A DNA stretch of 64,000 nucleotides from Janthinobacterium rivuli. Its GTDB lineage: Bacteria; Pseudomonadota; Gammaproteobacteria; Burkholderiales; Burkholderiaceae_D. Location of the stretch: NCBI RefSeq assembly GCF_029690045.1, contig NZ_CP121464.1, positions 3,720,001 through 3,784,000 of the forward strand. Reading direction: 5' to 3'. Shown here piece by piece: positions 1 to 64,000 of the stretch (the first letter of the stretch is position 1; every line of letters starts with the position of its first letter). A program made the position numbers and the translations under genes. The notes beneath the pieces were generated by a model. It did no database searches and was not told where the DNA came from. It saw only the letters and a list, made by a program, of their open reading frames with translations.

Positions 1-174
1 GAGGCGAAGATGGTCGTGCTGTCCATGCACGCCTACCAGGAAGGCAAGCGGCAAGCGCGGCAAATGCAGGAACAGCATGCGTTCATGAAATTGATCGCCA
101 TGGGCAACCAGGAAATCGCGCGCGGCGACGTGGTGTCCGAAGAAGACTTCCTGTCCAGCCTAGACCAGGCTTGA
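1..174 (+). CDS. Antitoxin, Phd/YefM-like (5' truncated by window edge)
   Basis: The visible 57 codons begin in mid-gene and end in TGA one base before the next ATG. The residues VVLSMHAYQ near the start resemble the conserved end of the Phd/YefM DNA-binding fold, followed by a charged helix-rich tail ending EEDFLSSLDQA, the usual toxin-wrapping segment. The tight spacing to a ParE/RelE-type gene supports an antitoxin that neutralises the toxin and represses the operon. The N-terminal DNA-binding part lies outside the window, so the family assignment is an inference from the tail and context. Confidence 0.6.
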   Translation, partial: EAKMVVLSMHAYQEGKRQARQMQEQHAFMKLIAMGNQEIARGDVVSEEDFLSSLDQA

Positions 175-175
175 G

Positions 176-508
176 ATGGCGCGCATCGTCGTGCTGAACA
201 GCGCGCAAGCCGATTTCAATGAGCTGTGCAGCGACTTCAAGGCGCGCCACACGGCCGCCGCCCAGGTGCAGTTCAGCGTCGCTTTCCGGCAATTATTCGC
301 TGATCTGAAAGCCTTTCCCGACAGTGGCACGTCCGTCGAGGCCGCCCGCGAAGTCGGCATGGATGTGCGGCAACGCCTGTGCGGGGAGATCCGCGTGATC
401 TACCACCACGACCACGCGCACGGCATCGTGTATATCCGCATGTTCCTGCCGGTCCGGCGCGATTTTCTCAGCCATCTCACGACACGCATCCTGCGGCCCG
501 ACTTTTAG
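176..508 (+). CDS. ParE/RelE-family toxin
   Basis: This 110-residue protein has the size and layout of type II toxins of the ParE/RelE superfamily: an opening strand (ARIVVLNSAQADF), two helices, then strands with RQRLCGEIRVIYHHD and the closing IVYIRMFLPVRRDF. The R-x-IYxxD pattern is typical of the family's central sheet. The ATG sits one base after the antitoxin stop, so the two are translationally coupled. RelE-type members cleave mRNA on the ribosome and ParE-type members poison gyrase; the sequence alone does not decide between them. Confidence 0.72.
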   Translation: MARIVVLNSAQADFNELCSDFKARHTAAAQVQFSVAFRQLFADLKAFPDSGTSVEAAREVGMDVRQRLCGEIRVIYHHDHAHGIVYIRMFLPVRRDFLSHLTTRILRPDF

Positions 509-584
509 CCCCTATGCAGGGCGGCGTGAATATTCTATGCTGCGGCGTTGCACTTTCCACATTCCAAGAAAAGAAGGAGCCCCC

Positions 585-3461
<2,877 letters not shown>

Positions 3462-3470
3462 GTTTGTGCC

Positions 3471-3513
3471 AGATCAACCTCGTCCGACGCAGCTTGCCGG
3501 ATGGGGTTGATCT
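3471..3513 (+). terminator. Stem-loop after the M16 peptidase gene
   Basis: AGATCAACC at 3471-3479 pairs with GGTTGATCT at 3505-3513, and the inner CGTCCG/CGGATG extends the stem with one G-T pair. The loop is about 11 bases. The bases after it are T-rich but lack a clean T run, so this is a terminator-like hairpin rather than a proven terminator. Confidence 0.5.
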
Positions 3514-3646
3514 ATTCTTCGGCACGGCCAAACCCGCCTTCAGTCCGCCAATCCCGGCCTTGGTCGGAAAGTAGCATCTTGGCAATCTGGTTATCCGCAT
3601 ACTGTTTTTCGACTCTTCCAGAGCGAAAACCACGACAAGGATATCC

Positions 3647-5983
3647 ATGCACCTGTTCCCTCCCCACCTTTACGCCACCTGCGTCCTCGCCGTTGCCGCC
3701 CTGCCGGGCGCCCTGTACGCCCAGGCTCCCTCCCTCGCCGGACAGTGGCAATTCCAGACGGCGACGGGCACGACCACGACAAATGGCGTCGACGTCGACC
3801 TGATCGACACGGGCATACTCGACATTAGCGAAGAGCCAGGCGGCTTGCGCGCGACGATCGCGTGGCTCGACGAACGGGGCCAGCTTACGCCGCCGCGCAC
3901 GGTGCATGGCACGGCCGGCCCCGACGGCACCATCTTCCGGCACGGCGGCAAGCGCGTCAGCACTGGGCGCAACGGCAAGGAGGTCAGCACCGAGGTGACG
4001 ATACGCTGGACCTTGCAAGCCAAGGGCGACGTGCTGAGCGGCGAACGCCTGGTCGAAACCGATGAGAACGAACCCAAGCCCGTGAGCGGCACGCGGCTGC
4101 AGCAGCGCTATGTACCGCCGGCGCTGCCGCCCGCAGCAGCAACATCAGGCGGCACCGCGCGCGGCCCGTCCACACCGGCCGAGCGCGCGCGCGTGCTGCG
4201 GATGGCAACAGAGGCGCAGCGCGATCCCCTGGCCGTGCAACAGCGCGACGGCGCCTGGCTAACAGAATGGATCGAGGCAATTCCCGACTTCACGCTACCG
4301 GCCAGCGCGCTGGAAAGCTGGCTCTCCATCGCCAGCCAGGCGACTATCCGCGAGGCGCTGGTGTTTCAATACCTGGCCAGCGTGATGGCTTTCCAGATCG
4401 AACACCGGGAGCAGGCCGGGCAACAAGGCGCCAGCGACCTGGCGGGACTGCAGGGCGTGCTGGGCGCCTACGAAACACTGCTGCGCCAGGATAAGCGGCG
4501 CCGTTCCGCCAAGCTGGATGCGGCGCTGGCGGCGCGCCAGCAAGACAGGCTGCCCGCCTTCCTGGCCGCGCTGTCCGGCAGGGATGCCGTCATCCAGCCT
4601 GCATCGTCGCCGTCGGGCGACGCCACGGCGCGCCGGATTGTGGCGCTGGGCACCAGCGAGCCGCGCGCGATGGAGTGGCTCGACATCCTCAGCAACCGCT
4701 TTGGCGGCCGCATGGCCGGCAGCGATGCCTACACGCATGCGGCGCAATGGGCGCGCATGCAACTGCGGCAATGGGGCGTGCAAGCCGAGCTGGAAGAAGC
4801 GGGCCAGATGCCCGTCGGCTTCAACCGCGGCCCCTGGTCGGGCACGATGCTGGCGCCTCAGGCGCAGCCCCTGCGCCTGGCGACACCCGCCTACACGGCC
4901 GGCACGCGTGGCGTGCAGCAGGGACTGGCCATCGTGGGTCCGTCTACCGTGGAAGAAGCGCGCCAGCGCGCCGCGCAATTCAAGGGAAAATGGGTGCTGA
5001 CGGGCGGCGAAAACGGTGGCGGCGGGCGCGATGGCAGCACCATCCACCAGCCCAGGGCCATCACGCAGGTGCTGATGGCCGCTGGCGCCCTCGGCACCAT
5101 CCAGTCCGGCGAGGAACCGCTGTATGCCGCCAGCGCCGCGCCCGCCACCTGGGCGGCCCTGCCGACCTTGCCCGACATCAAGCTGGCCGCGCCACAATAC
5201 ACGGACATGCGCCAGCGACTGGCGCGCGGCGAAGCCGTCACCCTGGAATTTGACATCCGCAACTGGTTCTATCCTGGCCCTGTGACGTATCACAACGTCG
5301 TGGCCCGCATTCCCGGCACGGACAAGCCCGAGGAAATCGTGCTGATCGGCGCCCACCTCGACAGCTACGATGGCGGCACGGGCGCGGCCGACAATAGCGG
5401 CGGCGTGTCCACCATGCTCGAAGCGATGCGCCTGCTGGCGTTATCCGAAGCGAAGCCGCGCCGCACCATCATGTTTGTCGCCTTCGGCGCGGAGGAAATC
5501 GGCCGCAAGGGATCGTTCGCGTTCGCCGAGCGGCATGCGGGTGAATTGAAAAATATCGTCATGATGCTCAACCGCGACGGCCGGCCTGGCGCCATCGACG
5601 GCATCGCGATTCCCACGGCCTGGCAACCCGTGTTTGGCCGGGTCGAACGGGCGCTGCAAGACGTCCACCCCGTGTTCGGCTTCGCCGCCAGCATCAATGA
5701 CGTGCCGCGCGATGCCAGCAAGGCAATGAACGCGCGGGCCGGCAGCGACGACGCCGTCTTCAGCCTGCATGGCGTGCCGACGCCGAAATTTACCGTGCTC
5801 GGCGATTTCGACTATGCGCGCGTGCATCACACGCTGCTCGACACGTATGACAAGGTGCGGCCTTTCAGCGCGGCGCAGCAATACTCGGCCATCGCCATCG
5901 CCCTGAGCGCGTATGCAGTGGCGAACGCGCCGGAAGAGATCAGCAGGAAAGGCTATTATCGCGCCGCCAAAGCGGCACAGTAG
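3647..5983 (+). CDS. M28-family aminopeptidase/carboxypeptidase, secreted
   Basis: Product of 778 residues with a signal peptide ending near AALPGALYAQA. Residues about 28-135 form a small beta-rich domain of unknown role, 170-300 are helical, and about 320-760 hold a PA-type insert and a zinc peptidase domain. Metal-ligand motifs are GAHLDSYDGG (H570), GAADNSGG (D582) and AEEIG (E616/E617), as in M28 peptidases such as carboxypeptidase Q. It likely trims peptides outside the inner membrane. It follows the M16 gene on the same strand after a hairpin and probably has its own promoter. The extended N-terminus is longer than in most M28 enzymes. Confidence 0.87.
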   Translation: MHLFPPHLYATCVLAVAALPGALYAQAPSLAGQWQFQTATGTTTTNGVDVDLIDTGILDISEEPGGLRATIAWLDERGQLTPPRTVHGTAGPDGTIFRHGGKRVSTGRNGKEVSTEVTIRWTLQAKGDVLSGERLVETDENEPKPVSGTRLQQRYVPPALPPAAATSGGTARGPSTPAERARVLRMATEAQRDPLAVQQRDGAWLTEWIEAIPDFTLPASALESWLSIASQATIREALVFQYLASVMAFQIEHREQAGQQGASDLAGLQGVLGAYETLLRQDKRRRSAKLDAALAARQQDRLPAFLAALSGRDAVIQPASSPSGDATARRIVALGTSEPRAMEWLDILSNRFGGRMAGSDAYTHAAQWARMQLRQWGVQAELEEAGQMPVGFNRGPWSGTMLAPQAQPLRLATPAYTAGTRGVQQGLAIVGPSTVEEARQRAAQFKGKWVLTGGENGGGGRDGSTIHQPRAITQVLMAAGALGTIQSGEEPLYAASAAPATWAALPTLPDIKLAAPQYTDMRQRLARGEAVTLEFDIRNWFYPGPVTYHNVVARIPGTDKPEEIVLIGAHLDSYDGGTGAADNSGGVSTMLEAMRLLALSEAKPRRTIMFVAFGAEEIGRKGSFAFAERHAGELKNIVMMLNRDGRPGAIDGIAIPTAWQPVFGRVERALQDVHPVFGFAASINDVPRDASKAMNARAGSDDAVFSLHGVPTPKFTVLGDFDYARVHHTLLDTYDKVRPFSAAQQYSAIAIALSAYAVANAPEEISRKGYYRAAKAAQ

Positions 5984-5998
5984 ACTTTCCCGCCAGCG

Positions 5999-6253
5999 TC
6001 ACTCGAAGGGATTGGCCACCGACGTCACCTCGGGCGGCGGCAGCTGGTCGGGCAGTTCCTGCTTTTCCAGCTGCGCCACCACGTCGGCCAGCAGTTTTTG
6101 CAGCTGTTTCGCCAGGGCCAGGCCCGGCTTGTCCAGGGTCAGGTCGATGTCGCCGCTGAGGCTGATGCGGTCGATGCGGTTTTCGATGCTCAGGCTGCCA
6201 ATCTCCAGCACATCGCTTTCATTGGCATACGGGACGAATTTCTTTGCGCACAT
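5999..6253 (-). CDS. Small conserved hypothetical protein (84 aa)
   Basis: No named domain is recognised. The protein opens with MCAKKFVPYANESDVLEIG, contains a short strand-rich stretch (RIDRISLSGDIDLTLD) and then a helix (LALAKQLQKLLADVVAQL), ending in a proline-rich tail. A single Cys near the start is not in a lipobox. The gene lies 24 bases after the nuclease gene on the same strand and may be read with it. Coding status is supported by codon bias matching its neighbours. Confidence 0.6.
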   Translation of the reverse strand: MCAKKFVPYANESDVLEIGSLSIENRIDRISLSGDIDLTLDKPGLALAKQLQKLLADVVAQLEKQELPDQLPPPEVTSVANPFE

Positions 6254-6277
6254 GGTATTTCCTTTTCGACGGTCTTG

Positions 6278-7063
6278 TTATTTCCTGGACTTGCTATTGA
6301 TCTTGGGCAAACTCAGCATGCGCAACTTTTGCTGGCGCGTCAGCGACGGTAACAGATCGATGCCTATCCTGTCTTCCAGTTGCGCAATGCTCAACACCTC
6401 GTAGGCCTTGGTATCGACGTTTTCTATGAAATAGGCGGCGCCAGCGCGCTGGCGCGGGCTGTACACGGCCTTGTACAAATGGCTGGGCACGATGACTCTT
6501 CCCACCTTGCGCAGGTTGCCGCCAATAAAAGCCGGCCCCGTGATCACGTACAGATCGCCCTCTTTCTTCGCCATCTTGCGCACGGCGCCCTCGATGCCGG
6601 CCCATACGTAGCGGTTGTTGCGCGCATCCTGAGGCACCATGTTGGCCAGGGTAAAGCTGTCGCGCTGGCTCTGGCGATCCGGCATGTCGCCGTTGGGCGC
6701 CATGTGGCCACGGTCGAAGCCGCTGCGCGCATAGTCGGCCAGTTCCGCGCGCTGGGCGGCGGGCAGCTTGCGTTCGGCATGGAAGGAATTTTCGCGCGAC
6801 AAATCCTGCGCCGCTTCGAGGTTGTTCGCCGTCAAGTGCTCAGCCGACCACAGCGGCGTGCGCGTAATCCCCGAGTGCATCACGCCAAATACGTTGTAGC
6901 ACAGTTCCTTGGTTGCCACGTCCAGCTTGGGGTTGGTGATTTCCGGCTTGCGGCCATCGACGTAATGGGCGGGACAGGCATCGGCATGCGCCAGGTTCGC
7001 GGCAAAGGCGGACGCCAGCAAGCCGCACGCCAGAGTCAGCCTGGCGATCGATCGTTGAATCAT
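6278..7063 (-). CDS. Secreted DNA/RNA non-specific endonuclease (NUC family)
   Basis: A 261-residue protein starting at the ATG preceded by AGAGGGA. It has a signal peptide (LTLACGLLASAFAANLAHA). The hallmark DRGHMAP motif provides the catalytic His, and QDARNNRYVWAGIE supplies the downstream Asn that binds the metal in the beta-beta-alpha-Me fold. A second block (DLYVITGPAF) is typical of the family. Such enzymes cut DNA and RNA outside the cytoplasm for nutrient recovery or competition. No inhibitor gene lies beside it. The gene reads away from a divergent SRPBCC gene. Confidence 0.9.
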   Translation of the reverse strand: MIQRSIARLTLACGLLASAFAANLAHADACPAHYVDGRKPEITNPKLDVATKELCYNVFGVMHSGITRTPLWSAEHLTANNLEAAQDLSRENSFHAERKLPAAQRAELADYARSGFDRGHMAPNGDMPDRQSQRDSFTLANMVPQDARNNRYVWAGIEGAVRKMAKKEGDLYVITGPAFIGGNLRKVGRVIVPSHLYKAVYSPRQRAGAAYFIENVDTKAYEVLSIAQLEDRIGIDLLPSLTRQQKLRMLSLPKINSKSRK

Positions 7064-7267
7064 ATTTCCCTCTGAAATCTTTGCAGGCCAGCATTCTAGC
7101 GGACGCGGGCGCCCTACCACAATCCTGCCGTGCGCCCCTGTGCAAGGCCGCATGCGGCCCTGCCACGCGCTGGCGCAAATAAAGGCCAACAGGCCGCGCA
7201 CAGCCATTCATATCTGCTAAGATTGCCTTGATTCGTTCGCATCGACCATTCAAGATTTGGAGAGCAT

Positions 7268-7795
7268 ATGATCAAAAAAACCCTGCTGCTGATCGTTGTC
7301 GTCGTCGCCGCCATCCTCGGCTATGCCACGACCAAACCCGACACCTTCAGTGTCCAGCGCGAAATCACCATCAAGGCCCCGCCCGAGAAAATCGCCGCCC
7401 TGATCACGGACTTCCATTACTGGGCCGCCTGGTCGCCGTGGGAAAAGCTCGATCCGGCCATGCGCCGCACGTTTACGGGTCCGGCCAACGGCCTGGGCGC
7501 GCAATATGCATGGCAAGGCAATGACAAGGTGGGCGCCGGCCGCATGGAAATCACGGAAGCGGCCCAGCCCGAACGCACCGTCATCAAGCTCGACTTCCTG
7601 AAACCGTTTGAAAGCCACAACACCACCACCTTTACCATGACACCAGAAGGCGACGGCACCAGGGTGAACTGGACCATGACGGGCCCCAGCCCTTACGTCA
7701 GCAAGGTCATGACGGTCTTCGTCAGCATGGATAGCATGATCGGCAAGGACTTTGAAAAAGGCTTGAACAGCCTGAAGGCGGCGTCGGAGCGCTAA
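7268..7795 (+). CDS. Membrane-anchored SRPBCC (polyketide cyclase-like) protein
   Basis: The 175-residue product begins with one hydrophobic anchor (IKKTLLLIVVVVAAILGYA) and continues as a START/SRPBCC fold: FSVQREITIKAPPEKIAALI, the HYWAAWSPWEKLDP signature, and a C-terminal helix. Family members bind hydrophobic ligands in a deep cavity; the ligand here is unknown. GGAG lies upstream of the ATG. It stands alone between divergent and convergent genes and is followed by a strong hairpin terminator. Confidence 0.85.
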   Translation: MIKKTLLLIVVVVAAILGYATTKPDTFSVQREITIKAPPEKIAALITDFHYWAAWSPWEKLDPAMRRTFTGPANGLGAQYAWQGNDKVGAGRMEITEAAQPERTVIKLDFLKPFESHNTTTFTMTPEGDGTRVNWTMTGPSPYVSKVMTVFVSMDSMIGKDFEKGLNSLKAASER

Positions 7796-7814
7796 GCCCG
7801 CTCACCGCCACCAG

Positions 7815-7840
7815 AAACAGGGCCCGCGCGGCCCTGTTTT
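7815..7840 (+). terminator. Bidirectional rho-independent terminator
   Basis: AAACAGGGCC (7815-7824) and GGCCCTGTTT (7830-7839) form a perfect 10-bp stem with loop CGCGC. T residues close the right side and A residues the left side, so it can end transcription from the SRPBCC gene and from the convergent phc operon. Confidence 0.88.
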
Positions 7841-7853
7841 ACTTGATACCCGG

Positions 7854-8867
7854 TCAGAACTGCTCGATCCAGGCCGCCAGGTGGTCCGGCGTGAGTGCCG
7901 GTTCAGCCTGCACCATCTTGCCTTGCAAACCCAGTTCCGTCTTGCTCAGCTGCAAGGACCAGCCGCGCCGCGCCAGCCACAGCAAGGTAGCCAGCCAGAA
8001 CGAGTGCAGGGCCGAGACAGGCGCCGTGGTCGGCGTTTCCAGGAATTCCGTCAGCAGCCGGCCGTCGAGAAACAGCGCCGTGCCGCCCTGGTTTTGCAGG
8101 GCCGCGCCCACCACCGGCAGCAGCATGTCGATCACATGCTCCACGCCGCGCCCCGGATGCTCGCGCTCGAGCGTGTCGAGCTGCTGGCGCACGGCGGCGG
8201 CAAACGCCGTGCCACGGAAGGCTTCCGAGCTGACCAGGTCGGCATAGTCCATCAACAGCCAGTCCGGCTCGGGCGGCGTGACCCCGGCCGTCAGGGCCGC
8301 CGACAAATACGCTTCCACCGGCAACTGCTGTTCCGGACCGGCCAGGCTGGCGCACAGGGCATACAGGGTGCCGATGCGGTTGGCGACGGCTTGCCGCTGG
8401 CGCACCATCAGCTTTTCGCGCAGCAACTGGGCGTGCTCGTTGCGCAAGCGCGCCAGTTCCAGTGCCTGCTTGAGTTCCATGCGCAGGGCCGCGATATCCC
8501 ACGGTTTCTGGATGTAGCGGTGGATCTGTCCCTGGTTGACGGCTTCCACCGTGTGCTCCAGCTCGGAATACGCGGTGGTCAAAATGCGCACGATGTGCGG
8601 ATGGCGGTCCCAGCAATACGACAGCAATTCGTTGCCGTAGGCGCCGGGCATGCGCTGGTCCGACACCAGCACGGCGATGCGGTCGGCTTGCTCGTCGAGG
8701 ATGCGCTTGCCCTCCTCGACCGAGGTGGCCGTCAGCACGTCGGCCAGCGGCGCGATGGCGCGCTGGAAGTATTTGAGGGCGTTGGCCTCGTCATCGACAT
8801 AGAGTATCGTCGGCAAGCCTTGCGCCGACTCACGCTGAGCCGGCAAACGCAGATTGGCGTCAATCAT
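7854..8867 (-). CDS. phcQ: PhcQ-like response regulator
   Basis: A 337-residue protein with an N-terminal receiver domain: acidic pair in ILYVDDEANALKYF, phospho-acceptor Asp in VLVSDQRMPG, Thr in ILTTAYSE and Lys in YIQKPW. The receiver is followed by a helix and about 180 residues without a DNA-binding or HD-GYP domain. It is the last gene of a four-gene operon whose order, phcB-phcS-phcR-phcQ, matches the Ralstonia solanacearum Phc locus. In Ralstonia PhcQ takes part in relaying the quorum signal to the master regulator PhcA. The start overlaps the end of phcR by eight bases. The symbol rests on order and domain layout, not on an alignment. Confidence 0.75.
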   Translation of the reverse strand: MIDANLRLPAQRESAQGLPTILYVDDEANALKYFQRAIAPLADVLTATSVEEGKRILDEQADRIAVLVSDQRMPGAYGNELLSYCWDRHPHIVRILTTAYSELEHTVEAVNQGQIHRYIQKPWDIAALRMELKQALELARLRNEHAQLLREKLMVRQRQAVANRIGTLYALCASLAGPEQQLPVEAYLSAALTAGVTPPEPDWLLMDYADLVSSEAFRGTAFAAAVRQQLDTLEREHPGRGVEHVIDMLLPVVGAALQNQGGTALFLDGRLLTEFLETPTTAPVSALHSFWLATLLWLARRGWSLQLSKTELGLQGKMVQAEPALTPDHLAAWIEQF

Positions 8868-9957
8868 GCTCGTTCCTTATATGTACTGGAAAATTCAGGG
8901 TTACCGTGGTGGAAGTGCCAAACTCGGTGGCGATATCGAGGTTGCCGCCGAACGACTGCATCATGCGGTGGCAAAACACCATTCCCCAGCCCTTGCCTTC
9001 GCCGCCGCTGGCACTGACGGGGTCGATCAACAGCTGTTCGACGATCTCGGGGGCAATGCCGGCGCCATTGTCGCGCACCGTGATGCGGCCGGCGTCGATG
9101 CGGATGCCGATCGCCGGATGGGCTTGCTCGCCGGCCGAACGCAAGGCATTCGCCAGCACGGACGATAAAATCAGGGCGACGCAATTGGGCGACTCGGCGA
9201 TGGAGAAATCGTCGCCCATGTCGACCGTGATGGCGGCGCGCTGTGCCGCGCTCAAGGGATAGCTGTCGAGCAAGGCGTCCAGCAACTGGCGCGCACTGCC
9301 GGCGCGGCGTCCGCCCTGCATGCCGGGCCCGGCGCTGGCCAGGCGCACCGTGTCGATAAAGCTGGCCAGCACGGACAGGCAATAACGCGCATTGTCGTGC
9401 ATCAAGGCGGCCGCTTCGCCGATCTCGGCCTGCGGTGCGGCATCCGCCTGCGCGCGGCGCGCGATGCCGCGCGCAAAATTGGCGATGGCCGCCAGCGGCG
9501 TGTTCAATTCATGCGCAAGGAAGGCCAGCGATTCTTCCATCGCCACCAGCCCCTGGCGGCGCGCGGCGCGCTCGCGTCCCGTCTGCACGGCCAGTTCCAG
9601 CGCCGTTTGCATGGCGGCCAGGTCGAGCGGCTTTTCCAGCAGGCGGAACAGCGAGCCGCCGTTGATCAGTTCAAGCAGGACATCCTTGTCCGCATACGCG
9701 GTCACCAGCATGCTGACGATGTGCGGATAGCGCTGCGCCACTTCCTGCAGCAGTTCGCTGCCCAGGCGGTCCGGCATGCGGTAATCGGTGACGAGCACGT
9801 CGATCTGGCCAGCCTCGTCCTGCAGCAGAGCGAGCGCCGCATCGACGCTCTGCGCCGTCAGCACCCGGTAGCGGGGACCGACGGCGCGCTCGAAATACTT
9901 GCAGGCAAGCGCTTCGTCGTCCACGTACAGCACGCTGGCGCGGCTATCGCTGTCCAT
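8860..9957 (-). CDS. phcR: PhcR-like receiver/histidine kinase hybrid
   Basis: The 365-residue product has an N-terminal receiver (VLYVDDEALACKYF; Asp in VLVTDYRMPD; Lys in LLEKPL) followed by a histidine kinase core: phospho-acceptor His in FLAHELNTPLAAI, N-box around VLANALRSA, and ATP-lid motifs DNGAGIAPE and GKGWGM. No membrane segment is seen, so it is cytoplasmic. A response regulator ending in a kinase-like module is the known oddity of PhcR. It begins two bases after the phcS stop codon. It would take phosphate from PhcS and act with PhcQ. Confidence 0.78.
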   Translation of the reverse strand: MDSDSRASVLYVDDEALACKYFERAVGPRYRVLTAQSVDAALALLQDEAGQIDVLVTDYRMPDRLGSELLQEVAQRYPHIVSMLVTAYADKDVLLELINGGSLFRLLEKPLDLAAMQTALELAVQTGRERAARRQGLVAMEESLAFLAHELNTPLAAIANFARGIARRAQADAAPQAEIGEAAALMHDNARYCLSVLASFIDTVRLASAGPGMQGGRRAGSARQLLDALLDSYPLSAAQRAAITVDMGDDFSIAESPNCVALILSSVLANALRSAGEQAHPAIGIRIDAGRITVRDNGAGIAPEIVEQLLIDPVSASGGEGKGWGMVFCHRMMQSFGGNLDIATEFGTSTTVTLNFPVHIRNEHD

Positions 9958-9958
9958 G

Positions 9959-11302
9959 CTAGCGGCCCTCCCAATCGGAGCGCTGCAGGTCGAAATTCAT
10001 GCTGGCCCACACCCCAAGCTCGCTTTCGGCGCTGAGGGTGCCGCCGTGGCGCTCGATCACGCCATAGCTGATGCTCAGGCCCAGGCCCAGGCCCTGCCCC
10101 ACTTCGCGCGTGGTAAAGAACGGTTCGAACACGCGCGCCAGGTTTTCCGGCGCGATGCCGGGGCCATTGTCGCGCACGCTGATGCGCAGGCGATTGTCGT
10201 CCCAGTGGGCCGTGATGCGGATCTCGAATGGCGGCGCATTGCCCTTGCGCATGGACAGCACGGCATTGCCCAGCAAGTTGATCAGCACGCCCACGATGGC
10301 CGCCTCGTCGCCGCGCACCAGGGTGTCGACCGGCAAGTCGTGGCTGATGCTGACATTTTTCGTTTCATGTCCGACCAGGCGAATGGCCGCGTCGAGCGCG
10401 CTGCGAAACTGGAAGTGTCCCGTCTCCAGCTGGTTGCCGCTCTTGCGGTAGGCAAAGGTTTTTAGGTCGGAGACGATGTGCTGCACGCGCAGCATGCCTT
10501 GCTTGGCGTCGGCCAGGCATTCGCTGACCAGCGCGCTTTGCTTGGCGGCCGGGTCTTCGATGGCCACCTCGATGGCCATCATGCAGAAATTCACGGGATT
10601 ATTGACTTCATGCAGCATGCCGGCGGCCAGGGTGCCGATGGCGGCCATTTTCTCCTGCTGCAGCATCTGCCCCTTGATATCGGCCAGGCTCTTATTCGTT
10701 TCTTCCAGCTGCGTATTCTTTTGCGCCACTTCCGCCTTCAGCTGGAACAGCATGAAGCGGGCGCGCTCATTGAAATACGTAAATACGGCGCTGATGCTGG
10801 CCGACATGATGAGGAACAGACAGTTGACGACAAACGTGCCGGCCAGGTCGAAGCCGCCCGCATGCCAGGCGCAGGCGGCCACGTACAGCAGGCAGGAAAT
10901 GGCGCCGAAGACCATGTTTTGCCACAGCCCGAAAGCCAGCACGATGCCCGAGGAATAGATGGCCAGGGTCATGCCCACATAATAGATCGAAGTGGCGCCT
11001 TCCGTGACGGCGATCATCCAGGCGATCATGATTTGCGGCAGGATCAGCCAGACAAAGGTCAGGCCCTGGATGCGGTCTTGCGCCCAGCGCGTGCGCATGG
11101 CCAGCACGACGCAAAAAATCAGCACCGACACAAGAATGCGCGCACTGGTAAATGCCGATTGCTTGTCCGGATACAGGGCAGAATCGAGGCCCATGCCCAG
11201 CAGGATCAGCACGATGCCCGTGTACGCCCCGCCACGGCTGAATTCCAGGCGGAAGTCGCGCAAAACGGCCGTGTAGCCAGCGTGCAGGCCTGGAGTGTCC
11301 AT
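9959..11302 (-). CDS. phcS: PhcS-like membrane sensor histidine kinase
   Basis: A 447-residue kinase. The ATG at 11302 is chosen because it overlaps the phcB stop as ATGA. Residues about 25-185 contain five to six hydrophobic helices with almost no periplasmic loop, as expected for a receptor that senses a lipophilic signal in the membrane. A coiled stretch leads to the H-box AGMLHEVNNPVNF, then N-box (LLGNAVLSM), DNGPGIAPE and GQGLGLGLSI motifs. In Ralstonia PhcS responds to the methyl ester made by PhcB. The ligand here may differ. Confidence 0.82.
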   Translation of the reverse strand: MDTPGLHAGYTAVLRDFRLEFSRGGAYTGIVLILLGMGLDSALYPDKQSAFTSARILVSVLIFCVVLAMRTRWAQDRIQGLTFVWLILPQIMIAWMIAVTEGATSIYYVGMTLAIYSSGIVLAFGLWQNMVFGAISCLLYVAACAWHAGGFDLAGTFVVNCLFLIMSASISAVFTYFNERARFMLFQLKAEVAQKNTQLEETNKSLADIKGQMLQQEKMAAIGTLAAGMLHEVNNPVNFCMMAIEVAIEDPAAKQSALVSECLADAKQGMLRVQHIVSDLKTFAYRKSGNQLETGHFQFRSALDAAIRLVGHETKNVSISHDLPVDTLVRGDEAAIVGVLINLLGNAVLSMRKGNAPPFEIRITAHWDDNRLRISVRDNGPGIAPENLARVFEPFFTTREVGQGLGLGLSISYGVIERHGGTLSAESELGVWASMNFDLQRSDWEGR

Positions 11303-12696
11303 CAAGGAATGCTCACTTCCGCGAACACATTCACGCCCGTGGGATCGACATAGATCAGCGGATCCGTCGCGTGCTCGGGCAGCAAGGCTGACAGGCCCTC
11401 TTCATTGCGATAGATCAAATGCCATTCGAGCAAATGCTCCATGCCGAACTTGCCCGGATTGTTCGCGTGCACATTGGTGACGAGCAAACGTCCGCCCGGC
11501 CCCACGCGCGAGGCGAAGTGCATCAGCAGGCGCGCACAGACCTTGTCGGACAGGTAGTCGAACAGGCCGGCGCAATACACGGCGTCGAAACTGCCGGGCA
11601 AGCCCGTGACGCCCGAGCCATGGCGGCGCTTGAGCAGGTTGTGCACGGAGTCGTGCACATAATCGATCTCGACCACTCTTCCCGTGCGCTGCATGATGGT
11701 GGTCAGGCGCGCACGCGTCCAGTCCAGGGTCTCGCTGCTGAAGTCGACCAGCTCGAAGGCCAGCCACTGCGCGTCCGGGCACGTTTCCAGGAAACGCTGC
11801 ACTTCAATGGCCGGGCCGCAGCCCACATTGAGCACTTTATACACACGCCCTGCCACACGCGCAGCGGCCGCCTTTTGCGACAGGAATTCCGTCAGGATAT
11901 CGATGCGGTTGCGGTGCGCCGTGGCCACGGCCGCCTGCAGGAAGGCCGCATTGACGATCTGAAAATAGGTGCTCGGCCCTTGCCGTGGATCGTCGAGCAG
12001 CTGGTTGACCATCTGGTAGTCGCCCGCATAGCCGAGCGGCTTGGTAAACGTGCGGAAGACGAACGGTGCGCGCAGGATCAAGGGGTGCAGCGCGGCTTGG
12101 GCGAAGGCGCGGTGGGCCGGCGCCCGCTCTTCCTCGACGAGCGACGCTTCCACCTCGAGCTGGCGCAGGTACAGCTGGGTCTGCTCCATCAGCGGCAGGG
12201 CCAGCTCGTCGAAGATGTCGGGGCGCAGGCGGCCGTTTTCCTTCGGCAGCGAGTCGGACAAGTCGACCTGCTCGACCCAGCGCGCCACTTCCGACAAAAA
12301 GGCGCGCATTTCGTTGACGACGATCTGGTAATCGCGGCGGATGCGGAAGCGCTCGCCCCAGCCGGCGACAAAGGCGCTGGACTCTTTCAATACGGCGCCC
12401 TTGACGACGACCACGTCGCTCAGCTCGCGCCACTCGTCAATCAGGGTCACGGAAACGATGGCGGTCAGGCCTGTGTTGACGCTGCTGATGACGACGGCCT
12501 TGCCCACGTAGGCGTTTTTCGCCCCCATGCGCACCGTCACGTCATTGAGCACCTCGCTGACCTGCACAATCGAGTATGGATTGTAGATTTCCATGACCAG
12601 CGAATTGCGCTGCAAGTTGAAAATCGTGCCGCGCACCGCCTCACCCTGGGTGTTGCGGAAACTGACGACTGGATCGATCTGCGATTGTGAATACAC
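11302..12696 (-). CDS. phcB: PhcB-like methyltransferase making a quorum-sensing fatty acid methyl ester
   Basis: The 464-residue protein opens with a beta-rich PilZ-like stretch (about residues 10-90), then a helical region, then a class I SAM methyltransferase domain. Motif I is VLNVGCGPAIEV, followed by FELVDFSSETLDW and GGRLLVTNVHANNP. In Ralstonia solanacearum PhcB methylates 3-hydroxy fatty acids to give 3-OH PAME or 3-OH MAME. The start is GTG, since an in-frame stop lies four codons upstream; no good ribosome site precedes it, which may keep expression low. First gene of the phcBSRQ operon. The acyl chain used here cannot be read from sequence. Confidence 0.8.
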   Translation of the reverse strand: MYSQSQIDPVVSFRNTQGEAVRGTIFNLQRNSLVMEIYNPYSIVQVSEVLNDVTVRMGAKNAYVGKAVVISSVNTGLTAIVSVTLIDEWRELSDVVVVKGAVLKESSAFVAGWGERFRIRRDYQIVVNEMRAFLSEVARWVEQVDLSDSLPKENGRLRPDIFDELALPLMEQTQLYLRQLEVEASLVEEERAPAHRAFAQAALHPLILRAPFVFRTFTKPLGYAGDYQMVNQLLDDPRQGPSTYFQIVNAAFLQAAVATAHRNRIDILTEFLSQKAAAARVAGRVYKVLNVGCGPAIEVQRFLETCPDAQWLAFELVDFSSETLDWTRARLTTIMQRTGRVVEIDYVHDSVHNLLKRRHGSGVTGLPGSFDAVYCAGLFDYLSDKVCARLLMHFASRVGPGGRLLVTNVHANNPGKFGMEHLLEWHLIYRNEEGLSALLPEHATDPLIYVDPTGVNVFAEVSIP

Positions 12697-12960
12697 GATT
12701 GAGCATTATCAAGTTGCCCGGTTCCCGGCGCACCACACTGGTGACACCAGATTCCAGGCTGGGTTAAGGCACGGCACACCGGTCGTTTGCCGCCGGCACC
12801 GCCATCAAAATGGCGGTATTGCGGCGTCGCGTGACGCCGTGCCGGAGCGCCTCAAAGCGCGTCTGTTCGCTCTCTGATCGAGTGTACTATGGATGTAGCA
12901 GAACGGGCAATTGTTCCCTCAGGAACGACTGTCCGTGGCGCTGGCGCGCAACGCCTTCGA
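12697..12960 (-). promoter_or_regulatory. Leader region of the phc operon with three hairpins
   Basis: These 264 bases separate the AraC gene from phcB and should hold the phc promoter. They contain ACCGCCAT/ATGGCGGT (12798-12817, loop CAAA), CGGCGTC/GACGCCG (12822-12839, loop GCGT) and GTTCC/GGAAC (12913-12926). None is followed by a T run on either strand, so they could be operators, leader structures or a weak terminator for the upstream AraC gene. No clear -35/-10 pair was identified. Confidence 0.45.
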
Positions 12961-13986
12961 TCATCCAGCGACGAACAAGGCCAGCGCGTGACGCAGCAAC
13001 TGCGGCGTTTGCCCTGTCCAGCGCTTGAACGAGCGGCGGAAGTTGGTGGCATCATGAAAGCCAAGGTAGGCGGCCACGGCATCGTTGTCGTAGCCATGCG
13101 CCTGGAACAGATAAATCGCCTTGTGCGCGCGCACCTGGTCCAGCTCGGCCTGAAAATGCGTACCATGGCGCGCCAGGTGGCGCTTCAAGGTGGCGGGACT
13201 GACGCCGAATTCCTGCGCCGTACGCTCCAGCGTGGGCGCGCAGCGGATGTTCGCCAGCAGATAGTCGTACAGCGCGCCGAGCAGGCTGGCGGCGGGCACG
13301 GGCGCCAGCGCCGCCGCGCGCAAGGCCAGCGCGGCCGCCGTCGCATTGCCGCGCGGCCAGGGCTTGTCGAGCCAGCTGGTATCGATGAGCATGGCGTCGA
13401 CCTGGCAATCGAAACGCAGGGCCTGGCCCAGATGCACTTCATGCTGCTCCACGTGGCGGGGCCGCGCGCGGTTGAAGCAGAAGCGCCACGGCAAGGATTC
13501 TCCCGCCAGCCAGCGGCACATGGCCGCCAGCGCCGTCATGTGCATTTCCACCAGAAAAGGCAACTGGCTCGGCGCGCCGAACGCATCGACCCAGTACAGC
13601 ACATGCATGTCGCCCGCTGCGCGCAAACGCGGCTGCAGCAGCGGACACAGCAAGGTATGAAAGTCGCACAGGATGCTCAAGGCCTGGCGCAGATTCTGCG
13701 CCTGCAGCAAGGCGTGGCTGGCCGCGCCGTAATGGCCGGGCAGCATTTGCTGGCCCAGCATGAAGCTGGTGTCGGCACTGTCCAGGCCGCGCGCCACGTT
13801 GGCCAGCAATTGCAGGTATTGTGCGGCGCTGACCTGGCTTTCCGCAGACGGCAGCGCGCCGCCGTCGAGACCCGTACCCTTGAGCAGCGGCGCCACGGCC
13901 AGTTCGCGGCTGCGCGCGTAATCGAGCACCAGCGCCGGCTGGTGGTGGGCCGCGATGCTGGGATCGCCCTGCTGGTTCAGCGGCAT
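12961..13986 (-). CDS. AraC-family transcriptional regulator (OruR/ArgR-like N-domain)
   Basis: A 341-residue regulator. Residues about 25-220 match the layout of the arabinose-binding-like N-terminal domain found in OruR/VirF-type AraC proteins, and 235-335 hold the two helix-turn-helix motifs (SPATLKRHLARHGTHF and YDNDAVAAYLGFHDATNF). Its ATG overlaps the stop of the upstream GGDEF gene as ATGA, so the two are translated together. It lies upstream of phcB on the same strand, which makes control of the quorum operon possible but unproven. The ligand is unknown. Confidence 0.85.
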   Translation of the reverse strand: MPLNQQGDPSIAAHHQPALVLDYARSRELAVAPLLKGTGLDGGALPSAESQVSAAQYLQLLANVARGLDSADTSFMLGQQMLPGHYGAASHALLQAQNLRQALSILCDFHTLLCPLLQPRLRAAGDMHVLYWVDAFGAPSQLPFLVEMHMTALAAMCRWLAGESLPWRFCFNRARPRHVEQHEVHLGQALRFDCQVDAMLIDTSWLDKPWPRGNATAAALALRAAALAPVPAASLLGALYDYLLANIRCAPTLERTAQEFGVSPATLKRHLARHGTHFQAELDQVRAHKAIYLFQAHGYDNDAVAAYLGFHDATNFRRSFKRWTGQTPQLLRHALALFVAG

Positions 13987-14888
13987 CAGGCAGGTGCGGC
14001 GGCACTGATCCCGGCACCGGAGCGCGGCGTTTCCACGGCCCGGCTCAGCTCGGCCAGCACCACTTCCGGCACACCATCGGTGAGCGAGCAGGCATGCCGC
14101 AAGCTCAGGCGGATTTCACGGTTATCGTTGGCGTGGTGGCGCATCTGCCCCACCATGGCGCACAGGTGGCGCGCCTTCACGGCCGCATCCTCGCGCGATA
14201 CGCCGGGCATCAGCACGGCAAAGCGGTCGCCCGCATAGCGGCACAGCAAATCGTCATTGCGCAAGTTCAGCAGCAGCATGTGGCCGACGGCTTGCAGCAC
14301 GCGGTCGCCTTCGCGGTGGCCGTATTCGCGATTAATCAAATGAAAGCTGTCGATGTCGAGCAAGACCAGCGCGCAATCGAGGCCGGGCCGGCGCTCCTGC
14401 TCCAGGCGCATCTGCGTGCGCAGATAGCTGGCGTCGGCCAGCTGCGTGATGCGGTCGAAGGCGCGGTGGTCGCGGAACAGGCGCTCGCGCTTTTGCAGGT
14501 GCTCGTTCAGGCGGAACTGTTCTTGGCGCCAGTAGTACATGCCGATCGTCAGCACCAGCATGCCAAACGGAATCAAGGCTTCGAGCCAGTTATCCCACAC
14601 GGCGCTCTTGTCGACAGCAAAGAATTCATCGAGGCAATCGGCCCAGGAGCCCAGCATGATGGCGCACAGGCCGCCCGCGATCAAACTCGTCACCAGTCCG
14701 CGCGGACGGCTGCTGAGGGTAAACAAAAACCAGATGCCTGCCATGACGGCCGTGCCGCCTTCGCAGACGATATCCATCCACTTCCAGACGGCAATCGGTT
14801 TAGGGTGCCCTAAAGTGGCGTACAGGAACAAGAACAAGGGCAAGGCCAGTGCGGCGGCAATCAGGCTGTTACGGTGCAATGGCAGCAT
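13986..14888 (-). CDS. Membrane GGDEF-domain protein with degenerate active site
   Basis: A 300-residue protein with about four membrane segments in residues 1-130 and a diguanylate-cyclase-like domain from about 140 to 285. The catalytic loop reads AGDRF instead of GGDEF (in CRYAGDRFAVLMPG): the glutamate needed for metal binding and catalysis is replaced by Arg. Family knowledge says such domains usually make no cyclic di-GMP and instead act as sensors or scaffolds. The upstream DIDSFHLINREYGHREGD block is otherwise well kept. Coupled by ATGA to the AraC gene, suggesting the pair works as one unit. Confidence 0.82.
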   Translation of the reverse strand: MLPLHRNSLIAAALALPLFLFLYATLGHPKPIAVWKWMDIVCEGGTAVMAGIWFLFTLSSRPRGLVTSLIAGGLCAIMLGSWADCLDEFFAVDKSAVWDNWLEALIPFGMLVLTIGMYYWRQEQFRLNEHLQKRERLFRDHRAFDRITQLADASYLRTQMRLEQERRPGLDCALVLLDIDSFHLINREYGHREGDRVLQAVGHMLLLNLRNDDLLCRYAGDRFAVLMPGVSREDAAVKARHLCAMVGQMRHHANDNREIRLSLRHACSLTDGVPEVVLAELSRAVETPRSGAGISAAAPA

Positions 14889-15128
14889 GTGGGGAAACCT
14901 TTAAAAGTGGTGCTGTCGCCACGATAGCGCCCGCCCATGACGGCACGATGACATGCGCCGCGCCCGTGCGGCAGGTGCAAACGGCTCAGCATTACCTTGG
15001 GCGCTCATGCAAATATGGCGTGCCATTGCCCATGCGCCCTGCGGCGGCAGGTCATTTCAGCTCACCATGTTCCATTTCTGGCCGCAAAGCGTTCACAGGC
15101 CGTTGTTTTCAGGGCGGCAAGCCCTTGC

Positions 15129-15162
15129 CTGTCACGCAACCGTCATATTTGCTGCCTAGAAT
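15129..15162 (+). promoter_or_regulatory. Pho box and -10 element of the receptor-phytase operon
   Basis: Two heptamers, CTGTCAC (15129-15135) and CCGTCAT (15140-15146), are separated by four bases, the spacing of the PhoB box built from CTGTCAT repeats. A -10-like TAGAAT sits at 15157-15162, ten bases after the second repeat, exactly where the -10 falls in PhoB-dependent promoters that lack a -35. The start codon is 33 bases further. The rest of the 306-base gap (14889-15194) shows no other element. Confidence 0.78.
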
Positions 15163-15194
15163 CCGCCCGGTTCCCTCCCCTAACCGAGCTCTTC

Positions 15195-17732
15195 ATGAAA
15201 ACCATGCACACATCGTTCCCCTCCCCGCTGCGCCTGACGGCCGTGGCCCTCGGCATCATGGCCGTCTTCAGCGGTCAAAGCCATGCACAAGCGCAAGGTG
15301 AGGACGGCCAGCCGGCCGCCACCGTGGTCGTCAGCGGCCAGCGCGCCAGCCTGCGCAACGCCATCGCCGCGCAAGAGAAAGCCGACAACATCATCAGCGT
15401 CATCAGCAGCGACGATATCGGCGGCTTGCCGGACAAAAACGCGGCCGAAGCGCTGGCCCGCTTGCCCGGCGTATCCGTGCAGCGCGACCAGGGCGAAGGC
15501 CGCTATATCACGGTGCGTGGTCTTGGGCCGGACTTGAACGCCGTCACCATCAACGGCGCCCTCGTACCGTCGCCGGAAGCGGGCCGCCGCGCTGTGGCGC
15601 TCGACATCCTGCCTGCCGGCCTGATCCGCACTCTTGAAGTGTCGAAAACCTTGCTGCCAGAAATGGACGCCAACTCGCTGGGCGCCACGATCGAAGTCAA
15701 ATCGCTGTCCGCCTTCGACTTGCCGGGCAAGCTGCTGTCGGCCAACGTGGGCGCCAGCTACGATGAAAAGACGGGCAAAACCAGCCCCAGCGGCGGCGCC
15801 CTGTGGGCCCAGCGCTTCCTCGACGGCAAGCTGGGCGTGGCAGCCGGCCTGAGCGCGGAAAAGCGCTCGTTCGGTTCCGATGACGTGGAAACGGGTGGCG
15901 CCTGGAGCAAGGGGAAATTGTCGGGCCTGGAATTGCGCGACTACCTGCCCGTGCGCAAGCGCGGCGCCCTGGCCGTCAATCTCGACTACCGCCCCGAAGC
16001 GGGCAACAGCTGGTTCCTGCGCTCTTTTGTGAGCGAATTTTCCGACAATGAAGTGCGCGACCGCCTGACCATCAGCAATATCGCGGGCGGCAGCCTGGCC
16101 GAAGAGCAGACGGCCAGCGCGCGCGCCGAGCGCCGCATCCGCCAGCGCAAATACACGCAGCAAGTGCGTTCGCTGGTGCTCGGTACACAACAGAAATCGG
16201 GCGACTGGACGCTGGACGTGAAAGGCGGCATGAGCCGCGCCACCGAGGACACGCCGGAATCCCTGAACGACGGCCGTTTCCGGGGCCTCAGCAACTTTAA
16301 CGGCATCAGCTTCACGGATACGCAGGAGCCGAAATTGAGCGGCCCCGCCTCGCTGTACGACCCGGCCAATTACGCGCTCAATGCCATCACGCTGCAAAAG
16401 CGCTACTCGAAGGACAATGAACGCCACGCGCGCATCGACCTGGCGCGCAAGTTCGACATCGCTACCCTGAAATTCGGCGCGAAAGTCAGCCGCCGCGAAA
16501 AAACCAATGACACGGATCAATGGGCGTATAACAGCAGCAAGGCCACGAGCGGCAATTACTGGGGTGGCGGTTCCACCTCGATGAGCAATTTCGTGCAAGG
16601 CCATACCCTCGACTACGACCTGGGCAACATCGGCGTGGCGCTCGACCCCACGCTGATCCGCGCCAGAGTGGCCGGCCTGGACCGCGCCAAGGCGCGCCTG
16701 GCCACGGAATCGATCATCAACGACTACCGCATGCATGAAGACATCAACGCCATGTATGTGCAAAACAGCTATGACTTCGACGCCTGGCACATCCTCGGCG
16801 GCGTGCGCGCCGAACGTACCAGTTTCGAGGCGGCCGGCTCGCAGGTGGACAGCACGGGGATTGCCAAGGCCTTGACGCGCGAACGTTCGTACACCAACTG
16901 GCTGCCGAACCTGCAAACCCGTTATGACCTCGATCAAAAGACCAGCGTTAGGGCCGCGTGGACGCAAGCCGTCGTGCGCGCCAACTTCAGCCAGCTGGCG
17001 CCGGGCATCAGCCTGGCCAGCAATACGGAAGCCGTGATCGGCAACCCGGACTTGAAACCGCTGAAGGCAAACAATCTGGACCTCGGTATCGAAAGAGTCC
17101 TGGGCAACGACGGCGTGATGTCGGCTTACGGTTTCTACAAGGACATCAAGAATTTTACCTACACGACCAATCTGGCCGGCACTGGTCAATGGACGGGCTA
17201 CACCTCGGCCACCTCGTATGCGAACGGCGACGCAGCCAAAGTCAAAGGCATCGAACTGGCCTATATGCAGCCGCTGCGCATGCTGCCGGCGCCATTCAAT
17301 AAATTCCTCGTCGGCGTGAACGGCACCCTGAGCACGTCGAGCGCGCAAATCGGCCGCTTCGACAAAGCCAGCAACAAGCAGATGAACCGTGACATCCGCC
17401 TGCCGGGCCAGTCGAACCAGGTGATGAACTTGATGCTGGGCTATGAAACAGGACCGGTGAGCGCCCGCCTGGCCCTCAACTACAAGTCGCCGTATCTGCT
17501 GGAAATGGGCAACGATATCCTCGACCAAAGCCAGGACCATATCGTCGCCAGCCAAAAGCAGCTTGATTTCTCGCTGTCCTACCAGATCAACAAGCAGTTC
17601 CAGCTGATGTTCGAGGCGGCCAACCTGAACAACGAGAAATACTATGTTTACCAAGGCACGAAGCAATACAACGTGCAGAACGAACAATACGGCCGCACTT
17701 TCAAAGTGAGCCTGAAAGCCAGCGCCTTCTGA
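15195..17732 (+). CDS. TonB-dependent receptor of the phytase operon
   Basis: The 845-residue protein starts at the ATG before a signal peptide (RLTAVALGIMAVFSGQSHA); the reading frame is open further upstream but without a start signal. A plug domain (about residues 45-160; DKNAAEALARLPGVSVQR, YITVRGLGPDLNAVTING) is followed by a 22-strand-type barrel that ends in the aromatic VSLKASAF. The stop overlaps the phytase ATG. With the Pho box upstream, it likely imports phytate or its inositol phosphate products across the outer membrane, an inference from its partner gene. Confidence 0.86.
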   Translation: MKTMHTSFPSPLRLTAVALGIMAVFSGQSHAQAQGEDGQPAATVVVSGQRASLRNAIAAQEKADNIISVISSDDIGGLPDKNAAEALARLPGVSVQRDQGEGRYITVRGLGPDLNAVTINGALVPSPEAGRRAVALDILPAGLIRTLEVSKTLLPEMDANSLGATIEVKSLSAFDLPGKLLSANVGASYDEKTGKTSPSGGALWAQRFLDGKLGVAAGLSAEKRSFGSDDVETGGAWSKGKLSGLELRDYLPVRKRGALAVNLDYRPEAGNSWFLRSFVSEFSDNEVRDRLTISNIAGGSLAEEQTASARAERRIRQRKYTQQVRSLVLGTQQKSGDWTLDVKGGMSRATEDTPESLNDGRFRGLSNFNGISFTDTQEPKLSGPASLYDPANYALNAITLQKRYSKDNERHARIDLARKFDIATLKFGAKVSRREKTNDTDQWAYNSSKATSGNYWGGGSTSMSNFVQGHTLDYDLGNIGVALDPTLIRARVAGLDRAKARLATESIINDYRMHEDINAMYVQNSYDFDAWHILGGVRAERTSFEAAGSQVDSTGIAKALTRERSYTNWLPNLQTRYDLDQKTSVRAAWTQAVVRANFSQLAPGISLASNTEAVIGNPDLKPLKANNLDLGIERVLGNDGVMSAYGFYKDIKNFTYTTNLAGTGQWTGYTSATSYANGDAAKVKGIELAYMQPLRMLPAPFNKFLVGVNGTLSTSSAQIGRFDKASNKQMNRDIRLPGQSNQVMNLMLGYETGPVSARLALNYKSPYLLEMGNDILDQSQDHIVASQKQLDFSLSYQINKQFQLMFEAANLNNEKYYVYQGTKQYNVQNEQYGRTFKVSLKASAF

Positions 17733-19609
17733 TGATGATTTTACCTACCATGAAAAAAACCGTACTCTGCAGCGCTTTGCTGGCTGCCTTCTGCCTCTCG
17801 GCCACGGCGCAAGCCGCGCCTGTCCAGACTGTTCCTTCCTTCACGCAGGAAGCGGAAGAACTGGCGCGTCTGCCCGGCGGCGGCTGGCTGCTTCTCGACA
17901 AGCATGGCTTGCGCTTGTTCAATGCAAGCGGCCAGGAACAGGACCGCATCGCCGTGCGCGCCAAGCAGCTCGACACGCGCATCGATGGCGGCAAGGTGCT
18001 GGCCGTGTTCCTGGAAGCGGACACGCAGCGCCCGCTTCCCGTGACTGTCGACGTGCAGGCTGGCAAGCTGGTCAAGCTAGCGCCGTTTCCCGTCCCCACC
18101 TTTTCCGTGGAAGCGTCGTGTTTGTACCGCGACGCCCAGCAACTCGACCATCTGTTCCTGATCGGAAAGGATGGCCAGGCGGAACAGTGGGTGATGCAGG
18201 GTGAGCAGCGCCAGCTGGTGCGCAAGCTGGCCTTGCCGCCGCACGCCAAGCATTGCCGGGTCGACGATGGCGCTCAGCGCCTGCTGGTGAGCGAGTCCAA
18301 CATGGGCGTGTGGGGGTATGACGCCGAATCCGAAGGCATGGGCAAGCGCGAAGTGGTGGCCCTGCGCAAGCCGTATGGCCAACTGGACGGAGGCGCCGGC
18401 GCGCTGGCCGTGCTGCCCGGTGGCGTGGCCGTGCTCGACGGCAAGGCGGAAAAACTGCACCTGTTCACCCATCAGGGAAGTCAATGGACGGCGCAGCCGG
18501 CCCAAACCGTGGCCTTGAACGTGCGCAAGGGTGACAGCCAGCTTGCGCTGGACAAGGAATCGCTACTGCTTCGCGGCAAGAACGGTTGGCAAGCGCGGCC
18601 CTTGAAATGGACGGGCAAGGTGGAAACGCAGCCTGCGGTGGCCATCATCGCCCCGCAAGCGCAAACGGAGCCGATGGCGCGCCAGGGCGACGCGGCCGAT
18701 GATCCGGCCATCTGGCTGTCCAGCAACCCCGCCAATGCGCGCATCCTCGGCACCAACAAGAAGCAGGGACTGCTCGTCTACGACCTACAAGGCAAGCAGA
18801 CGCAGCTGCTGGAAGTGGGCCGCCTGAACAACGTCGACGTGCGGCAGAACATCAGTTTGGGTGGCAGCAAGGTCGACCTGGCCGTGGCCACCCAGCGCGA
18901 CGACAACAGCATGATGTTGTTCACCATCAATGCCGATGGCGTCGTGGCGGAAGCGGGCCGTTTTCCGACCGGCCTGAAAAGCATCTACGGCATGTGCTTG
19001 TACCAACCGGCCAGCGGCGGCGTGCAAGCGTTCATCAACGACAAGGACGGCACCTTCCAGCAATACAGCATCGGCCTGGAAGGCAACAAGTTCAGCGCCA
19101 CCCTCTTGCGCAGCTTCAAGGTCGCCACCCAACCGGAAGGCTGCGTGGCCGACGACGCCAACGGCAGATTGTTCCTGGGCGAGGAAACGCGCGGCATCTG
19201 GACCACCTCGGCCGACGCCGCCAAGCCGGATACACTCTCCATGGTCTTGCCCGTGGGAGCGAACCTGACGGCCGATGTGGAAGGCATGGCCATCTACCGC
19301 AAACCGGGCGGCAAGGCTGATTCTGGCTACCTGATCGTCTCCAGCCAGGGCGACAGCAGCTACGTGGTGCTCGACGCCCAAGCGCCGTACAAGGTGCGCG
19401 GCCGCTTCAAGGTAGGCTTCAACCTGCCCGCCGGCATCGACGGCACCTCGGAAACGGATGGCCTGGACGTGACTTCCGCCAACCTGGGCGGCGCGTATGC
19501 GCAAGGCATGCTGGTGATCCAGGACGGCTACAAGCGCTTGCCCGATGGACCGCAGAACTTCAAGTATGTGGCGTGGGGGGATGTGGCGAAGGCCTTGAAG
19601 CTGGAGTAA
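17732..19609 (+). CDS. Two-lobed beta-propeller phytase
   Basis: A 625-residue protein (619 if the start is ATG 17750). The ATGA overlap with the receptor stop favours 17732; both starts give a signal peptide ending near TAQA. Residues about 30-300 look like an incomplete propeller lobe and 310-620 a full beta-propeller phytase, with DDPAIWL, GTNKKQGLLVYDLQGK and a C-terminal ETDGLDVTSANLG. Such enzymes use calcium to remove phosphate from phytate at neutral to alkaline pH. Two-lobed phytases are known from Janthinobacterium. It would supply phosphate under PhoB control. Confidence 0.88.
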   Translation: MMILPTMKKTVLCSALLAAFCLSATAQAAPVQTVPSFTQEAEELARLPGGGWLLLDKHGLRLFNASGQEQDRIAVRAKQLDTRIDGGKVLAVFLEADTQRPLPVTVDVQAGKLVKLAPFPVPTFSVEASCLYRDAQQLDHLFLIGKDGQAEQWVMQGEQRQLVRKLALPPHAKHCRVDDGAQRLLVSESNMGVWGYDAESEGMGKREVVALRKPYGQLDGGAGALAVLPGGVAVLDGKAEKLHLFTHQGSQWTAQPAQTVALNVRKGDSQLALDKESLLLRGKNGWQARPLKWTGKVETQPAVAIIAPQAQTEPMARQGDAADDPAIWLSSNPANARILGTNKKQGLLVYDLQGKQTQLLEVGRLNNVDVRQNISLGGSKVDLAVATQRDDNSMMLFTINADGVVAEAGRFPTGLKSIYGMCLYQPASGGVQAFINDKDGTFQQYSIGLEGNKFSATLLRSFKVATQPEGCVADDANGRLFLGEETRGIWTTSADAAKPDTLSMVLPVGANLTADVEGMAIYRKPGGKADSGYLIVSSQGDSSYVVLDAQAPYKVRGRFKVGFNLPAGIDGTSETDGLDVTSANLGGAYAQGMLVIQDGYKRLPDGPQNFKYVAWGDVAKALKLE

Positions 19610-19614
19610 TGAGC

Positions 19615-19642
19615 ATGGGGCGGCCAGTCAAGGCTGCCCCAT
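19615..19642 (+). terminator. Hairpin after the phytase gene
   Basis: ATGGGGCGGCC (19615-19625) pairs with GGCTGCCCCAT (19632-19642) through one G-T pair, with loop AGTCAA. It starts five bases after the phytase stop. There is no T run, so termination may be partial. The convergent gene at 19670 also ends nearby. Confidence 0.55.
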
Positions 19643-19669
19643 GTCCGATAGCGATATTAAAAATTGCCG

Positions 19670-20086
19670 CTATCTTGTACGCGGCATATCGATGGCAAAA
19701 GGCAGACTTTTGCCAAAAAAGTCCACACTGCCCGTCACTGCCAGGCGTTGTGCAGACAATTCCTCCAGGCGAAGATCAGCTACGTCACGGTATTCCATCA
19801 TGTAAAAAGCGGATTCACACTGCGTATTGCCTGCATCGACGGCAAGCCTATGCACGGGCGCGGCATCCGGTCCCTCCACGAGCAAACCGTGCAAAATGAA
19901 GGACGGCGGATACAGCGCCCACGACCAGGGCGCATCGTCGTCTTCCGTCAGCCGCATGAACACGTCGTCGTCGGCCTCGATCGTGATATTGATTTCCCAC
20001 ATGCCATCGGCGCGCGCCTCAAGGCTGATCCGGGATTTCGCGACATCCACTTCAAAATTGGTGTCGCCGATACTAAATATATGCAT
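19670..20086 (-). CDS. Hypothetical protein (138 aa)
   Basis: Not recognised. The ATG at 20086 (MHIFSIGDTNFEVDVAKS) is preferred to a GTG at 20110 because GGAG lies upstream of it. The protein is acidic, strand-rich, contains a W-x-W pair (DAPWSWALYPPS) and no signal peptide or membrane segment, so it should be cytoplasmic. Codon use resembles the core genome. It marks the left edge of the accessory patch. Confidence 0.55.
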   Translation of the reverse strand: MHIFSIGDTNFEVDVAKSRISLEARADGMWEINITIEADDDVFMRLTEDDDAPWSWALYPPSFILHGLLVEGPDAAPVHRLAVDAGNTQCESAFYMMEYRDVADLRLEELSAQRLAVTGSVDFFGKSLPFAIDMPRTR

Positions 20087-20164
20087 TGCCCTTCTACTCC
20101 TGATTGACACGTTAATGCTCTGTTCGACAGGCCCGCAGCTTAGCGAAGCGCTCTGCCAATATGG

Positions 20165-20308
20165 TCACATTTCGCTGAGATCGACATCAGCGTTCAATGC
20201 ATAGGCCTTGCAATAGGCAAGCAGCTCTTCGCTGCGCGTCTTGCCGAGCGAAATGGTCCCGATTCCATTCGGCATCCATGCCGTGACATGCGCCAGCTGT
20301 TTAGCCAT
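20165..20308 (-). CDS. Possible small protein (47 aa), doubtful
   Basis: The frame opens at an ATG with GAGGAA nine bases upstream and encodes a soluble peptide containing IGTISLGKTRSEELLAYCKA. It could instead be the tail of a decayed longer gene, since the frame stays open upstream to 20419 without protein-like content. No family is recognised. Confidence 0.3.
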   Translation of the reverse strand: MAKQLAHVTAWMPNGIGTISLGKTRSEELLAYCKAYALNADVDLSEM

Positions 20309-20431
20309 GTGATCATATTCCTCGTCGCAGCATGGCCCTGTTCCGTGCCGGAGCTGTGCTTGACGAGTTGATAGGCGGTTTGCCACCAAGATCGTCCCAT
20401 CGCTTGCAGCACATCGCATAAACTTCAGTCC

Positions 20432-20640
20432 ATGAGCTCACGCATTCATCCCCAAGCCCGCACCACCCCGAAGGTCCGGCAGGAAATCAAAGACTCCGGA
20501 CTGTCCGAGCGCGAAGCCGCCAAGGTCTTCAATATCACCCGTGCACGGCTGCCAAGTGGCTCAAGCGGGACGATGTACAAAACCATTCGCACCGGGCCCA
20601 TACACTGCATACCACGCTGAGCGCGGCGCAGGACATGATC
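20432..20640 (+). pseudogene. Frameshifted N-terminal remnant of an IS481-type transposase
   Basis: The frame opens with a basic HTH-type start (HPQARTTPKVRQEIKDSG, EREAAKVFNIT) and then the homology continues only after a shift of one base (TAAKWLKRDDVQ, HRAHTLHTTLSAAQD). These are the first about 65 residues of the integrase-core transposases whose N-terminus reads IHPNARTTPK. After that the sequence no longer matches; the catalytic DDE domain is absent. It is a dead fragment of a past insertion. Confidence 0.75.
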
Positions 20641-20663
20641 AAATGGGACTGGACAGTAACAGT

Positions 20664-21107
20664 CTACATGGAAAGATTGCAGCTAAATTTCTTGCCATAA
20701 ACAGGAATAACCTTGGCTGCGTTACTTTTAGGGATTTTTATTGCCTTCCCATTAAACTTCACAACGGCATTTCCTTTCCTCAGATTCTCCAGCAAGGAAA
20801 TGAAGTTATTATCACCTGCGCGGCTGTCGGCGCTGAATGGCCCATCATAAGAAACGCCATTGACGTCAACGGTAAATTTCTCAACTTCCTTATTATTATT
20901 CAATTGCGAAAGCGATACGCTCGATTGGGAATCTGCACTGCCATCTTGCGTTGGACAGCCAATATACAGCCGCATTCCATCCTGATCGATAAAGTACTCG
21001 AGATTTCCCTGCCCAAAACCTTCAGTCCACCGCCCCTGAGCCCCAAACGAGTTAACGCAAATGATGGCAACAGCGAGACCCACGGCAATTTTTCCAACCT
21101 TACTCAC
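20664..21107 (-). CDS. Secreted hypothetical protein (147 aa)
   Basis: GTG start with AGGAG six bases upstream. A signal peptide (KIAVGLAVAIICVNSFGAQ) precedes a soluble domain with two cysteines (YIGCPTQ and KKFSCNL) that could bond. The closing KIPKSNAAKVIPVYGKKF block is reminiscent of small periplasmic proteins of unknown role. GC content is clearly lower than in flanking genes, suggesting recent acquisition. It neighbours a transposase remnant. Confidence 0.6.
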   Translation of the reverse strand: MSKVGKIAVGLAVAIICVNSFGAQGRWTEGFGQGNLEYFIDQDGMRLYIGCPTQDGSADSQSSVSLSQLNNNKEVEKFTVDVNGVSYDGPFSADSRAGDNNFISLLENLRKGNAVVKFNGKAIKIPKSNAAKVIPVYGKKFSCNLSM

Positions 21108-21518
21108 TTACTGCTCCTTTTCTACAATATCATGACACATGCACAGCCGTCCCGACGACCAGTGCAGCAGCGAAAAGGGTGCTCCGAATAATGCAAATGG
21201 CGCACCACAGCTTGCGCATGAGGTGTTAGACTTTTTCAAAAAAACAATCTTGCAATATATCTTTCTCAATTGCAAGCATTGTGACAATATTAAAGGATAA
21301 ATATCGCCACGAGAGCGACTCTCGCAAGCTGTCGCCCGCCGCACGCGATTACAAGCAAAGATTAATGACTGCCTGATTGGCTCGAAATGGGGTTGATAGC
21401 AGGACTTGTAACCCGCTATCCTCGCAGATTTGGTACTTTCACACGCCACTCGCGTATGAACACATGCTGCCCAGTTTAAGTGCACTGGGTATTACCACTT
21501 ATTACACAAAATAATATT
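21108..21518. other. Low-GC gene-free stretch
   Basis: About 410 bases richer in A and T than the surroundings. Only a short hairpin CGAGAG/CTCTCG at 21310-21324 stands out. No reading frame, tRNA-like fold or transposon end was seen. It separates divergent genes and should hold their promoters. Confidence 0.4.
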
Positions 21519-22250
21519 ATGATAATAAAATCCTTGTTCAAACGCGATGCAGCAAACCCATCCATTGCGTTCCGACCTTCCGTCCAGAAAATCGCGACAA
21601 TTATCCGCTTCTTGCAAAAAACGGAGGCGTTTGGAAAGAATTGGTTTCTGTCGCAGGAGACAGAAGCAGAGTCGTTTCTGTATCCGGTTTTCGATGCTTC
21701 GGGCGAACTCACCACTGCGGCCGAAGCCGTACTCGAGGCCGAGTTCAAGGATGAGAAATTTCGATATCTCAGTGCCTGGAATGGCGAGCTCGCAGACGGT
21801 GAGGGAGCAAGTATGGCGCTTGGGTTCAGCGACAGTGACTGGCCCTCCCGGACTTTCAAGATCAGCGATTACGGTCAAGCCGCCAGACGGCTCGGCATTG
21901 ATGGTGTGAAAGAACTGCTGTCCATTATCGGTGGCTCCCTAAGGCCGGTCTTGATCACGGTTGCACGTAATCAGTATTTTAAAAAACAAGTCTTCAAGGA
22001 TCGTCCGGGTGCGGGCTGGATGTTGTACTTGCCGCGTGTACTGACGGTCCGGCAAGTACCAGAAGCCCGCGCCTTGATCCCCGTGATGGCGATGGACGAG
22101 CAAGGTGAAGACCAGCAGATCGGCACCATCATCGTCAGTGTCACCGACGAGCCTTTTTCTGATGAGAACCCCGAGCACGTCAGGATCGCCAACGCCATTG
22201 AGATTGGCTTGGTCGAGCAGGACTTGCTGCCTCGCTATGTCGATATTTAA
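21519..22250 (+). CDS. Imm52-like immunity protein
   Basis: A 243-residue cytoplasmic protein. The ATG at 21519 is the likely start; an upstream frame extension lacks protein-like content. The pattern of WNGELADGEGASMALGFSD in the first half, followed by WPSRTFKISDYG and a C-terminal ISVTDEPFSDENPEHV, resembles the Imm52 immunity family of polymorphic toxin systems. Known members protect against nuclease toxins delivered by type VI or contact-dependent systems. No toxin gene is in the window, so this is an orphan or remnant immunity gene lying against an IS1595 copy. Family call is from memory of the pattern. Confidence 0.62.
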   Translation: MIIKSLFKRDAANPSIAFRPSVQKIATIIRFLQKTEAFGKNWFLSQETEAESFLYPVFDASGELTTAAEAVLEAEFKDEKFRYLSAWNGELADGEGASMALGFSDSDWPSRTFKISDYGQAARRLGIDGVKELLSIIGGSLRPVLITVARNQYFKKQVFKDRPGAGWMLYLPRVLTVRQVPEARALIPVMAMDEQGEDQQIGTIIVSVTDEPFSDENPEHVRIANAIEIGLVEQDLLPRYVDI

Positions 22251-22360
22251 TGAAGGATAACGCGTTTCGCCCGCATGGAAATACCCTGCCATGCCGGCAG
22301 TGAACGCCAAAACGACTGGCATCGCCATCCATCTGCAATATCGGCTGCCAGTACAGGCCA

Positions 22361-23436
22361 ATAAATTAGGCTATGTCACCGTCAAGTGTGGGAATGCGCC
22401 CAACGTTGCTTTCAATAACGTTTCCGATGAACGGATGCGCCTGGCGTCGAGTATCCAGCGCCAGCCCAGGTAGTTCGGCAGGTAGCGCGTCGCCACGCCG
22501 TGAAAGGGCCGTAGCCATGCGCGCAAGCGGCTGTGATAGGCATTGACGTTCTGCACGTGGGCGGCCCCTCGCACACGGATGCCAGCGCGCAAGTTGACTG
22601 CTTGGTGGCTGATGCCCGCTTCCCTCGCAAAAGCCAGATAGGCGGCATGACCGTCGGTCACCAGCAGCACGTCCTTGTCGATAACGGGTAACAGGGAATG
22701 ATGCAGCTGTGCCTTCGTCAACGCCCCTTTGCCCGTGACGAAATCGAGGGTCTGGCCCGTACGGTCGCGCGCCACCAGGATGCAAACCTGTTCATTGGAA
22801 ATGCCGCGCTGATGGGCATGGCCGCCACGGCGGCGCGCCGGACGCGTCATCTGCCTGGATCCCTTTTCTGATTCCAGCACGTAGAGTTCATCGGCCTCGG
22901 CAATGCCATGCAGACAATGCGGCCGGTCCGTCTTTGCTACGCTGAGAAAACGGTGCCGCCAGCGAAACGTGGTGTTGCGGTGCAGTCCCAACTGCTGAGC
23001 GGCCTGGCGTACCGACCTGGAATCAAGCAGGCAATCCGCATAGTCGAGCCACAGCGATTTATGGCGCAAGTGCGCCAGCGGCGTGCCCGTCAAGGCATTG
23101 AATGTGCGCCCACAGGATACACAGCGGTAGCGCTGCAGGCCGTGCGCATGGCCATGCCGGTGCAGGTGACACGATTGGCAGGCGGGACAGCCCAGGCGTG
23201 CTTGCGTAGCGTTTTCAAGCAGCGTGACGGTCACATCGTGTGGCCCATTGCCACACAGCAAGGCTATTCCTGCCTGCCGCTGGCGTCGGTTCAACTGCGC
23301 AAACTGCGCGATAAAGCGTATCCATTCGGCTGGCTGCATGATCGGCTCCTGCATGGTGGGTATGCAGAGTCAGACAGCACAGCCAAGGAAAGATTCAGGC
23401 AGATCCCCTATTTATCGATGACAGAGCCATAAATTA
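22361..23436. mobile_element. Intact IS1595-family insertion sequence with 8-bp target duplication
   Basis: The element spans 22369-23428 (1060 bp). The left end GGCTATGTCACCGTCAA and the inverted right end GGCTCTGTCATCGATAA match at 13 of 17 positions. The octamer ATAAATTA occurs directly outside both ends (22361-22368 and 23429-23436), the target duplication length expected of IS1595. The perfect duplication shows the copy moved here recently enough that neither flank has changed. Confidence 0.93.
22371..23339 (-). CDS. IS1595-family transposase
   Basis: A 322-residue transposase starting at the ATG with AGGAG six bases upstream (23339); another ATG 15 bases earlier lacks a site. The N-terminal zinc ribbon has CPAC and CVSC pairs, followed by an HTH (VRQAAQQLGLHRNTTFRW) and the ISXO2-like DDE domain with ADELYVLE, LLVTDGHAAY and HSRLRAWLRPFHG. 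The stop codon overlaps the left terminal repeat. All expected parts are present, so it is probably active. Confidence 0.92.
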   Translation of the reverse strand: MQPAEWIRFIAQFAQLNRRQRQAGIALLCGNGPHDVTVTLLENATQARLGCPACQSCHLHRHGHAHGLQRYRCVSCGRTFNALTGTPLAHLRHKSLWLDYADCLLDSRSVRQAAQQLGLHRNTTFRWRHRFLSVAKTDRPHCLHGIAEADELYVLESEKGSRQMTRPARRRGGHAHQRGISNEQVCILVARDRTGQTLDFVTGKGALTKAQLHHSLLPVIDKDVLLVTDGHAAYLAFAREAGISHQAVNLRAGIRVRGAAHVQNVNAYHSRLRAWLRPFHGVATRYLPNYLGWRWILDARRIRSSETLLKATLGAFPHLTVT

Positions 23437-23494
23437 CGGTCGCTTGCATGTCTGCCAGCGACTGGCGGCCTGTTGCGTATTAAAATGGCGTCCC

Positions 23495-24373
23495 ATGACC
23501 TCCCCCGCCTCGACCTCTTCCCTCCCCGACAGCATTTTGCTCCCTTCCCTGGCCGTATTGGGAGGCCAGATTTCCGTCAATCTAGGGGCGGCGATTGCGA
23601 AGAATCTGTTTCCGGTCATTGGCGTGGAAGGGATTACGGCGTATCGGGTGGGGTTTTCGGCGCTGATCCTGCTGGCGATCTTCCGCCCGTGGCGCTATCG
23701 CCTGACGCGCAAGGATGTGCTGAATTTGCTGGTCTACGGTTCCGTGCTGGGCTTGATGAACTTGCTGATTTACCGGGCGTTTGCGCTGATACCGATTGGC
23801 ATCGCGGTCGCCATCGAGGTGACGGGGCCGCTGGCTGTGGCCATGCTGTCGTCGCGCCGGCCCCGCGATTTGCTGGCCGTGGCCTGCGCCGTGTTCGGCT
23901 TGTATTTGCTGTTGCCCCTGCAAGGCAGCCCAGGCAGCCTGGATCCCGTCGGCGTGGCCTACGCGCTGGGGGCAGCGCTGTGCTGGGCGCTGTACATCAT
24001 CTTTGGCAAGCGCGCCTCGACCTTGCAAGGTGGGCAAGCCGTGGCCTGGGGCATGACGGTGGCGGCCATGGTGACGGTGCCCATCGGTGTCGCGTATTCG
24101 GGCACGGCCTTGCTGGCACCATCGATTGCCTTGATGGGCCTGGCCATTGCCATGCTGTCCAGCGCCCTGCCGTATTCGCTGGAAATCTTTGCCCTGCGCC
24201 GCTTGCCGCAAGGCGTATTCGGCATGTTCAGCAGCGCGGCGCCGGCCGTCAGCGCGCTGGCTGCCATGGCGGTGCTGGGAGAATTGCTGAGCCTGACCCA
24301 GTGGCTGGCCATTGCCTGCATCGTGTTTGCGTCGGCCATGGCGGCACTGGGTGCCCAAGGTGGCAAGCGCTAG
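23495..24373 (+). CDS. EamA/RhtA-like amino acid exporter
   Basis: A 292-residue integral membrane protein with ten predicted helices in two EamA repeats. The pattern GAAIAKNLFPVIGVEGITAY, VAIEVTGPLAVAML and ALPYSLEIFALRRLP resembles RhtA, the threonine and homoserine exporter of E. coli. The ATG at 23495 is chosen because membrane helix 1 follows closely. Substrate is inferred from the family. Not in an obvious operon. Confidence 0.82.
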   Translation: MTSPASTSSLPDSILLPSLAVLGGQISVNLGAAIAKNLFPVIGVEGITAYRVGFSALILLAIFRPWRYRLTRKDVLNLLVYGSVLGLMNLLIYRAFALIPIGIAVAIEVTGPLAVAMLSSRRPRDLLAVACAVFGLYLLLPLQGSPGSLDPVGVAYALGAALCWALYIIFGKRASTLQGGQAVAWGMTVAAMVTVPIGVAYSGTALLAPSIALMGLAIAMLSSALPYSLEIFALRRLPQGVFGMFSSAAPAVSALAAMAVLGELLSLTQWLAIACIVFASAMAALGAQGGKR

Positions 24374-24489
24374 CGGTGTCAGTCATCCTGCACGGCTTCC
24401 TGGCATGGCTACCCAGCTGACAGGCAGGTTTTGATTCCCGCCTGTAAAATGCGTTATTGCTTGCCATATCGTGCACTTCCGCCTCACCG

Positions 24490-24906
24490 ATGACATCCAC
24501 CTTTCTTTTTCGCTGGTTCTCTCCTCTCGCCGCCGCAGCCCTGCTGCTGGCGCCAGTCACCGTTGCGCAGGCTGCAGCTCCGGCCGCTGCGGCCGCCCTC
24601 ACTGGCAATGCCGAAGCGGGCAAGGCAGCGTTTCGCAAGTGCGCGTCTTGCCATCAGGTGGGGCCATCGGCGCGCGGCGGCTTCGGTCCCAAGCTGACAG
24701 GCGTGATCGGCCGCAAAGCGGGAGCCACCACCGACTATAAATACTCGGCGGCCATGAAAAACGCGAATATCGTCTGGACCGAGCAAAACCTGGCCGGCTT
24801 CCTGAAAGCCCCCAGCTATTTCATTCCTGGCAATAACATGCGTTTCTGGGGCATCGGCAACGCCCAGCAAGTGGCCGACCTGCTGGCCTATCTGCGCACG
24901 CAGTAA
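24490..24906 (+). CDS. Periplasmic class I cytochrome c
   Basis: A 138-residue protein with a signal peptide ending near TVAQA. The haem site is CASCH, preceded by GKAAFRK, and the distal Met ligand lies in PGNNMRFWG, with GPKLTGVIGRKAG between, as in cytochrome c2/c550-type electron carriers. It would shuttle electrons in the periplasm. No oxidase or dehydrogenase gene is adjacent to name a partner. Confidence 0.9.
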   Translation: MTSTFLFRWFSPLAAAALLLAPVTVAQAAAPAAAAALTGNAEAGKAAFRKCASCHQVGPSARGGFGPKLTGVIGRKAGATTDYKYSAAMKNANIVWTEQNLAGFLKAPSYFIPGNNMRFWGIGNAQQVADLLAYLRTQ

Positions 24907-24953
24907 GCACACAGGCATACCGCCTCAAGCCCCCTCAAGCCCATTACGCCAGA

Positions 24954-25316
24954 TCAAGCTCCCAGCGCTTGCAGCACACCCTTGCGCTTCTTGTGCGCCG
25001 CCTCATAGTCGCGCAGGCGTCGCAACTGGGCGGCGGATAGGCCACCCAGCTTGTCGCGTATCTGCGCCACCGTCAGGTGCTGGTATCCTGCAATCGGCAA
25101 GTCGCGCGCCGCCGTTTCGCTGGCAACCCTGGCCGCAGGCTTTTCATCACGCTGGCGGCCTTGCGCCTTCTGCGTTTCACCCGCCTGCGCCCTCTGCTTG
25201 TTCACGATACGGGCGGCGACTTCTTCCTCTCGGCCCGGATAGCGCCCCTCCTGCTTGAACTCTTTTTCAAGCTGCTTGAATTCGCGTTCGCGCTTGGGGC
25301 TGGCACCAACAGGCAT
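24954..25316 (-). CDS. Basic hypothetical protein (120 aa)
   Basis: The ATG is preceded by GGGAGG. The protein is highly charged (KREREFKQLEKEFKQEGRY, EEVAARIVNKQRA) with a C-terminal module LTVAQIRDKLGGLSAAQLRRL ending near RKGVL. Similar proteins are common in Oxalobacteraceae and are sometimes labelled plasmid stabilisation proteins without experimental support. The C-terminal helices resemble a small protein-binding fold. It sits 12 bases after the DUF378 gene and may be cotranscribed with it. Confidence 0.6.
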   Translation of the reverse strand: MPVGASPKREREFKQLEKEFKQEGRYPGREEEVAARIVNKQRAQAGETQKAQGRQRDEKPAARVASETAARDLPIAGYQHLTVAQIRDKLGGLSAAQLRRLRDYEAAHKKRKGVLQALGA

Positions 25317-25328
25317 GCGTCCTCCCGT

Positions 25329-25592
25329 CTAGGGCTTGGCTGGCAGCTTGCGCACGCACAGATAGATGGAATACAGCGCAGCCAGCCCCACCAGCACGTA
25401 CACGCCGCGCGATGCCGTCGACATGGCGCCCAGGATGCGGGCCACGATGTCGATATCAAACAAGCCCACCAGCGCCCAGTTCAAGCCGCCCACGATCAAC
25501 AGGATCATCGAGATCCAGTCGACCACATTCAGGCGCTTGGCCGTCATTTCCTGTTTTGCCGCTCCGTCCGATCCTGCCTGGATATTCGCCAT
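25329..25592 (-). CDS. DUF378 membrane protein
   Basis: An 87-residue protein starting at the ATG with AGGAGG five bases upstream. Two membrane helices carry the DUF378 signature VDWISMILLIVGGLNWALVG and a second helix near VYVLVGLAALYSIY. Function of the family is unknown. It reads away from the chemoreceptor gene across a 317-base gap. Confidence 0.85.
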   Translation of the reverse strand: MANIQAGSDGAAKQEMTAKRLNVVDWISMILLIVGGLNWALVGLFDIDIVARILGAMSTASRGVYVLVGLAALYSIYLCVRKLPAKP

Positions 25593-25909
25593 ATCAGCCT
25601 CCTGTGAGAAGAAATGCCCCGTCAAGGGTCTGTACAAGTAACAGTGTAGGCGCGGCGCCGGCATACGCCAGTCGGACGATGCCGGCTATTGAGGTAGGAA
25701 GCGTCTGTAATCAGACGGGTGATTTTATCTGGCAACAGGCCGTGCCGCTGTTGCTAAACAGGCAGTGACTAATTCCAATATGGAAATATTTATAGATTAC
25801 TTAGTACCGCGCTGCTACACTCATTTCACCCCAGCAACTTCAGGGGACAAGCGCCGCGTCATGCCGCAGGCATGGAAGGTGGCCACCATGGGACAACAGC
25901 TGAGGGGAC
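25593..25909. other. Divergent promoter region, DUF378 / chemoreceptor
   Basis: A 317-base gap between divergent genes. The right half turns A/T-rich and holds a short dyad TTCCA-ATA-TGGAA at 25773-25785, a possible operator or promoter component. No other element is recognised. Confidence 0.35.
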
Positions 25910-27298
25910 ATGAATATTTCAAACATACGTATCGGTGTGCGCCTGACCACAGGCTTTTTGCTCGCATCGCTTTTACTGGCCGTGGTGGTGATCATCAGCA
26001 CTTGGCAGCTGTCGGCCGTGAGCGGGGAAATCGACAGCAGCGTGAACCAGCGCTATGCGCGCATCGCGCAATTGCAGGCCACGCGCAACAGCACGCAGGA
26101 ACAGCCTGGCCTGCGCGAACTCGACCAGCAGATCGCCACGCAATCGGCGCAGATGCGCTCAGCGGCCGAGGCGGCCATGGCCCGCGCGCACGATACCAGC
26201 GTGCTGATCATTGTGCTGGGCCTGGTCGGCGGCGTGCTGAGCCTGGCGACGGCCTGGTTCATCAGCAGCGGCATCGTGCGGCCCTTGCGGCATGCCGTCA
26301 AAGTGGCGCGCAAGGTGGCTGGCGGCGACTTGAGCGAACATATCCGCGTCGATTCCAGCGATGAAGTAGGACAACTGCTGCAAGCGCTGAAAGACATGAA
26401 TGCCAGCTTGATCACCATCGTGGGCGAGGTGCGCGGCGGCACGCACGACATCGCGGGCGCTTCGGGCGAAATCGCCGCCGGCAACCTGGACTTGTCGCAG
26501 CGCACGCAGGCACAAGCTAGTTCGCTGGAGCGCACGGCCGCCTCGATGGACGAGCTGACGGGCACCGTCAAGCAAAATGCCGATAACGCACGGCAAGCCA
26601 ATCAGCTGGCGCAATCGGCCGCGGCCGTGGCCGGCAAAGGGGGCACGGTGGTGGCGCAAGTGGTCGATACCATGAGCTCGATCAACGCTTCGTCGAAAAA
26701 GATCGTTGACATCATCGGTGTCATCGACGCGATCGCCTTCCAGACGAATATCCTCGCCTTGAACGCGGCCGTGGAAGCCGCGCGTGCCGGAGAACAGGGG
26801 CGCGGCTTTGCCGTCGTGGCCGCTGAGGTCCGTACCCTGGCGCAACGCTCGGCCAATGCGGCCAAGGAAATCAAGCAGCTGATCGGCGACTCCGTCGAGC
26901 GGGTCGACGCGGGCGCGCGCCTGGTCGATACGGCTGGCGCCACCATGCGCGAGATCGTGGCCAGCGTGCACCGCGTCACGGACATCATGGGCGAAATCAG
27001 CATGGCCAGCGGCGAACAATTGTCTGGCATCGAACAAGTCAATGCCGCCATCGTGCAGATGGAACAGGTAACGCAACAAAACGCGGCACTGGTGGAGCAG
27101 GCGTCAACGGCGGCGGCCAGCATGCAACAGCGCGCCACCTTGTTGTCGGGCACGGTGGACATCTTCAAGCTGAGTCGTGACCAGGCACCCGCCCAAGCCG
27201 CGAACGGCATCAGCCTGGTGGCCGCACAGACCACTCACGCTGTCACAGCGCCGGCAAGCCGGCCTGCCGTAGGTGTTAGAGCGCGGCTGAAAGCCTGA
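25910..27298 (+). CDS. Methyl-accepting chemotaxis protein with shortened sensor domain
   Basis: A 462-residue receptor. TM1 spans about residues 12-32, TM2 about 97-118, then HAMP and a long signalling helix pair with the tip motif [20 protein letters not shown]. The tail lacks a CheR-binding pentapeptide. The region between the membrane segments is only about 64 residues, whereas the four-helix-bundle sensor of the family usually takes about 150; it retains [15 protein letters not shown] and little else. The sensor has probably lost two helices, so ligand binding may be lost or may depend on a partner receptor. Single gene. Confidence 0.88.
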
Positions 27299-27328
27299 GT
27301 TCCCCACCTATCGCTGCGCCGCTCTCAT

Positions 27329-27853
27329 TTATAGCTGCTTGTACATGATGGTGGTGGCGTCCAGCCGGTCGCCGGCCGGCGCCAGCGCATAGCCGGGGAT
27401 GCTGCCGGCCACCACATAGCCGAGCGACAAGTACAGCGGTTCCGCATGGTCGCTGCTGCGCGTGTCCAGGGTCAGCAGGCTGCGCGGCAAGAGGCGCGCC
27501 TGTGCTTCCAGCGCCTGCATCAGCTGGCGCGCAAGGCCGCGCCGACGGAAAGCGGGCGCGACCAGCAATTTGCGTACTTCGGCCCGGTGCGCCTGGTTGG
27601 GATTGGTATCCCAGTCCAGCTGCACTGCGCCCGCCAACCTCCCTTCCACCTCGGCCACCAGCAGCAGGCGCACGCCGCGCGTGACGGCCGGCAACACGTT
27701 ATCCGTCCAGAATGCCTGGCTGGACGCCGTATCGAAGGGCAAGATAAAACCGATGCTGGCGCCGTCGTGCACGCAGTCTCGCAGCAAGGCGCCTAACTCC
27801 GGCAAGCGTTCACGAATATCGGCGGGCGAAAAGTGGCGTAGCGATACGCGCAT
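27329..27853 (-). CDS. GNAT-family N-acetyltransferase
   Basis: A 174-residue protein. The ATG at 27853 has GAGG five bases upstream; a TTG 15 bases earlier is less likely. The acetyl-CoA site is VRKLLVAPAFRRRGLARQLM, a classic GNAT motif A, with LTLDTRSSDHAEPLYLSLGY as motif B. The target amine is unknown. It starts eight bases after the XRE-cupin regulator stop and is likely transcribed with it. Confidence 0.88.
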   Translation of the reverse strand: MRVSLRHFSPADIRERLPELGALLRDCVHDGASIGFILPFDTASSQAFWTDNVLPAVTRGVRLLLVAEVEGRLAGAVQLDWDTNPNQAHRAEVRKLLVAPAFRRRGLARQLMQALEAQARLLPRSLLTLDTRSSDHAEPLYLSLGYVVAGSIPGYALAPAGDRLDATTIMYKQL

Positions 27854-27860
27854 GATGACC

Positions 27861-28433
27861 TCAGACAAGAAAAAGAAAATAGCGGGCGCCGCTGTCTGGC
27901 GGCGTCATGAATGCGCTGGGACCATGCAACTGGTAGCGCAGGCAGTCGCCGGCCAGTAACTCGTGCGAGCGGCCGTCGACGGTCACGCTCAGCTTGCCTT
28001 CCTGCAGCAACAGATGGTGTTCCATGCCGGGCCGGGGCGAGGCGGCATAACTGATCGTCACGCCAGCGCCCAGCTCGCATTCGAGCGCTTCGCCCGCCAG
28101 CGCGCGCGACGGCGGCGAGACGGAACGGCGGATAAAGCCGGTGTCAGGGTCCGTCCACACGCTTTGCTCGGCGCGCCGCAGCACGGGTGGAAAATCGTCT
28201 TCCACCATGCGCAACAGGCGCGACATGGCCAAGCCATACGCAGCGCACAACTTGCCCAGCACGACCGTGGTCGGGCTGACCTCGCCATTTTCCAGGCGTG
28301 ACAGGGTGGCGCGGCTGACTTGGCTGGCGGTGGCCAGCTGGTCCAGCGACCAGCCCCGCTCCACGCGCAACTGTTTCAGGCGCGCCGCCAGACGCTGTTC
28401 CGTATCGTTATCTGCGCTCACCAAATTTTCCAT
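27861..28433 (-). CDS. XRE-family regulator with C-terminal cupin
   Basis: A 190-residue protein starting at ATG 28433. The N-terminal HTH (LDQLATASQVSRATLSRLENGE) is followed by a cupin barrel at about residues 110-190 (GMEHHLLLQEGKLSVTVDG). This layout is shared by small-molecule-responsive repressors such as PuuR. Two copies of TTCCATATA lie at and before its start codon, suggesting autoregulation. It leads the GNAT gene and probably controls it. Confidence 0.87.
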   Translation of the reverse strand: MENLVSADNDTEQRLAARLKQLRVERGWSLDQLATASQVSRATLSRLENGEVSPTTVVLGKLCAAYGLAMSRLLRMVEDDFPPVLRRAEQSVWTDPDTGFIRRSVSPPSRALAGEALECELGAGVTISYAASPRPGMEHHLLLQEGKLSVTVDGRSHELLAGDCLRYQLHGPSAFMTPPDSGARYFLFLV

Positions 28434-28460
28434 ATACGGGAACTTATTCCATATATGAAA
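28428..28460 (-). promoter_or_regulatory. Repeated operator-like sites upstream of the XRE-cupin gene
   Basis: TTCCATATA occurs at 28428-28436 and again at 28447-28455, start to start 19 bases. The first lies in a TTCC-N7-GGAA dyad that covers the start codon; the second contains the palindrome CATATATG. Two turns of helix between copies fits binding by two repressor dimers on one face. Confidence 0.5.
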
Positions 28461-28465
28461 AACAG

Positions 28466-29365
28466 TCAAGCCATACGCGACGCGTGGCGGCACAGTTCCA
28501 GAAAACCGGCCAGGCGCGGCGAGAGTATCTTCTTGGACTGGCGGATCAGATAAAAGTTGCGCTCCAATGGCGGCAGCATGGTCTCCAGTTCCACCAGTTG
28601 GCCACTGGCCAGCAGATCGGCCACGACGACGCGCGACAGGCAGGCGATGCCCAGCCCCGCCGCGGCGCCATATTTGATGGCTTCTGAGTTGCTGAATTCG
28701 CCTGCGGCGCGCAGATAGTGCAGATATGGCACCAAGGCTTGCTCCACGGCTTCGCGTGTGCCCGAGCCCGCTTCGCGCAGCAGCCAGCCCGCCTGGTTCA
28801 GTTCCGTAAAGCTGAGCAGATGGCGCAGCTGCGCCAGCGGATGCGTGGGTGCGGCCACGATCAGCATCTGATCCGTCAGCCACGGCTCTACCAGCAGGCC
28901 CGCTTCGTGGCATGGCCCTTCGATCAGGCCGATATCGACACGGAACTCGGCCACGGCGGCCGCGATGTCGGCTGTATTGGCAATCGTCACTTGCGGGATG
29001 CTGCGCCCGTATTGCTGCGCCGCCTGCGCCAGAATCTGCGGCAACAGATAGATGCCTATCGTTGTGCTGGCGCCGATTTGCAGGCTGACGGGCACGGACG
29101 GGTCGGCGCCCGCGAACTGGCGCTCGATGCTGGCGGCCCCGTCGCGCATCTGCCGCGCCTGGGGCAACAGCAAACGGCCATTGTCATTGAGCAGCAATCG
29201 CTTGCCCACCCGGTCAAACAGTTGCGCACCCAGCAAGGTTTCCAGTTCATTCAGGGCCGCGCTGGTAGCCGATTGCGATAGCGCAATCTGCTCGCCGGCC
29301 GCACTGGTACTGCCCGTGTCCGCCACGGCGAGGAAAATCTGCAGTTGCCGCAAGGTCAACGCCAT
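28466..29365 (-). CDS. LysR-family regulator, YeiE-like
   Basis: A 299-residue LysR protein: winged HTH at residues 1-60 (LRQLQIFLAVADTGSTSAA, QSATSAALNELETLLG) and a substrate-binding domain behind it. It is divergent from a YeiH-family transporter gene, the same pairing as yeiE-yeiH in enteric bacteria, where YeiE responds to sulfite. Regulation of the transporter is inferred from this arrangement. Confidence 0.85.
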   Translation of the reverse strand: MALTLRQLQIFLAVADTGSTSAAGEQIALSQSATSAALNELETLLGAQLFDRVGKRLLLNDNGRLLLPQARQMRDGAASIERQFAGADPSVPVSLQIGASTTIGIYLLPQILAQAAQQYGRSIPQVTIANTADIAAAVAEFRVDIGLIEGPCHEAGLLVEPWLTDQMLIVAAPTHPLAQLRHLLSFTELNQAGWLLREAGSGTREAVEQALVPYLHYLRAAGEFSNSEAIKYGAAAGLGIACLSRVVVADLLASGQLVELETMLPPLERNFYLIRQSKKILSPRLAGFLELCRHASRMA

Positions 29366-29472
29366 CTCACATACTCACTTAATAGGTTAAACATACAAAA
29401 ACAATCCGTTTTACCATTTAATCGGCGAACTGTACAGTCATGCCATACGAACCAGGAACCATGGAGTACGGC

Positions 29473-30549
29473 ATGTCATCCCTTTCAACGACGAACACAA
29501 GCAATTTCAGCGACCGCTACGGCCGCCTTCTGCCCGGCCTGCTGCTAAGCGGCGTGGTCGCCTATGGCGCCATTCAATTGGGCAAGCTGGAATGGATGCA
29601 AAGCCACGGCATGAGCGCCCTGACCCTGGCCATCATGCTGGGCATTGTGCTGGGCAACAGTGTGTATGGCCGCCTGGCACCCACGTGCGGCGCGGGCGTG
29701 GCCTTTTCCAAGCAGACATTATTACGACTTGGCATCATCTTGTACGGTTTCCGCCTGACCTTCCAGGATATCGGCCAGGTTGGCCTGGCCGGCATCGCCA
29801 TCGACGCGCTGGTGCTGGCGTCCACGTTTGGCCTGGCCATGTTCCTTGGCACCAAGGTGTTCAAGCTGGAACGCAACAGCGCCATCCTGATCGGCGCGGG
29901 CAGCTCGATTTGCGGCGCGGCGGCCGTGATGGCGACGGAACCCGTCGTCAAGGGGCGCAGCGAAGATGTGACCGTCGCCGTCTCCACCGTTGTTGTGTTC
30001 GGCACTATCGCCATTTTCCTCTACCCATTGCTGTACCAGTTGAACCAAGGCTGGCATCTGCTGGGCGCCACGCCCACCGCGTTTGGCGTGTACATCGGCT
30101 CGACCGTGCATGAAGTGGCGCAAGTGGTAGCTGCCGGCAAGTCGATCGGGCAGGAAGCGGCGAATGCGGCCGTGATCGCCAAGATGGTGCGCGTGATGAT
30201 GCTGGCGCCGTTCCTCGTCATCCTGTCGGCCGTGCTGGCGCGTGGCAAGTCCAAAGGCGGCAACCACGATAAAGCCAGCAAGCTGGCCATTCCCTGGTTC
30301 GCCTTCATCTTCATCGGCGTGGTGGCCTTCAATTCGCTGGGCCTGCTGCCAGCGGGCACCGTCGCCACCATTACCGAACTCGATACGGTCCTGCTGGCCA
30401 TGGCCATGGCGGCCCTGGGCTTGACGACGCATATGTCGGCCATCCGCCGCGCCGGCATCAAGCCGCTGCTGCTGGCCGGCCTGCTGTTCTGCTGGCTGAT
30501 CGCCGGTGGCGCCGCCATCAACCATGTGGTCGCCAGCCTGTTTGCCTGA
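29473..30549 (+). CDS. YeiH/YadS-type putative sulfate exporter
   Basis: A 358-residue membrane protein with about ten helices. ATG 29473 is chosen because GGAG lies six bases upstream; ATGs at 29440 and 29461 are alternatives. The pattern [34 protein letters not shown] and [13 protein letters not shown] marks the conserved sulfate exporter (UPF0324) family. Transport activity has not been firmly shown for most members. Divergent from its likely LysR regulator. Confidence 0.88.
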
Positions 30550-30655
30550 CTTTGAGCTTGATTCAAGCCGGGGCCGCTGACGCGGGAGCCGAAAACTTCG
30601 TACAATACAGGTGTTTTGACTCTCAATCCGGCTTCGGCCCCACCCAGGAACACCC

Positions 30656-31297
30656 ATGCATCTCTCGAACTGGCTGCTTTTCTGCAGCGTCGCCCTGCTC
30701 GTCACGTTTTCTCCCGGCCCGGCCGTCTTGCTGGCTATCTCGAATGCTATCGCCGTCGGCCCCCGCCGCGCGATGATCAGCAGCATGGGCAATGGTTTTG
30801 GCCTGTTCATCATTTCCGGCGTGGCCATGGCCGGCATGGGCGTCGTGCTGGCCACTTCGGCCACGGCCTTCATGCTGCTGAAACTGGCTGGCGCCCTGTA
30901 CCTGGTGTACCTGGGCATCAAGCAATGGCGCAGCAGGACCAGCGTCGTGGCCGATGCGCCCGTGGTGGCCGGCGCGGCGAATCCTAATTCGTTCTGGAAA
31001 CTGTTCCGCCAGGGCTTGACGGTGGCGCTGACCAATCCGAAAGCCATCCTGTTCTTCTCGGCACTGTTCCCGCAATTCATCACCCCGGGCGAACCGGTGG
31101 CCATCCAGTTCACCGTGCTGACGACCTCGTTTGTCGCCTGCGCAATGCTGGCCCACTTGTTCTATGCCAACCTGGCGCGCCTGCTGAAAACCCAGCTGGC
31201 CACGCCGGGCCGGGCCAAGCTGTTCAACCGCATCACGGGCGGCGCCTTCGTCTTGCTGGGCCTGAGCCTGCTGCGCCTGCGCAGCAAGGCCGCGTAA
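30656..31297 (+). CDS. LysE/RhtB-family amino acid exporter
   Basis: A 213-residue protein with six membrane helices, AGGA six bases before the ATG, and the family signature FSPGPAVLLAISNAIAVG followed by LTVALTNPKAILFFSALFPQF. It probably exports an amino acid or homoserine lactone-type compound. The stop abuts the convergent hydrolase gene with no gap. Confidence 0.9.
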   Translation: MHLSNWLLFCSVALLVTFSPGPAVLLAISNAIAVGPRRAMISSMGNGFGLFIISGVAMAGMGVVLATSATAFMLLKLAGALYLVYLGIKQWRSRTSVVADAPVVAGAANPNSFWKLFRQGLTVALTNPKAILFFSALFPQFITPGEPVAIQFTVLTTSFVACAMLAHLFYANLARLLKTQLATPGRAKLFNRITGGAFVLLGLSLLRLRSKAA

Positions 31298-32059
31298 CTA
31301 CTGTCGTAAAAATGTCTCGATGCTGGCCGCCAGGGCCAGCGGCGTTTCATTCATCGGATAGTGTCCCGCATTGCCCAGCACCTCCAGCCGGGCTTGCGGG
31401 TACCACGCCAGATACGTGCGGCGCATCAGGGCCGCATCGAAACGGGGGTCATGCTCCCCCACCAGCGCCAGCAAGGGCAATGCCACGCGCGCCGCCTTGA
31501 TTTCTTCACTAAAATCCGTCCCGCTCCACGCGAGGAAATACGCGGCAAACGCGGCTGGATCCGACCGTTCCCAAGAGTATTGCGCCTTCCAGTCCAGCCA
31601 GGCGGCGGGCAAGCGCCCGCCCGTGCTGCGATCGATGATGGCGCGCCGCGCCGCCATGCTATCAGCGGCCGCGAGAAACGTCGCGCGGGCTGCCGCATCG
31701 AAGGCCACGCCGCAGCTGGGCACGGGCGCCACGGCCACCAGTTTGCGCAGGCGCAAGGGCGCCAGCAAGGCCAGCCGTTCCAGCGCCATGCCGCCCATGG
31801 AATGGCCCACCACGCTGAACGTCGCAAAACCGAGCGCATCGGCCAGCGCCAGCGCGTCGCGCGCGACCTCGTCAATCGAGTACGCTCCTGCCGCGCCAAG
31901 CATGCCGCCATAGCCGCGATTGTCCATGAAGACATAGCTGAAACTGGCACCATCGAGGGCCGCTTCCATCGGTTCGAACGCCCGCGCGTCGCCAAACCAG
32001 CCGTGCAAAACGATGATGGCGTGGGGACCATGGCCCACGCGGTGATAGGTATTGTGCAT
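31298..32059 (-). CDS. Alpha/beta hydrolase
   Basis: A 253-residue protein with AGGAG five bases before the ATG. The triad is visible: nucleophile Ser in VGHSMGG, Asp in VGEHDPRF and His in LGNAGHYPMNE, with the oxyanion HGW near the start. No signal peptide, so cytoplasmic. Substrate unknown. Divergent from an AraC gene that may control it. Confidence 0.88.
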   Translation of the reverse strand: MHNTYHRVGHGPHAIIVLHGWFGDARAFEPMEAALDGASFSYVFMDNRGYGGMLGAAGAYSIDEVARDALALADALGFATFSVVGHSMGGMALERLALLAPLRLRKLVAVAPVPSCGVAFDAAARATFLAAADSMAARRAIIDRSTGGRLPAAWLDWKAQYSWERSDPAAFAAYFLAWSGTDFSEEIKAARVALPLLALVGEHDPRFDAALMRRTYLAWYPQARLEVLGNAGHYPMNETPLALAASIETFLRQ

Positions 32060-32144
32060 GTTCACTCCTGAAAAAGAGTCAATGGTAAGCGGCCAGCGAG
32101 CGGCCCGCCTTCGATGCCAGGTCAAATACTGTAGAGTATGGGCC

Positions 32145-32903
32145 ATGGATGATTTTTATACGGAAGTGCCGCGCCCCTTGATCGCCACGGCGCGCGACTA
32201 TGCGGCTGATGCCGTCTTTCCCAGCCACAGCCATGCGCGAGGGCAATTTGCGTATGCGGCGCGCGGTGTCATCAGCGTGCACACGCCGCAAGGCAACTGG
32301 CTGGTGCCGCCGCAACGGGCTTGCTGGGTACCGGCCCAGCTCGTCCACGGCATGCGCATGCATGGCGCCGTGACCATGCACAACGTGTTTATCGACGCAG
32401 CCGCCATCGACGGTGCCGGCTTGCCGCCCCACTGCCAGGTGCTGGACGCCTCGCCGCTGCTGCGCCAGTTGCTGGCCGAGGCCGTGACCGTGGAGGCCCT
32501 GTATGCGGAACAATCGCGGGCCGGACGACTGATGGCCTTGCTGCTTGATGAGATTGCCGCCGCCCAGCCCCTGCCCCTGAGCGCGCCCCTGCCGCAGGAA
32601 CCCCGGCTGGCGCGGCTGTGCACGGAATTTCTACGGCAACCGACTTTGGACCGCAGCCTGGATGCGATGGCGGCGCAAGCCGGCATGAGCCGGCGCACCT
32701 TTACGCGGCAATTCCGCGCCCAGACGGGCCTCGCCTTTGCCCAATGGCGCCAGCAAGCGTGCCTGCTAGCGGCCATCACGCGGCTGGCCGACGGGCAAGC
32801 CGTTACGCGCGTGGCGCTCGACCTCGGCTATGCCAGCCCCAGCGCCTTCACGGCCGCCTTCCGCCGCGTGCTGGGCCAGGCGCCCAGCGAGTATCTGGAC
32901 TAG
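32145..32903 (+). CDS. AraC-family regulator with cupin N-domain
   Basis: A 252-residue regulator. Residues about 10-100 form a cupin (HSHARGQFAYAARGVISV) and 150-250 the paired HTH ending SAFTAAFRRVLGQAPSEYL. The ATG at 32145 begins the conserved part. The stop overlaps that of the convergent CAT-like gene by four bases. It is divergent from the alpha/beta hydrolase gene, a likely target. Confidence 0.87.
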   Translation: MDDFYTEVPRPLIATARDYAADAVFPSHSHARGQFAYAARGVISVHTPQGNWLVPPQRACWVPAQLVHGMRMHGAVTMHNVFIDAAAIDGAGLPPHCQVLDASPLLRQLLAEAVTVEALYAEQSRAGRLMALLLDEIAAAQPLPLSAPLPQEPRLARLCTEFLRQPTLDRSLDAMAAQAGMSRRTFTRQFRAQTGLAFAQWRQQACLLAAITRLADGQAVTRVALDLGYASPSAFTAAFRRVLGQAPSEYLD

Positions 32904-33541
32904 GCAATGATGGCGGCGATGCGCCGCGCCAGCGCCTGCGCCAGTTTCTGCACATGGTAGCCATCGACAAAGCCATGGTGGGCTTGCGCGGAAAACGGTA
33001 TCCGCATGCGGCCATCGTCCTGCGCGGGGCCGAACTTGCCCCAGGTAAAGGTCGGGATGTCGGCATTGCGGTGGCGGTAGATCGGGTGCTCGATGGCCGC
33101 CAGTTCCAGCCATGGCAGGCAGGTGATGAAAATATTGTTGCGCTGCTCGCGCTCGGTCTCTCCGTCACCTGTGTTGATCAGCGCGGAGCTGGCTTCGGCC
33201 AGGCGCTTGGCTTCCAGGCTGCGTGCGATGAATACATCGAGCTGGTCCGTCATCGTGAAACGCGTGTAGTTGAGGTTCTCATCGCCGTTGATGACGGTGT
33301 ACGAGGCGGGAAAATCGTCGATGCGTATCACTTCGCCCTGGTAGATGCGGTACATGAAGTTGTCGATTTCCCTGACCGTATTGAGCAGGCAGAACAGGAA
33401 AAAGTGGAATACGGGGATTTTCCGTTCCTTGCACCACGGCCGGAAATCTGGCACGTCGAGCTGGAAGTTGATGTTGACGAGGGGATTATCGAACGCCCGG
33501 AACAAGTCATAGCGGTCGCGCCGCTTTTCAAAATTTTTCAT
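32900..33541 (-). CDS. Chloramphenicol acetyltransferase-like protein (CatA fold)
   Basis: A 213-residue protein, close to the usual 215-220 of type A chloramphenicol acetyltransferases. It keeps the conserved start (FEKRRDRYDLFRAF), the central NTGDGETEREQRNNIF region and the catalytic HHGFVDGYH, where the first or second His would deprotonate the acceptor. Chromosomal members may acetylate other molecules; resistance cannot be inferred from sequence alone. It stands in core-like sequence with no transposon nearby. Confidence 0.85.
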   Translation of the reverse strand: MKNFEKRRDRYDLFRAFDNPLVNINFQLDVPDFRPWCKERKIPVFHFFLFCLLNTVREIDNFMYRIYQGEVIRIDDFPASYTVINGDENLNYTRFTMTDQLDVFIARSLEAKRLAEASSALINTGDGETEREQRNNIFITCLPWLELAAIEHPIYRHRNADIPTFTWGKFGPAQDDGRMRIPFSAQAHHGFVDGYHVQKLAQALARRIAAIIA

Positions 33542-33578
33542 GCGGCGAGTGTAGACGATGGTGGTGCTGGCGGGCAAG

Positions 33579-34118
33579 TCACGCCGTATCGGCTTGCCAG
33601 TAATCTGCCAGGGCGGCCAGGGCATACTGTCCAGACAGGCTCTCATCCACCTGTACGACAAACGTCAGGAATTGCACGACGGCCTGTCTTTGCGCCGCAT
33701 TGAAGCCGGCGTACTTCGCGATCGCATACGCGCGCGAATCCCGGTTCCGTTCAGACGGTGAAAGCGCATGCACTGTCATTCCGAGCACATCAGTCTCCCA
33801 GCTTGTCCGATGCTGATATGCCACAGCGTAGCGCATGTATGCCGGCAAGTAATACAGAAATTCCTCAGCCTCCATATGGGCGAGCAAACCTTCGCCCTCC
33901 TCGATTTCAGCATCGGGAATCTCTTGCCAGATCGAATCGACTCGATCCTTGCCGCTCGCAACCCATTCCCTCTCGCTGATGTCCTCCGACATACCGTATT
34001 GATCCGTCAAGAGAAATTGACGCAAAGATGTTTCCGGGCGCTGCGTACCAGCGAACGCGCGTTCAATGCAGGCAATCAGGCTGGCCGCGTCCGTCGATAC
34101 ATTATCTGAACAATTCAT
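33579..34118 (-). CDS. DUF6714-like hypothetical protein (179 aa)
   Basis: A soluble, acidic protein with EEFLYYLPAYMRYAVAY, a block resembling the DUF6714 family, and a C-terminal helix AQRQAVVQFLTFVVQ. Function unknown. Its ATG overlaps the stop of the preceding 54-codon gene (TAATG), so it is likely translated as the third gene of an operon led by an MFS transporter. The family name is tentative. Confidence 0.6.
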   Translation of the reverse strand: MNCSDNVSTDAASLIACIERAFAGTQRPETSLRQFLLTDQYGMSEDISEREWVASGKDRVDSIWQEIPDAEIEEGEGLLAHMEAEEFLYYLPAYMRYAVAYQHRTSWETDVLGMTVHALSPSERNRDSRAYAIAKYAGFNAAQRQAVVQFLTFVVQVDESLSGQYALAALADYWQADTA

Positions 34119-34282
34119 TAAAAATCCTTGGATATCCCCAAAATCGCCCGTGCCACCTCGGCCACGCCCTCTTCCACCTCACCAGGCGTTGGCGTCAGGG
34201 CGAAGCGGGTCAATTCCCCGTTCAAGGCATGCTGCGTATCGTGTTTATCGCGCGGCAATGGCAGCGTCATGCGTGGTGTCAT
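34118..34282 (-). CDS. Small coupled ORF (54 aa), possible C-terminal fragment
   Basis: The frame starts with ATG overlapping the MFS stop (ATGA) and ends overlapping the next start. The peptide contains HALNGELTRFALTPTPGEV and EEGVAEVARAI, similar in feel to the last helix of PLP-dependent enzymes and MocR regulators, so it may be a leftover tail of a larger gene kept because it links two cistrons. No function can be assigned. Confidence 0.45.
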   Translation of the reverse strand: MTPRMTLPLPRDKHDTQHALNGELTRFALTPTPGEVEEGVAEVARAILGISKDF

Positions 34283-35499
34283 GTGGCGGCACCGTGCGCC
34301 AGGCCCCGCTGCACTTTCCACGCCAGCGGTAAAGTCAGCAGCAACACGGCCGCCAGCGCCAGCAAGGCCGTCGGCACGCTCGTATGGTCGCCCAGCGCGC
34401 CGAACAGCACGGGCGACAGCGCCCCGCCGCCGATGCTGCCCGTGTAGAACAGGGCAAATGCGTGTTCGCGCTTGCCGGGCTCAGCCAGTTCCGGCACGGC
34501 GCCGTACAACACGGACGAGGTGCCGTTCAGCGCCAGCCCCAGCAGGGGCAGCATGGCCATGACGCCGGCCAGCGGCAGCCACAGGGCCAGCACGATCAGC
34601 AGCGAGGTCATCGATTCCGTCAGCCACACGGTCTTCATCATGCCGATGCGCGCGCCCAGATAGCCGCACAGCAGCTTGCCGAAGGCGCCGCCCACGAACA
34701 GCAAGGACAAAGCCACGCCGATGCCGGCCGTGCCCGCACCCTTGCTTTTCAGCAGGAATGGCAAAAAGGTGAGAAAACCCATGCGCACGGCGCTGTCCAG
34801 GGTGCCCGTGGCCAGCAAGGCGCGGAAACTCGCGTGCGAACCATTGCCCGCAATGGGCTTGCTTACTTTTTTCTGGCTGGCCTGTATGTCGCCGGGCTTG
34901 GGCAGCAGCCACCACAGCAAGCCGGCCGCCGCCAGCCCCAGCAAGCCCAGCAGCGAGACGCTGGCTTGCCAGCTGCAGACCAATAACAGCAAGCCCACCA
35001 GCGCGGGTATCAGGGTCTTGCCGATATCGCCGGCAAAGTTGTAGTGCGACAGCGCTTCCTTCACGCCGCCGCCCGCCTCGTGTGTGTCCGTGACGATGGA
35101 CGAGGCCAGCGGATGCTGGGTGCTGGCGCCCAGGCCGCCCAGCAGCAAGGCGAACAGCAGCACGGCCAGGCCGCCCGCCTGCCCCGCGACCAGGTAGGCG
35201 ACGCCGGCCAGCGCCGTGCCGCCCACCAGCAGGCGTTCGCGTCCCCAGCGCCTGGCCATGCGGCTGGCCAGCAGCTGAAAACCGGCCATCATGCCCGAGT
35301 ACGATCCCCGCAGCAGGCCCACCATGGCATAGCTGATGGCAAACTGCGCCTGCCAGATGGGCAGCAGTACATAGATCACGTCCGTCAAGCCGTCATGCAC
35401 GGCATGCGCGCTGCAGGCGGCGAACAGCGAGCGGCGGCGGATCGGTTTGTCGGAGGGAGGTGCTTCGGGGGACAGCGCGGCAAGCGATGGTTCGTTCAT
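34279..35499 (-). CDS. MFS transporter
   Basis: A 406-residue protein with 12 predicted helices starting at ATG 35499. Motifs RMARRWGRERLLVGGTALA and HYNFAGDIGKTLIPA are those of the major facilitator superfamily, and the overall pattern (HAVHDGLTDVIYVLLP) resembles the fosmidomycin-resistance-like branch of drug exporters. Substrate unknown. First gene of a three-gene overlapping unit. Confidence 0.85.
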   Translation of the reverse strand: MNEPSLAALSPEAPPSDKPIRRRSLFAACSAHAVHDGLTDVIYVLLPIWQAQFAISYAMVGLLRGSYSGMMAGFQLLASRMARRWGRERLLVGGTALAGVAYLVAGQAGGLAVLLFALLLGGLGASTQHPLASSIVTDTHEAGGGVKEALSHYNFAGDIGKTLIPALVGLLLLVCSWQASVSLLGLLGLAAAGLLWWLLPKPGDIQASQKKVSKPIAGNGSHASFRALLATGTLDSAVRMGFLTFLPFLLKSKGAGTAGIGVALSLLFVGGAFGKLLCGYLGARIGMMKTVWLTESMTSLLIVLALWLPLAGVMAMLPLLGLALNGTSSVLYGAVPELAEPGKREHAFALFYTGSIGGGALSPVLFGALGDHTSVPTALLALAAVLLLTLPLAWKVQRGLAHGAAT

Positions 35500-35628
35500 G
35501 ATTCTGCAAGCGGGGAAAACGCGAGACAGCCAGCTTACACCAATTGGCAACTTCGCATCTTGAAGCGTAGCAAGAATAATATTATTGCAAGATTGGTCTG
35601 ACGCAAACGCAGGGGGAGCGCAAACCAG

Positions 35629-35659
35629 GCCCGGCGCCATCACGTTGACGGCGCCGGGC
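35629..35659 (-). terminator. Hairpin after the MXKDX-repeat gene
   Basis: GCCCGGCGCC (35629-35638) and GGCGCCGGGC (35650-35659) form a perfect 10-bp stem eight bases beyond the stop codon of the leftward gene. No T run follows. Confidence 0.6.
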
Positions 35660-35666
35660 TTCCACC

Positions 35667-35969
35667 TTACTTGGCCATCGCATCCTTGGCCATGCCATCC
35701 TTTTTCATTTCATCCTTTTTCATCTCGCCCTTGGCCATGCCGTCTTTCGCCATGGCATCTTTTGCCATGCCATCCTTGGCCATGTGATCCTTCTTCATGT
35801 GCTTCTTGGCCATCGGCTTCTTCATGCCGTCCTTGCCCATCGCATCCTTGTGCATGGCGTCGGCCGAAGCGTCCTTGGCCATGGCATCTTTTTTCATGGC
35901 GTCCTGGGCGAAAGCGGCGCCCGACATGAGGATGGCGGAAGCGATGATGGCGGTGATGCTGGTTTTCAT
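35667..35969 (-). CDS. Pentapeptide MXKDX-repeat protein, exported
   Basis: A 100-residue protein with a signal peptide (SITAIIASAILMSGAAFA) and a body made almost wholly of five-residue units such as DAMAK, DGMAK and DAMKK. This is the MXKDX repeat family of unknown function, rich in Met and Lys and free of Cys. Members often lie near SigF-type sigma factors and metal-stress genes, as here. Met-rich periplasmic proteins may bind copper or scavenge oxidants, an inference. The reverse strand also looks open because the DNA itself is repetitive. Confidence 0.85.
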   Translation of the reverse strand: MKTSITAIIASAILMSGAAFAQDAMKKDAMAKDASADAMHKDAMGKDGMKKPMAKKHMKKDHMAKDGMAKDAMAKDGMAKGEMKKDEMKKDGMAKDAMAK

Positions 35970-36159
35970 GATATGTCCTTGTCTCTGGGTTGTATGGGCG
36001 AGATTGCCCGGTGGTAAAGCTGTTGCTGTGCTACGGGTGATGCTTGCTGCTAAATAACAGGAAGGCCGGGAGGTGGTCAGGGCCAGGCGCATTGCCGCAG
36101 GCAGTACGATTAGTACGACAAGGCAATGCAACGCCGCACTGGCCGGCTCCCCGGTCTTC

Positions 36160-36930
36160 CTAAGAGCCGCCGAACCAGTTGTATCCCTGATTCTCCCAAT
36201 ACCCTCCCGGGTAGGAATTCGTGACGAAAATCGCCTGGATGTGCTTGGGATTCTTGTAGCCCAGCTTGGTCGGCATACGCAATTTCATCGGATAGCCATA
36301 CTTGGGCGGCAATTCCTGGCCGTCATACGTCAGGGCCATGATGGTTTGCGGATGCAGGGCCGTGGCCATGTCGATGCTCGTAAAATAATCGTCGGCGCAC
36401 TTGAAGCCGATGTATTTCGCCGTCGTGTCGGCGCCGACCCGCTTCAGGAAGTGGGAAAACGGCACGCCGCCCCACTTGCCGATGGCGCTCCAGCCTTCCA
36501 CGCAAATGTGGCGCGTCACCTGCGTTTCCTGCGGCAAGGCGCGCAGCTGCGGCAGGGTCCACGGCTTTTTGTCGGCGATCAAGCCGCTCAACTCCAGGCG
36601 CCAGGCGTCGCCGTCGACCTCTTCCACTTCATCCTCGCCGTAATACGCGTTGAATGGAAACGGCCGCGTGATCATGGAATCGGGATACGTGGGCGCCAGC
36701 TTGCTCGGGTCGAACAGCCAGCCTTGCACCGTGTCATTCATGCGCGACACCGCCGTCAAGGCTGTCTCGATGGCGGACGGGTCGCTGGCGTTGCATCCCG
36801 TCAGCAAGGACAGGCCACCCAGGGTCAAACTGCGCTGCAGGAACAAACGGCGCGACGGCTGCTTGATCTGGCGCAAGGCGTCGGCCAGCATGGCCTGGCC
36901 CTGCCTTGGCACGAGGATGGTTTTTTTCAT
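36160..36930 (-). CDS. MsrP/YedY-like molybdopterin oxidoreductase
   Basis: A 256-residue protein; ATG 36930 is chosen because AAGGAG precedes it by six bases. A twin-arginine-type signal (SRRLFLQRSLTLGGLSLL) directs export with cofactor bound. The sulfite-oxidase fold shows the Mo ligand Cys143 in RHICVEGWSAIGKWGG and a closing block KLRMPTKLGYKNPKHI. MsrP reduces oxidised methionine in periplasmic proteins. The electron donor would be the cytochrome b gene immediately upstream, 10 bases away. Third gene of the operon headed by DUF1223. Confidence 0.87.
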   Translation of the reverse strand: MKKTILVPRQGQAMLADALRQIKQPSRRLFLQRSLTLGGLSLLTGCNASDPSAIETALTAVSRMNDTVQGWLFDPSKLAPTYPDSMITRPFPFNAYYGEDEVEEVDGDAWRLELSGLIADKKPWTLPQLRALPQETQVTRHICVEGWSAIGKWGGVPFSHFLKRVGADTTAKYIGFKCADDYFTSIDMATALHPQTIMALTYDGQELPPKYGYPMKLRMPTKLGYKNPKHIQAIFVTNSYPGGYWENQGYNWFGGS

Positions 36931-36940
36931 GATCATCTCC

Positions 36941-37537
36941 TTAGCGGCCGCGCAGCATGGCGACCAGGGTGCGCGGCACCAGCGCCACCATCAGCAAGTG
37001 CACGCCGACAAAGCCCGTCAGCAGCGCCATGGCGATGAAGTGGACTCTGCGCGCGCTTTCGTAGCCGCCCATCAGCTCGCGCAGGAGGGGAAATTGCACG
37101 GACTTCCACAGCACCAGGCCGGACAACACCAGCACGATGCAGTCAAGCATGACGAACAGGTAGGCGGCGCGCTGCACCATGTTGTAGTGACGCGGGTCGG
37201 CATGCGCCAGCTTGCCCTTCAGCGCGGCGGCGAAATCGGCCAGCAGCAGGCGCGGCGACAGGGGAAAGAACTGGCGCCGCAGCCGTCCCGAGACGATATT
37301 GATAATCAGATACAGCAAGCCATTGGCCACCAGCAGCCACATGGCGGCAAAATGCCATTGCAGCGCGCCGCCGAGCCAGCCGCCCAGGGTCAGCGCGCGC
37401 GGCAGTTCGAACGGGAAGAATTGCGCCGCGTTATAAATGCGCCAGCCGCTGGTGGCCAGCACGACCACGGCCACGGCATTGAGCCAGTGCGTGATGCGCA
37501 GCCAGGCGGGGTGGATCACGTTTGCTTGTCCGTTCAT
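36941..37537 (-). CDS. Membrane cytochrome b (b561/hydrogenase type)
   Basis: A 198-residue protein with four membrane helices and paired histidines, including ITHWLNAVAVVVLATSGW, QWHFAAMWLLVANG and RVHFIAMALLTGFVGVHLL, that can hold two b haems. It is not a MsrQ (YedZ) homologue but occupies the same place, next to a MsrP-like gene, so it likely passes quinol electrons to it. The ATG overlaps the DUF1223 stop. Confidence 0.86.
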   Translation of the reverse strand: MNGQANVIHPAWLRITHWLNAVAVVVLATSGWRIYNAAQFFPFELPRALTLGGWLGGALQWHFAAMWLLVANGLLYLIINIVSGRLRRQFFPLSPRLLLADFAAALKGKLAHADPRHYNMVQRAAYLFVMLDCIVLVLSGLVLWKSVQFPLLRELMGGYESARRVHFIAMALLTGFVGVHLLMVALVPRTLVAMLRGR

Positions 37538-38343
37538 CACATCGCTCCCTTCGCGCAGGATGCGGTGCTGACGGCTTGCAGGATGGCGCTGCTGTCGGCC
37601 CGCTGCACGAAGGCGACCACTTGCAGCTGCTCCGGACGCCAGCTGGCGGGCAGGTTGACTTCTCGGCGCAACTGGGCGCGGCCTTGCGCCAGCGCAACCG
37701 GTCCCAACCACAGGCGCACGGCCGCATCGTGCCGCAGGGTGGCGCCGCGGTTTTCGCCGCGCAGCACTTTCGAGACGATCGCGCTTTCGCTGATGGCCAC
37801 GTACAGCTGGCCGCCCGTCCGCGCGTCCGGCGCGCTGGCATCAGCTTCCAGCAGCAGCTTGCTACCCGGCCCCGGCGTGGCGGACAGGTCAATCTTGAGG
37901 GGCGCGGCGGTGGCGTTGATGCGGCGGATGGCGGCCGGCAGTTGCGTATCCCAGCTGCGCAATTCCGTGCCGCCCACAAAAAACTGCGGCGTGTAGGCCA
38001 CGTGGCGCGGCTGGTGGCGCAGCAATTCAGCCTGGCGCGCGTCGAATTGCGCCTGCGCCAGCGGATCCGTCCAGCCGATCTGGTCCCAGTAGGTGACGTG
38101 CAAGGCCAGCGGCACGATCAGGCTGGCCGCTCCCGCTTCCTTGCGCAAGGCGCTCAGGCGCTGGTCGGCGGGCGGGCAGCTGGAACAGCCTTCGCTGCTG
38201 TACAGCTCCACCAGCGCCGCCGTCTGCGGCCCGCTTTGCACGGCGCAGCGCTGGCCGGCCGCCATTTGCGCCATGGCCGGGGATGCCACGACCGTGCCCA
38301 GCACGGGTAAAAGCAGTGTTGCAAGGCGGTGCTTGATGTCCAT
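37537..38343 (-). CDS. DUF1223 thioredoxin-like exported protein
   Basis: A 268-residue protein with a signal peptide (LLPVLGTVVASPAMA). The thioredoxin-fold part opens with ALVELYSSEGCSSCPPADQ, a CSSC redox pair, and has HVTYWDQIGW and YTPQFFVGG blocks typical of DUF1223. It may act in periplasmic thiol chemistry. It heads the operon with cytochrome b and MsrP, all transcribed from a SigF-type promoter. Confidence 0.87.
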   Translation of the reverse strand: MDIKHRLATLLLPVLGTVVASPAMAQMAAGQRCAVQSGPQTAALVELYSSEGCSSCPPADQRLSALRKEAGAASLIVPLALHVTYWDQIGWTDPLAQAQFDARQAELLRHQPRHVAYTPQFFVGGTELRSWDTQLPAAIRRINATAAPLKIDLSATPGPGSKLLLEADASAPDARTGGQLYVAISESAIVSKVLRGENRGATLRHDAAVRLWLGPVALAQGRAQLRREVNLPASWRPEQLQVVAFVQRADSSAILQAVSTASCAKGAM

Positions 38344-38403
38344 GGTCGTTACCCGGTATATTGAAATAAGAAGCGTGAATGAAGAAACGTGCTTGCCTGT
38401 CAA

Positions 38404-38429
38404 TTCGCCGCGATGGCCGGATTGGTTAC
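38404..38429 (-). promoter_or_regulatory. SigF-type promoter of the DUF1223-cytochrome b-MsrP operon
   Basis: On the minus strand GTAACC (complement 38424-38429) is followed by exactly 16 bases and CGAA (complement 38404-38407). GTAACC-N16-CGAA is the consensus reported for SigF-dependent promoters in Caulobacter, whose targets include a YedY/MsrP gene. The start codon is about 60 bases downstream. The sigma factor gene is immediately divergent. Confidence 0.78.
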
Positions 38430-38487
38430 AGCCACCCTCCATTATTTTTGAATTTATTTTTTTCAACGCCTGTCACCAAAGGCCTGC

Positions 38488-39072
38488 ATGCAACGAATAC
38501 CTGTAAGCGAACAGCTGCATGGCACGGAACTGCGGCTGCATGGCTTGATGCTGCGCGGACTCGATGGCGATGCGGCGGCTTACCGCAGTTTCTTGCAAGC
38601 CACCAGCGGCCATTTGCGCGCGTTCCTGCGCAAACGCCTGCAGCGCTGGCCGGACGACGTGGAAGACCTGGTGCAGGAGTGTCTGCTGGCCATCCACAAC
38701 CAGCGGTTGACCTATGACACGGGGGTGCCGCTGACGTCGTGGATTCATGCGATTGCGCGCTATAAGTTGATCGACTGGCTGCGCCGGCATGGGCGGCGCG
38801 AGGCGCAGCACTTGCCGTACGACGAAGAAGATAGCGCGCAGGAACTGTTTTCCAGCGCCGACGCGGAGGCGGCCGAAGCCAGCCGCGACCTGGCCAAGCT
38901 GCTGGCCAGCTTGCCCGCGCAGCAGCGCGACGCCATCGTGCACACCAAGCTCGACGGCTGGTCCGTGCGCGACACGGCGGCCGCCATGGGCATTTCGGAA
39001 GCCAGCGTCAAAGTGGCCGTGCATCGCGGCTTGAAAGCACTGGCAACCAACTTGAGGATAACGACACCATGA
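38488..39072 (+). CDS. sigF: SigF-type ECF sigma factor
   Basis: A 194-residue ECF sigma factor. Region 2 is visible in WPDDVEDLVQECLLAIHNQR and SWIHAIARYKLIDWLRR, region 4 in SLPAQQRDAIVHTKLDGWSV and ISEASVKVAVHRGLKAL. The next gene encodes the NrsF anti-sigma, with ATGA overlap, the arrangement of SigF-NrsF in Caulobacter, where it answers to chromate, cadmium and other oxidants. It would drive the divergent operon. No matching promoter is seen in front of sigF itself, so autoregulation is not evident. Confidence 0.85.
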   Translation: MQRIPVSEQLHGTELRLHGLMLRGLDGDAAAYRSFLQATSGHLRAFLRKRLQRWPDDVEDLVQECLLAIHNQRLTYDTGVPLTSWIHAIARYKLIDWLRRHGRREAQHLPYDEEDSAQELFSSADAEAAEASRDLAKLLASLPAQQRDAIVHTKLDGWSVRDTAAAMGISEASVKVAVHRGLKALATNLRITTP

Positions 39073-39716
39073 AAACCGATGACTTGATCACCATGCTGGC
39101 CAGCGGCCCCGACGTGGCGGCCGCGCAGCCCCCGGGCACGCACTGGCGCGCCGCGTCCACGTTGGGCGCCGGGCTGCTGGCCAGCGTGGCGCTGATGGCC
39201 ATGCTGCTGGGCGTGCGGCCCAATCTGGAACAGCTGGCCCTGCTGCCCGACTTCTGGATCAAGGTCGGTTTCGTCATCTGCCTCTCCCTGGCGGCCTGGC
39301 ATGTCAGCCGCCGCCTGTGCGTGCCGGGCGCCGCCACCCGCGCCCTGCCCCTGCTGCTCGCCATACCCATGCTGCTGATGTGGGCGCTGGGCGCCATCGT
39401 TCTGAGCGAAGCGCCGCCCGGACAACGGGCGGAACTGTTCTGGGGCGCCACCTGGCGCAGCTGTCCCTTGCTGATCGCCACCCTCTCCTTGCCCATCCTG
39501 GCCGCCGTGCTGCGCCTGATGCGCCAGCTGGCGCCCACGCGCTTGCGCCTGGCCGGCGCGGCCGCCGGCTTTGCCGCTGGCGCCATGGCAGCGCTCGTGT
39601 ATTGCCTGCATTGCCCGGAACTGGCGGCCAGCTTCGTCGGCTTCTGGTACGTGCTGGGCATACTGGTGCCGACCGCCATCGGCGCGGCCATCGGTCCCAA
39701 AGTGCTGGCCTGGTAA
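39069..39716 (+). CDS. nrsF: NrsF-type anti-sigma factor (DUF1109)
   Basis: A 215-residue protein with six membrane helices and a short cytoplasmic N-terminus. DUF1109 members hold SigF at the membrane; a pair of conserved cysteines in Caulobacter NrsF senses stress. Cysteines here include those in VYCLHCPELAASF and WRSCPLL, so the sensing pair may be present. Coupled to sigF. Confidence 0.85.
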   Translation: MKTDDLITMLASGPDVAAAQPPGTHWRAASTLGAGLLASVALMAMLLGVRPNLEQLALLPDFWIKVGFVICLSLAAWHVSRRLCVPGAATRALPLLLAIPMLLMWALGAIVLSEAPPGQRAELFWGATWRSCPLLIATLSLPILAAVLRLMRQLAPTRLRLAGAAAGFAAGAMAALVYCLHCPELAASFVGFWYVLGILVPTAIGAAIGPKVLAW

Positions 39717-39834
39717 GGCAATGACATTCTTTTTCAGGCAGTGAATCCGTTTTCTTTCCCCGTGCGTACAAGTCAGGCAGCCTGCAGTTTCTTGGACTTG
39801 TCTGTCAACGCTAACAAAAATCGGGAGAATCGAA

Positions 39835-41346
39835 ATGTCATTGTTACACTCGAAAACCGCACTGGGCGCCGCACTCCTGGGCAACCTGCTCGCCGTTTCC
39901 TTCACTTTGGCCATCGCGCCAGCCGCCTACGCTTCCAGCCACCGTGAAGCGCCGTTCATCACGCAAAACCCCAAAGTCGACGCCACCGACTTCTATATGT
40001 TCCGCAGCTATGAAACGGGGCGCGGCGCCTACACCACGCTGGTGGCCGACTATATTCCCCTGCAAGACGCCTACGGCGGCCCGAACTATTTCGCCATGGA
40101 CCCGAACGCGCTGTACGAAATCCATATCGACAACAATGGCGACGGCAAGGAAGACCTCACCTTCCAGTTCCGCTTCACCAACACCATCAAGGATGGCCAG
40201 TTCACCGTGGGCGGCAAGAAAGTCTCGATTCCGCTCGTCATCAACGGCGGCGCCATTGATTCCGTCAACCCGGCCGGCCTGAACGTGCGCGAAACCTACA
40301 GCGTGACGGTGGTGCGGGGCGACCGCCGCACGGGCACGCGCAGCAGCGTGACCAACGCCAGCGGCGGCGGCACGACCTTCGACAAGCCCGTCGACAATAT
40401 CGGCAACAAGGCCATCCCCAACTACGCCGCGTATGCGGCGCAGCATGTGTACGCCGTCAACATTCCCGGCTGCGCCACGCCGGCGCGCATGTTCGTCGGC
40501 CAGCGCAAGGACCCGTTCGTGGTCAACCTGGGCGAAACGTTCGACTTGATCAACATCAAGGCGCCCGCCACGGAGTTTGCCGCGAATGCGGAGTCCGCTG
40601 CCAAGGATGACCTGGCGAAGAAAAACGTCACGGCCATCGAGATGGAAGTGCCGACCGCCTGCCTGACCGCCGGCGCCGACCCCGTCATCGGCGGCTGGAC
40701 CACGGCCAGCCTGCGCCAGGGCCGCTTGCTGAACCCGGCTCCCGGCACGGCCACGGCGGCGTCGAAGGAAGGCGGCGCGTGGGTGCAAGTGTCGCGCCTG
40801 GGCATGCCGCTGGTAAATGAACTGGTGATCGGCCTGAAGGACAAGGACCGCTTCAACGCCAGCAAGCCGTCGGGCGACGCGCAATTTGCCGACTACGTCA
40901 CCAACCCCACGGCGCCAGCCCTGGTGGAAGTGCTGTACGGCTCGGCCGGCGCCAAGGCGCCCACCAACTTCCCCCGCAACGACCTGGTGGCCACCTTTTT
41001 GACGGGCATCAAGGGCGTGAACCAGCCCGTCACCGTGACGGCGTCCGAAATGCTGCGCTTGAACACCTCGATCGCGGCCACCAACGTCGGTGCGCAAAAC
41101 CGCCTCGGCGTCATCGGCGGCGATAACGCGGGCTTCCCGAACGGCCGCCGCCCCGGCGACGACGTGGTGGACGTGGTGCTGCGCGTGGCCATGGGCAAAC
41201 TGTGCACCCTGAACATCGGCTGCGCCCCGGCCGACGCACCGGCCGGCGGCCTGCACTTCACGGACGGCGCCTTCCTCGACGAAACGTCGTTCACGGCAGG
41301 CTTCCCCTACCTGAAAAATCCCGTGGCCGGTTCGCCGCAGTTGTAA
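39835..41346 (+). CDS. DUF4331 exported protein
   Basis: A 503-residue protein with a signal peptide ending PAAYA and the family start SSHREAPFITQNPKVDATDF. It contains IHIDNNGDGKEDLTFQF, a calcium-binding-like loop, and repeated DUF4331 blocks through to GRRPGDDVVDVVLRV. The family is widespread, exported and uncharacterised. It begins an operon with a small lipoprotein, a TPR protein and a HupE-like protein, just behind sigF-nrsF. Confidence 0.88.
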   Translation: MSLLHSKTALGAALLGNLLAVSFTLAIAPAAYASSHREAPFITQNPKVDATDFYMFRSYETGRGAYTTLVADYIPLQDAYGGPNYFAMDPNALYEIHIDNNGDGKEDLTFQFRFTNTIKDGQFTVGGKKVSIPLVINGGAIDSVNPAGLNVRETYSVTVVRGDRRTGTRSSVTNASGGGTTFDKPVDNIGNKAIPNYAAYAAQHVYAVNIPGCATPARMFVGQRKDPFVVNLGETFDLINIKAPATEFAANAESAAKDDLAKKNVTAIEMEVPTACLTAGADPVIGGWTTASLRQGRLLNPAPGTATAASKEGGAWVQVSRLGMPLVNELVIGLKDKDRFNASKPSGDAQFADYVTNPTAPALVEVLYGSAGAKAPTNFPRNDLVATFLTGIKGVNQPVTVTASEMLRLNTSIAATNVGAQNRLGVIGGDNAGFPNGRRPGDDVVDVVLRVAMGKLCTLNIGCAPADAPAGGLHFTDGAFLDETSFTAGFPYLKNPVAGSPQL

Positions 41347-41359
41347 CCAGGAGAATGCG

Positions 41360-41605
41360 ATGAAAAAGCTCTATGCATGCGGCGCCCTGGCGCTCACGGC
41401 CTTGCTGGCCGGCTGCGGTGGCGGCGGCAGCAGCAGCCACGGCGGCGATAGCGGTGGCGTCAATCCCCCTCCCGTCGTACTGCTCGACGCATTTTATGTG
41501 GCCGTCAGCAACGTCATCCTGACCACCAGCGATGACAAGGATGGCGTGGGCATCGACGCCATCATGGCGACGTCTCCGGAAAATACGGAGCCGGTACCAC
41601 TGTAA
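41360..41605 (+). CDS. Small lipoprotein (81 aa)
   Basis: A lipobox LLAGC follows a short signal (KKLYACGALALTA), so the mature protein is anchored by Cys19, with a Gly/Ser/His linker. The rest contains VVLLDAFYVAVSNVILT and an Asp-rich patch SDDKDGVGID. AGGAG precedes the ATG and the gene lies 13 bases after DUF4331. Function unknown; it probably works with DUF4331. Confidence 0.78.
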   Translation: MKKLYACGALALTALLAGCGGGGSSSHGGDSGGVNPPPVVLLDAFYVAVSNVILTTSDDKDGVGIDAIMATSPENTEPVPL

Positions 41606-41611
41606 CGTGCG

Positions 41612-41639
41612 GGCGCCGGCGAGTGAGCTCTCCGGCGCC
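41612..41639 (+). terminator. Hairpin between lipoprotein and TPR genes
   Basis: GGCGCCGG (41612-41619) pairs with CCGGCGCC (41632-41639) and an inner GAG/CTC extends it, leaving loop TGAG. It has no T run; it may attenuate rather than end transcription. Confidence 0.5.
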
Positions 41640-41668
41640 TATACCAATCACCGTCGATGGCGTCCACG

Positions 41669-42880
41669 ATGAAAACACCGATTTCCCTGTTGTGCGCCTG
41701 CCTGCCCTTGCTGGCATGGGCCGCGCCCTACACGCCGAAAGATGGCGGCGCCGTCATCGAACAGCTGCCGCGCCGCGCCGACGCCACGCAACTTGAACTG
41801 CGCGCCTTGCGCCAGCAATTGAATACCACCCCGCAAGACCTGGCCCTGGCCAGCGGCCTGGCGCAGCGCTACATTGCCCTGGCGCGCAGCGAAACGGACC
41901 CGCGTTACCTCGGTTATGCGCAAGCGGCGCTGGCGCCCTGGTGGCGGCAAGCGGCGCCGCCCGTCCCCGTGCGTTTGCTGCGCGCCACCATTTTGCAAAG
42001 CACCCACCATTTCGGCCCCGCGCTGCAGGATCTCGACGCCGTCATCGCGCAGCAGCCGCAAAACGGCCAGGCCTGGCTGACGCGCGCGACAGTCCTCACC
42101 GTGCAGGGCGACTACACCCAGGCGACCGCCAGCTGCGCCCGCCTGTCGGCCTTGACGACGCAGCTGGTCACCGTCACTTGCCTTGCCAATATCGCCAGCG
42201 TCACGGGCCGCGCCGCGAGCAGCGAGCGATTGCTGGAGCTGACCCTGCAAAGAAGCGCCGGCGCGGCGCCCGACCTGGAAAGCTGGGCCGCAACCCTGCT
42301 GGCGGAAATGGCCACGCGGCGCGGAGAATCAGCGCTGGCCGAAGCGCGCTACACCAGGGCGCTGGCGCAGCAGCCGCGCGACAGCTATCTGCTGGGCGCC
42401 TACGCGGATTTCCTGCTCGACCGCCAGCGCCCGCAGGAAGTCGTCAAACTATTGAAAGAGCAGCAGCGCATCGACGCCCTGCTGCTGCGTTACGCGCTCG
42501 CCCTGCAGGCGCTGCCCGGCCAGCAGCCAGCCTTCCTGGCGGCGAAGGCGGAACTGGCGGCCCGCTTCAACGCCGCCATGCAGCGCGGCGACACCGTGCA
42601 CCAGCGCGAGCAAGCCCGTTTCGCCCTGTTTGTGCAACAGGATGTGCCGGCCGCCCTGCAACTGGCGCAGAAAAACTGGGCCATCCAGAAGGAAGTGCCG
42701 GACATGCGCATCCTGCTGGAAGCAGCCCTCGCCGCGCGCAACTATTCGGCGGCACAGCCCGTGCTGGCCTGGATCACAGCGAATGGCGTGGAAGACGTGG
42801 CCCTGCAGCGGCTCGTCAGGCAGCTGGGGCCGCAGGATGGTGCGAAAATCAGTGCTGCGAAGAAGGCAGGTGTGCTGTGA
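41669..42880 (+). CDS. Exported TPR protein
   Basis: A 403-residue protein with signal peptide (ISLLCACLPLLAWA); ATG 41669 puts the signal at the N-terminus, with 41657 as alternative. The rest is helical repeats of TPR type (for example LLRATILQSTHHFGPALQDL and RGESALAEARYTRALAQ). It likely forms a periplasmic scaffold. The stop overlaps the HupE-like start as GTGA, so the two are coupled. Confidence 0.83.
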   Translation: MKTPISLLCACLPLLAWAAPYTPKDGGAVIEQLPRRADATQLELRALRQQLNTTPQDLALASGLAQRYIALARSETDPRYLGYAQAALAPWWRQAAPPVPVRLLRATILQSTHHFGPALQDLDAVIAQQPQNGQAWLTRATVLTVQGDYTQATASCARLSALTTQLVTVTCLANIASVTGRAASSERLLELTLQRSAGAAPDLESWAATLLAEMATRRGESALAEARYTRALAQQPRDSYLLGAYADFLLDRQRPQEVVKLLKEQQRIDALLLRYALALQALPGQQPAFLAAKAELAARFNAAMQRGDTVHQREQARFALFVQQDVPAALQLAQKNWAIQKEVPDMRILLEAALAARNYSAAQPVLAWITANGVEDVALQRLVRQLGPQDGAKISAAKKAGVL

Positions 42881-44082
42881 AGCGATGCCTGTTCATCCTG
42901 CTGCTGTGCGCCTGGCTGGCCCCCGCGCAAGCCCACAAGCCCAGCGACAGTTATGTGAGCCTGGCCGTGCACGGCCAGCAGATCGAGGGGCAATGGGATA
43001 TCGCCCTGCGCGACCTCGATTTCGCCATCGGCCTCGATGGCAACGGCGATGGCGCACTGACGTGGGATGAAATCCGCGCGCGCCACGAGGCGATCGCCGC
43101 CTACGCCTTGCAGCGCCTGCAGGTAGCCAGCGACCAGGGCGTGTGCCCTTTGAAAGCCGTCGAGCAGCTGATCGACCATCATACGGACGGCGCCTACAGC
43201 GTGCTGCGCTTCCAGGCCAGCTGCCCCGGCGCCGCCCCGGCCAGTCTCGCCATCGGCTACACCCTGTTCGCCGACCTCGATCCGCAGCACAAGGGACTGT
43301 TCAAGATTGATAGCAATGGTTCCACGCAAACGGCCATCTTTGACCCGGACAGCCCGCGCCAGACGATTTCCCTGGCTGCGCCGGACCGCCTCGCGCAGTT
43401 CGGCGCCTACGTCAAGCACGGCATCTGGCATATCTGGATAGGCTACGACCATATTTTGTTTTTGCTGTCCTTGCTGCTGCCGGCCGTGCTGCTGCCACCT
43501 CAAGCCCACCAGTCCACACGCTCAAACGTGCCGCAGAATCCGTTGCCCCCCGCAACGGAGAGCCGGGGTCGGACCCGACGGGTCCGACCCCAGATCTTGA
43601 ACTGGGGGTTAAGAGGCGCATTCATCGACGTGCTGAAAGTCGTCACGGCATTTACACTCGCCCACTCCATCACATTGACCCTGGCCAGCCTGTCGCTCAT
43701 CTCGCTGCCCTCGCGCTGGGTGGAGTCGGCCATCGCCGCCTCCGTGATCCTGGCCGCGCTGAACAATCTGCTGCCGCTGTTCCGGGGCAAGCGCCCCGTG
43801 GCCGCCTTCGCGTTTGGCCTGATCCACGGTTTCGGCTTTGCCAGCGTGCTGCGCGACCTGGGCTTGCCGCAGGGTTCATTGCTGGCCAGCCTGCTGGGCT
43901 TTAACGTGGGCGTGGAACTGGGCCAGCTGGCCATCGTCGCCGCCTTCCTGCCCCTCGCCTGGCTGCTGCGCAAGACGTGGTTGTACCGGCAAGTGCTGAC
44001 CGTCGGCTCGCTGGCCATCGCGCTGGTGGCTTGCGTGTGGCTGGTGGAGCGGGTGGCTGATATCAAGCTGATTTCAGCCTGA
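42877..44082 (+). CDS. HupE/UreJ-like membrane protein with palindrome insertion
   Basis: A 401-residue protein starting at GTG 42877 with a signal (CLFILLLCAWLAPAQA). Residues about 20-170 are a periplasmic domain with an EF-hand-like DGNGDGALTWDE, and 175-400 hold membrane helices with HGIWHIWIGYDHILFLLSLL and HSITLTLASLSL. HupE/UreJ relatives carry metal ions such as nickel. Between the first two helices lies about 40 residues of low-complexity loop (PQAHQSTRSNVPQNPL, RGRTRRVRPQ) created by a 27-base palindrome and flanking DNA; the frame is intact. Confidence 0.82.
   Translation: MKRCLFILLLCAWLAPAQAHKPSDSYVSLAVHGQQIEGQWDIALRDLDFAIGLDGNGDGALTWDEIRARHEAIAAYALQRLQVASDQGVCPLKAVEQLIDHHTDGAYSVLRFQASCPGAAPASLAIGYTLFADLDPQHKGLFKIDSNGSTQTAIFDPDSPRQTISLAAPDRLAQFGAYVKHGIWHIWIGYDHILFLLSLLLPAVLLPPQAHQSTRSNVPQNPLPPATESRGRTRRVRPQILNWGLRGAFIDVLKVVTAFTLAHSITLTLASLSLISLPSRWVESAIAASVILAALNNLLPLFRGKRPVAAFAFGLIHGFGFASVLRDLGLPQGSLLASLLGFNVGVELGQLAIVAAFLPLAWLLRKTWLYRQVLTVGSLAIALVACVWLVERVADIKLISA
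43565..43591. repeat. REP-like palindrome inside the HupE-like gene
   Basis: GGGGTCGGACCC (43565-43576) and GGGTCCGACCCC (43580-43591) are perfect inverted copies around GAC. The ends match those of the element at 58333-58398. It lies within a coding region and adds in-frame residues. Confidence 0.8.
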
Positions 44083-44138
44083 CGGCGTTGTTGGACAGCC
44101 ACTAGCGAGCCACAAGCGCGCGCAATCGGGCTACAATA

Positions 44139-44157
44139 CGAACAATTCTCAATCGCA
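44139..44157 (+). promoter_or_regulatory. Possible Fur box upstream of fecI-like gene
   Basis: AACAATTCTCAATCG reads in reverse as CGATTGAGAATTGTT, close to the GATTGAGAAT core of beta-proteobacterial Fur sites. It lies about 45 bases before the sigma gene, where iron-dependent repression would be expected. Confidence 0.4.
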
Positions 44158-44200
44158 TCAAGGCCGGACTGTCCCGCGGACCATGGCATGGAAAGGTGGC

Positions 44201-44710
44201 ATGCTACGCCCCGAACTGGAACTGCATCGGCAAATCGAAGTGCTCTACAGCGACCACCATGGCTGGCTGCAGGGCTGGCTGCGCCGTAAATTGGGCAACG
44301 CCTTCGATGCGGCCGACCTGGCGCACGACACCTATCTGCGCATCCTCGCGCGCGGCCGTGCACCGGAACCGGACGAATCGCGCCAGCACCTGGCGCAGAT
44401 CGCCAACGGCCTGGTGGTGGACCTGTTCCGCCGCCGGCATATCGAGTCAGCCTACGCGGACGCCATCGCCGCGCAACCGGAAGCGGCCGCGCCCACGCCG
44501 GAAATGCGCGCGCTGATCGTCGAAGCGCTGATGGAAATCGACGCCATCCTGGCCAGCCTGCCAAATAAGGTACGCGAGGCCTTTTTGCTGTGCAAACTGG
44601 AAGGCATGGCCTACGCCGACATCGCCGCGCGCCTCGACGTTTCCGTCTCGTCGGTGGAAAAATACATCGCCCGCGCCTTGCTGGCCTGCTGCGCGGCGCA
44701 ATTCGCATGA
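44201..44710 (+). CDS. FecI-like ECF sigma factor
   Basis: A 169-residue sigma factor. ATG 44201 has AAGGTGG upstream; ATG 44183 in the same frame is an alternative. Region 2 (AADLAHDTYLRILARG) and region 4 (LPNKVREAFLLCKLEGMAY, SVSSVEKYIARALLACC) are those of iron-starvation sigma factors. The stop overlaps the fecR start. It should transcribe the TonB receptor gene downstream when FecR relays the siderophore signal. Confidence 0.88.
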   Translation: MLRPELELHRQIEVLYSDHHGWLQGWLRRKLGNAFDAADLAHDTYLRILARGRAPEPDESRQHLAQIANGLVVDLFRRRHIESAYADAIAAQPEAAAPTPEMRALIVEALMEIDAILASLPNKVREAFLLCKLEGMAYADIAARLDVSVSSVEKYIARALLACCAAQFA

Positions 44711-45693
44711 GTTCCCAGCTCGATAGCGCGCCCATCGCCCCCGCCGCGCTGCAGCGCGCCGCCGAATGGATGGCGCGGCTGTGGGCGGAGGACGCCAGCG
44801 CGGCCGATGCCGACGCCTGCGCGGCCTGGCGCGCCTCCCACCCCGAGCACGAACGGGCCTGGGCCCGGCTGCAGCGCTTCACCCGGCAATTCGAGGTCCT
44901 GCCGCGCGAGGTGGCGCGCGGCGCCCTGACGCCAGCACCGCGCCATGCCATCGGCCGCCGGCGCGCCTTGCAGCTGCTGGGCCTGATCGCGGCGGGCGGC
45001 GGCACGGCCCTGCTGGCGCACGAAACGGACATGTGGCAGCGCGCCGCCAGCGATTACCGCACATCTGTCGGCGAGACGCGCGCCATCGCGCTGGCCGACG
45101 GCACGCAAGTGGTGCTCGACACGGCCAGCGCCATCGACGTGGCGTACAGCGCTGGAGAACGGCGCATCGTGCTGCGCGCGGGCGCCATCCTCGTCACCAG
45201 CGCCCACGAAGCAACGTCCCCCTACCGTCCGCTGCTGGTGGCAACGCCGCAAGGCACGGCCACGGCGCTGGGCACGCGTTTTAGCGTGCGCCTCGATGAC
45301 GGCGAGAGCCGTGTCGCCGTGTTCCAGGGCGCAGTCGCCCTGCAGCCATCGCAAGACAACGCCGCGCCGGTACACCTGCAGGCGGGCCAGCAGGCCGGCT
45401 ATACGCGACTGGTGGTGCAAGACGTAACGAACGTCGAAAACAGCGCCGCCGCCTGGGCCGATGGCAGCCTGGTGGCCGAGCGCATGCGCCTGGACCAGCT
45501 GCTGGCCGAGCTGGGACGCTACCGCCACGGCGTGCTGCGCTGCGACGCATCGATCGCCGGCCTGCGCGTGACGGGCGTGTATTCGCTGCGCGACACGGAC
45601 CGCTCGCTGGCCAACCTGGCCGCCAGCCTGCCAGTGCAGCTACGCTACCGCACGCGCTACTGGGTCAGCGTGGGGCCGCGCCCCGCCGCCTGA
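44707..45693 (+). CDS. FecR-like anti-sigma/sigma regulator
   Basis: A 328-residue membrane protein. The N-terminal DUF4880 (AALQRAAEWMARLWAED) binds the sigma factor in the cytoplasm, one helix (RRRALQLLGLIAAGGG) crosses the membrane, and the FecR periplasmic domain (RAIALADGTQVVLDTASAID, GTRFSVRLDDGESRVAVFQG) contacts the receptor STN domain. Between fecI-like and receptor genes, the standard order. Confidence 0.9.
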   Translation: MSSQLDSAPIAPAALQRAAEWMARLWAEDASAADADACAAWRASHPEHERAWARLQRFTRQFEVLPREVARGALTPAPRHAIGRRRALQLLGLIAAGGGTALLAHETDMWQRAASDYRTSVGETRAIALADGTQVVLDTASAIDVAYSAGERRIVLRAGAILVTSAHEATSPYRPLLVATPQGTATALGTRFSVRLDDGESRVAVFQGAVALQPSQDNAAPVHLQAGQQAGYTRLVVQDVTNVENSAAAWADGSLVAERMRLDQLLAELGRYRHGVLRCDASIAGLRVTGVYSLRDTDRSLANLAASLPVQLRYRTRYWVSVGPRPAA

Positions 45694-45797
45694 AAAATAT
45701 ATGCAAAATAAGTGAAAAAAACGTTGAGGGTTTTGGCTTTTCGTTCGGAATACGGGAAGAACCGATTTTTTCCTGCCACTTTCCAAGGATTTGCACC

Positions 45798-48260
45798 ATG
45801 CCCCCTCGCCTGACCGCACCCGCGCACAAACTGCGTCCGTTTCCCCTCGCCGCCGCCATCCAGGCCCTGTTCCTCGCAGGCGCCGCCGTCGGCACCCTGG
45901 CCGTCACGGCACCAGCCGTCCACGCCCAGACGTTAGAGACTACGCAAGCGAAGCGCCAGTACACGGTCCCCGCCGGACCGCTGGAGCGGGCCCTGACCAC
46001 GTTCGCCAGCGCGGCCGGCGTGGAACTGTCGGCCGATGCGGCCCTGTTGCAGGGCAAGCGCAGCGGCGGCCTGGCGGGCAGCTACACGGTGCGCCAGGGT
46101 TTCGAGGAACTGCTGCGCGGCCAGGGCGTGCGCGTGGTGGCGGGCGCCAACGGCGCGTATGCGCTGCGGGCGGAGGCTGCACCGGCAGCCACGCCGGCGC
46201 AAGCCAGCGCCACCCTGCCGGCCATCACCATCAATGCCAGCAGCGAACGCGAAAGGGCCACGGGTCCCGTGCGCGGCTACGTGGCGCGGCGCGCCGGCTC
46301 GGCCACCAAGACGGATACGGCCCTGAATGAAAACCCGCAATCCGTGTCCGTCGTCACGGCCGATGAAATCAGCGACCGCAATGCCGAATCGCTCGATGAA
46401 ACCCTGCGCTACACGGCCGGCGTGACGCCGAACCAGCGCCCGCTGGGCAGCGATGATTCCTCGCTGCTGCGCGGCTTTACCATCGAAACGAACGGCATCC
46501 TGCAAGATGGCTTGCGCAATTCGGGCCGCACCTTTGGCGCCTCGATCGAGCCGTATGGCCTGGAACGCCTGGAAGTGCTGCGCGGCCCAGCCTCCGTGCT
46601 GTACGGGCAGATTCCGCCGGGCGGCATGGTCAACGCCGTCAGCAAGCGTCCCAGCGCGGACGCCGTGCGTGAAGTGGGTGTGGAATATGGCAGCTACCAG
46701 CGCCGCCAGCTGAAAGCCGACGTGGGCGGCACCATCGACGCGCCAGGCGCCTGGACTTACCGGGTCGTCATGCTGGGCCGCGAAGCCCATACGCGGCTGG
46801 ACCGCGACCGCGACAACCGCCTGTACTTCGCTCCCTCGCTGACGTGGCAGGAGGGACCCGCCACGCGTCTGACCCTGCTGGCCCGCTACGAGCAGGACAA
46901 CCAGCAATACGCGTTTCCCAACCAGCTGCTGCAGCCGGATCCGCGCGGCCAGGTCGATCCAAGTGTCAACCTGATGGGCGACGATAACCGCTTCAAGCGC
47001 CGCAACACCATGCTGGGCTACGAGTTCGAGCACACGTTCAACGATACCTGGTCGCTGCGCCAGAACCTGCGCTACACGCGCCTGAAGAACGACCGCACGG
47101 ACATGTTCCCCGGCGGCCTGAATGAGGATGGCACGGTGGAGCGCTATTTCATGCCCGTCGATACGGCGTCGAAAAGCCTGTTTGCCGATACGCAACTGCA
47201 AGCGCGGTTCGCCACGGGCGGCCTGGCGCACCAGGTGCTGCTGGGCGTCGATTACGCGAACATCCGCAACACGGACGACTACCGCCACCAGAAGGGTTTT
47301 ATCGAGCCGATCGACCTGTACCAGCCCGCGTATGGCAAGCAGCCCCTGGTTCCGGCCAAGGCGCCCACGCGCGCCGAAGCCCCGTCGCGCCAGCTGGGCC
47401 TGTATGTGCAGGATCAATTGAAGTGGGACCGCTGGGTCGTCACGGCGGGCCTGCGCCGCGACAAGGCCACGCAGTCGCGCGACGTCACGGACCTCCATAG
47501 CGGCGCCGTCAAACCCGACTTCCACCAATCGCCATCGGCCACCACGGGCCGCGTGGGCGCCGTCTACCTGTTCGATGGCGGCTGGGCGCCGTATGTCAGC
47601 TACGCCACCTCGTTCTCGCCCGAACTGGGCATCACGGCCAACGGCGACGCCTTGAAGCCGTCGCGCGGCAAGCAGTTCGAAGCGGGCGTGCGCTACGAAC
47701 CCGTGGGCCAGCGCGCCAGCTATACGGCGGCCGTGTTCGACCTGGTGCGCGACAACGTCACCACGTCCGACATCGGCAACCCGGGCCGCCTGCAGCAAAC
47801 GGGGAAAGTCGGTTCGCGCGGCGTGGAACTGGAAGCGCGCACGGAGCTCGCCAGCCGTCTGAGCCTGATCGCCCAATACACCTACCTCGATACGGAGGTC
47901 ACAAAGAGCAATAACGGCGACCTGGGCTTGCAGCAGGCGGGCGCACCGCGCCACAGCGCCTCGGCCTGGGCGCGCCAGTCGTTCACGCTGGCCGGCAGCC
48001 TGCCCGCGTATGCGGCGCTGGGCATGCGTTTTCTCGGCGCCATGCGCTCGAACTCCGACGGCGAAAACCTGAATATCCGCAATGGCGGCCTGACGCAGTG
48101 GGATGCGGCGCTGGGCGTGTCGCGCGGGCCATGGCAGTTCGCCCTCAATGTGAACAATGTGCTGAACAAGCAGACCCTGTATGACTGCGGCTACCTGCCC
48201 AACCTGTGCTACCGCAACGCCGAACGCACGGCCAACGTCAGCGCGATGTACAGGTTCTGA
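45798..48260 (+). CDS. TonB-dependent siderophore receptor with STN signalling domain
   Basis: An 820-residue receptor with a signal peptide to about residue 44, an STN domain (residues about 50-125; YTVPAGPLERALTTFASAA), a plug (YTAGVTPNQRPLG, LERLEVLRGPASVLYGQIPP) and a barrel ending in YRF. This is the FpvA/FoxA/FecA transducer layout. The 104 bases before it are A/T-rich and probably contain a FecI-type promoter. Stop overlaps the PepSY gene. The siderophore is unknown and no biosynthesis genes are present, so it may be a xenosiderophore. Confidence 0.9.
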   Translation: MPPRLTAPAHKLRPFPLAAAIQALFLAGAAVGTLAVTAPAVHAQTLETTQAKRQYTVPAGPLERALTTFASAAGVELSADAALLQGKRSGGLAGSYTVRQGFEELLRGQGVRVVAGANGAYALRAEAAPAATPAQASATLPAITINASSERERATGPVRGYVARRAGSATKTDTALNENPQSVSVVTADEISDRNAESLDETLRYTAGVTPNQRPLGSDDSSLLRGFTIETNGILQDGLRNSGRTFGASIEPYGLERLEVLRGPASVLYGQIPPGGMVNAVSKRPSADAVREVGVEYGSYQRRQLKADVGGTIDAPGAWTYRVVMLGREAHTRLDRDRDNRLYFAPSLTWQEGPATRLTLLARYEQDNQQYAFPNQLLQPDPRGQVDPSVNLMGDDNRFKRRNTMLGYEFEHTFNDTWSLRQNLRYTRLKNDRTDMFPGGLNEDGTVERYFMPVDTASKSLFADTQLQARFATGGLAHQVLLGVDYANIRNTDDYRHQKGFIEPIDLYQPAYGKQPLVPAKAPTRAEAPSRQLGLYVQDQLKWDRWVVTAGLRRDKATQSRDVTDLHSGAVKPDFHQSPSATTGRVGAVYLFDGGWAPYVSYATSFSPELGITANGDALKPSRGKQFEAGVRYEPVGQRASYTAAVFDLVRDNVTTSDIGNPGRLQQTGKVGSRGVELEARTELASRLSLIAQYTYLDTEVTKSNNGDLGLQQAGAPRHSASAWARQSFTLAGSLPAYAALGMRFLGAMRSNSDGENLNIRNGGLTQWDAALGVSRGPWQFALNVNNVLNKQTLYDCGYLPNLCYRNAERTANVSAMYRF

Positions 48261-49459
48261 TGCGCCCTGTCTTGGCGGCCATGCACCGCTATGCCGGCCT
48301 GCTGATGGCCGGCTTCCTCATCGTCGCCGGCGTGACGGGCAGCGCGCTCGCGTGGAAGGATGAACTGGAGGCGGCCATGCTGCCCGCCGTCTTCCGCGTG
48401 GCGCCGCCCACGCCGGGCGCGATGCCGCTCGACGCCCTGCTGCTGCGCGAATCCGTCGCCGCGCGCTTTCCCCAAGCGCAGGTGAGCTACGCGCCGCTGT
48501 CGGCGCCACAAGGCCACAGCATGGTGTTTTACCTGCGTCCGGCGGCCGACGCGCCGCTGGCCAGCGACGAGGTGTTCGTCGATCCCTACACGGGCGCGAT
48601 TCTTGGCCAGCGCCGCTGGGGCGCCATCAGCCAGGGCGCCATCAATCTGCTGCCCTTCATCGAGCGCCTGCATTACGCGCTGGCGCTGGGCGACACGGGC
48701 CTGCTGATGTTCGGCCTGATCGCCATCGTCTGGACGCTCGACTGCTTCATCGGCGCCGCCCTGACCTTCCCCGCGCGCCTGAAGAAACGCGCGCCGGGAG
48801 CAAAACCGTGGCTGCTGCGCTGGCGCCCGTCCTGGCTGCTGCGCCGCAATGGCGGCAGCTATAAACTCGTATTCGACCTGCACCGCGCGGGCGGCCTGTG
48901 GCTGTGGGCCATGCTGCTGGTGTTTGCGTGGAGCGGCGTCGCCTTCAATCTGTACGGCGCCTATGCGGCCGTGATGCATCCGCTGTTTGCCCATCAGGGT
49001 GCCGAGGAAATCGTCGCGCGGCACACGCCGTCGCCCGGGCCGCAGCTGGACTGGCCGGCCGCGCGCACGCAGGGCCGCCAATTGATGGACGCGCTGGCGC
49101 GCCAGCACTCTTTCACGATCATCGAGGAAAATGCGCTGGCCTACGAGCGCGCGCTGGGCGTGTACAGCTACAGCGTGCGCAGCAGCCGCGACGTGCGCGC
49201 CCGCAAGGGCCTCACCACCGTCTTTTTCGATGCGGCCAGCGGCCGGCAGCTGGCCGCCTGGCTACCCACGGGCGCGGCCAGCGGCGACACCATCCGCAGC
49301 TGGATCAGCGCCCTGCACATGGCCTCGATGTGGGGCTGGCCTTTCAAACTGTTCATTTGCGCCATGGGCGTGCTGGTGGCGGGCCTGAGCGTGACGGGCG
49401 TGCTGATCTGGCGCCGCAAGCGGCAGGGGCAAGCCAGGGCCAGGGTGCTACGCCATTAG
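48260..49459 (+). CDS. PepSY-domain membrane protein (siderophore reductase-like)
   Basis: A 399-residue protein with four membrane helices and two PepSY segments. ATG 48260 overlaps the receptor stop. The pattern MHRYAGLLMAGFLIVAGVTG, VWTLDCFIGAALTFP and DLHRAGGLWLWAMLLVFAWS belongs to the PepSY-associated TM family often coupled with ferrisiderophore receptors, where relatives reduce iron in the periplasm. Confidence 0.88.
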   Translation: MRPVLAAMHRYAGLLMAGFLIVAGVTGSALAWKDELEAAMLPAVFRVAPPTPGAMPLDALLLRESVAARFPQAQVSYAPLSAPQGHSMVFYLRPAADAPLASDEVFVDPYTGAILGQRRWGAISQGAINLLPFIERLHYALALGDTGLLMFGLIAIVWTLDCFIGAALTFPARLKKRAPGAKPWLLRWRPSWLLRRNGGSYKLVFDLHRAGGLWLWAMLLVFAWSGVAFNLYGAYAAVMHPLFAHQGAEEIVARHTPSPGPQLDWPAARTQGRQLMDALARQHSFTIIEENALAYERALGVYSYSVRSSRDVRARKGLTTVFFDAASGRQLAAWLPTGAASGDTIRSWISALHMASMWGWPFKLFICAMGVLVAGLSVTGVLIWRRKRQGQARARVLRH

Positions 49460-50005
49460 TCAGGGAAAACCGATGAACGCCGCCGGCACGGCCTGCGTCA
49501 GCCACACGCCATTGTCCGATACATAAAACACGTGGCCCTGCGCCTGCATGGCGGCCGCATCCACCGTCAGCACGACGGGCTTGCCATGGCGCGCGCCGAC
49601 GGCCACGGCCGTTTCACGGCTGGACGACAAGTGCACGTGATTGCGCGATCCCGGCAGCAAACCGCCGGCCCGGATCGCCTCGACAAAGCGGCTGGCCGTG
49701 CCGTGGTACAGCGTGGCGGGCGGGGTGGCGGGCGACAAGGCGATATCGACGGCCGCCAGCGAATGCCCCTGGTTGGCGCGGATGCGCAAGCCGTCGGCAC
49801 TGATCGCGTAGCGCGTCTTGCTGTCGCGCGCCACCACCTCATCCAATTGTTCACGGGAAAGGCGGCGGCCATGCTGGGCCGCGCGTGCCAGCAGCTGGCC
49901 GATGTCGGCCCAGCCGTTTGCATCGAGCGCCAGTCCAATTTTCTCGGGGGCGTGGCGCAGGATCAGGGAAAGGAATTTGCTGGTATTTACCAAGTGATCT
50001 GTCAT
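49460..50005 (-). CDS. kptA: RNA 2'-phosphotransferase (KptA/Tpt1)
   Basis: A 181-residue protein. The N-terminal winged helix ([19 protein letters not shown]) and the C-terminal ADP-ribosyltransferase-like domain are both present. Key residues are seen in [20 protein letters not shown] and [20 protein letters not shown]. The enzyme moves a 2'-phosphate from RNA to NAD. Bacteria lack the tRNA splicing route that makes such ends, so its natural substrate is uncertain. Convergent with the PepSY gene. Confidence 0.92.
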
Positions 50006-50022
50006 GCCCCAGTCTACCGTTT

Positions 50023-52101
50023 TCAGAACGCATATGACAAGGTCAGGCGTGCGGAACGCGGTTCGACCGGATGAAAATGCCGGTCATTCACCCCATCAGC
50101 CCCTTCGCCGGGCAGACGCGACGCGTAGTAATAATCGATGTCGCTGGCGCGCTTGTCGAACAGGTTGAACACGTCGAGCGCAATGCGCGTCTTGCGGTTG
50201 AGCTGATACGCCACGCGCGCGTAGGCCAAGGTGGTGGACGCGGAGCGCACGCTTTTGTCCTCGATCAAGGGGCGGGGGCCGAAGTAGCGCAGCTGGAAGG
50301 CGCCCGACCACGGGCCCTGCTCCGTCACCGTCACGCCGAACGAGGCCACCTTGTCGATGGAGCCAGGAATGAAATTGCCGGCGGGGTCGTTTTGCGTATA
50401 GCGCGAGCGCGAAGCGGCCAGGTCCAGGTCGAACAGCAGCCATGGCGCGGCTATGTAATGGTTGTTCCACTCGATGCCGTGGCGGCGGCTGGCGCGGCTC
50501 GGCTCCGTCTCGCCCGCGTCACCGACGAACAGCAATTCCGACGCGATGTCGAGGCGCCACAGGGCCAGCGAACTTTGCAGTCCCGGCAGCCATTCCGTGC
50601 GCGCGCCCAGTTCCATGCCTTTCGTCGGCGCCAAAGGCGTGACGGGCGTGGACGCTTCGCCGTCCGGCAGGCGCGTCTGCGTCGTGCCGCGCGCATCATT
50701 GCTATGAAAACCTTTTCCGTAGTTCACGAAAAATTCCGTCTTGCTCCACGGCCCAAGGATCAATGACAGCTTGGGCGACACGACGTGGTCATTTGCCGCG
50801 CCGCTGTTTCCCTCGATACTGCTGGCCACATTGAAACGGTAGACGTCATAGCGCAAGCCCGCCACGAAGCGCAGCCAGGGCAGCCATTGCACGGTGTTTT
50901 CGCCATACAGGCCGATGCTGGCTTCGCGCACCCTGTCTTCGCGCACCGTGCTCTGCCGTACTCTGTTCACCGTGTTGTACAGCCCCACGGGAGACAGGCG
51001 GTCATAGCGCGCCTGCACGCCCAGCTTGTTGCGCAGGGGAAGACCGAACAGCTGCGTGGTCCAGCTTTCGCTGGCGTTCACGCCCGCCACCGTGCGCCGC
51101 TCGCTTTGCTGGAACTGGTCGCCGGCTACCGGGTCGGCCAGGAAGTAGGTGAAATCGCTATTGAGTTCCAGCTGCGAGCGGATCAGGTAGGCGTCGAGTT
51201 CGAACAAGCGGTTTTCCGTGCGCTTGCGCATAGCGTACGACAAGCTGGTGCGCGAGGTGTCGCCGCCGTCGCTGGGCGCCAGGCTGCCGAAACGGCCGAT
51301 CTGGCCCGATTCCACGGCGCGCAGCGGCACCTGGTCGGTGGCGTTCCAGCTGTTTTTATACGCCATACCCGTCACGCTGAAACCGTCATCTTGCGTGCCC
51401 TGGCTGTAGCGCAGCACGCCGCTGACCTTGCGCACGCGCTCCGGCACGTCCCAGGGACCGTTGTTGCGGTTCACTTCCAGGCCAACCAGCAAGGTGCCAG
51501 ACCCGGCCGCGACCGAATCGGCGACGACGCCGCGCAGATAGCCGTGCTGGCCCACGGACACGCTGGCCTGGCCTTGCGGCAACTTATCGGCCAGGCGGAT
51601 GCGGGCGCTACCCGCCGAGGCGAAATCACCCTCGCCGGCAAAATACGGCCCCTTCTTGTAATCGATGCGCTGCACCAGCTCGGGAATGAGGAAATTGAGG
51701 TCGGAATAGCCTTGGCCGTGCGCATGCGTGCGCATGTTGACGGGCATGCCGTCGACATGGGTGGCGAAATCCGTGCCATGGTCAAGGTTAAAGCCGCGCA
51801 AAAAGTACTGGTTGGCCTTGCCGTCGCCGCTGTGCTGGGTGACGATCAGCCCCGGCACGAATTCCAGCAATTCGCCCGGACGCAAGGCAGGCCGGTTGAC
51901 AATCAATTCAGTAGTGATGACGCCCTGGCTGGCCGCATCCGAGGTGCCGACGGCGTTGTCGTAATGGCCCGCCACTCTTACCGTGCGCGCCTCATCGGCG
52001 ATGGCGACGGCCTCGGCCGGGTCCTGCGCCGCCGCCTGACGCCCCATGCCCAACAATGCCAGTGCACAAGCTGCTACCAGTTTGCGTTTTCTCAATCGCA
52101 T
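50023..52101 (-). CDS. TonB-dependent receptor
   Basis: A 692-residue receptor with a signal peptide ([18 protein letters not shown]), a plug ([39 protein letters not shown]) and a barrel ending LTLSYAF. No STN domain. GGAG precedes the ATG. No substrate-binding or enzyme partner is adjacent, so the ligand is unknown. It begins 111 bases from the divergent TM-receiver gene. Confidence 0.88.
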
Positions 52102-52212
52102 CGCGTCTCCAGTTTCTATGATGTCAATATGGGCCCAAGGCTTGGTCTAGCCTACCCGATATATACGTGGATGGCAGCTTGTTTGGATTCAGTATTTTTT
52201 GAAGGAACGACC

Positions 52213-53430
52213 ATGGACCTGGGCGATAGCACCGGCAAGGCAACAAACGCCGCCGCCGTGCGCAAGCGCGATGCGCTGCCATATATCCTGCTGTTCATCC
52301 TGCTGGCGGGTTTGTTGGCAGTGCTGGCAGGCGCCCTGCTGCCGCCCTACTACCACGCCGTACCGGCACTGCTGTGGAGCCTGGGATTTTGCGTCAGCGG
52401 CATGCTGCTGGGCTTTTTGTTCGGCATACCGCGCACCCTGCCATCGGGCACCGTCAACGCAGCCCCGCCCGACGAGCGCACCAATGGCAAGGCCCGCCCC
52501 ACGGACGAGCCGCCGGCCGCCGGGGCCGATGCGGCGGCCGCAAACCCCAGCAATACCCTGTTCCTGGGCACGCCCACGCCCATGGAAATCAATTCAAATC
52601 TGGTGGAAGTGTCGGACTGGCTGACAAAAATCATCGTCGGCGTGGGCTTGATCGAGCTCAAAAGCCTGCCCGGCAGCGCGCGCAGCATGGCCGCCTTCAT
52701 CGCACCGAGCCTGGCCACCGATACGGGCACGGCCATGGCCGTCGTGGGCGGCATCATGCTGTTCTTTTCCGTGCATGGTTTTTTGATCGGCTACCTGCTC
52801 ACGCGCATCTACCTGTCCATCATGATCAAGCGGGCCGACAGCATGGTCAAGAACGAATCCGTGCGCCTGGAGAGCGGCAAGGAAATCGAAGTGACGGAAC
52901 TGAGCCGTTTGCAGCAAAAATCGCTCGACGACATGCAGGAAGCCGTCACGCAGCTGCTGCTGGCGCATCCGCCGGACGGGGACGCGGCCGTCACGGCCCT
53001 GGCCGGCATGCCGGCGGAGAAAAAGCCCGCCAGCCTGGTGCTGTGGCTGGACGACCACCCGCGCAACAATACCTTGCTGGTGGAACAACTGGAACGGGAA
53101 AACATCAAGGTGGACCAGGCCGTATCGACGCGGCAGGCGCTTGCCATGCTGCAACAGAAGCCTTACGCGCTGTTCATCACGGACATGGCACGGGTGGAAA
53201 ACCGCCGCCGCATCAAGGATGCGGGCGTGCGCACGGTGCGCGAAGTGCGCCAGGCGCTGCCCGCGCTACCGATCATCGTGTATTGCAGCAAAGATACGGT
53301 CGCCAGTTACGGCACGGAAGCGGAGGCGGCCGGCGCCCGTTTCATCACCACGTCGGGCACCAGCCTGCTGGCGGCCGTCAACAAGCTATTGCATGAGGAA
53401 CGCCAGGATGGCGATCAATCCACCCGGTAA
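52213..53430 (+). CDS. Three-TM protein with C-terminal receiver-like domain
   Basis: A 405-residue protein; AAGGA lies before the ATG. Helices lie at about residues 18-40, 46-68 and 174-200. Between them NSNLVEVSDWLTKIIVGVGL resembles the YEATS-linked three-TM (YLATT) modules found in bacterial conflict and signalling loci. A coiled coil (about 205-260) leads to a receiver-like fold: DD280-281 in VLWLDDHPRNN, Asp324 in LFITDMARVENRR, Ser in VYCSKD; the usual conserved Lys is absent. It is convergent with the Imm22-like and caspase-fusion genes. Function unknown; a membrane switch is likely. Confidence 0.68.
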   Translation: MDLGDSTGKATNAAAVRKRDALPYILLFILLAGLLAVLAGALLPPYYHAVPALLWSLGFCVSGMLLGFLFGIPRTLPSGTVNAAPPDERTNGKARPTDEPPAAGADAAAANPSNTLFLGTPTPMEINSNLVEVSDWLTKIIVGVGLIELKSLPGSARSMAAFIAPSLATDTGTAMAVVGGIMLFFSVHGFLIGYLLTRIYLSIMIKRADSMVKNESVRLESGKEIEVTELSRLQQKSLDDMQEAVTQLLLAHPPDGDAAVTALAGMPAEKKPASLVLWLDDHPRNNTLLVEQLERENIKVDQAVSTRQALAMLQQKPYALFITDMARVENRRRIKDAGVRTVREVRQALPALPIIVYCSKDTVASYGTEAEAAGARFITTSGTSLLAAVNKLLHEERQDGDQSTR

Positions 53431-53795
53431 TGGTAGCTGCCCACGTAATGCAGCGAACTGCGCTGCGGGTGCGCCAGCTGGTTCGGCGCAAACACGCACA
53501 CGCTCGTGTCAGCCAGCAAGTGCTGCCCATCCGCGTCCGCGCACGCCTGCGCCAGCCAGCTGTCGCCATACGACACGCCATCGAGCAATTGCGCCAGCGG
53601 CACGGCCGAGGCCAGCATCGCGCTTTCAAAGCAGGCTGGCTCATAGCACGTGAGGCCCGTTTCCAGGAAGAATGGCGACGGCACGGCATCGCCATCCTCC
53701 GTGTACGTGGGCGACAGGTAGGCCTGCAGCGCTTCCCAGCTGGGAAAACGCCCGCTGCAGGCAAACACGTGGACGATGGGCAAGCTGCCGGACAC
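53415..53795 (-). CDS. Imm22-like small protein
   Basis: A 126-residue cytoplasmic protein starting at GTG two bases after the caspase-fusion stop, so the two are cotranscribed. The pattern IVHVFACSGRFPSWEALQAY, TYTEDGDAVPSPFF and GLTCYEPACFE resembles Imm22 immunity proteins. As an immunity-like partner to an exported caspase fusion its role is unclear. Its end overlaps the end of the TM-receiver gene by 16 bases. The family call is tentative. Confidence 0.5.
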   Translation of the reverse strand: MSGSLPIVHVFACSGRFPSWEALQAYLSPTYTEDGDAVPSPFFLETGLTCYEPACFESAMLASAVPLAQLLDGVSYGDSWLAQACADADGQHLLADTSVCVFAPNQLAHPQRSSLHYVGSYHYRVD

Positions 53796-53797
53796 GC

Positions 53798-56491
53798 TTA
53801 CAGCTTCTCCATCTTTTGCCGCACGGCCGGAGCCGTCGCCGCCGTCGGCGCCAGTTCCAGATAGGTTTTATAGGCGGCCTTGGCTTTGGCCGCATCGCCG
53901 GCCTTGGCATAGGCGTCGCCCAGGTTCAAATAGGCGATGGCGCGCGACGGATCCATCTTGACCGTGTTTTCAAACCAGCGGGCCGCTTCGCGGAACTTTT
54001 CCTGCTTGTAGAAGACAAAACCCAGGTTATTCGCCGCCAGCGCGAAATCGGGACGCAGTTTCAGCGCTTCCGTAAATTGCGCTTCCGCCGCCGCATACTG
54101 TTTCTCCTTGTACAGCTGCAAGCCGCGGTCGTTGGCCCGCTGCGCCAGCTGACGCGTCGAGCTCGGCACGGCGCCCGGCGTGACGATCTTCTGTTCGCCA
54201 CCCTGCAAATCCTTCACCGTCACGCTGGCCGCCGCCGGTTTCGCATCGAGCTTGCTGTTCAGGGCGATGGCTTCCGTCGACAACTGCGTCGTGTTCGGGC
54301 TGAGGAATTCCGTCTCGCCCGGCAATTCAAACACGAAATCTCCCCCTTCCGAGCCAGGCAAGCTGCCGAACGCGGGCGTCTGGTTCGACACGCTGGACAC
54401 GGCCGGCGCCACGTAGGCCGCCAGTTCCGTGGCCGTGATGAGGCCGTCGCCGTTCAGGTCGCCCTTGCCCGCCAGGCCCTGCAGCAGGGTCCACGTGAAT
54501 ACGGAGTGGCCGTTCGGCCCGCCGTCGGCCACCAGCTGGTCGCCGCCGCCAGCCGTCAGCATTTGCCGGCCGATGCGCTTGGCGTTGTCGCGCAGGAAGG
54601 AGCTGGAACCAGCGCCGCGTGTCAGGCCCAGGCCGCTGTAGCAGGCATCCATGACGAAGAACGCGTGCTTGGCCGTCAGCGATTCCGCGATATTCTGGAT
54701 TTCCGTCATCGGGATCGCATCCGTGGCGAACTGCGCCGGGTCGGAATCGACGGGCACGATGTAGCCCAGGTCGCGTCCCGAGCTCAGCTTGCGCGTGGCG
54801 CCGTGGCCGGCGAAAAAGACGAAGATGCGGTCATTCTTTTGCACGCCGCCATGGGCCAGCTTGTCATGGAAGGCGGCCAGGATGTTGTTGCGCGTCGCTT
54901 CGCCGTTTTTCAGGGTCACGACGCGCTCTGGCGCAAACGCAAACTTTTCAATCAGCGTTTCGCGGATGCCTTGCGCGTCGCGCACCGCATATTGCAATTT
55001 CGGCCACTTCGCATAATCGTCGATGCCGATCACCACGGCCCAGGAATTGGCGTAACCGGTGGTCACAGGCACTTTCTCGGGCGCCGGGGCCGTGCTTTTT
55101 GCCACCTGGAAGCTGGTGCCATCCCAGCCCGCGAATTGATAGCCTTCCGCGATCAGCTTGTCGAGCACTGCCGGCAAGGCTTTTACCGTGCGTTCGTGGA
55201 TGTCGTGGAACAGGACGATGCCGCGCCCCGCCTTGTCGACGGACGCCAGCACGCGGTTCGTGATGGAACTAGGCACGGGGTCGGCCCAATCGAGCGAATC
55301 GATATTCCACATCACGGATTTCAAATGGGCATCGGCCAGCGCGGCCATGCCTTCGCTGTTGCGCGCGCCATACGGGAAGCGGAACAGCGCGGCCCGCTCG
55401 GGGCTGATGGCCTTTAATAAAGTGTCGGTGCCGAGAATTTCGCCTTTCAGCTTGTCGCCCGTCTGTTTCGACAATTGTGCGTGACTGAAACTGTGGTTGC
55501 CCACGGCATAGCCCTCTTTCATCAGCTTACGGCTCACTTCCGCGCCCGCGTTCAACTTGGCGTGGCCTTCCGCATCGAGCGAACCGAGGTTGCGGCCCAC
55601 GTTGAAGAACACGGCCGGCACGCCATATTGTTTCAGGATGGCGCTGATTTCTTCCGTGTAGCGGCGGTGCGGGCCGTCATCAAAGGTCAGCACGATGGTT
55701 TTCTTCGGCAAGCCCAGGCCGAAGATTTCCGCCTCATCTTTTTTTGGCACGGGCTTGGCTTCGGGCACAGAACCTGCCGGCGGCACCGCATACGGCACGA
55801 CGATGCCGTTTTCCTTCAAAATCTGTTCGCGGCTGTAGAGTTTTTTCAGCTGCGCCACATAATCGTCCCACCGTTCGCGCTTGAGTTCGATGGCGCGCTG
55901 GCCAAGGCTGCCGAAAATTTGCCGGATTTCCTTCTCGTAATTGCGCTCGATCTCGCCCAGCGCGTCGAGGTCTTCGGAAATGCGCTTGTGCAGCTTGATG
56001 GCCGGCAAGGACGAATCCTTGGCCACGTCGGCCAGCATGCTTTGCAGCAGCTCGCGGAAAGCCAGGCGGTCCGCGTCGTACAGGCCGGGATCGGATTCGA
56101 TATACGTCAACAGGCTGTCGAGCGCCTCGAAGCGGCCCGGATTGGTGGGCGCCGTCAGCTGGTCGAGCGCAAGATCGAGCTTGGCGATGCGTTCCTGGTT
56201 TTCATGGAACAGCGCCTGCCCCACTTTACGGGCTTCGTCGCGCGCGCCTTCCGGCAAGCTTTGCTCGTCAGCCAGCAGCACGATGATCTTGCGGAAATTG
56301 CCCAGCAAGTCGCGGAACTGGCTGGCCACGGCGGCCGTGTCGACGGTGGATTGGGGCGCGGCGGCCGGGCTGCCCGATGCGGGTACGCCGGGCGTGGCGG
56401 TGGCCGCGGGACGCGTGTAGCTATAAATGCCGGCACCAGCGGCGAGTGCCACGACAACGGTGGCGGCGATCTTGATCGGTTTGGAAGTCAC
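53798..56491 (-). CDS. Polysaccharide deacetylase-caspase-EF hand-TPR fusion
   Basis: An 897-residue protein, GTG start, with an N-terminal membrane anchor or signal (IAATVVVALAAGAGIYSY). Residues about 60-230 are helical; 260-455 form a NodB deacetylase (TFDDGPH with D271/D272, GNHSFSHAQ, FRFPYGARN, LFHDIHE); 480-735 form a C14 caspase fold with FFAGHG (H563) and MDACYSG (C617), interrupted by an EF-hand loop DLNGDGLITATE (678-689); 780-897 hold TPRs. All catalytic residues are kept. It should act in the periplasm. The domain combination is unusual; role unknown. Confidence 0.85.
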   Translation of the reverse strand: MTSKPIKIAATVVVALAAGAGIYSYTRPAATATPGVPASGSPAAAPQSTVDTAAVASQFRDLLGNFRKIIVLLADEQSLPEGARDEARKVGQALFHENQERIAKLDLALDQLTAPTNPGRFEALDSLLTYIESDPGLYDADRLAFRELLQSMLADVAKDSSLPAIKLHKRISEDLDALGEIERNYEKEIRQIFGSLGQRAIELKRERWDDYVAQLKKLYSREQILKENGIVVPYAVPPAGSVPEAKPVPKKDEAEIFGLGLPKKTIVLTFDDGPHRRYTEEISAILKQYGVPAVFFNVGRNLGSLDAEGHAKLNAGAEVSRKLMKEGYAVGNHSFSHAQLSKQTGDKLKGEILGTDTLLKAISPERAALFRFPYGARNSEGMAALADAHLKSVMWNIDSLDWADPVPSSITNRVLASVDKAGRGIVLFHDIHERTVKALPAVLDKLIAEGYQFAGWDGTSFQVAKSTAPAPEKVPVTTGYANSWAVVIGIDDYAKWPKLQYAVRDAQGIRETLIEKFAFAPERVVTLKNGEATRNNILAAFHDKLAHGGVQKNDRIFVFFAGHGATRKLSSGRDLGYIVPVDSDPAQFATDAIPMTEIQNIAESLTAKHAFFVMDACYSGLGLTRGAGSSSFLRDNAKRIGRQMLTAGGGDQLVADGGPNGHSVFTWTLLQGLAGKGDLNGDGLITATELAAYVAPAVSSVSNQTPAFGSLPGSEGGDFVFELPGETEFLSPNTTQLSTEAIALNSKLDAKPAAASVTVKDLQGGEQKIVTPGAVPSSTRQLAQRANDRGLQLYKEKQYAAAEAQFTEALKLRPDFALAANNLGFVFYKQEKFREAARWFENTVKMDPSRAIAYLNLGDAYAKAGDAAKAKAAYKTYLELAPTAATAPAVRQKMEKL

Positions 56492-56652
56492 AGGCTTGTC
56501 ATTCCCTTCACATACTATGCATAGAATTCAGATGGCGCGGATGCGCACGATGCATAATTGTAAAGCACGCCTGGCACAAGCTCAGCCCGCACGATGAATT
56601 TCGGCAATAATATCGCCGAACACCTCCATAGATAGTGAAAACGGAAAAGACG

Positions 56653-56775
56653 ATGCACAAGAAACTTTGCGCCGCGGCGCTGATGCTGGGCGTGGCCCTG
56701 ATGTTGCTGCAACTGCGCGCGCATGCGGGCGACGACGTGATCAATGTGGCGGGACGCGTGTGCCTGCCGCACTGA
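56653..56775 (+). CDS. Small exported peptide (40 aa)
   Basis: An ATG with GGAAAAG upstream opens a 40-codon frame: a signal-like start (KKLCAAALMLGVALMLL) and a short mature part GDDVINVAGRVCLPH with one Cys. It lies in the 312-base gap between the caspase fusion and hmgA. Too short for family assignment. A weak dyad CGGC/GCCG surrounds AATAATAT about 45 bases upstream. Confidence 0.45.
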   Translation: MHKKLCAAALMLGVALMLLQLRAHAGDDVINVAGRVCLPH

Positions 56776-56804
56776 TCACTTGAGCAAGCCGAACCGTGTA
56801 TCCG

Positions 56805-58106
56805 TCACGGCTCCGGGTCGAAATGCTTGCGCAAGCCTTGCCAGCACTCGAAATAATCGTTTTGCAGCAGTTCACTGTTCAAGGCGAATGGCGTCGGCTT
56901 GAGGATGGTGCGCGTCTCGAACATGAAGGCCATGGTGTCGCCCACCTTCACGGGCGCGGACGTGTCGCTGTGCGAGGCCTTTTCGAACGTTTGCGCATCG
57001 GGGCCGTGGCCGGACATGCAGTTGTGCAGGCTGGCGCCGCCCGGCACGAAGCCGGCCGCCTTGGCGTCGTACACGCCGTGGATCAGTCCCATGAATTCGC
57101 TGGCCACATTGCGGTGGAACCAGGGCGGGCGGAACGTGTGTTCGGCGGCCAGCCAGCGCGGCGGGAAGATGGCAAAGTCGATGGCGCCAAATAGCGGGTT
57201 CTCGCTCGGCGCCTGCAGCACGAGGAAGATCGACGGGTCCGGATGGTCGTAGCTGATCGAGCCGATGGTATTAAAACGGCGCAGATCGTATTTATAGGGC
57301 GCGTAATTGCCATGCCAGGCCACGACGTCCAGCGGTGAATGGTCGAGCGTCGTGCGCCACAGGTGGCCGCCGAACTTGGCCAGCAGTTCGCACGCGCCGT
57401 CGATGTCTTCGTAGGCCGCGTGCGGCGTGAGGAAATCGCGGCTGTTGGCCAGGCCGTTCGAGCCGATGGGGCCCATGTCCGGCAGGCGGAAGGCCGTGCC
57501 GAAGTTTTCGCACACATAGCCGCGCGCCACGCCATCGGGCAAGGTCACGCGGAAGCGCACGCCGCGGGGAATCACGGCGATTTCCTGCGGTGCCAGCTCG
57601 ATCAAGCCCAGTTCCGTGGCGATCGCCAGCCTGCCCTCCTGCGGCACGACCAGCAATTCGCCATCGGCCGAGTAAAAGAAGCGCTGCATCGAGCGGTTGG
57701 CCGCGTACACGTGGATGGCGCAGCCGCTCATGGTTTCGGCGCTGCCATTGCCGGCCATCGTTTGCCAGCCGTCGATGAAGTCTGTTGGCGTCGCGCCGTC
57801 GGGCAACGGCAGCGGGTCCCAGCGCAGCTGGTTCGGCGGCGTGGGGGGCATGGCGTGGAAATCGCTGACGATGCGGGTATTTTCAGCCAGGGTAAATGGC
57901 GGATGCTGGCTGGCGGGACGGATGCGGTACAGCCACGAGCGCCGGTTCTGCGCGCGCGGAGCCGTGAAGGCCGTGCCCGAAAGTTGTTCCGCATACAGGC
58001 CCAATGGCGCCTGCTGCGGCGAATTCTGCCCCTGCGGCAAGGCGCCGGGCACGGCTTCCGTGGCAAATTCGTTGCCGAAGCCGCTTTGGTAGCCGGCGCC
58101 TATCAT
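56805..58106 (-). CDS. hmgA: Homogentisate 1,2-dioxygenase
   Basis: A 433-residue enzyme that opens the ring of homogentisate to maleylacetoacetate in tyrosine and phenylalanine breakdown. The start [19 protein letters not shown] is the family signature. Fe ligands are the His and Glu of [12 protein letters not shown] and the His of [10 protein letters not shown] 58106 overlaps the DUF2783 stop. The next pathway enzymes (maleylacetoacetate isomerase, fumarylacetoacetase) are not in the window. Confidence 0.95.
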
Positions 58107-58288
58107 GCCGGCTCCGCCAGGCCGTCGGCCGCGTCGCGCAGCAAGCCCTGCACCACGTCGGCCTTGCCGATGGCGCCCATGGCCAGCAGGGCGAAGCGGG
58201 CGAGGAACAGGGGCGAACGCTGCTCGCCCAGGCCGCCCATGGTATGGCACAGCTCGGTGTAAAGATTATCCAGTTCGATGTCGGTCAT
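58103..58288 (-). CDS. DUF2783 protein
   Basis: A 61-residue helical protein ([29 protein letters not shown]). DUF2783 genes are found beside hmgA or related oxygenases in Burkholderiales. AAGGAG precedes the ATG, and the gene overlaps both neighbours by ATGA. Function unknown, perhaps an accessory subunit. Confidence 0.82.
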
Positions 58289-60057
58289 GTTGTCTCCTTA
58301 ATAATTTTTAATGACCCGCTGCGCAAAGTACTGGGGTCAGACCCGGCGGGGGTGCACGCCCCAATGGGGCGCGTACCGCTCCCGAAGGGACTGACCCCGG
58401 CTTTCGCCAGCGCTTCAATCACCTGCCCCGCCCGCATCTGCCGCCAGCGCCCCAGCACATGCCCATCCGGGCGCACGAGATAAAAACTGCCAGGCTGCGC
58501 GTCAAACAGCGAGAATACCTGCGCCGTGTGGTCCCAGGCGCGCCCTTGCGCCCCGCCGCGGGCGATCGCCACGGTACTCAACGGCAATGTATCGCCCAGC
58601 GCCAGCAGTTCGGCTGGCACGGCGCCTTCTTCGCTGAAGTACAGTCCCGTGAAATCGCCATCGGCGCGTTTCAGCAAATCGGTAATATACCCGGCTTCTT
58701 GCCTGCCGTCTTGCAGCAGCACCAGCGGACATTCGGGCAAGACCGTGCCCGGCGCGGGGCCGGCGGCAAACGTCTCGCTATCCTGCGCATTCAGGGCAGA
58801 CTGCGCATACGCGATGGCGCTCGTCTGGCGCGGGTTGATCAGCGAGCGCACGTGCGCATGCTTGCCCGCCAGGCCCAGCACGGCCGTGCGCATGAGCTCG
58901 AAAGCGAAGGTGGGCGGCGCCATGAATTCCGTGCTTTTGGTGCCGTGGCGCAGATTTTCATGGGCGGCGAACACGCGCTCGTCCGAATAGCTGTCCAGCA
59001 AACTGTCCGGCGCCAGTCCCTTGACGACATACGCCAGCTTCCAGGCCAGGTTGTCCGCGTCGTCGATGCCCGAGTTCGCCCCGCGCACGCCGAAGATGGG
59101 CACCAAATGGGCCGCATCGCCCGCGAATAGCACCGGGCCATGCCGGTATTTTTCCAGGGTCAGCGCATTGGCCTTGTAGATGGTGATCCACACGGGATGC
59201 CACGGCTGTGTTTCCCCCATCATGGCCAGCAGGCTGTCCACGCGCGGTGCCACGTTTTCCAGCAGCACGGCCGCCTGCGCATCCTCGTCGTCGCGCAACT
59301 GGTAGTCGATGCGCCAGATATCGTCGGGCTGCTTGTGCACCAGCACGGTGGAGCCGGGATTCGACGGCGGGTCGAAATACGCAAGGCGCTCCGTCGGGCG
59401 CTCGCTCTTCAGGTGGATATCGACGATCACGTAGCGCCCTTCATAGCTGGTGCCCTGCAATTTCAGGCCCAGCGCTTCTCGCACGACGCTGCGCCCGCCA
59501 TCGGCCGCCACCAGCCAGTCCGTGTCGATCTGGTAGGCTTCATCGGGCGTGGCGACCGTGACCGTGGCGCCATCGGCGCGCTGGTCCACGCCAGTGACCC
59601 GCGTTTGCCAGCGGATATCGATCAGCTCCGGCTGGCGTTCGGCCGCGTCGAGCAGGAATTGCTCGATATGGTATTGCGCCAGGTTGACCATGGGCGGCAG
59701 CTTCTGGTTCGCGTCTTGCGGCATCGTAAAGTGCAGCACTTCCTCGTCGCGGTAAAAGCTGCGTCCTCCCGCCCACGGCAAGCCCTTGCGGATAAAGCCG
59801 TCGAGCGCGCCCAGGCGTTCGATGATTTCCAGGCTGCGCCGCGAAATGCAGATGGCGCGGCTGCCCGTGCACACGCCATCGTCCGCTTCGATCAGCACCG
59901 AGCGCAGGCCGTGGCGCGCCAGGCCCAGGGCCGTGGCCAGACCGACGGGGCCGCCGCCGACGATCAGGACAGGAACGTGCTGCGTCGATGCGCCCGCTGG
60001 TTTGCCAGGCGGATAGACCTTCGGCACATGGGGATAAGGGTGAAACGTATCGCTCAT
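58285..60057 (-). CDS. FAD-dependent aromatic monooxygenase with REP-derived C-terminus
   Basis: A 590-residue flavoprotein hydroxylase of the MhpA/PheA type. FAD motifs are GGGPVGLATALGLARHG, GRSVVREALGLKL and LFAGDAAHLVPIFG. In this operon it likely hydroxylates an aromatic acid upstream of homogentisate. The last about 40 codons (SPFGSGTRPIGACTPAGSD) come from a palindromic repeat, so the tail differs from the family's. Starts with MSDTFHPYPHV 12 bases after the MFS stop. Confidence 0.85.
   Translation of the reverse strand: MSDTFHPYPHVPKVYPPGKPAGASTQHVPVLIVGGGPVGLATALGLARHGLRSVLIEADDGVCTGSRAICISRRSLEIIERLGALDGFIRKGLPWAGGRSFYRDEEVLHFTMPQDANQKLPPMVNLAQYHIEQFLLDAAERQPELIDIRWQTRVTGVDQRADGATVTVATPDEAYQIDTDWLVAADGGRSVVREALGLKLQGTSYEGRYVIVDIHLKSERPTERLAYFDPPSNPGSTVLVHKQPDDIWRIDYQLRDDEDAQAAVLLENVAPRVDSLLAMMGETQPWHPVWITIYKANALTLEKYRHGPVLFAGDAAHLVPIFGVRGANSGIDDADNLAWKLAYVVKGLAPDSLLDSYSDERVFAAHENLRHGTKSTEFMAPPTFAFELMRTAVLGLAGKHAHVRSLINPRQTSAIAYAQSALNAQDSETFAAGPAPGTVLPECPLVLLQDGRQEAGYITDLLKRADGDFTGLYFSEEGAVPAELLALGDTLPLSTVAIARGGAQGRAWDHTAQVFSLFDAQPGSFYLVRPDGHVLGRWRQMRAGQVIEALAKAGVSPFGSGTRPIGACTPAGSDPSTLRSGSLKIIKETT
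58333..58398. repeat. REP-like palindromic element in the monooxygenase 3' end
   Basis: GGGGTCAG (58333-58340) and CTGACCCC (58391-58398) border an imperfect 66-bp palindrome with an inner GGTGCACGCC / GGGGCGCG region. The ends are the same as those of the palindrome in the HupE-like gene. Such elements are frequent in Oxalobacteraceae, usually between genes. Confidence 0.75.
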
Positions 60058-60069
60058 GATGTTTCCTCT

Positions 60070-61407
60070 TCAAGAATATGTTTTGCCGCTGCGGGCAATC
60101 GGCAGGGTCAGCACGATGGCCGCGCCCGCCACCAGCAGCACGCTGGCGTACAGCAAGCCCGTGGCAAAGCTGTGCGTGATGTCCTTCAGCCAGCCCACGA
60201 CGACGGGGTTCAGGGCCGAGCCGATATTGCCCGTGGCGTTGATGACGGCGATGCCGATGGCGCGCGCACCGAGGCTCAGGGCTCGGTCCGGCGTGGTCCA
60301 GAAGACGGACATGGCCGTGTAAGCGCCCGTCGAAGCCATGCACACGCCCAGCAGCTGCATGATGGGGTTGGCCGAGTACGCCGTGAACAGCCAACCAAAG
60401 GCCGACAGCAGCATGGGCCAGACGATGTGCCAGCGGCGTTCCTGCAGGCGGTCCGAGCGGCGGCCCCACAGGATCATGCCGATGACGGTGCACACTTGCG
60501 GAATGGCGGCCAGCAAGCCGATCTGCGTGTTGCTGGCGTTGCTATTAAAACTTTTCACGATCAGCGGCGTCCACACGGCCACCATCGCCAGGGTATTGAC
60601 CAGGCAAAAATAGGCGACGCCGAATTTCAATACCGTGGGCGAGCACATTTCCGCCATCACCGAGGTGTTTTGCCGGGGAGCGATGTGCACTGCAGCCGGC
60701 TTGTGCTCGGCCGCCAGCATGCGCGCCAGCACCTGCTGTTCCAGCTTGCCCAGCCAGTTTGCCTTGTTGGGAGAATCGTCGAGGTAGCCATACACGGCCA
60801 GGCCCAGGAACACGGATGGCATGCCTTCGAGCAAGAACAGCCATTGCCAGCCCTTCAAGCCCCAGTGGCCATCGAGGCTCAGGATCAGGCCCGACAGAGC
60901 GGAACCGATAGCGGCCGTGACGGGCATGGCGATCATGAACAGGGCATTGGCGCGCGCCCGGTAGGCGCTGGGAAACCAGTAGGTCAGATACAGTAGCATA
61001 CCGGGCAAGAAGCCCGCCTCCGTCACACCCACCAGGAAGCGCAGCGCGTACAGGCTGGCCGGGCCGCTGGCGAACAGGGTCGCCGTCGAGGCCAGACCCC
61101 AGGCGATCATCATGCTGCCTATCCATTTACGCGCGCCGATGCGGGCCAGCACGATGTTGCTGGGAATGCTGCAGGCGATGTAGGCGATGTAAAACAGGGT
61201 GGTGGCAAAGCCGAACTGGGTGCCGGACAGGCCCAGGTCTTGCATCATGGTCAGTCCGGCGAAGCCGATATTGATGCGGTCAAGAAAGGAAAACACGAAC
61301 AGCAGGAACAAAAATCCCAGCAAATGGCGCGATACCTTGCGCATCACCTGCTGTTCCATTTGGTCGGTGGCCGCGTCGAGGACGGGCGTAGTGGTGGCGA
61401 TGGTCAT
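60070..61407 (-). CDS. MFS aromatic acid transporter (ACS family)
   Basis: A 445-residue 12-helix carrier. ATG 61407 has GGAG six bases upstream; ATG 61419 is an alternative. The motifs FSFLDRINIGFAG and VGVTEAGFLPGMLLYLTYWF are those of anion:cation symporters such as PcaK/GarP relatives. It likely takes up the aromatic or hydroxyphenyl acid degraded by the following FAD enzyme and HmgA. Confidence 0.87.
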   Translation of the reverse strand: MTIATTTPVLDAATDQMEQQVMRKVSRHLLGFLFLLFVFSFLDRINIGFAGLTMMQDLGLSGTQFGFATTLFYIAYIACSIPSNIVLARIGARKWIGSMMIAWGLASTATLFASGPASLYALRFLVGVTEAGFLPGMLLYLTYWFPSAYRARANALFMIAMPVTAAIGSALSGLILSLDGHWGLKGWQWLFLLEGMPSVFLGLAVYGYLDDSPNKANWLGKLEQQVLARMLAAEHKPAAVHIAPRQNTSVMAEMCSPTVLKFGVAYFCLVNTLAMVAVWTPLIVKSFNSNASNTQIGLLAAIPQVCTVIGMILWGRRSDRLQERRWHIVWPMLLSAFGWLFTAYSANPIMQLLGVCMASTGAYTAMSVFWTTPDRALSLGARAIGIAVINATGNIGSALNPVVVGWLKDITHSFATGLLYASVLLVAGAAIVLTLPIARSGKTYS

Positions 61408-61513
61408 GCTTGTCTCCATAAGGTGTCGCCCTCCCCTTGTTGATTTTATTGGGTGAGAGCGGCCGGGTGATCCCGGCTTGAAACACAGTATGCAGACGAC
61501 AATGCCGGCGGCT

Positions 61514-61546
61514 GTCCCCATTTTGGGGACGTTTTGCGCCCAAAAC
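61514..61546. promoter_or_regulatory. Two adjacent dyads upstream of the homogentisate operon
   Basis: GTCCCC-ATTTT-GGGGAC (61514-61530) and GTTTTG-CGCC-CAAAAC (61531-61546) lie between the LuxR gene end and the MFS start, about 107-139 bases before the latter. Neither has a T run. They may bind the LuxR-type regulator. Confidence 0.45.
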
Positions 61547-61582
61547 AGTCAAGAAGGCGGAGCCATCCCTACGCCGAAGGAA

Positions 61583-62401
61583 CTAGACGGGTGCTGGCGC
61601 CATGCACAGGGCGAACAACTGGCGCTGACTGGAAATACCCAGGCGTTTATACGCGCGTTTCTGGTAAGTCGTCACGCTGGACGGCTGCACGCCGATGATC
61701 TCGGCGATTTCCACGGCCGTCAGGCCTTCTAGCACGCAGCGCAGCACGTCCAGTTCACGCTTGCTCAAGGCGGGACAATGCTGGCGCAGCCGTGCCAGCA
61801 TCATCGGCGCGACGCCTTGCGTATTCTGGCCGTTCAGGCTGTAGTGATGCTTGACGGCATGGGCAAACAGCGGTGACAGGGTTTCGATGCCCGCCACTTC
61901 GCCGGGCAGGAACTTGCCCTGGCTGCTGTCGCGGTAGAAATTGACGGACAGCCAGATATCGCCGGCCGGCTGCAGCAGCAGCGATAGCCGGTCCGAGACA
62001 TTCGGTTTTTGATAGCAGGCGGCGCGGTAGCCGGGATGGTCGATCTCGTCGCTGGCCTGCTGGTGCAGCACGATGGCGGGATCGGTTTTTCGCCCCGGCG
62101 CCGGCGCGATCACGCGCTGGTTGCCATCGAGCGCGTAATAGTGGCGCGCGTAGCTGTCGGCAATATCTTGCAGGAAACGTCCGCCGCGCCGGTCAGCCAC
62201 GGCGACCGTGCGGGGCCGGTTGCCGAATTCATAGGCAAAGATCGTGCACTGGGCAATCGGCGCGACCGTGCTGACCGTTTTCAGGATGGCCCCAGCGACG
62301 GCATTCACGTCCGCATGGCCGATGGCGGCCATCAGCTCCAGGGTACGCCCGAAGTCCAGCTGCCCTTCCGCCTGCCGCCGCTCGACGCGCCAGTAACGCA
62401 T
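61583..62401 (-). CDS. LuxR-family transcriptional regulator
   Basis: A 272-residue protein. Residues about 1-190 are a GAF/PAS-like sensory part with no REC features, and 205-270 the HTH (LSKRELDVLRCVLEGL, PSSVTTYQKRAYKRLGISS). It sits upstream of the MFS-monooxygenase-HmgA operon on the same strand, so it is likely the activator of that operon, sensing an aromatic compound. ATG 62401 is chosen. Confidence 0.83.
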   Translation of the reverse strand: MRYWRVERRQAEGQLDFGRTLELMAAIGHADVNAVAGAILKTVSTVAPIAQCTIFAYEFGNRPRTVAVADRRGGRFLQDIADSYARHYYALDGNQRVIAPAPGRKTDPAIVLHQQASDEIDHPGYRAACYQKPNVSDRLSLLLQPAGDIWLSVNFYRDSSQGKFLPGEVAGIETLSPLFAHAVKHHYSLNGQNTQGVAPMMLARLRQHCPALSKRELDVLRCVLEGLTAVEIAEIIGVQPSSVTTYQKRAYKRLGISSQRQLFALCMAPAPV

Positions 62402-62411
62402 ATCTGTTTCC

Positions 62412-62933
62412 TTACTGCCCGCGCTGCGGCAAGACCCAGTCCGGCCGGATGTAATGGCAGGTATAGCCATGCGGCAAGCGCTGCAGATAATCCTGGTGCT
62501 CGGGTTCCGCTTCCCAGAACGGACCTGCAGGCGCCACTTCCGTCACCACCTTGCCGGGCCACAGGCCGGAAGCGTCGACGTCGCGGATGGTGTCTTCGGC
62601 CACCCGTTTTTGCTCGTCGCTCGTGTAATAGATGGCCGAACGGTAGCTCGTGCCGCGGTCGTTGCCCTGGCGGTCTTCCGTGCTGGGGTCGTGGATCTGG
62701 AAGAAAAATTCCAGGATCTTGCGGTAGCTGATGGTGTTCGGGTCGAAAATGATCTCGATCGCTTCCGCATGCGTGCCGTGGTTGCGGTAGGTGGCGTTGG
62801 CCACGTCGCCGCCGCTGTAGCCCACGCGCGTGGCGAGCACGCCCGGATAGCGGCGCAGCAAGTCTTGCACGCCCCAGAAGCAGCCGCCGGCCAGGATCGC
62901 GGTTTCATTGCCTTGTGCATTGTCTTGTGCCAT
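62412..62933 (-). CDS. msrA: Peptide methionine sulfoxide reductase
   Basis: A 173-residue MsrA. The catalytic GGCFWG, the [19 protein letters not shown] block and the C-terminal CHYIRPDW are intact. It reduces methionine-S-sulfoxide in cytoplasmic proteins. Ends 10 bases before the LuxR start. Confidence 0.96.
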
Positions 62934-62989
62934 GGTGTCTTTCCCGTTCTAGTCAGAAGCAGCTATCTTACCCTGTCGCGCGACTTTCT

Positions 62990-64000
62990 TCAGCGGGCCA
63001 GCAAGCGTTTGAGCTGCGCCGCCTGGTAGGCGCCGATGGCGTCGTTGAACAGGCAGCGGATCAGCGGGTCGTCGACGATGTCGGCCTCGTCCAGTTCGTC
63101 CCGCGTGGCGGTGTCGAAAGGACCATCGTTGATGCGCATGTACATTGAGGTGAGCGATTCACCGAGCACCAGCGCCGCATGGCATTTCACCAGCGGCACC
63201 TCGGTGGTCCAGCCGGGCGCCTCGCCCGTGTCCGGCACGAGGTCGATCAAGTCGCCGTGCGTGCGGTAATGCAGGACCGTGGCCGCGCCGTCATGGCCGT
63301 ACAGCGACAGCCGCCACACACGCGGAGCCTGGAAATAGCTGTCTTCGGGCAGCTCCATGTCGCGGTAGCGTTCCAGCAAACCGTGGCGGCAGAAATCGAG
63401 CACCAAGGCCGCATCGGCGTCGCTCAATGACGCGAAACGGCGCGCGATGTCTGCCGTGGCGGGCGGCGGCGCGTCGGGGCGGTAGTCGAAATCCACGTCT
63501 TGCGGGCCCACGGGGATGACCCAGGGCAAGGGTTCGGCACTGCTCACACCGTGCGCGTCGAGCAGCACGGCCGTCGATGGATCGAGGCGGAAGATGTGCG
63601 CCTCGGGCAGCGCGGCGCCGATTTCATCGGCAAAGCGGCGATAGGTAACCGGGAACATCGCATGGTTGTACCAGGACCAGTCTTCCTGCACGAACTGGCA
63701 AGAGCTGGGCACGATGTACCGTGGCGCCAGCGCGCGCAGCTGCGGCACCCAGTCGTCGGGAAGGTCGACCGGGCCAGGTTGCGCCTGCGACGGCGCGATG
63801 ACGGCGATCTCGCGCATGGTCTGGAATGGCCACAGCACCATGTCCCACGGCGCAAAGGCGGCCAGCTGTTCGAGCGTCTCCGGCCCGATCCAGGAATCGA
63901 CCACGTTGAGCACATTCAGGCCGGCGGCGCGCACCTGGAACAGCGAGTCGACATCGTCATCGAGTGCGCGGCGCGGGATCACTTCGATGCTGCCCACCTG
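62990..64000 (-). CDS. MBL-fold-like hydrolase, 5' end beyond window
   Basis: The frame stays open to the window edge, so only the C-terminal part, at least 336 residues, is seen. Blocks MVLWPFQTMREIAV, IVPSSCQFVQEDWSWYN and RLDPSTAVLL match the C-terminal half of a beta-lactamase-fold protein family related to UlaG/RomA-type hydrolases; the HxHxDH metal site would lie upstream. Family assignment is tentative. A GTG at 63997 is probably internal. Confidence 0.55.
   Translation of the reverse strand, partial: QVGSIEVIPRRALDDDVDSLFQVRAAGLNVLNVVDSWIGPETLEQLAAFAPWDMVLWPFQTMREIAVIAPSQAQPGPVDLPDDWVPQLRALAPRYIVPSSCQFVQEDWSWYNHAMFPVTYRRFADEIGAALPEAHIFRLDPSTAVLLDAHGVSSAEPLPWVIPVGPQDVDFDYRPDAPPPATADIARRFASLSDADAALVLDFCRHGLLERYRDMELPEDSYFQAPRVWRLSLYGHDGAATVLHYRTHGDLIDLVPDTGEAPGWTTEVPLVKCHAALVLGESLTSMYMRINDGPFDTATRDELDEADIVDDPLIRCLFNDAIGAYQAAQLKRLLAR

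Follow-up and report, generated by a model that had tools for sequence, protein, structure and literature searches.

Xanthomonas-type metacaspases and the Janthinobacterium fusion

Proteins that join a deacetylase (PF01522) to a metacaspase and then to TPRs were described in 2012 as the "Xanthomonas-type metacaspase" (PMC3501461). The set treated in that paper comprises 17 sequences from Xanthomonas, Xylella and Stenotrophomonas and from two Acidobacteria, all with the catalytic dyad, and the mass of 97-100 kDa given there for the Xanthomonas proteins is descriptive, not defining. In Xanthomonas, Xylella and Stenotrophomonas the gene neighbors TrmE (MnmE), with rnpA and yidC in front, and a 55-kDa Xanthomonas enzyme led the same authors to suggest self-processing (PMC3501461). 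The window analyzed here, a stretch of 64,000 nucleotides from Janthinobacterium rivuli (genome of 6.33 Mb, one contig), encodes a protein with the same order of domains and an intact Cys-His dyad; the preliminary description, which knew of no described system with this arrangement, was therefore mistaken. At 96.6 kDa the protein is slightly smaller than its Xanthomonas counterparts. The conservation of the Xanthomonas type across genera is matched by a fusion in another genome of the same class (L156), which has the same domains, is 63% identical and has a YidC gene on one side and an MnmE gene on the other, with DnaA close by. Since architecture, sequence and dyad agree and the TrmE neighbor is not a defining feature, we assign the window protein to the Xanthomonas type, and on the evidence of its sequence it is a real, conserved and functional-looking protein of an already described kind. 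It differs from that type in having an N-terminal anchor without a lipobox, in being flanked by homogentisate dioxygenase, Imm22-like and receiver-domain genes instead of MnmE, and in the downstream position of the Imm22-like gene, which is seen in part of one genus. The closest homologs with names belong to Janthinobacterium, a genus for which we recognized no experimental study of the fusion protein among the publications listed by literature searches.

Domain organization and active sites

The fusion gene (53798..56491, minus strand, as for all features below; GTG start) encodes 897 aa. A hydrophobic helix that could be an anchor or a signal (aa 5-25; 56417..56479), identified by hydrophobicity and in the structure model, is followed by a helical region without a Pfam match (aa 52-235; 55787..56338). 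Pfam, conservation and fold search agree on a CE4/NodB deacetylase domain (aa 255-463; 55103..55729; PF01522 at aa 262-391 with 93.1 bits) and a C14 caspase-like domain (aa 480-725; 54317..55054; PF00656/Peptidase_C14 at aa 484-707 with 63.6 bits), and both Pfam and the structure model place a TPR region at the C terminus (aa 781-885; 53837..54151), where several TPR families match over about aa 785-885. The matches to the enzyme and TPR families lie far above chance level, and the TPR part has a mean column conservation of 0.784. The structure model has a pTM of 0.43, meaning low confidence for the relative placement of the domains. CE4 peptidoglycan deacetylases, such as PgdA of S. pneumoniae (2c1g) and Bc1960 of B. 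cereus (4l1g), differ from the domain found here, which is joined to a caspase-like domain and to TPRs. Metacaspases, the paracaspase MALT1 and orthocaspases (6w8r, 7qp0, 7ak1) likewise differ from the C14 domain of the window, which carries an EF-hand-like loop in its C-terminal half, is predicted to be exported and is fused to a deacetylase.

Conservation was assessed among close relatives in an alignment of 248 rows, made up of the window protein, the best 120 of 1797 and the best 120 of 1465 homologs from two seeds, and 7 loci, the last of which were chosen via a motif containing the catalytic Cys itself. The positions given for the active sites in the preliminary description held throughout: D271/D272 of the CE4 motif (55676..55681), His563 (54803..54805) and Cys617 (54641..54643) show no variation in any of the 248 rows. 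The CE4 family is marked by the motifs TFDDGP, HxxxH, RFPYG, DxxDW and LxH, and their key residues are likewise present in every row. Cys617 is the sole Cys of the window protein; of the 248 relatives, 122 have one Cys and 88 have two. Asp at Cys-2 (D615) and D505 are also invariant. In TbMCA2 the acidic S1 pocket is formed by Asp95 and Asp211, and we read D505 as the counterpart of Asp95, a match made by eye and not by residue-level alignment. The nearest folds of the caspase domain are Arg/Lys-cutting metacaspases and MALT1; a sequence search of the PDB with this domain alone gave no match at 0.01.

The EF-hand-like loop

The loop DLNGDGLITATE (aa 678-689; 54425..54460) has key residues that are invariant in all 248 rows, and it is flanked in the structure model by predicted helices at 661-676 and 687-702. 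The Pfam EF-hand_5 model scored 12.5 bits (E 0.11), below its cut-off of 25.9, so the name is based on the motif, its conservation and the predicted helices. The loop previously described as an EF-hand inside the caspase fold is present at that place as a conserved EF-hand-like motif, whereas the match to the Pfam family falls short. We considered that the loop might be unique to the fusion and rejected this, since among the nearest 30 C14 loci, a set that includes that of the window, 12 carry an EF-like loop (3 fusions and 9 of the 27 non-fusions), in each case 56-71 residues after the Cys motif. The nine loop-bearing non-fusion bacterial C14 proteins resemble the window protein in this spacing and differ from it in that the FDDGP motif is absent from the same frame. 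Among 32 other PF00656 loci (L001, L003, L162-L191), the loop was absent in all 14 that could be judged, every one of them DACRN; the remaining 18 had no match to the Cys motif and were not counted either way. A calcium site built from four Asp residues is known in TbMCA2. An EF-hand motif has been reported in seven archaeal orthocaspases (PMC6426788) and, taken together with its presence in both fusions and non-fusions, this indicates that the loop is a feature of one subgroup among caspase homologs. Calcium gating of the fusion is plausible, given the invariant loop residues.

Compartment and distribution

The N terminus of the window protein is an anchor or a cleaved signal, without a lipobox to decide between them. 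A lipobox match was found in 104 of the best 120 second-seed homologs and in 1 of the best 120 first-seed homologs, where it is apparently spurious; fusion copies at L100 and L156 also have a lipobox, judged by eye. A hydrophobic stretch near the N terminus is present in 224 of 241 proteins. This hydrophobic N terminus, the lipobox of relatives and the fact that the only Cys is catalytic point to an exported envelope protein, which we infer to be membrane-anchored and periplasmic. The earlier suggestion of a protease that is exported and linked to a glycan deacetylase is therefore supported at the level of prediction.

At E 1e-100, 53 of the 245 genomes sampled from the family carry the fusion, and they represent 10 of 44 genera; the corresponding figures are 6 of 398 in the phylum sample and 3 of 369 in the class sample, with its own genome included in each count. 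In this and the other genome searches few candidates were scored in each genome, which leaves an absence short of proof. The window was compared with 20 loci, each from a different one of the 53 family genomes that carry the fusion. No conserved operon partner emerged, with no neighbor cluster common to more than 4 of the 21 loci (those 4 from one genus), though crude ORF calling in GC-rich DNA may have missed some partners. In these 21 loci there was no neighbor gene common to several genera that might offer a clue to the substrate. Assignment to a defense system was rejected, as PADLOC returned only generic caspase and TPR models.

The adjoining Imm22-like gene

The Imm22-like gene (53415..53795; 126 aa, GTG start) begins two bases after the fusion (gap 53796-53797), as the preliminary description had it, and we judge it to be no functional partner. 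Like known Imm22 immunity proteins, its product scores above the family cut-off for PF14112 (DUF4284/Immunity protein 22; 40.4 bits against 27). Its structure model is confident (pLDDT 94.6); a search of the PDB with it gave no match at E 0.001 and 15 weak ones to E 10, and was uninformative on function. The Imm22 protein of the window has no signal-like N-terminal hydrophobic stretch (1.33), though 8 of 115 relatives reach 1.5. Across 16 distinct genomes (a table of 19 rows, 3 of which repeat a genome), median dN/dS was 0.25 for Imm22, 0.16 for the receiver-domain gene and 0.045 for the fusion; being under purifying selection, Imm22 evidently does something.

We tentatively entertain, as a possibility somewhat short of even, that Imm22 is an orphan immunity gene that sits in the operon by chance, protects against a toxin from other strains and is unlinked to the fusion. 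PF14112 is described as an immunity family for nuclease-type toxins and has published toxin partners (PMC3482391), and the selection on Imm22 and its patchy presence in the genus (27 of 40 Janthinobacterium genomes, compared with 36 of 40 for the fusion) fit this reading. Against it, other relatives at 41-50% identity have no obvious toxin neighbor in ORF lists read by eye without family models.

Proposed function and alternative explanations

The best explanation, in which we place moderate confidence, is that the fusion is a periplasmic anchored deacetylase combined with an Arg/Lys-directed, probably calcium-dependent protease of the Xanthomonas-type family and that Imm22 is separate from it. 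The N-terminal anchor would keep the fusion in the periplasm, where the CE4 domain would deacetylate a polysaccharide that belongs to the envelope or is exported, with the N-acetylated sugars of peptidoglycan as the most likely target. The C14 domain would cleave after Arg or Lys, calcium at the EF-hand-like loop would shape the C-terminal half of the caspase fold, and the TPRs may hold a partner protein or substrate. We speculate that the protease most likely serves either for self-processing at conserved basic residues past Cys617 or for cutting a TPR-bound envelope protein, and that cleavage could result in the deacetylase being activated, released or removed. R625, R639 and R642 do not vary across the 248-row alignment, and position 638 holds K or R in 99% of it; these four are candidate self-processing sites, lying in the model close to low-confidence loops (619-631 and 650-660, pLDDT < 50). 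The calculated mass of residues 1-470, 51 kDa, compared with the 55-kDa Xanthomonas enzyme, is suggestive of such processing at best. The Imm22-like product would be a separate, probably cytoplasmic protein that shares transcription with the fusion at most.

It is unlikely, in our estimate, that the fusion is instead a programmed-cell-death protease which, as proposed for Xanthomonas, acts as a caspase-3-like executioner and brings about cell death in stationary phase, with the deacetylase secondary. That proposal draws on a gene of this type in X. campestris pv. glycines, whose product reacted with caspase antibodies, and on caspase-deficient mutants that did not die (work cited in PMC3501461). 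DEVD-cleaving activity has also been reported in X. campestris, but the gene behind it is not named in the excerpted text of that report (PMC4006831). The Asp at Cys-2, invariant in all relatives aligned, makes DEVD cleavage a poor fit, and it is doubtful that the activity is that of this protein because the putative acidic S1 pocket does not suit it. Arg/Lys-cutting enzymes are the nearest folds, and no human caspase was among the 50 entries listed in the fold search. Moreover, the lipobox and hydrophobic N terminus would place the protein outside the cytoplasm.

We consider it very improbable that the two adjoining genes form a toxin-immunity pair in which the fusion harms the producer or its neighbors and Imm22 protects, the self-protection hinted at in the preliminary description. 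In all 27 Imm22-bearing genomes of the genus, Imm22 adjoins the fusion, with 2-17 bases between aligned parts, and of 40 Imm22 loci in named genomes the 14 from Janthinobacterium are all beside a fusion. Imm22 also evolves faster than its neighbors, as immunity proteins may. However, 9 of the 36 fusions in the genus are without Imm22, an outcome that the preliminary description itself had named as a refutation. Three of the nine (L053, L147, L148) have the same receiver-domain gene opposite them, convergent and 15-55 bases away, which leaves no room for Imm22; the receiver-domain flank was not found at the other six. Outside the genus, PF14112 occurred in 3 sampled family genomes, two with the fusion on another contig and one without a fusion; among the 34 genomes from other sampled genera that carry the fusion, Imm22 sits beside it in 0. 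The 26 Imm22 loci from outside Janthinobacterium had no fusion in the flanks examined, some of which were shorter than 7 kb. In a tree built from 5 outgroups and 27 of the 36 genus fusions, among them every one of the 9 that lack Imm22, Imm22 presence has to change four times, the least forced being 3. One gain plus three losses would account for these changes only on the condition that the G256/G257 branch diverged first; otherwise the history is one gain and four losses, or repeated gains. Published Imm22 proteins adjoin polymorphic toxins with a variable C-terminal toxin domain; here, in contrast, the neighbor is a conserved enzyme gene beside which Imm22 is often absent, and the fusion has no variable toxin end, terminating in conserved TPRs. 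Without a clear export signal on Imm22, the two proteins would meet only before export. Co-occurrence, tree and likely compartment thus led us to reject immunity pairing: the association is genus-level and probably incidental, and the gene looks like a genus-specific passenger, not the fusion's protector.

Barely credible is a scheme in which a calcium-switched periplasmic protease controls the peptidoglycan deacetylase to which it is fused, a cytoplasmic protein of Imm22 fold, recruited in core Janthinobacterium only, keeps the pre-export enzyme inactive, and Imm22-less lineages rely on export alone.

Two readings are corrected by this analysis. A neighboring Imm gene does not signify immunity unless it travels with its partner, and the deacetylase-metacaspase family extends from Xanthomonas to Janthinobacterium, its relatives and further Burkholderiales. 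Members of the family appear to be envelope enzymes whose protease suits Arg/Lys, at odds with the DEVD-cutting "caspase-3-like" death enzyme that was put forward for Xanthomonas. The stalled question of both activities, together with that of the calcium loop, is now directly testable.

The deacetylase-metacaspase-TPR fusion (window 53798-56491, minus strand) carries a conserved, helical N-terminal region (aa 52-235; window 55787-56338, minus strand), which returned no match in Pfam and for which mean conservation was 0.658 across aa 56-235. Two C14 (caspase-like) domains besides that of the fusion are encoded in the same genome (G000), at loci L001 (C1:526047-526709; 115.2 bits) and L003 (C1:2766963-2767301; 26.5 bits). 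The adjoining Imm22-like open reading frame (window 53415-53795, minus strand) is overlapped by 16 bases by the 3' end of a convergent gene (window 52204-53430, plus strand), whose product has a C-terminal receiver domain (Pfam PF00072) and no kinase or output domain above the Pfam cut-off. The N-terminal segments of this product were hydrophobic, as judged by eye.

Six Janthinobacterium genomes without Imm22 hold the fusion in different surroundings (loci L146, L149, L145, L150, L054, and L055), and none of the window's neighboring genes was found in 11-15 kb of sequence at these loci. The fusion encoded by a class-level relative (L156, 6031-8703), located between the YidC and MnmE genes, shares 63% identity with that of the window. 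Given this level of identity, and the presence of the fusion in only 10 of the 44 sampled genera of the family, horizontal transfer is likely. Since in-frame stops interrupt the copies at L071 in G008 (three TAG) and L072 in G010 (one TAA), the gene seems to be undergoing loss in some lineages of the family.
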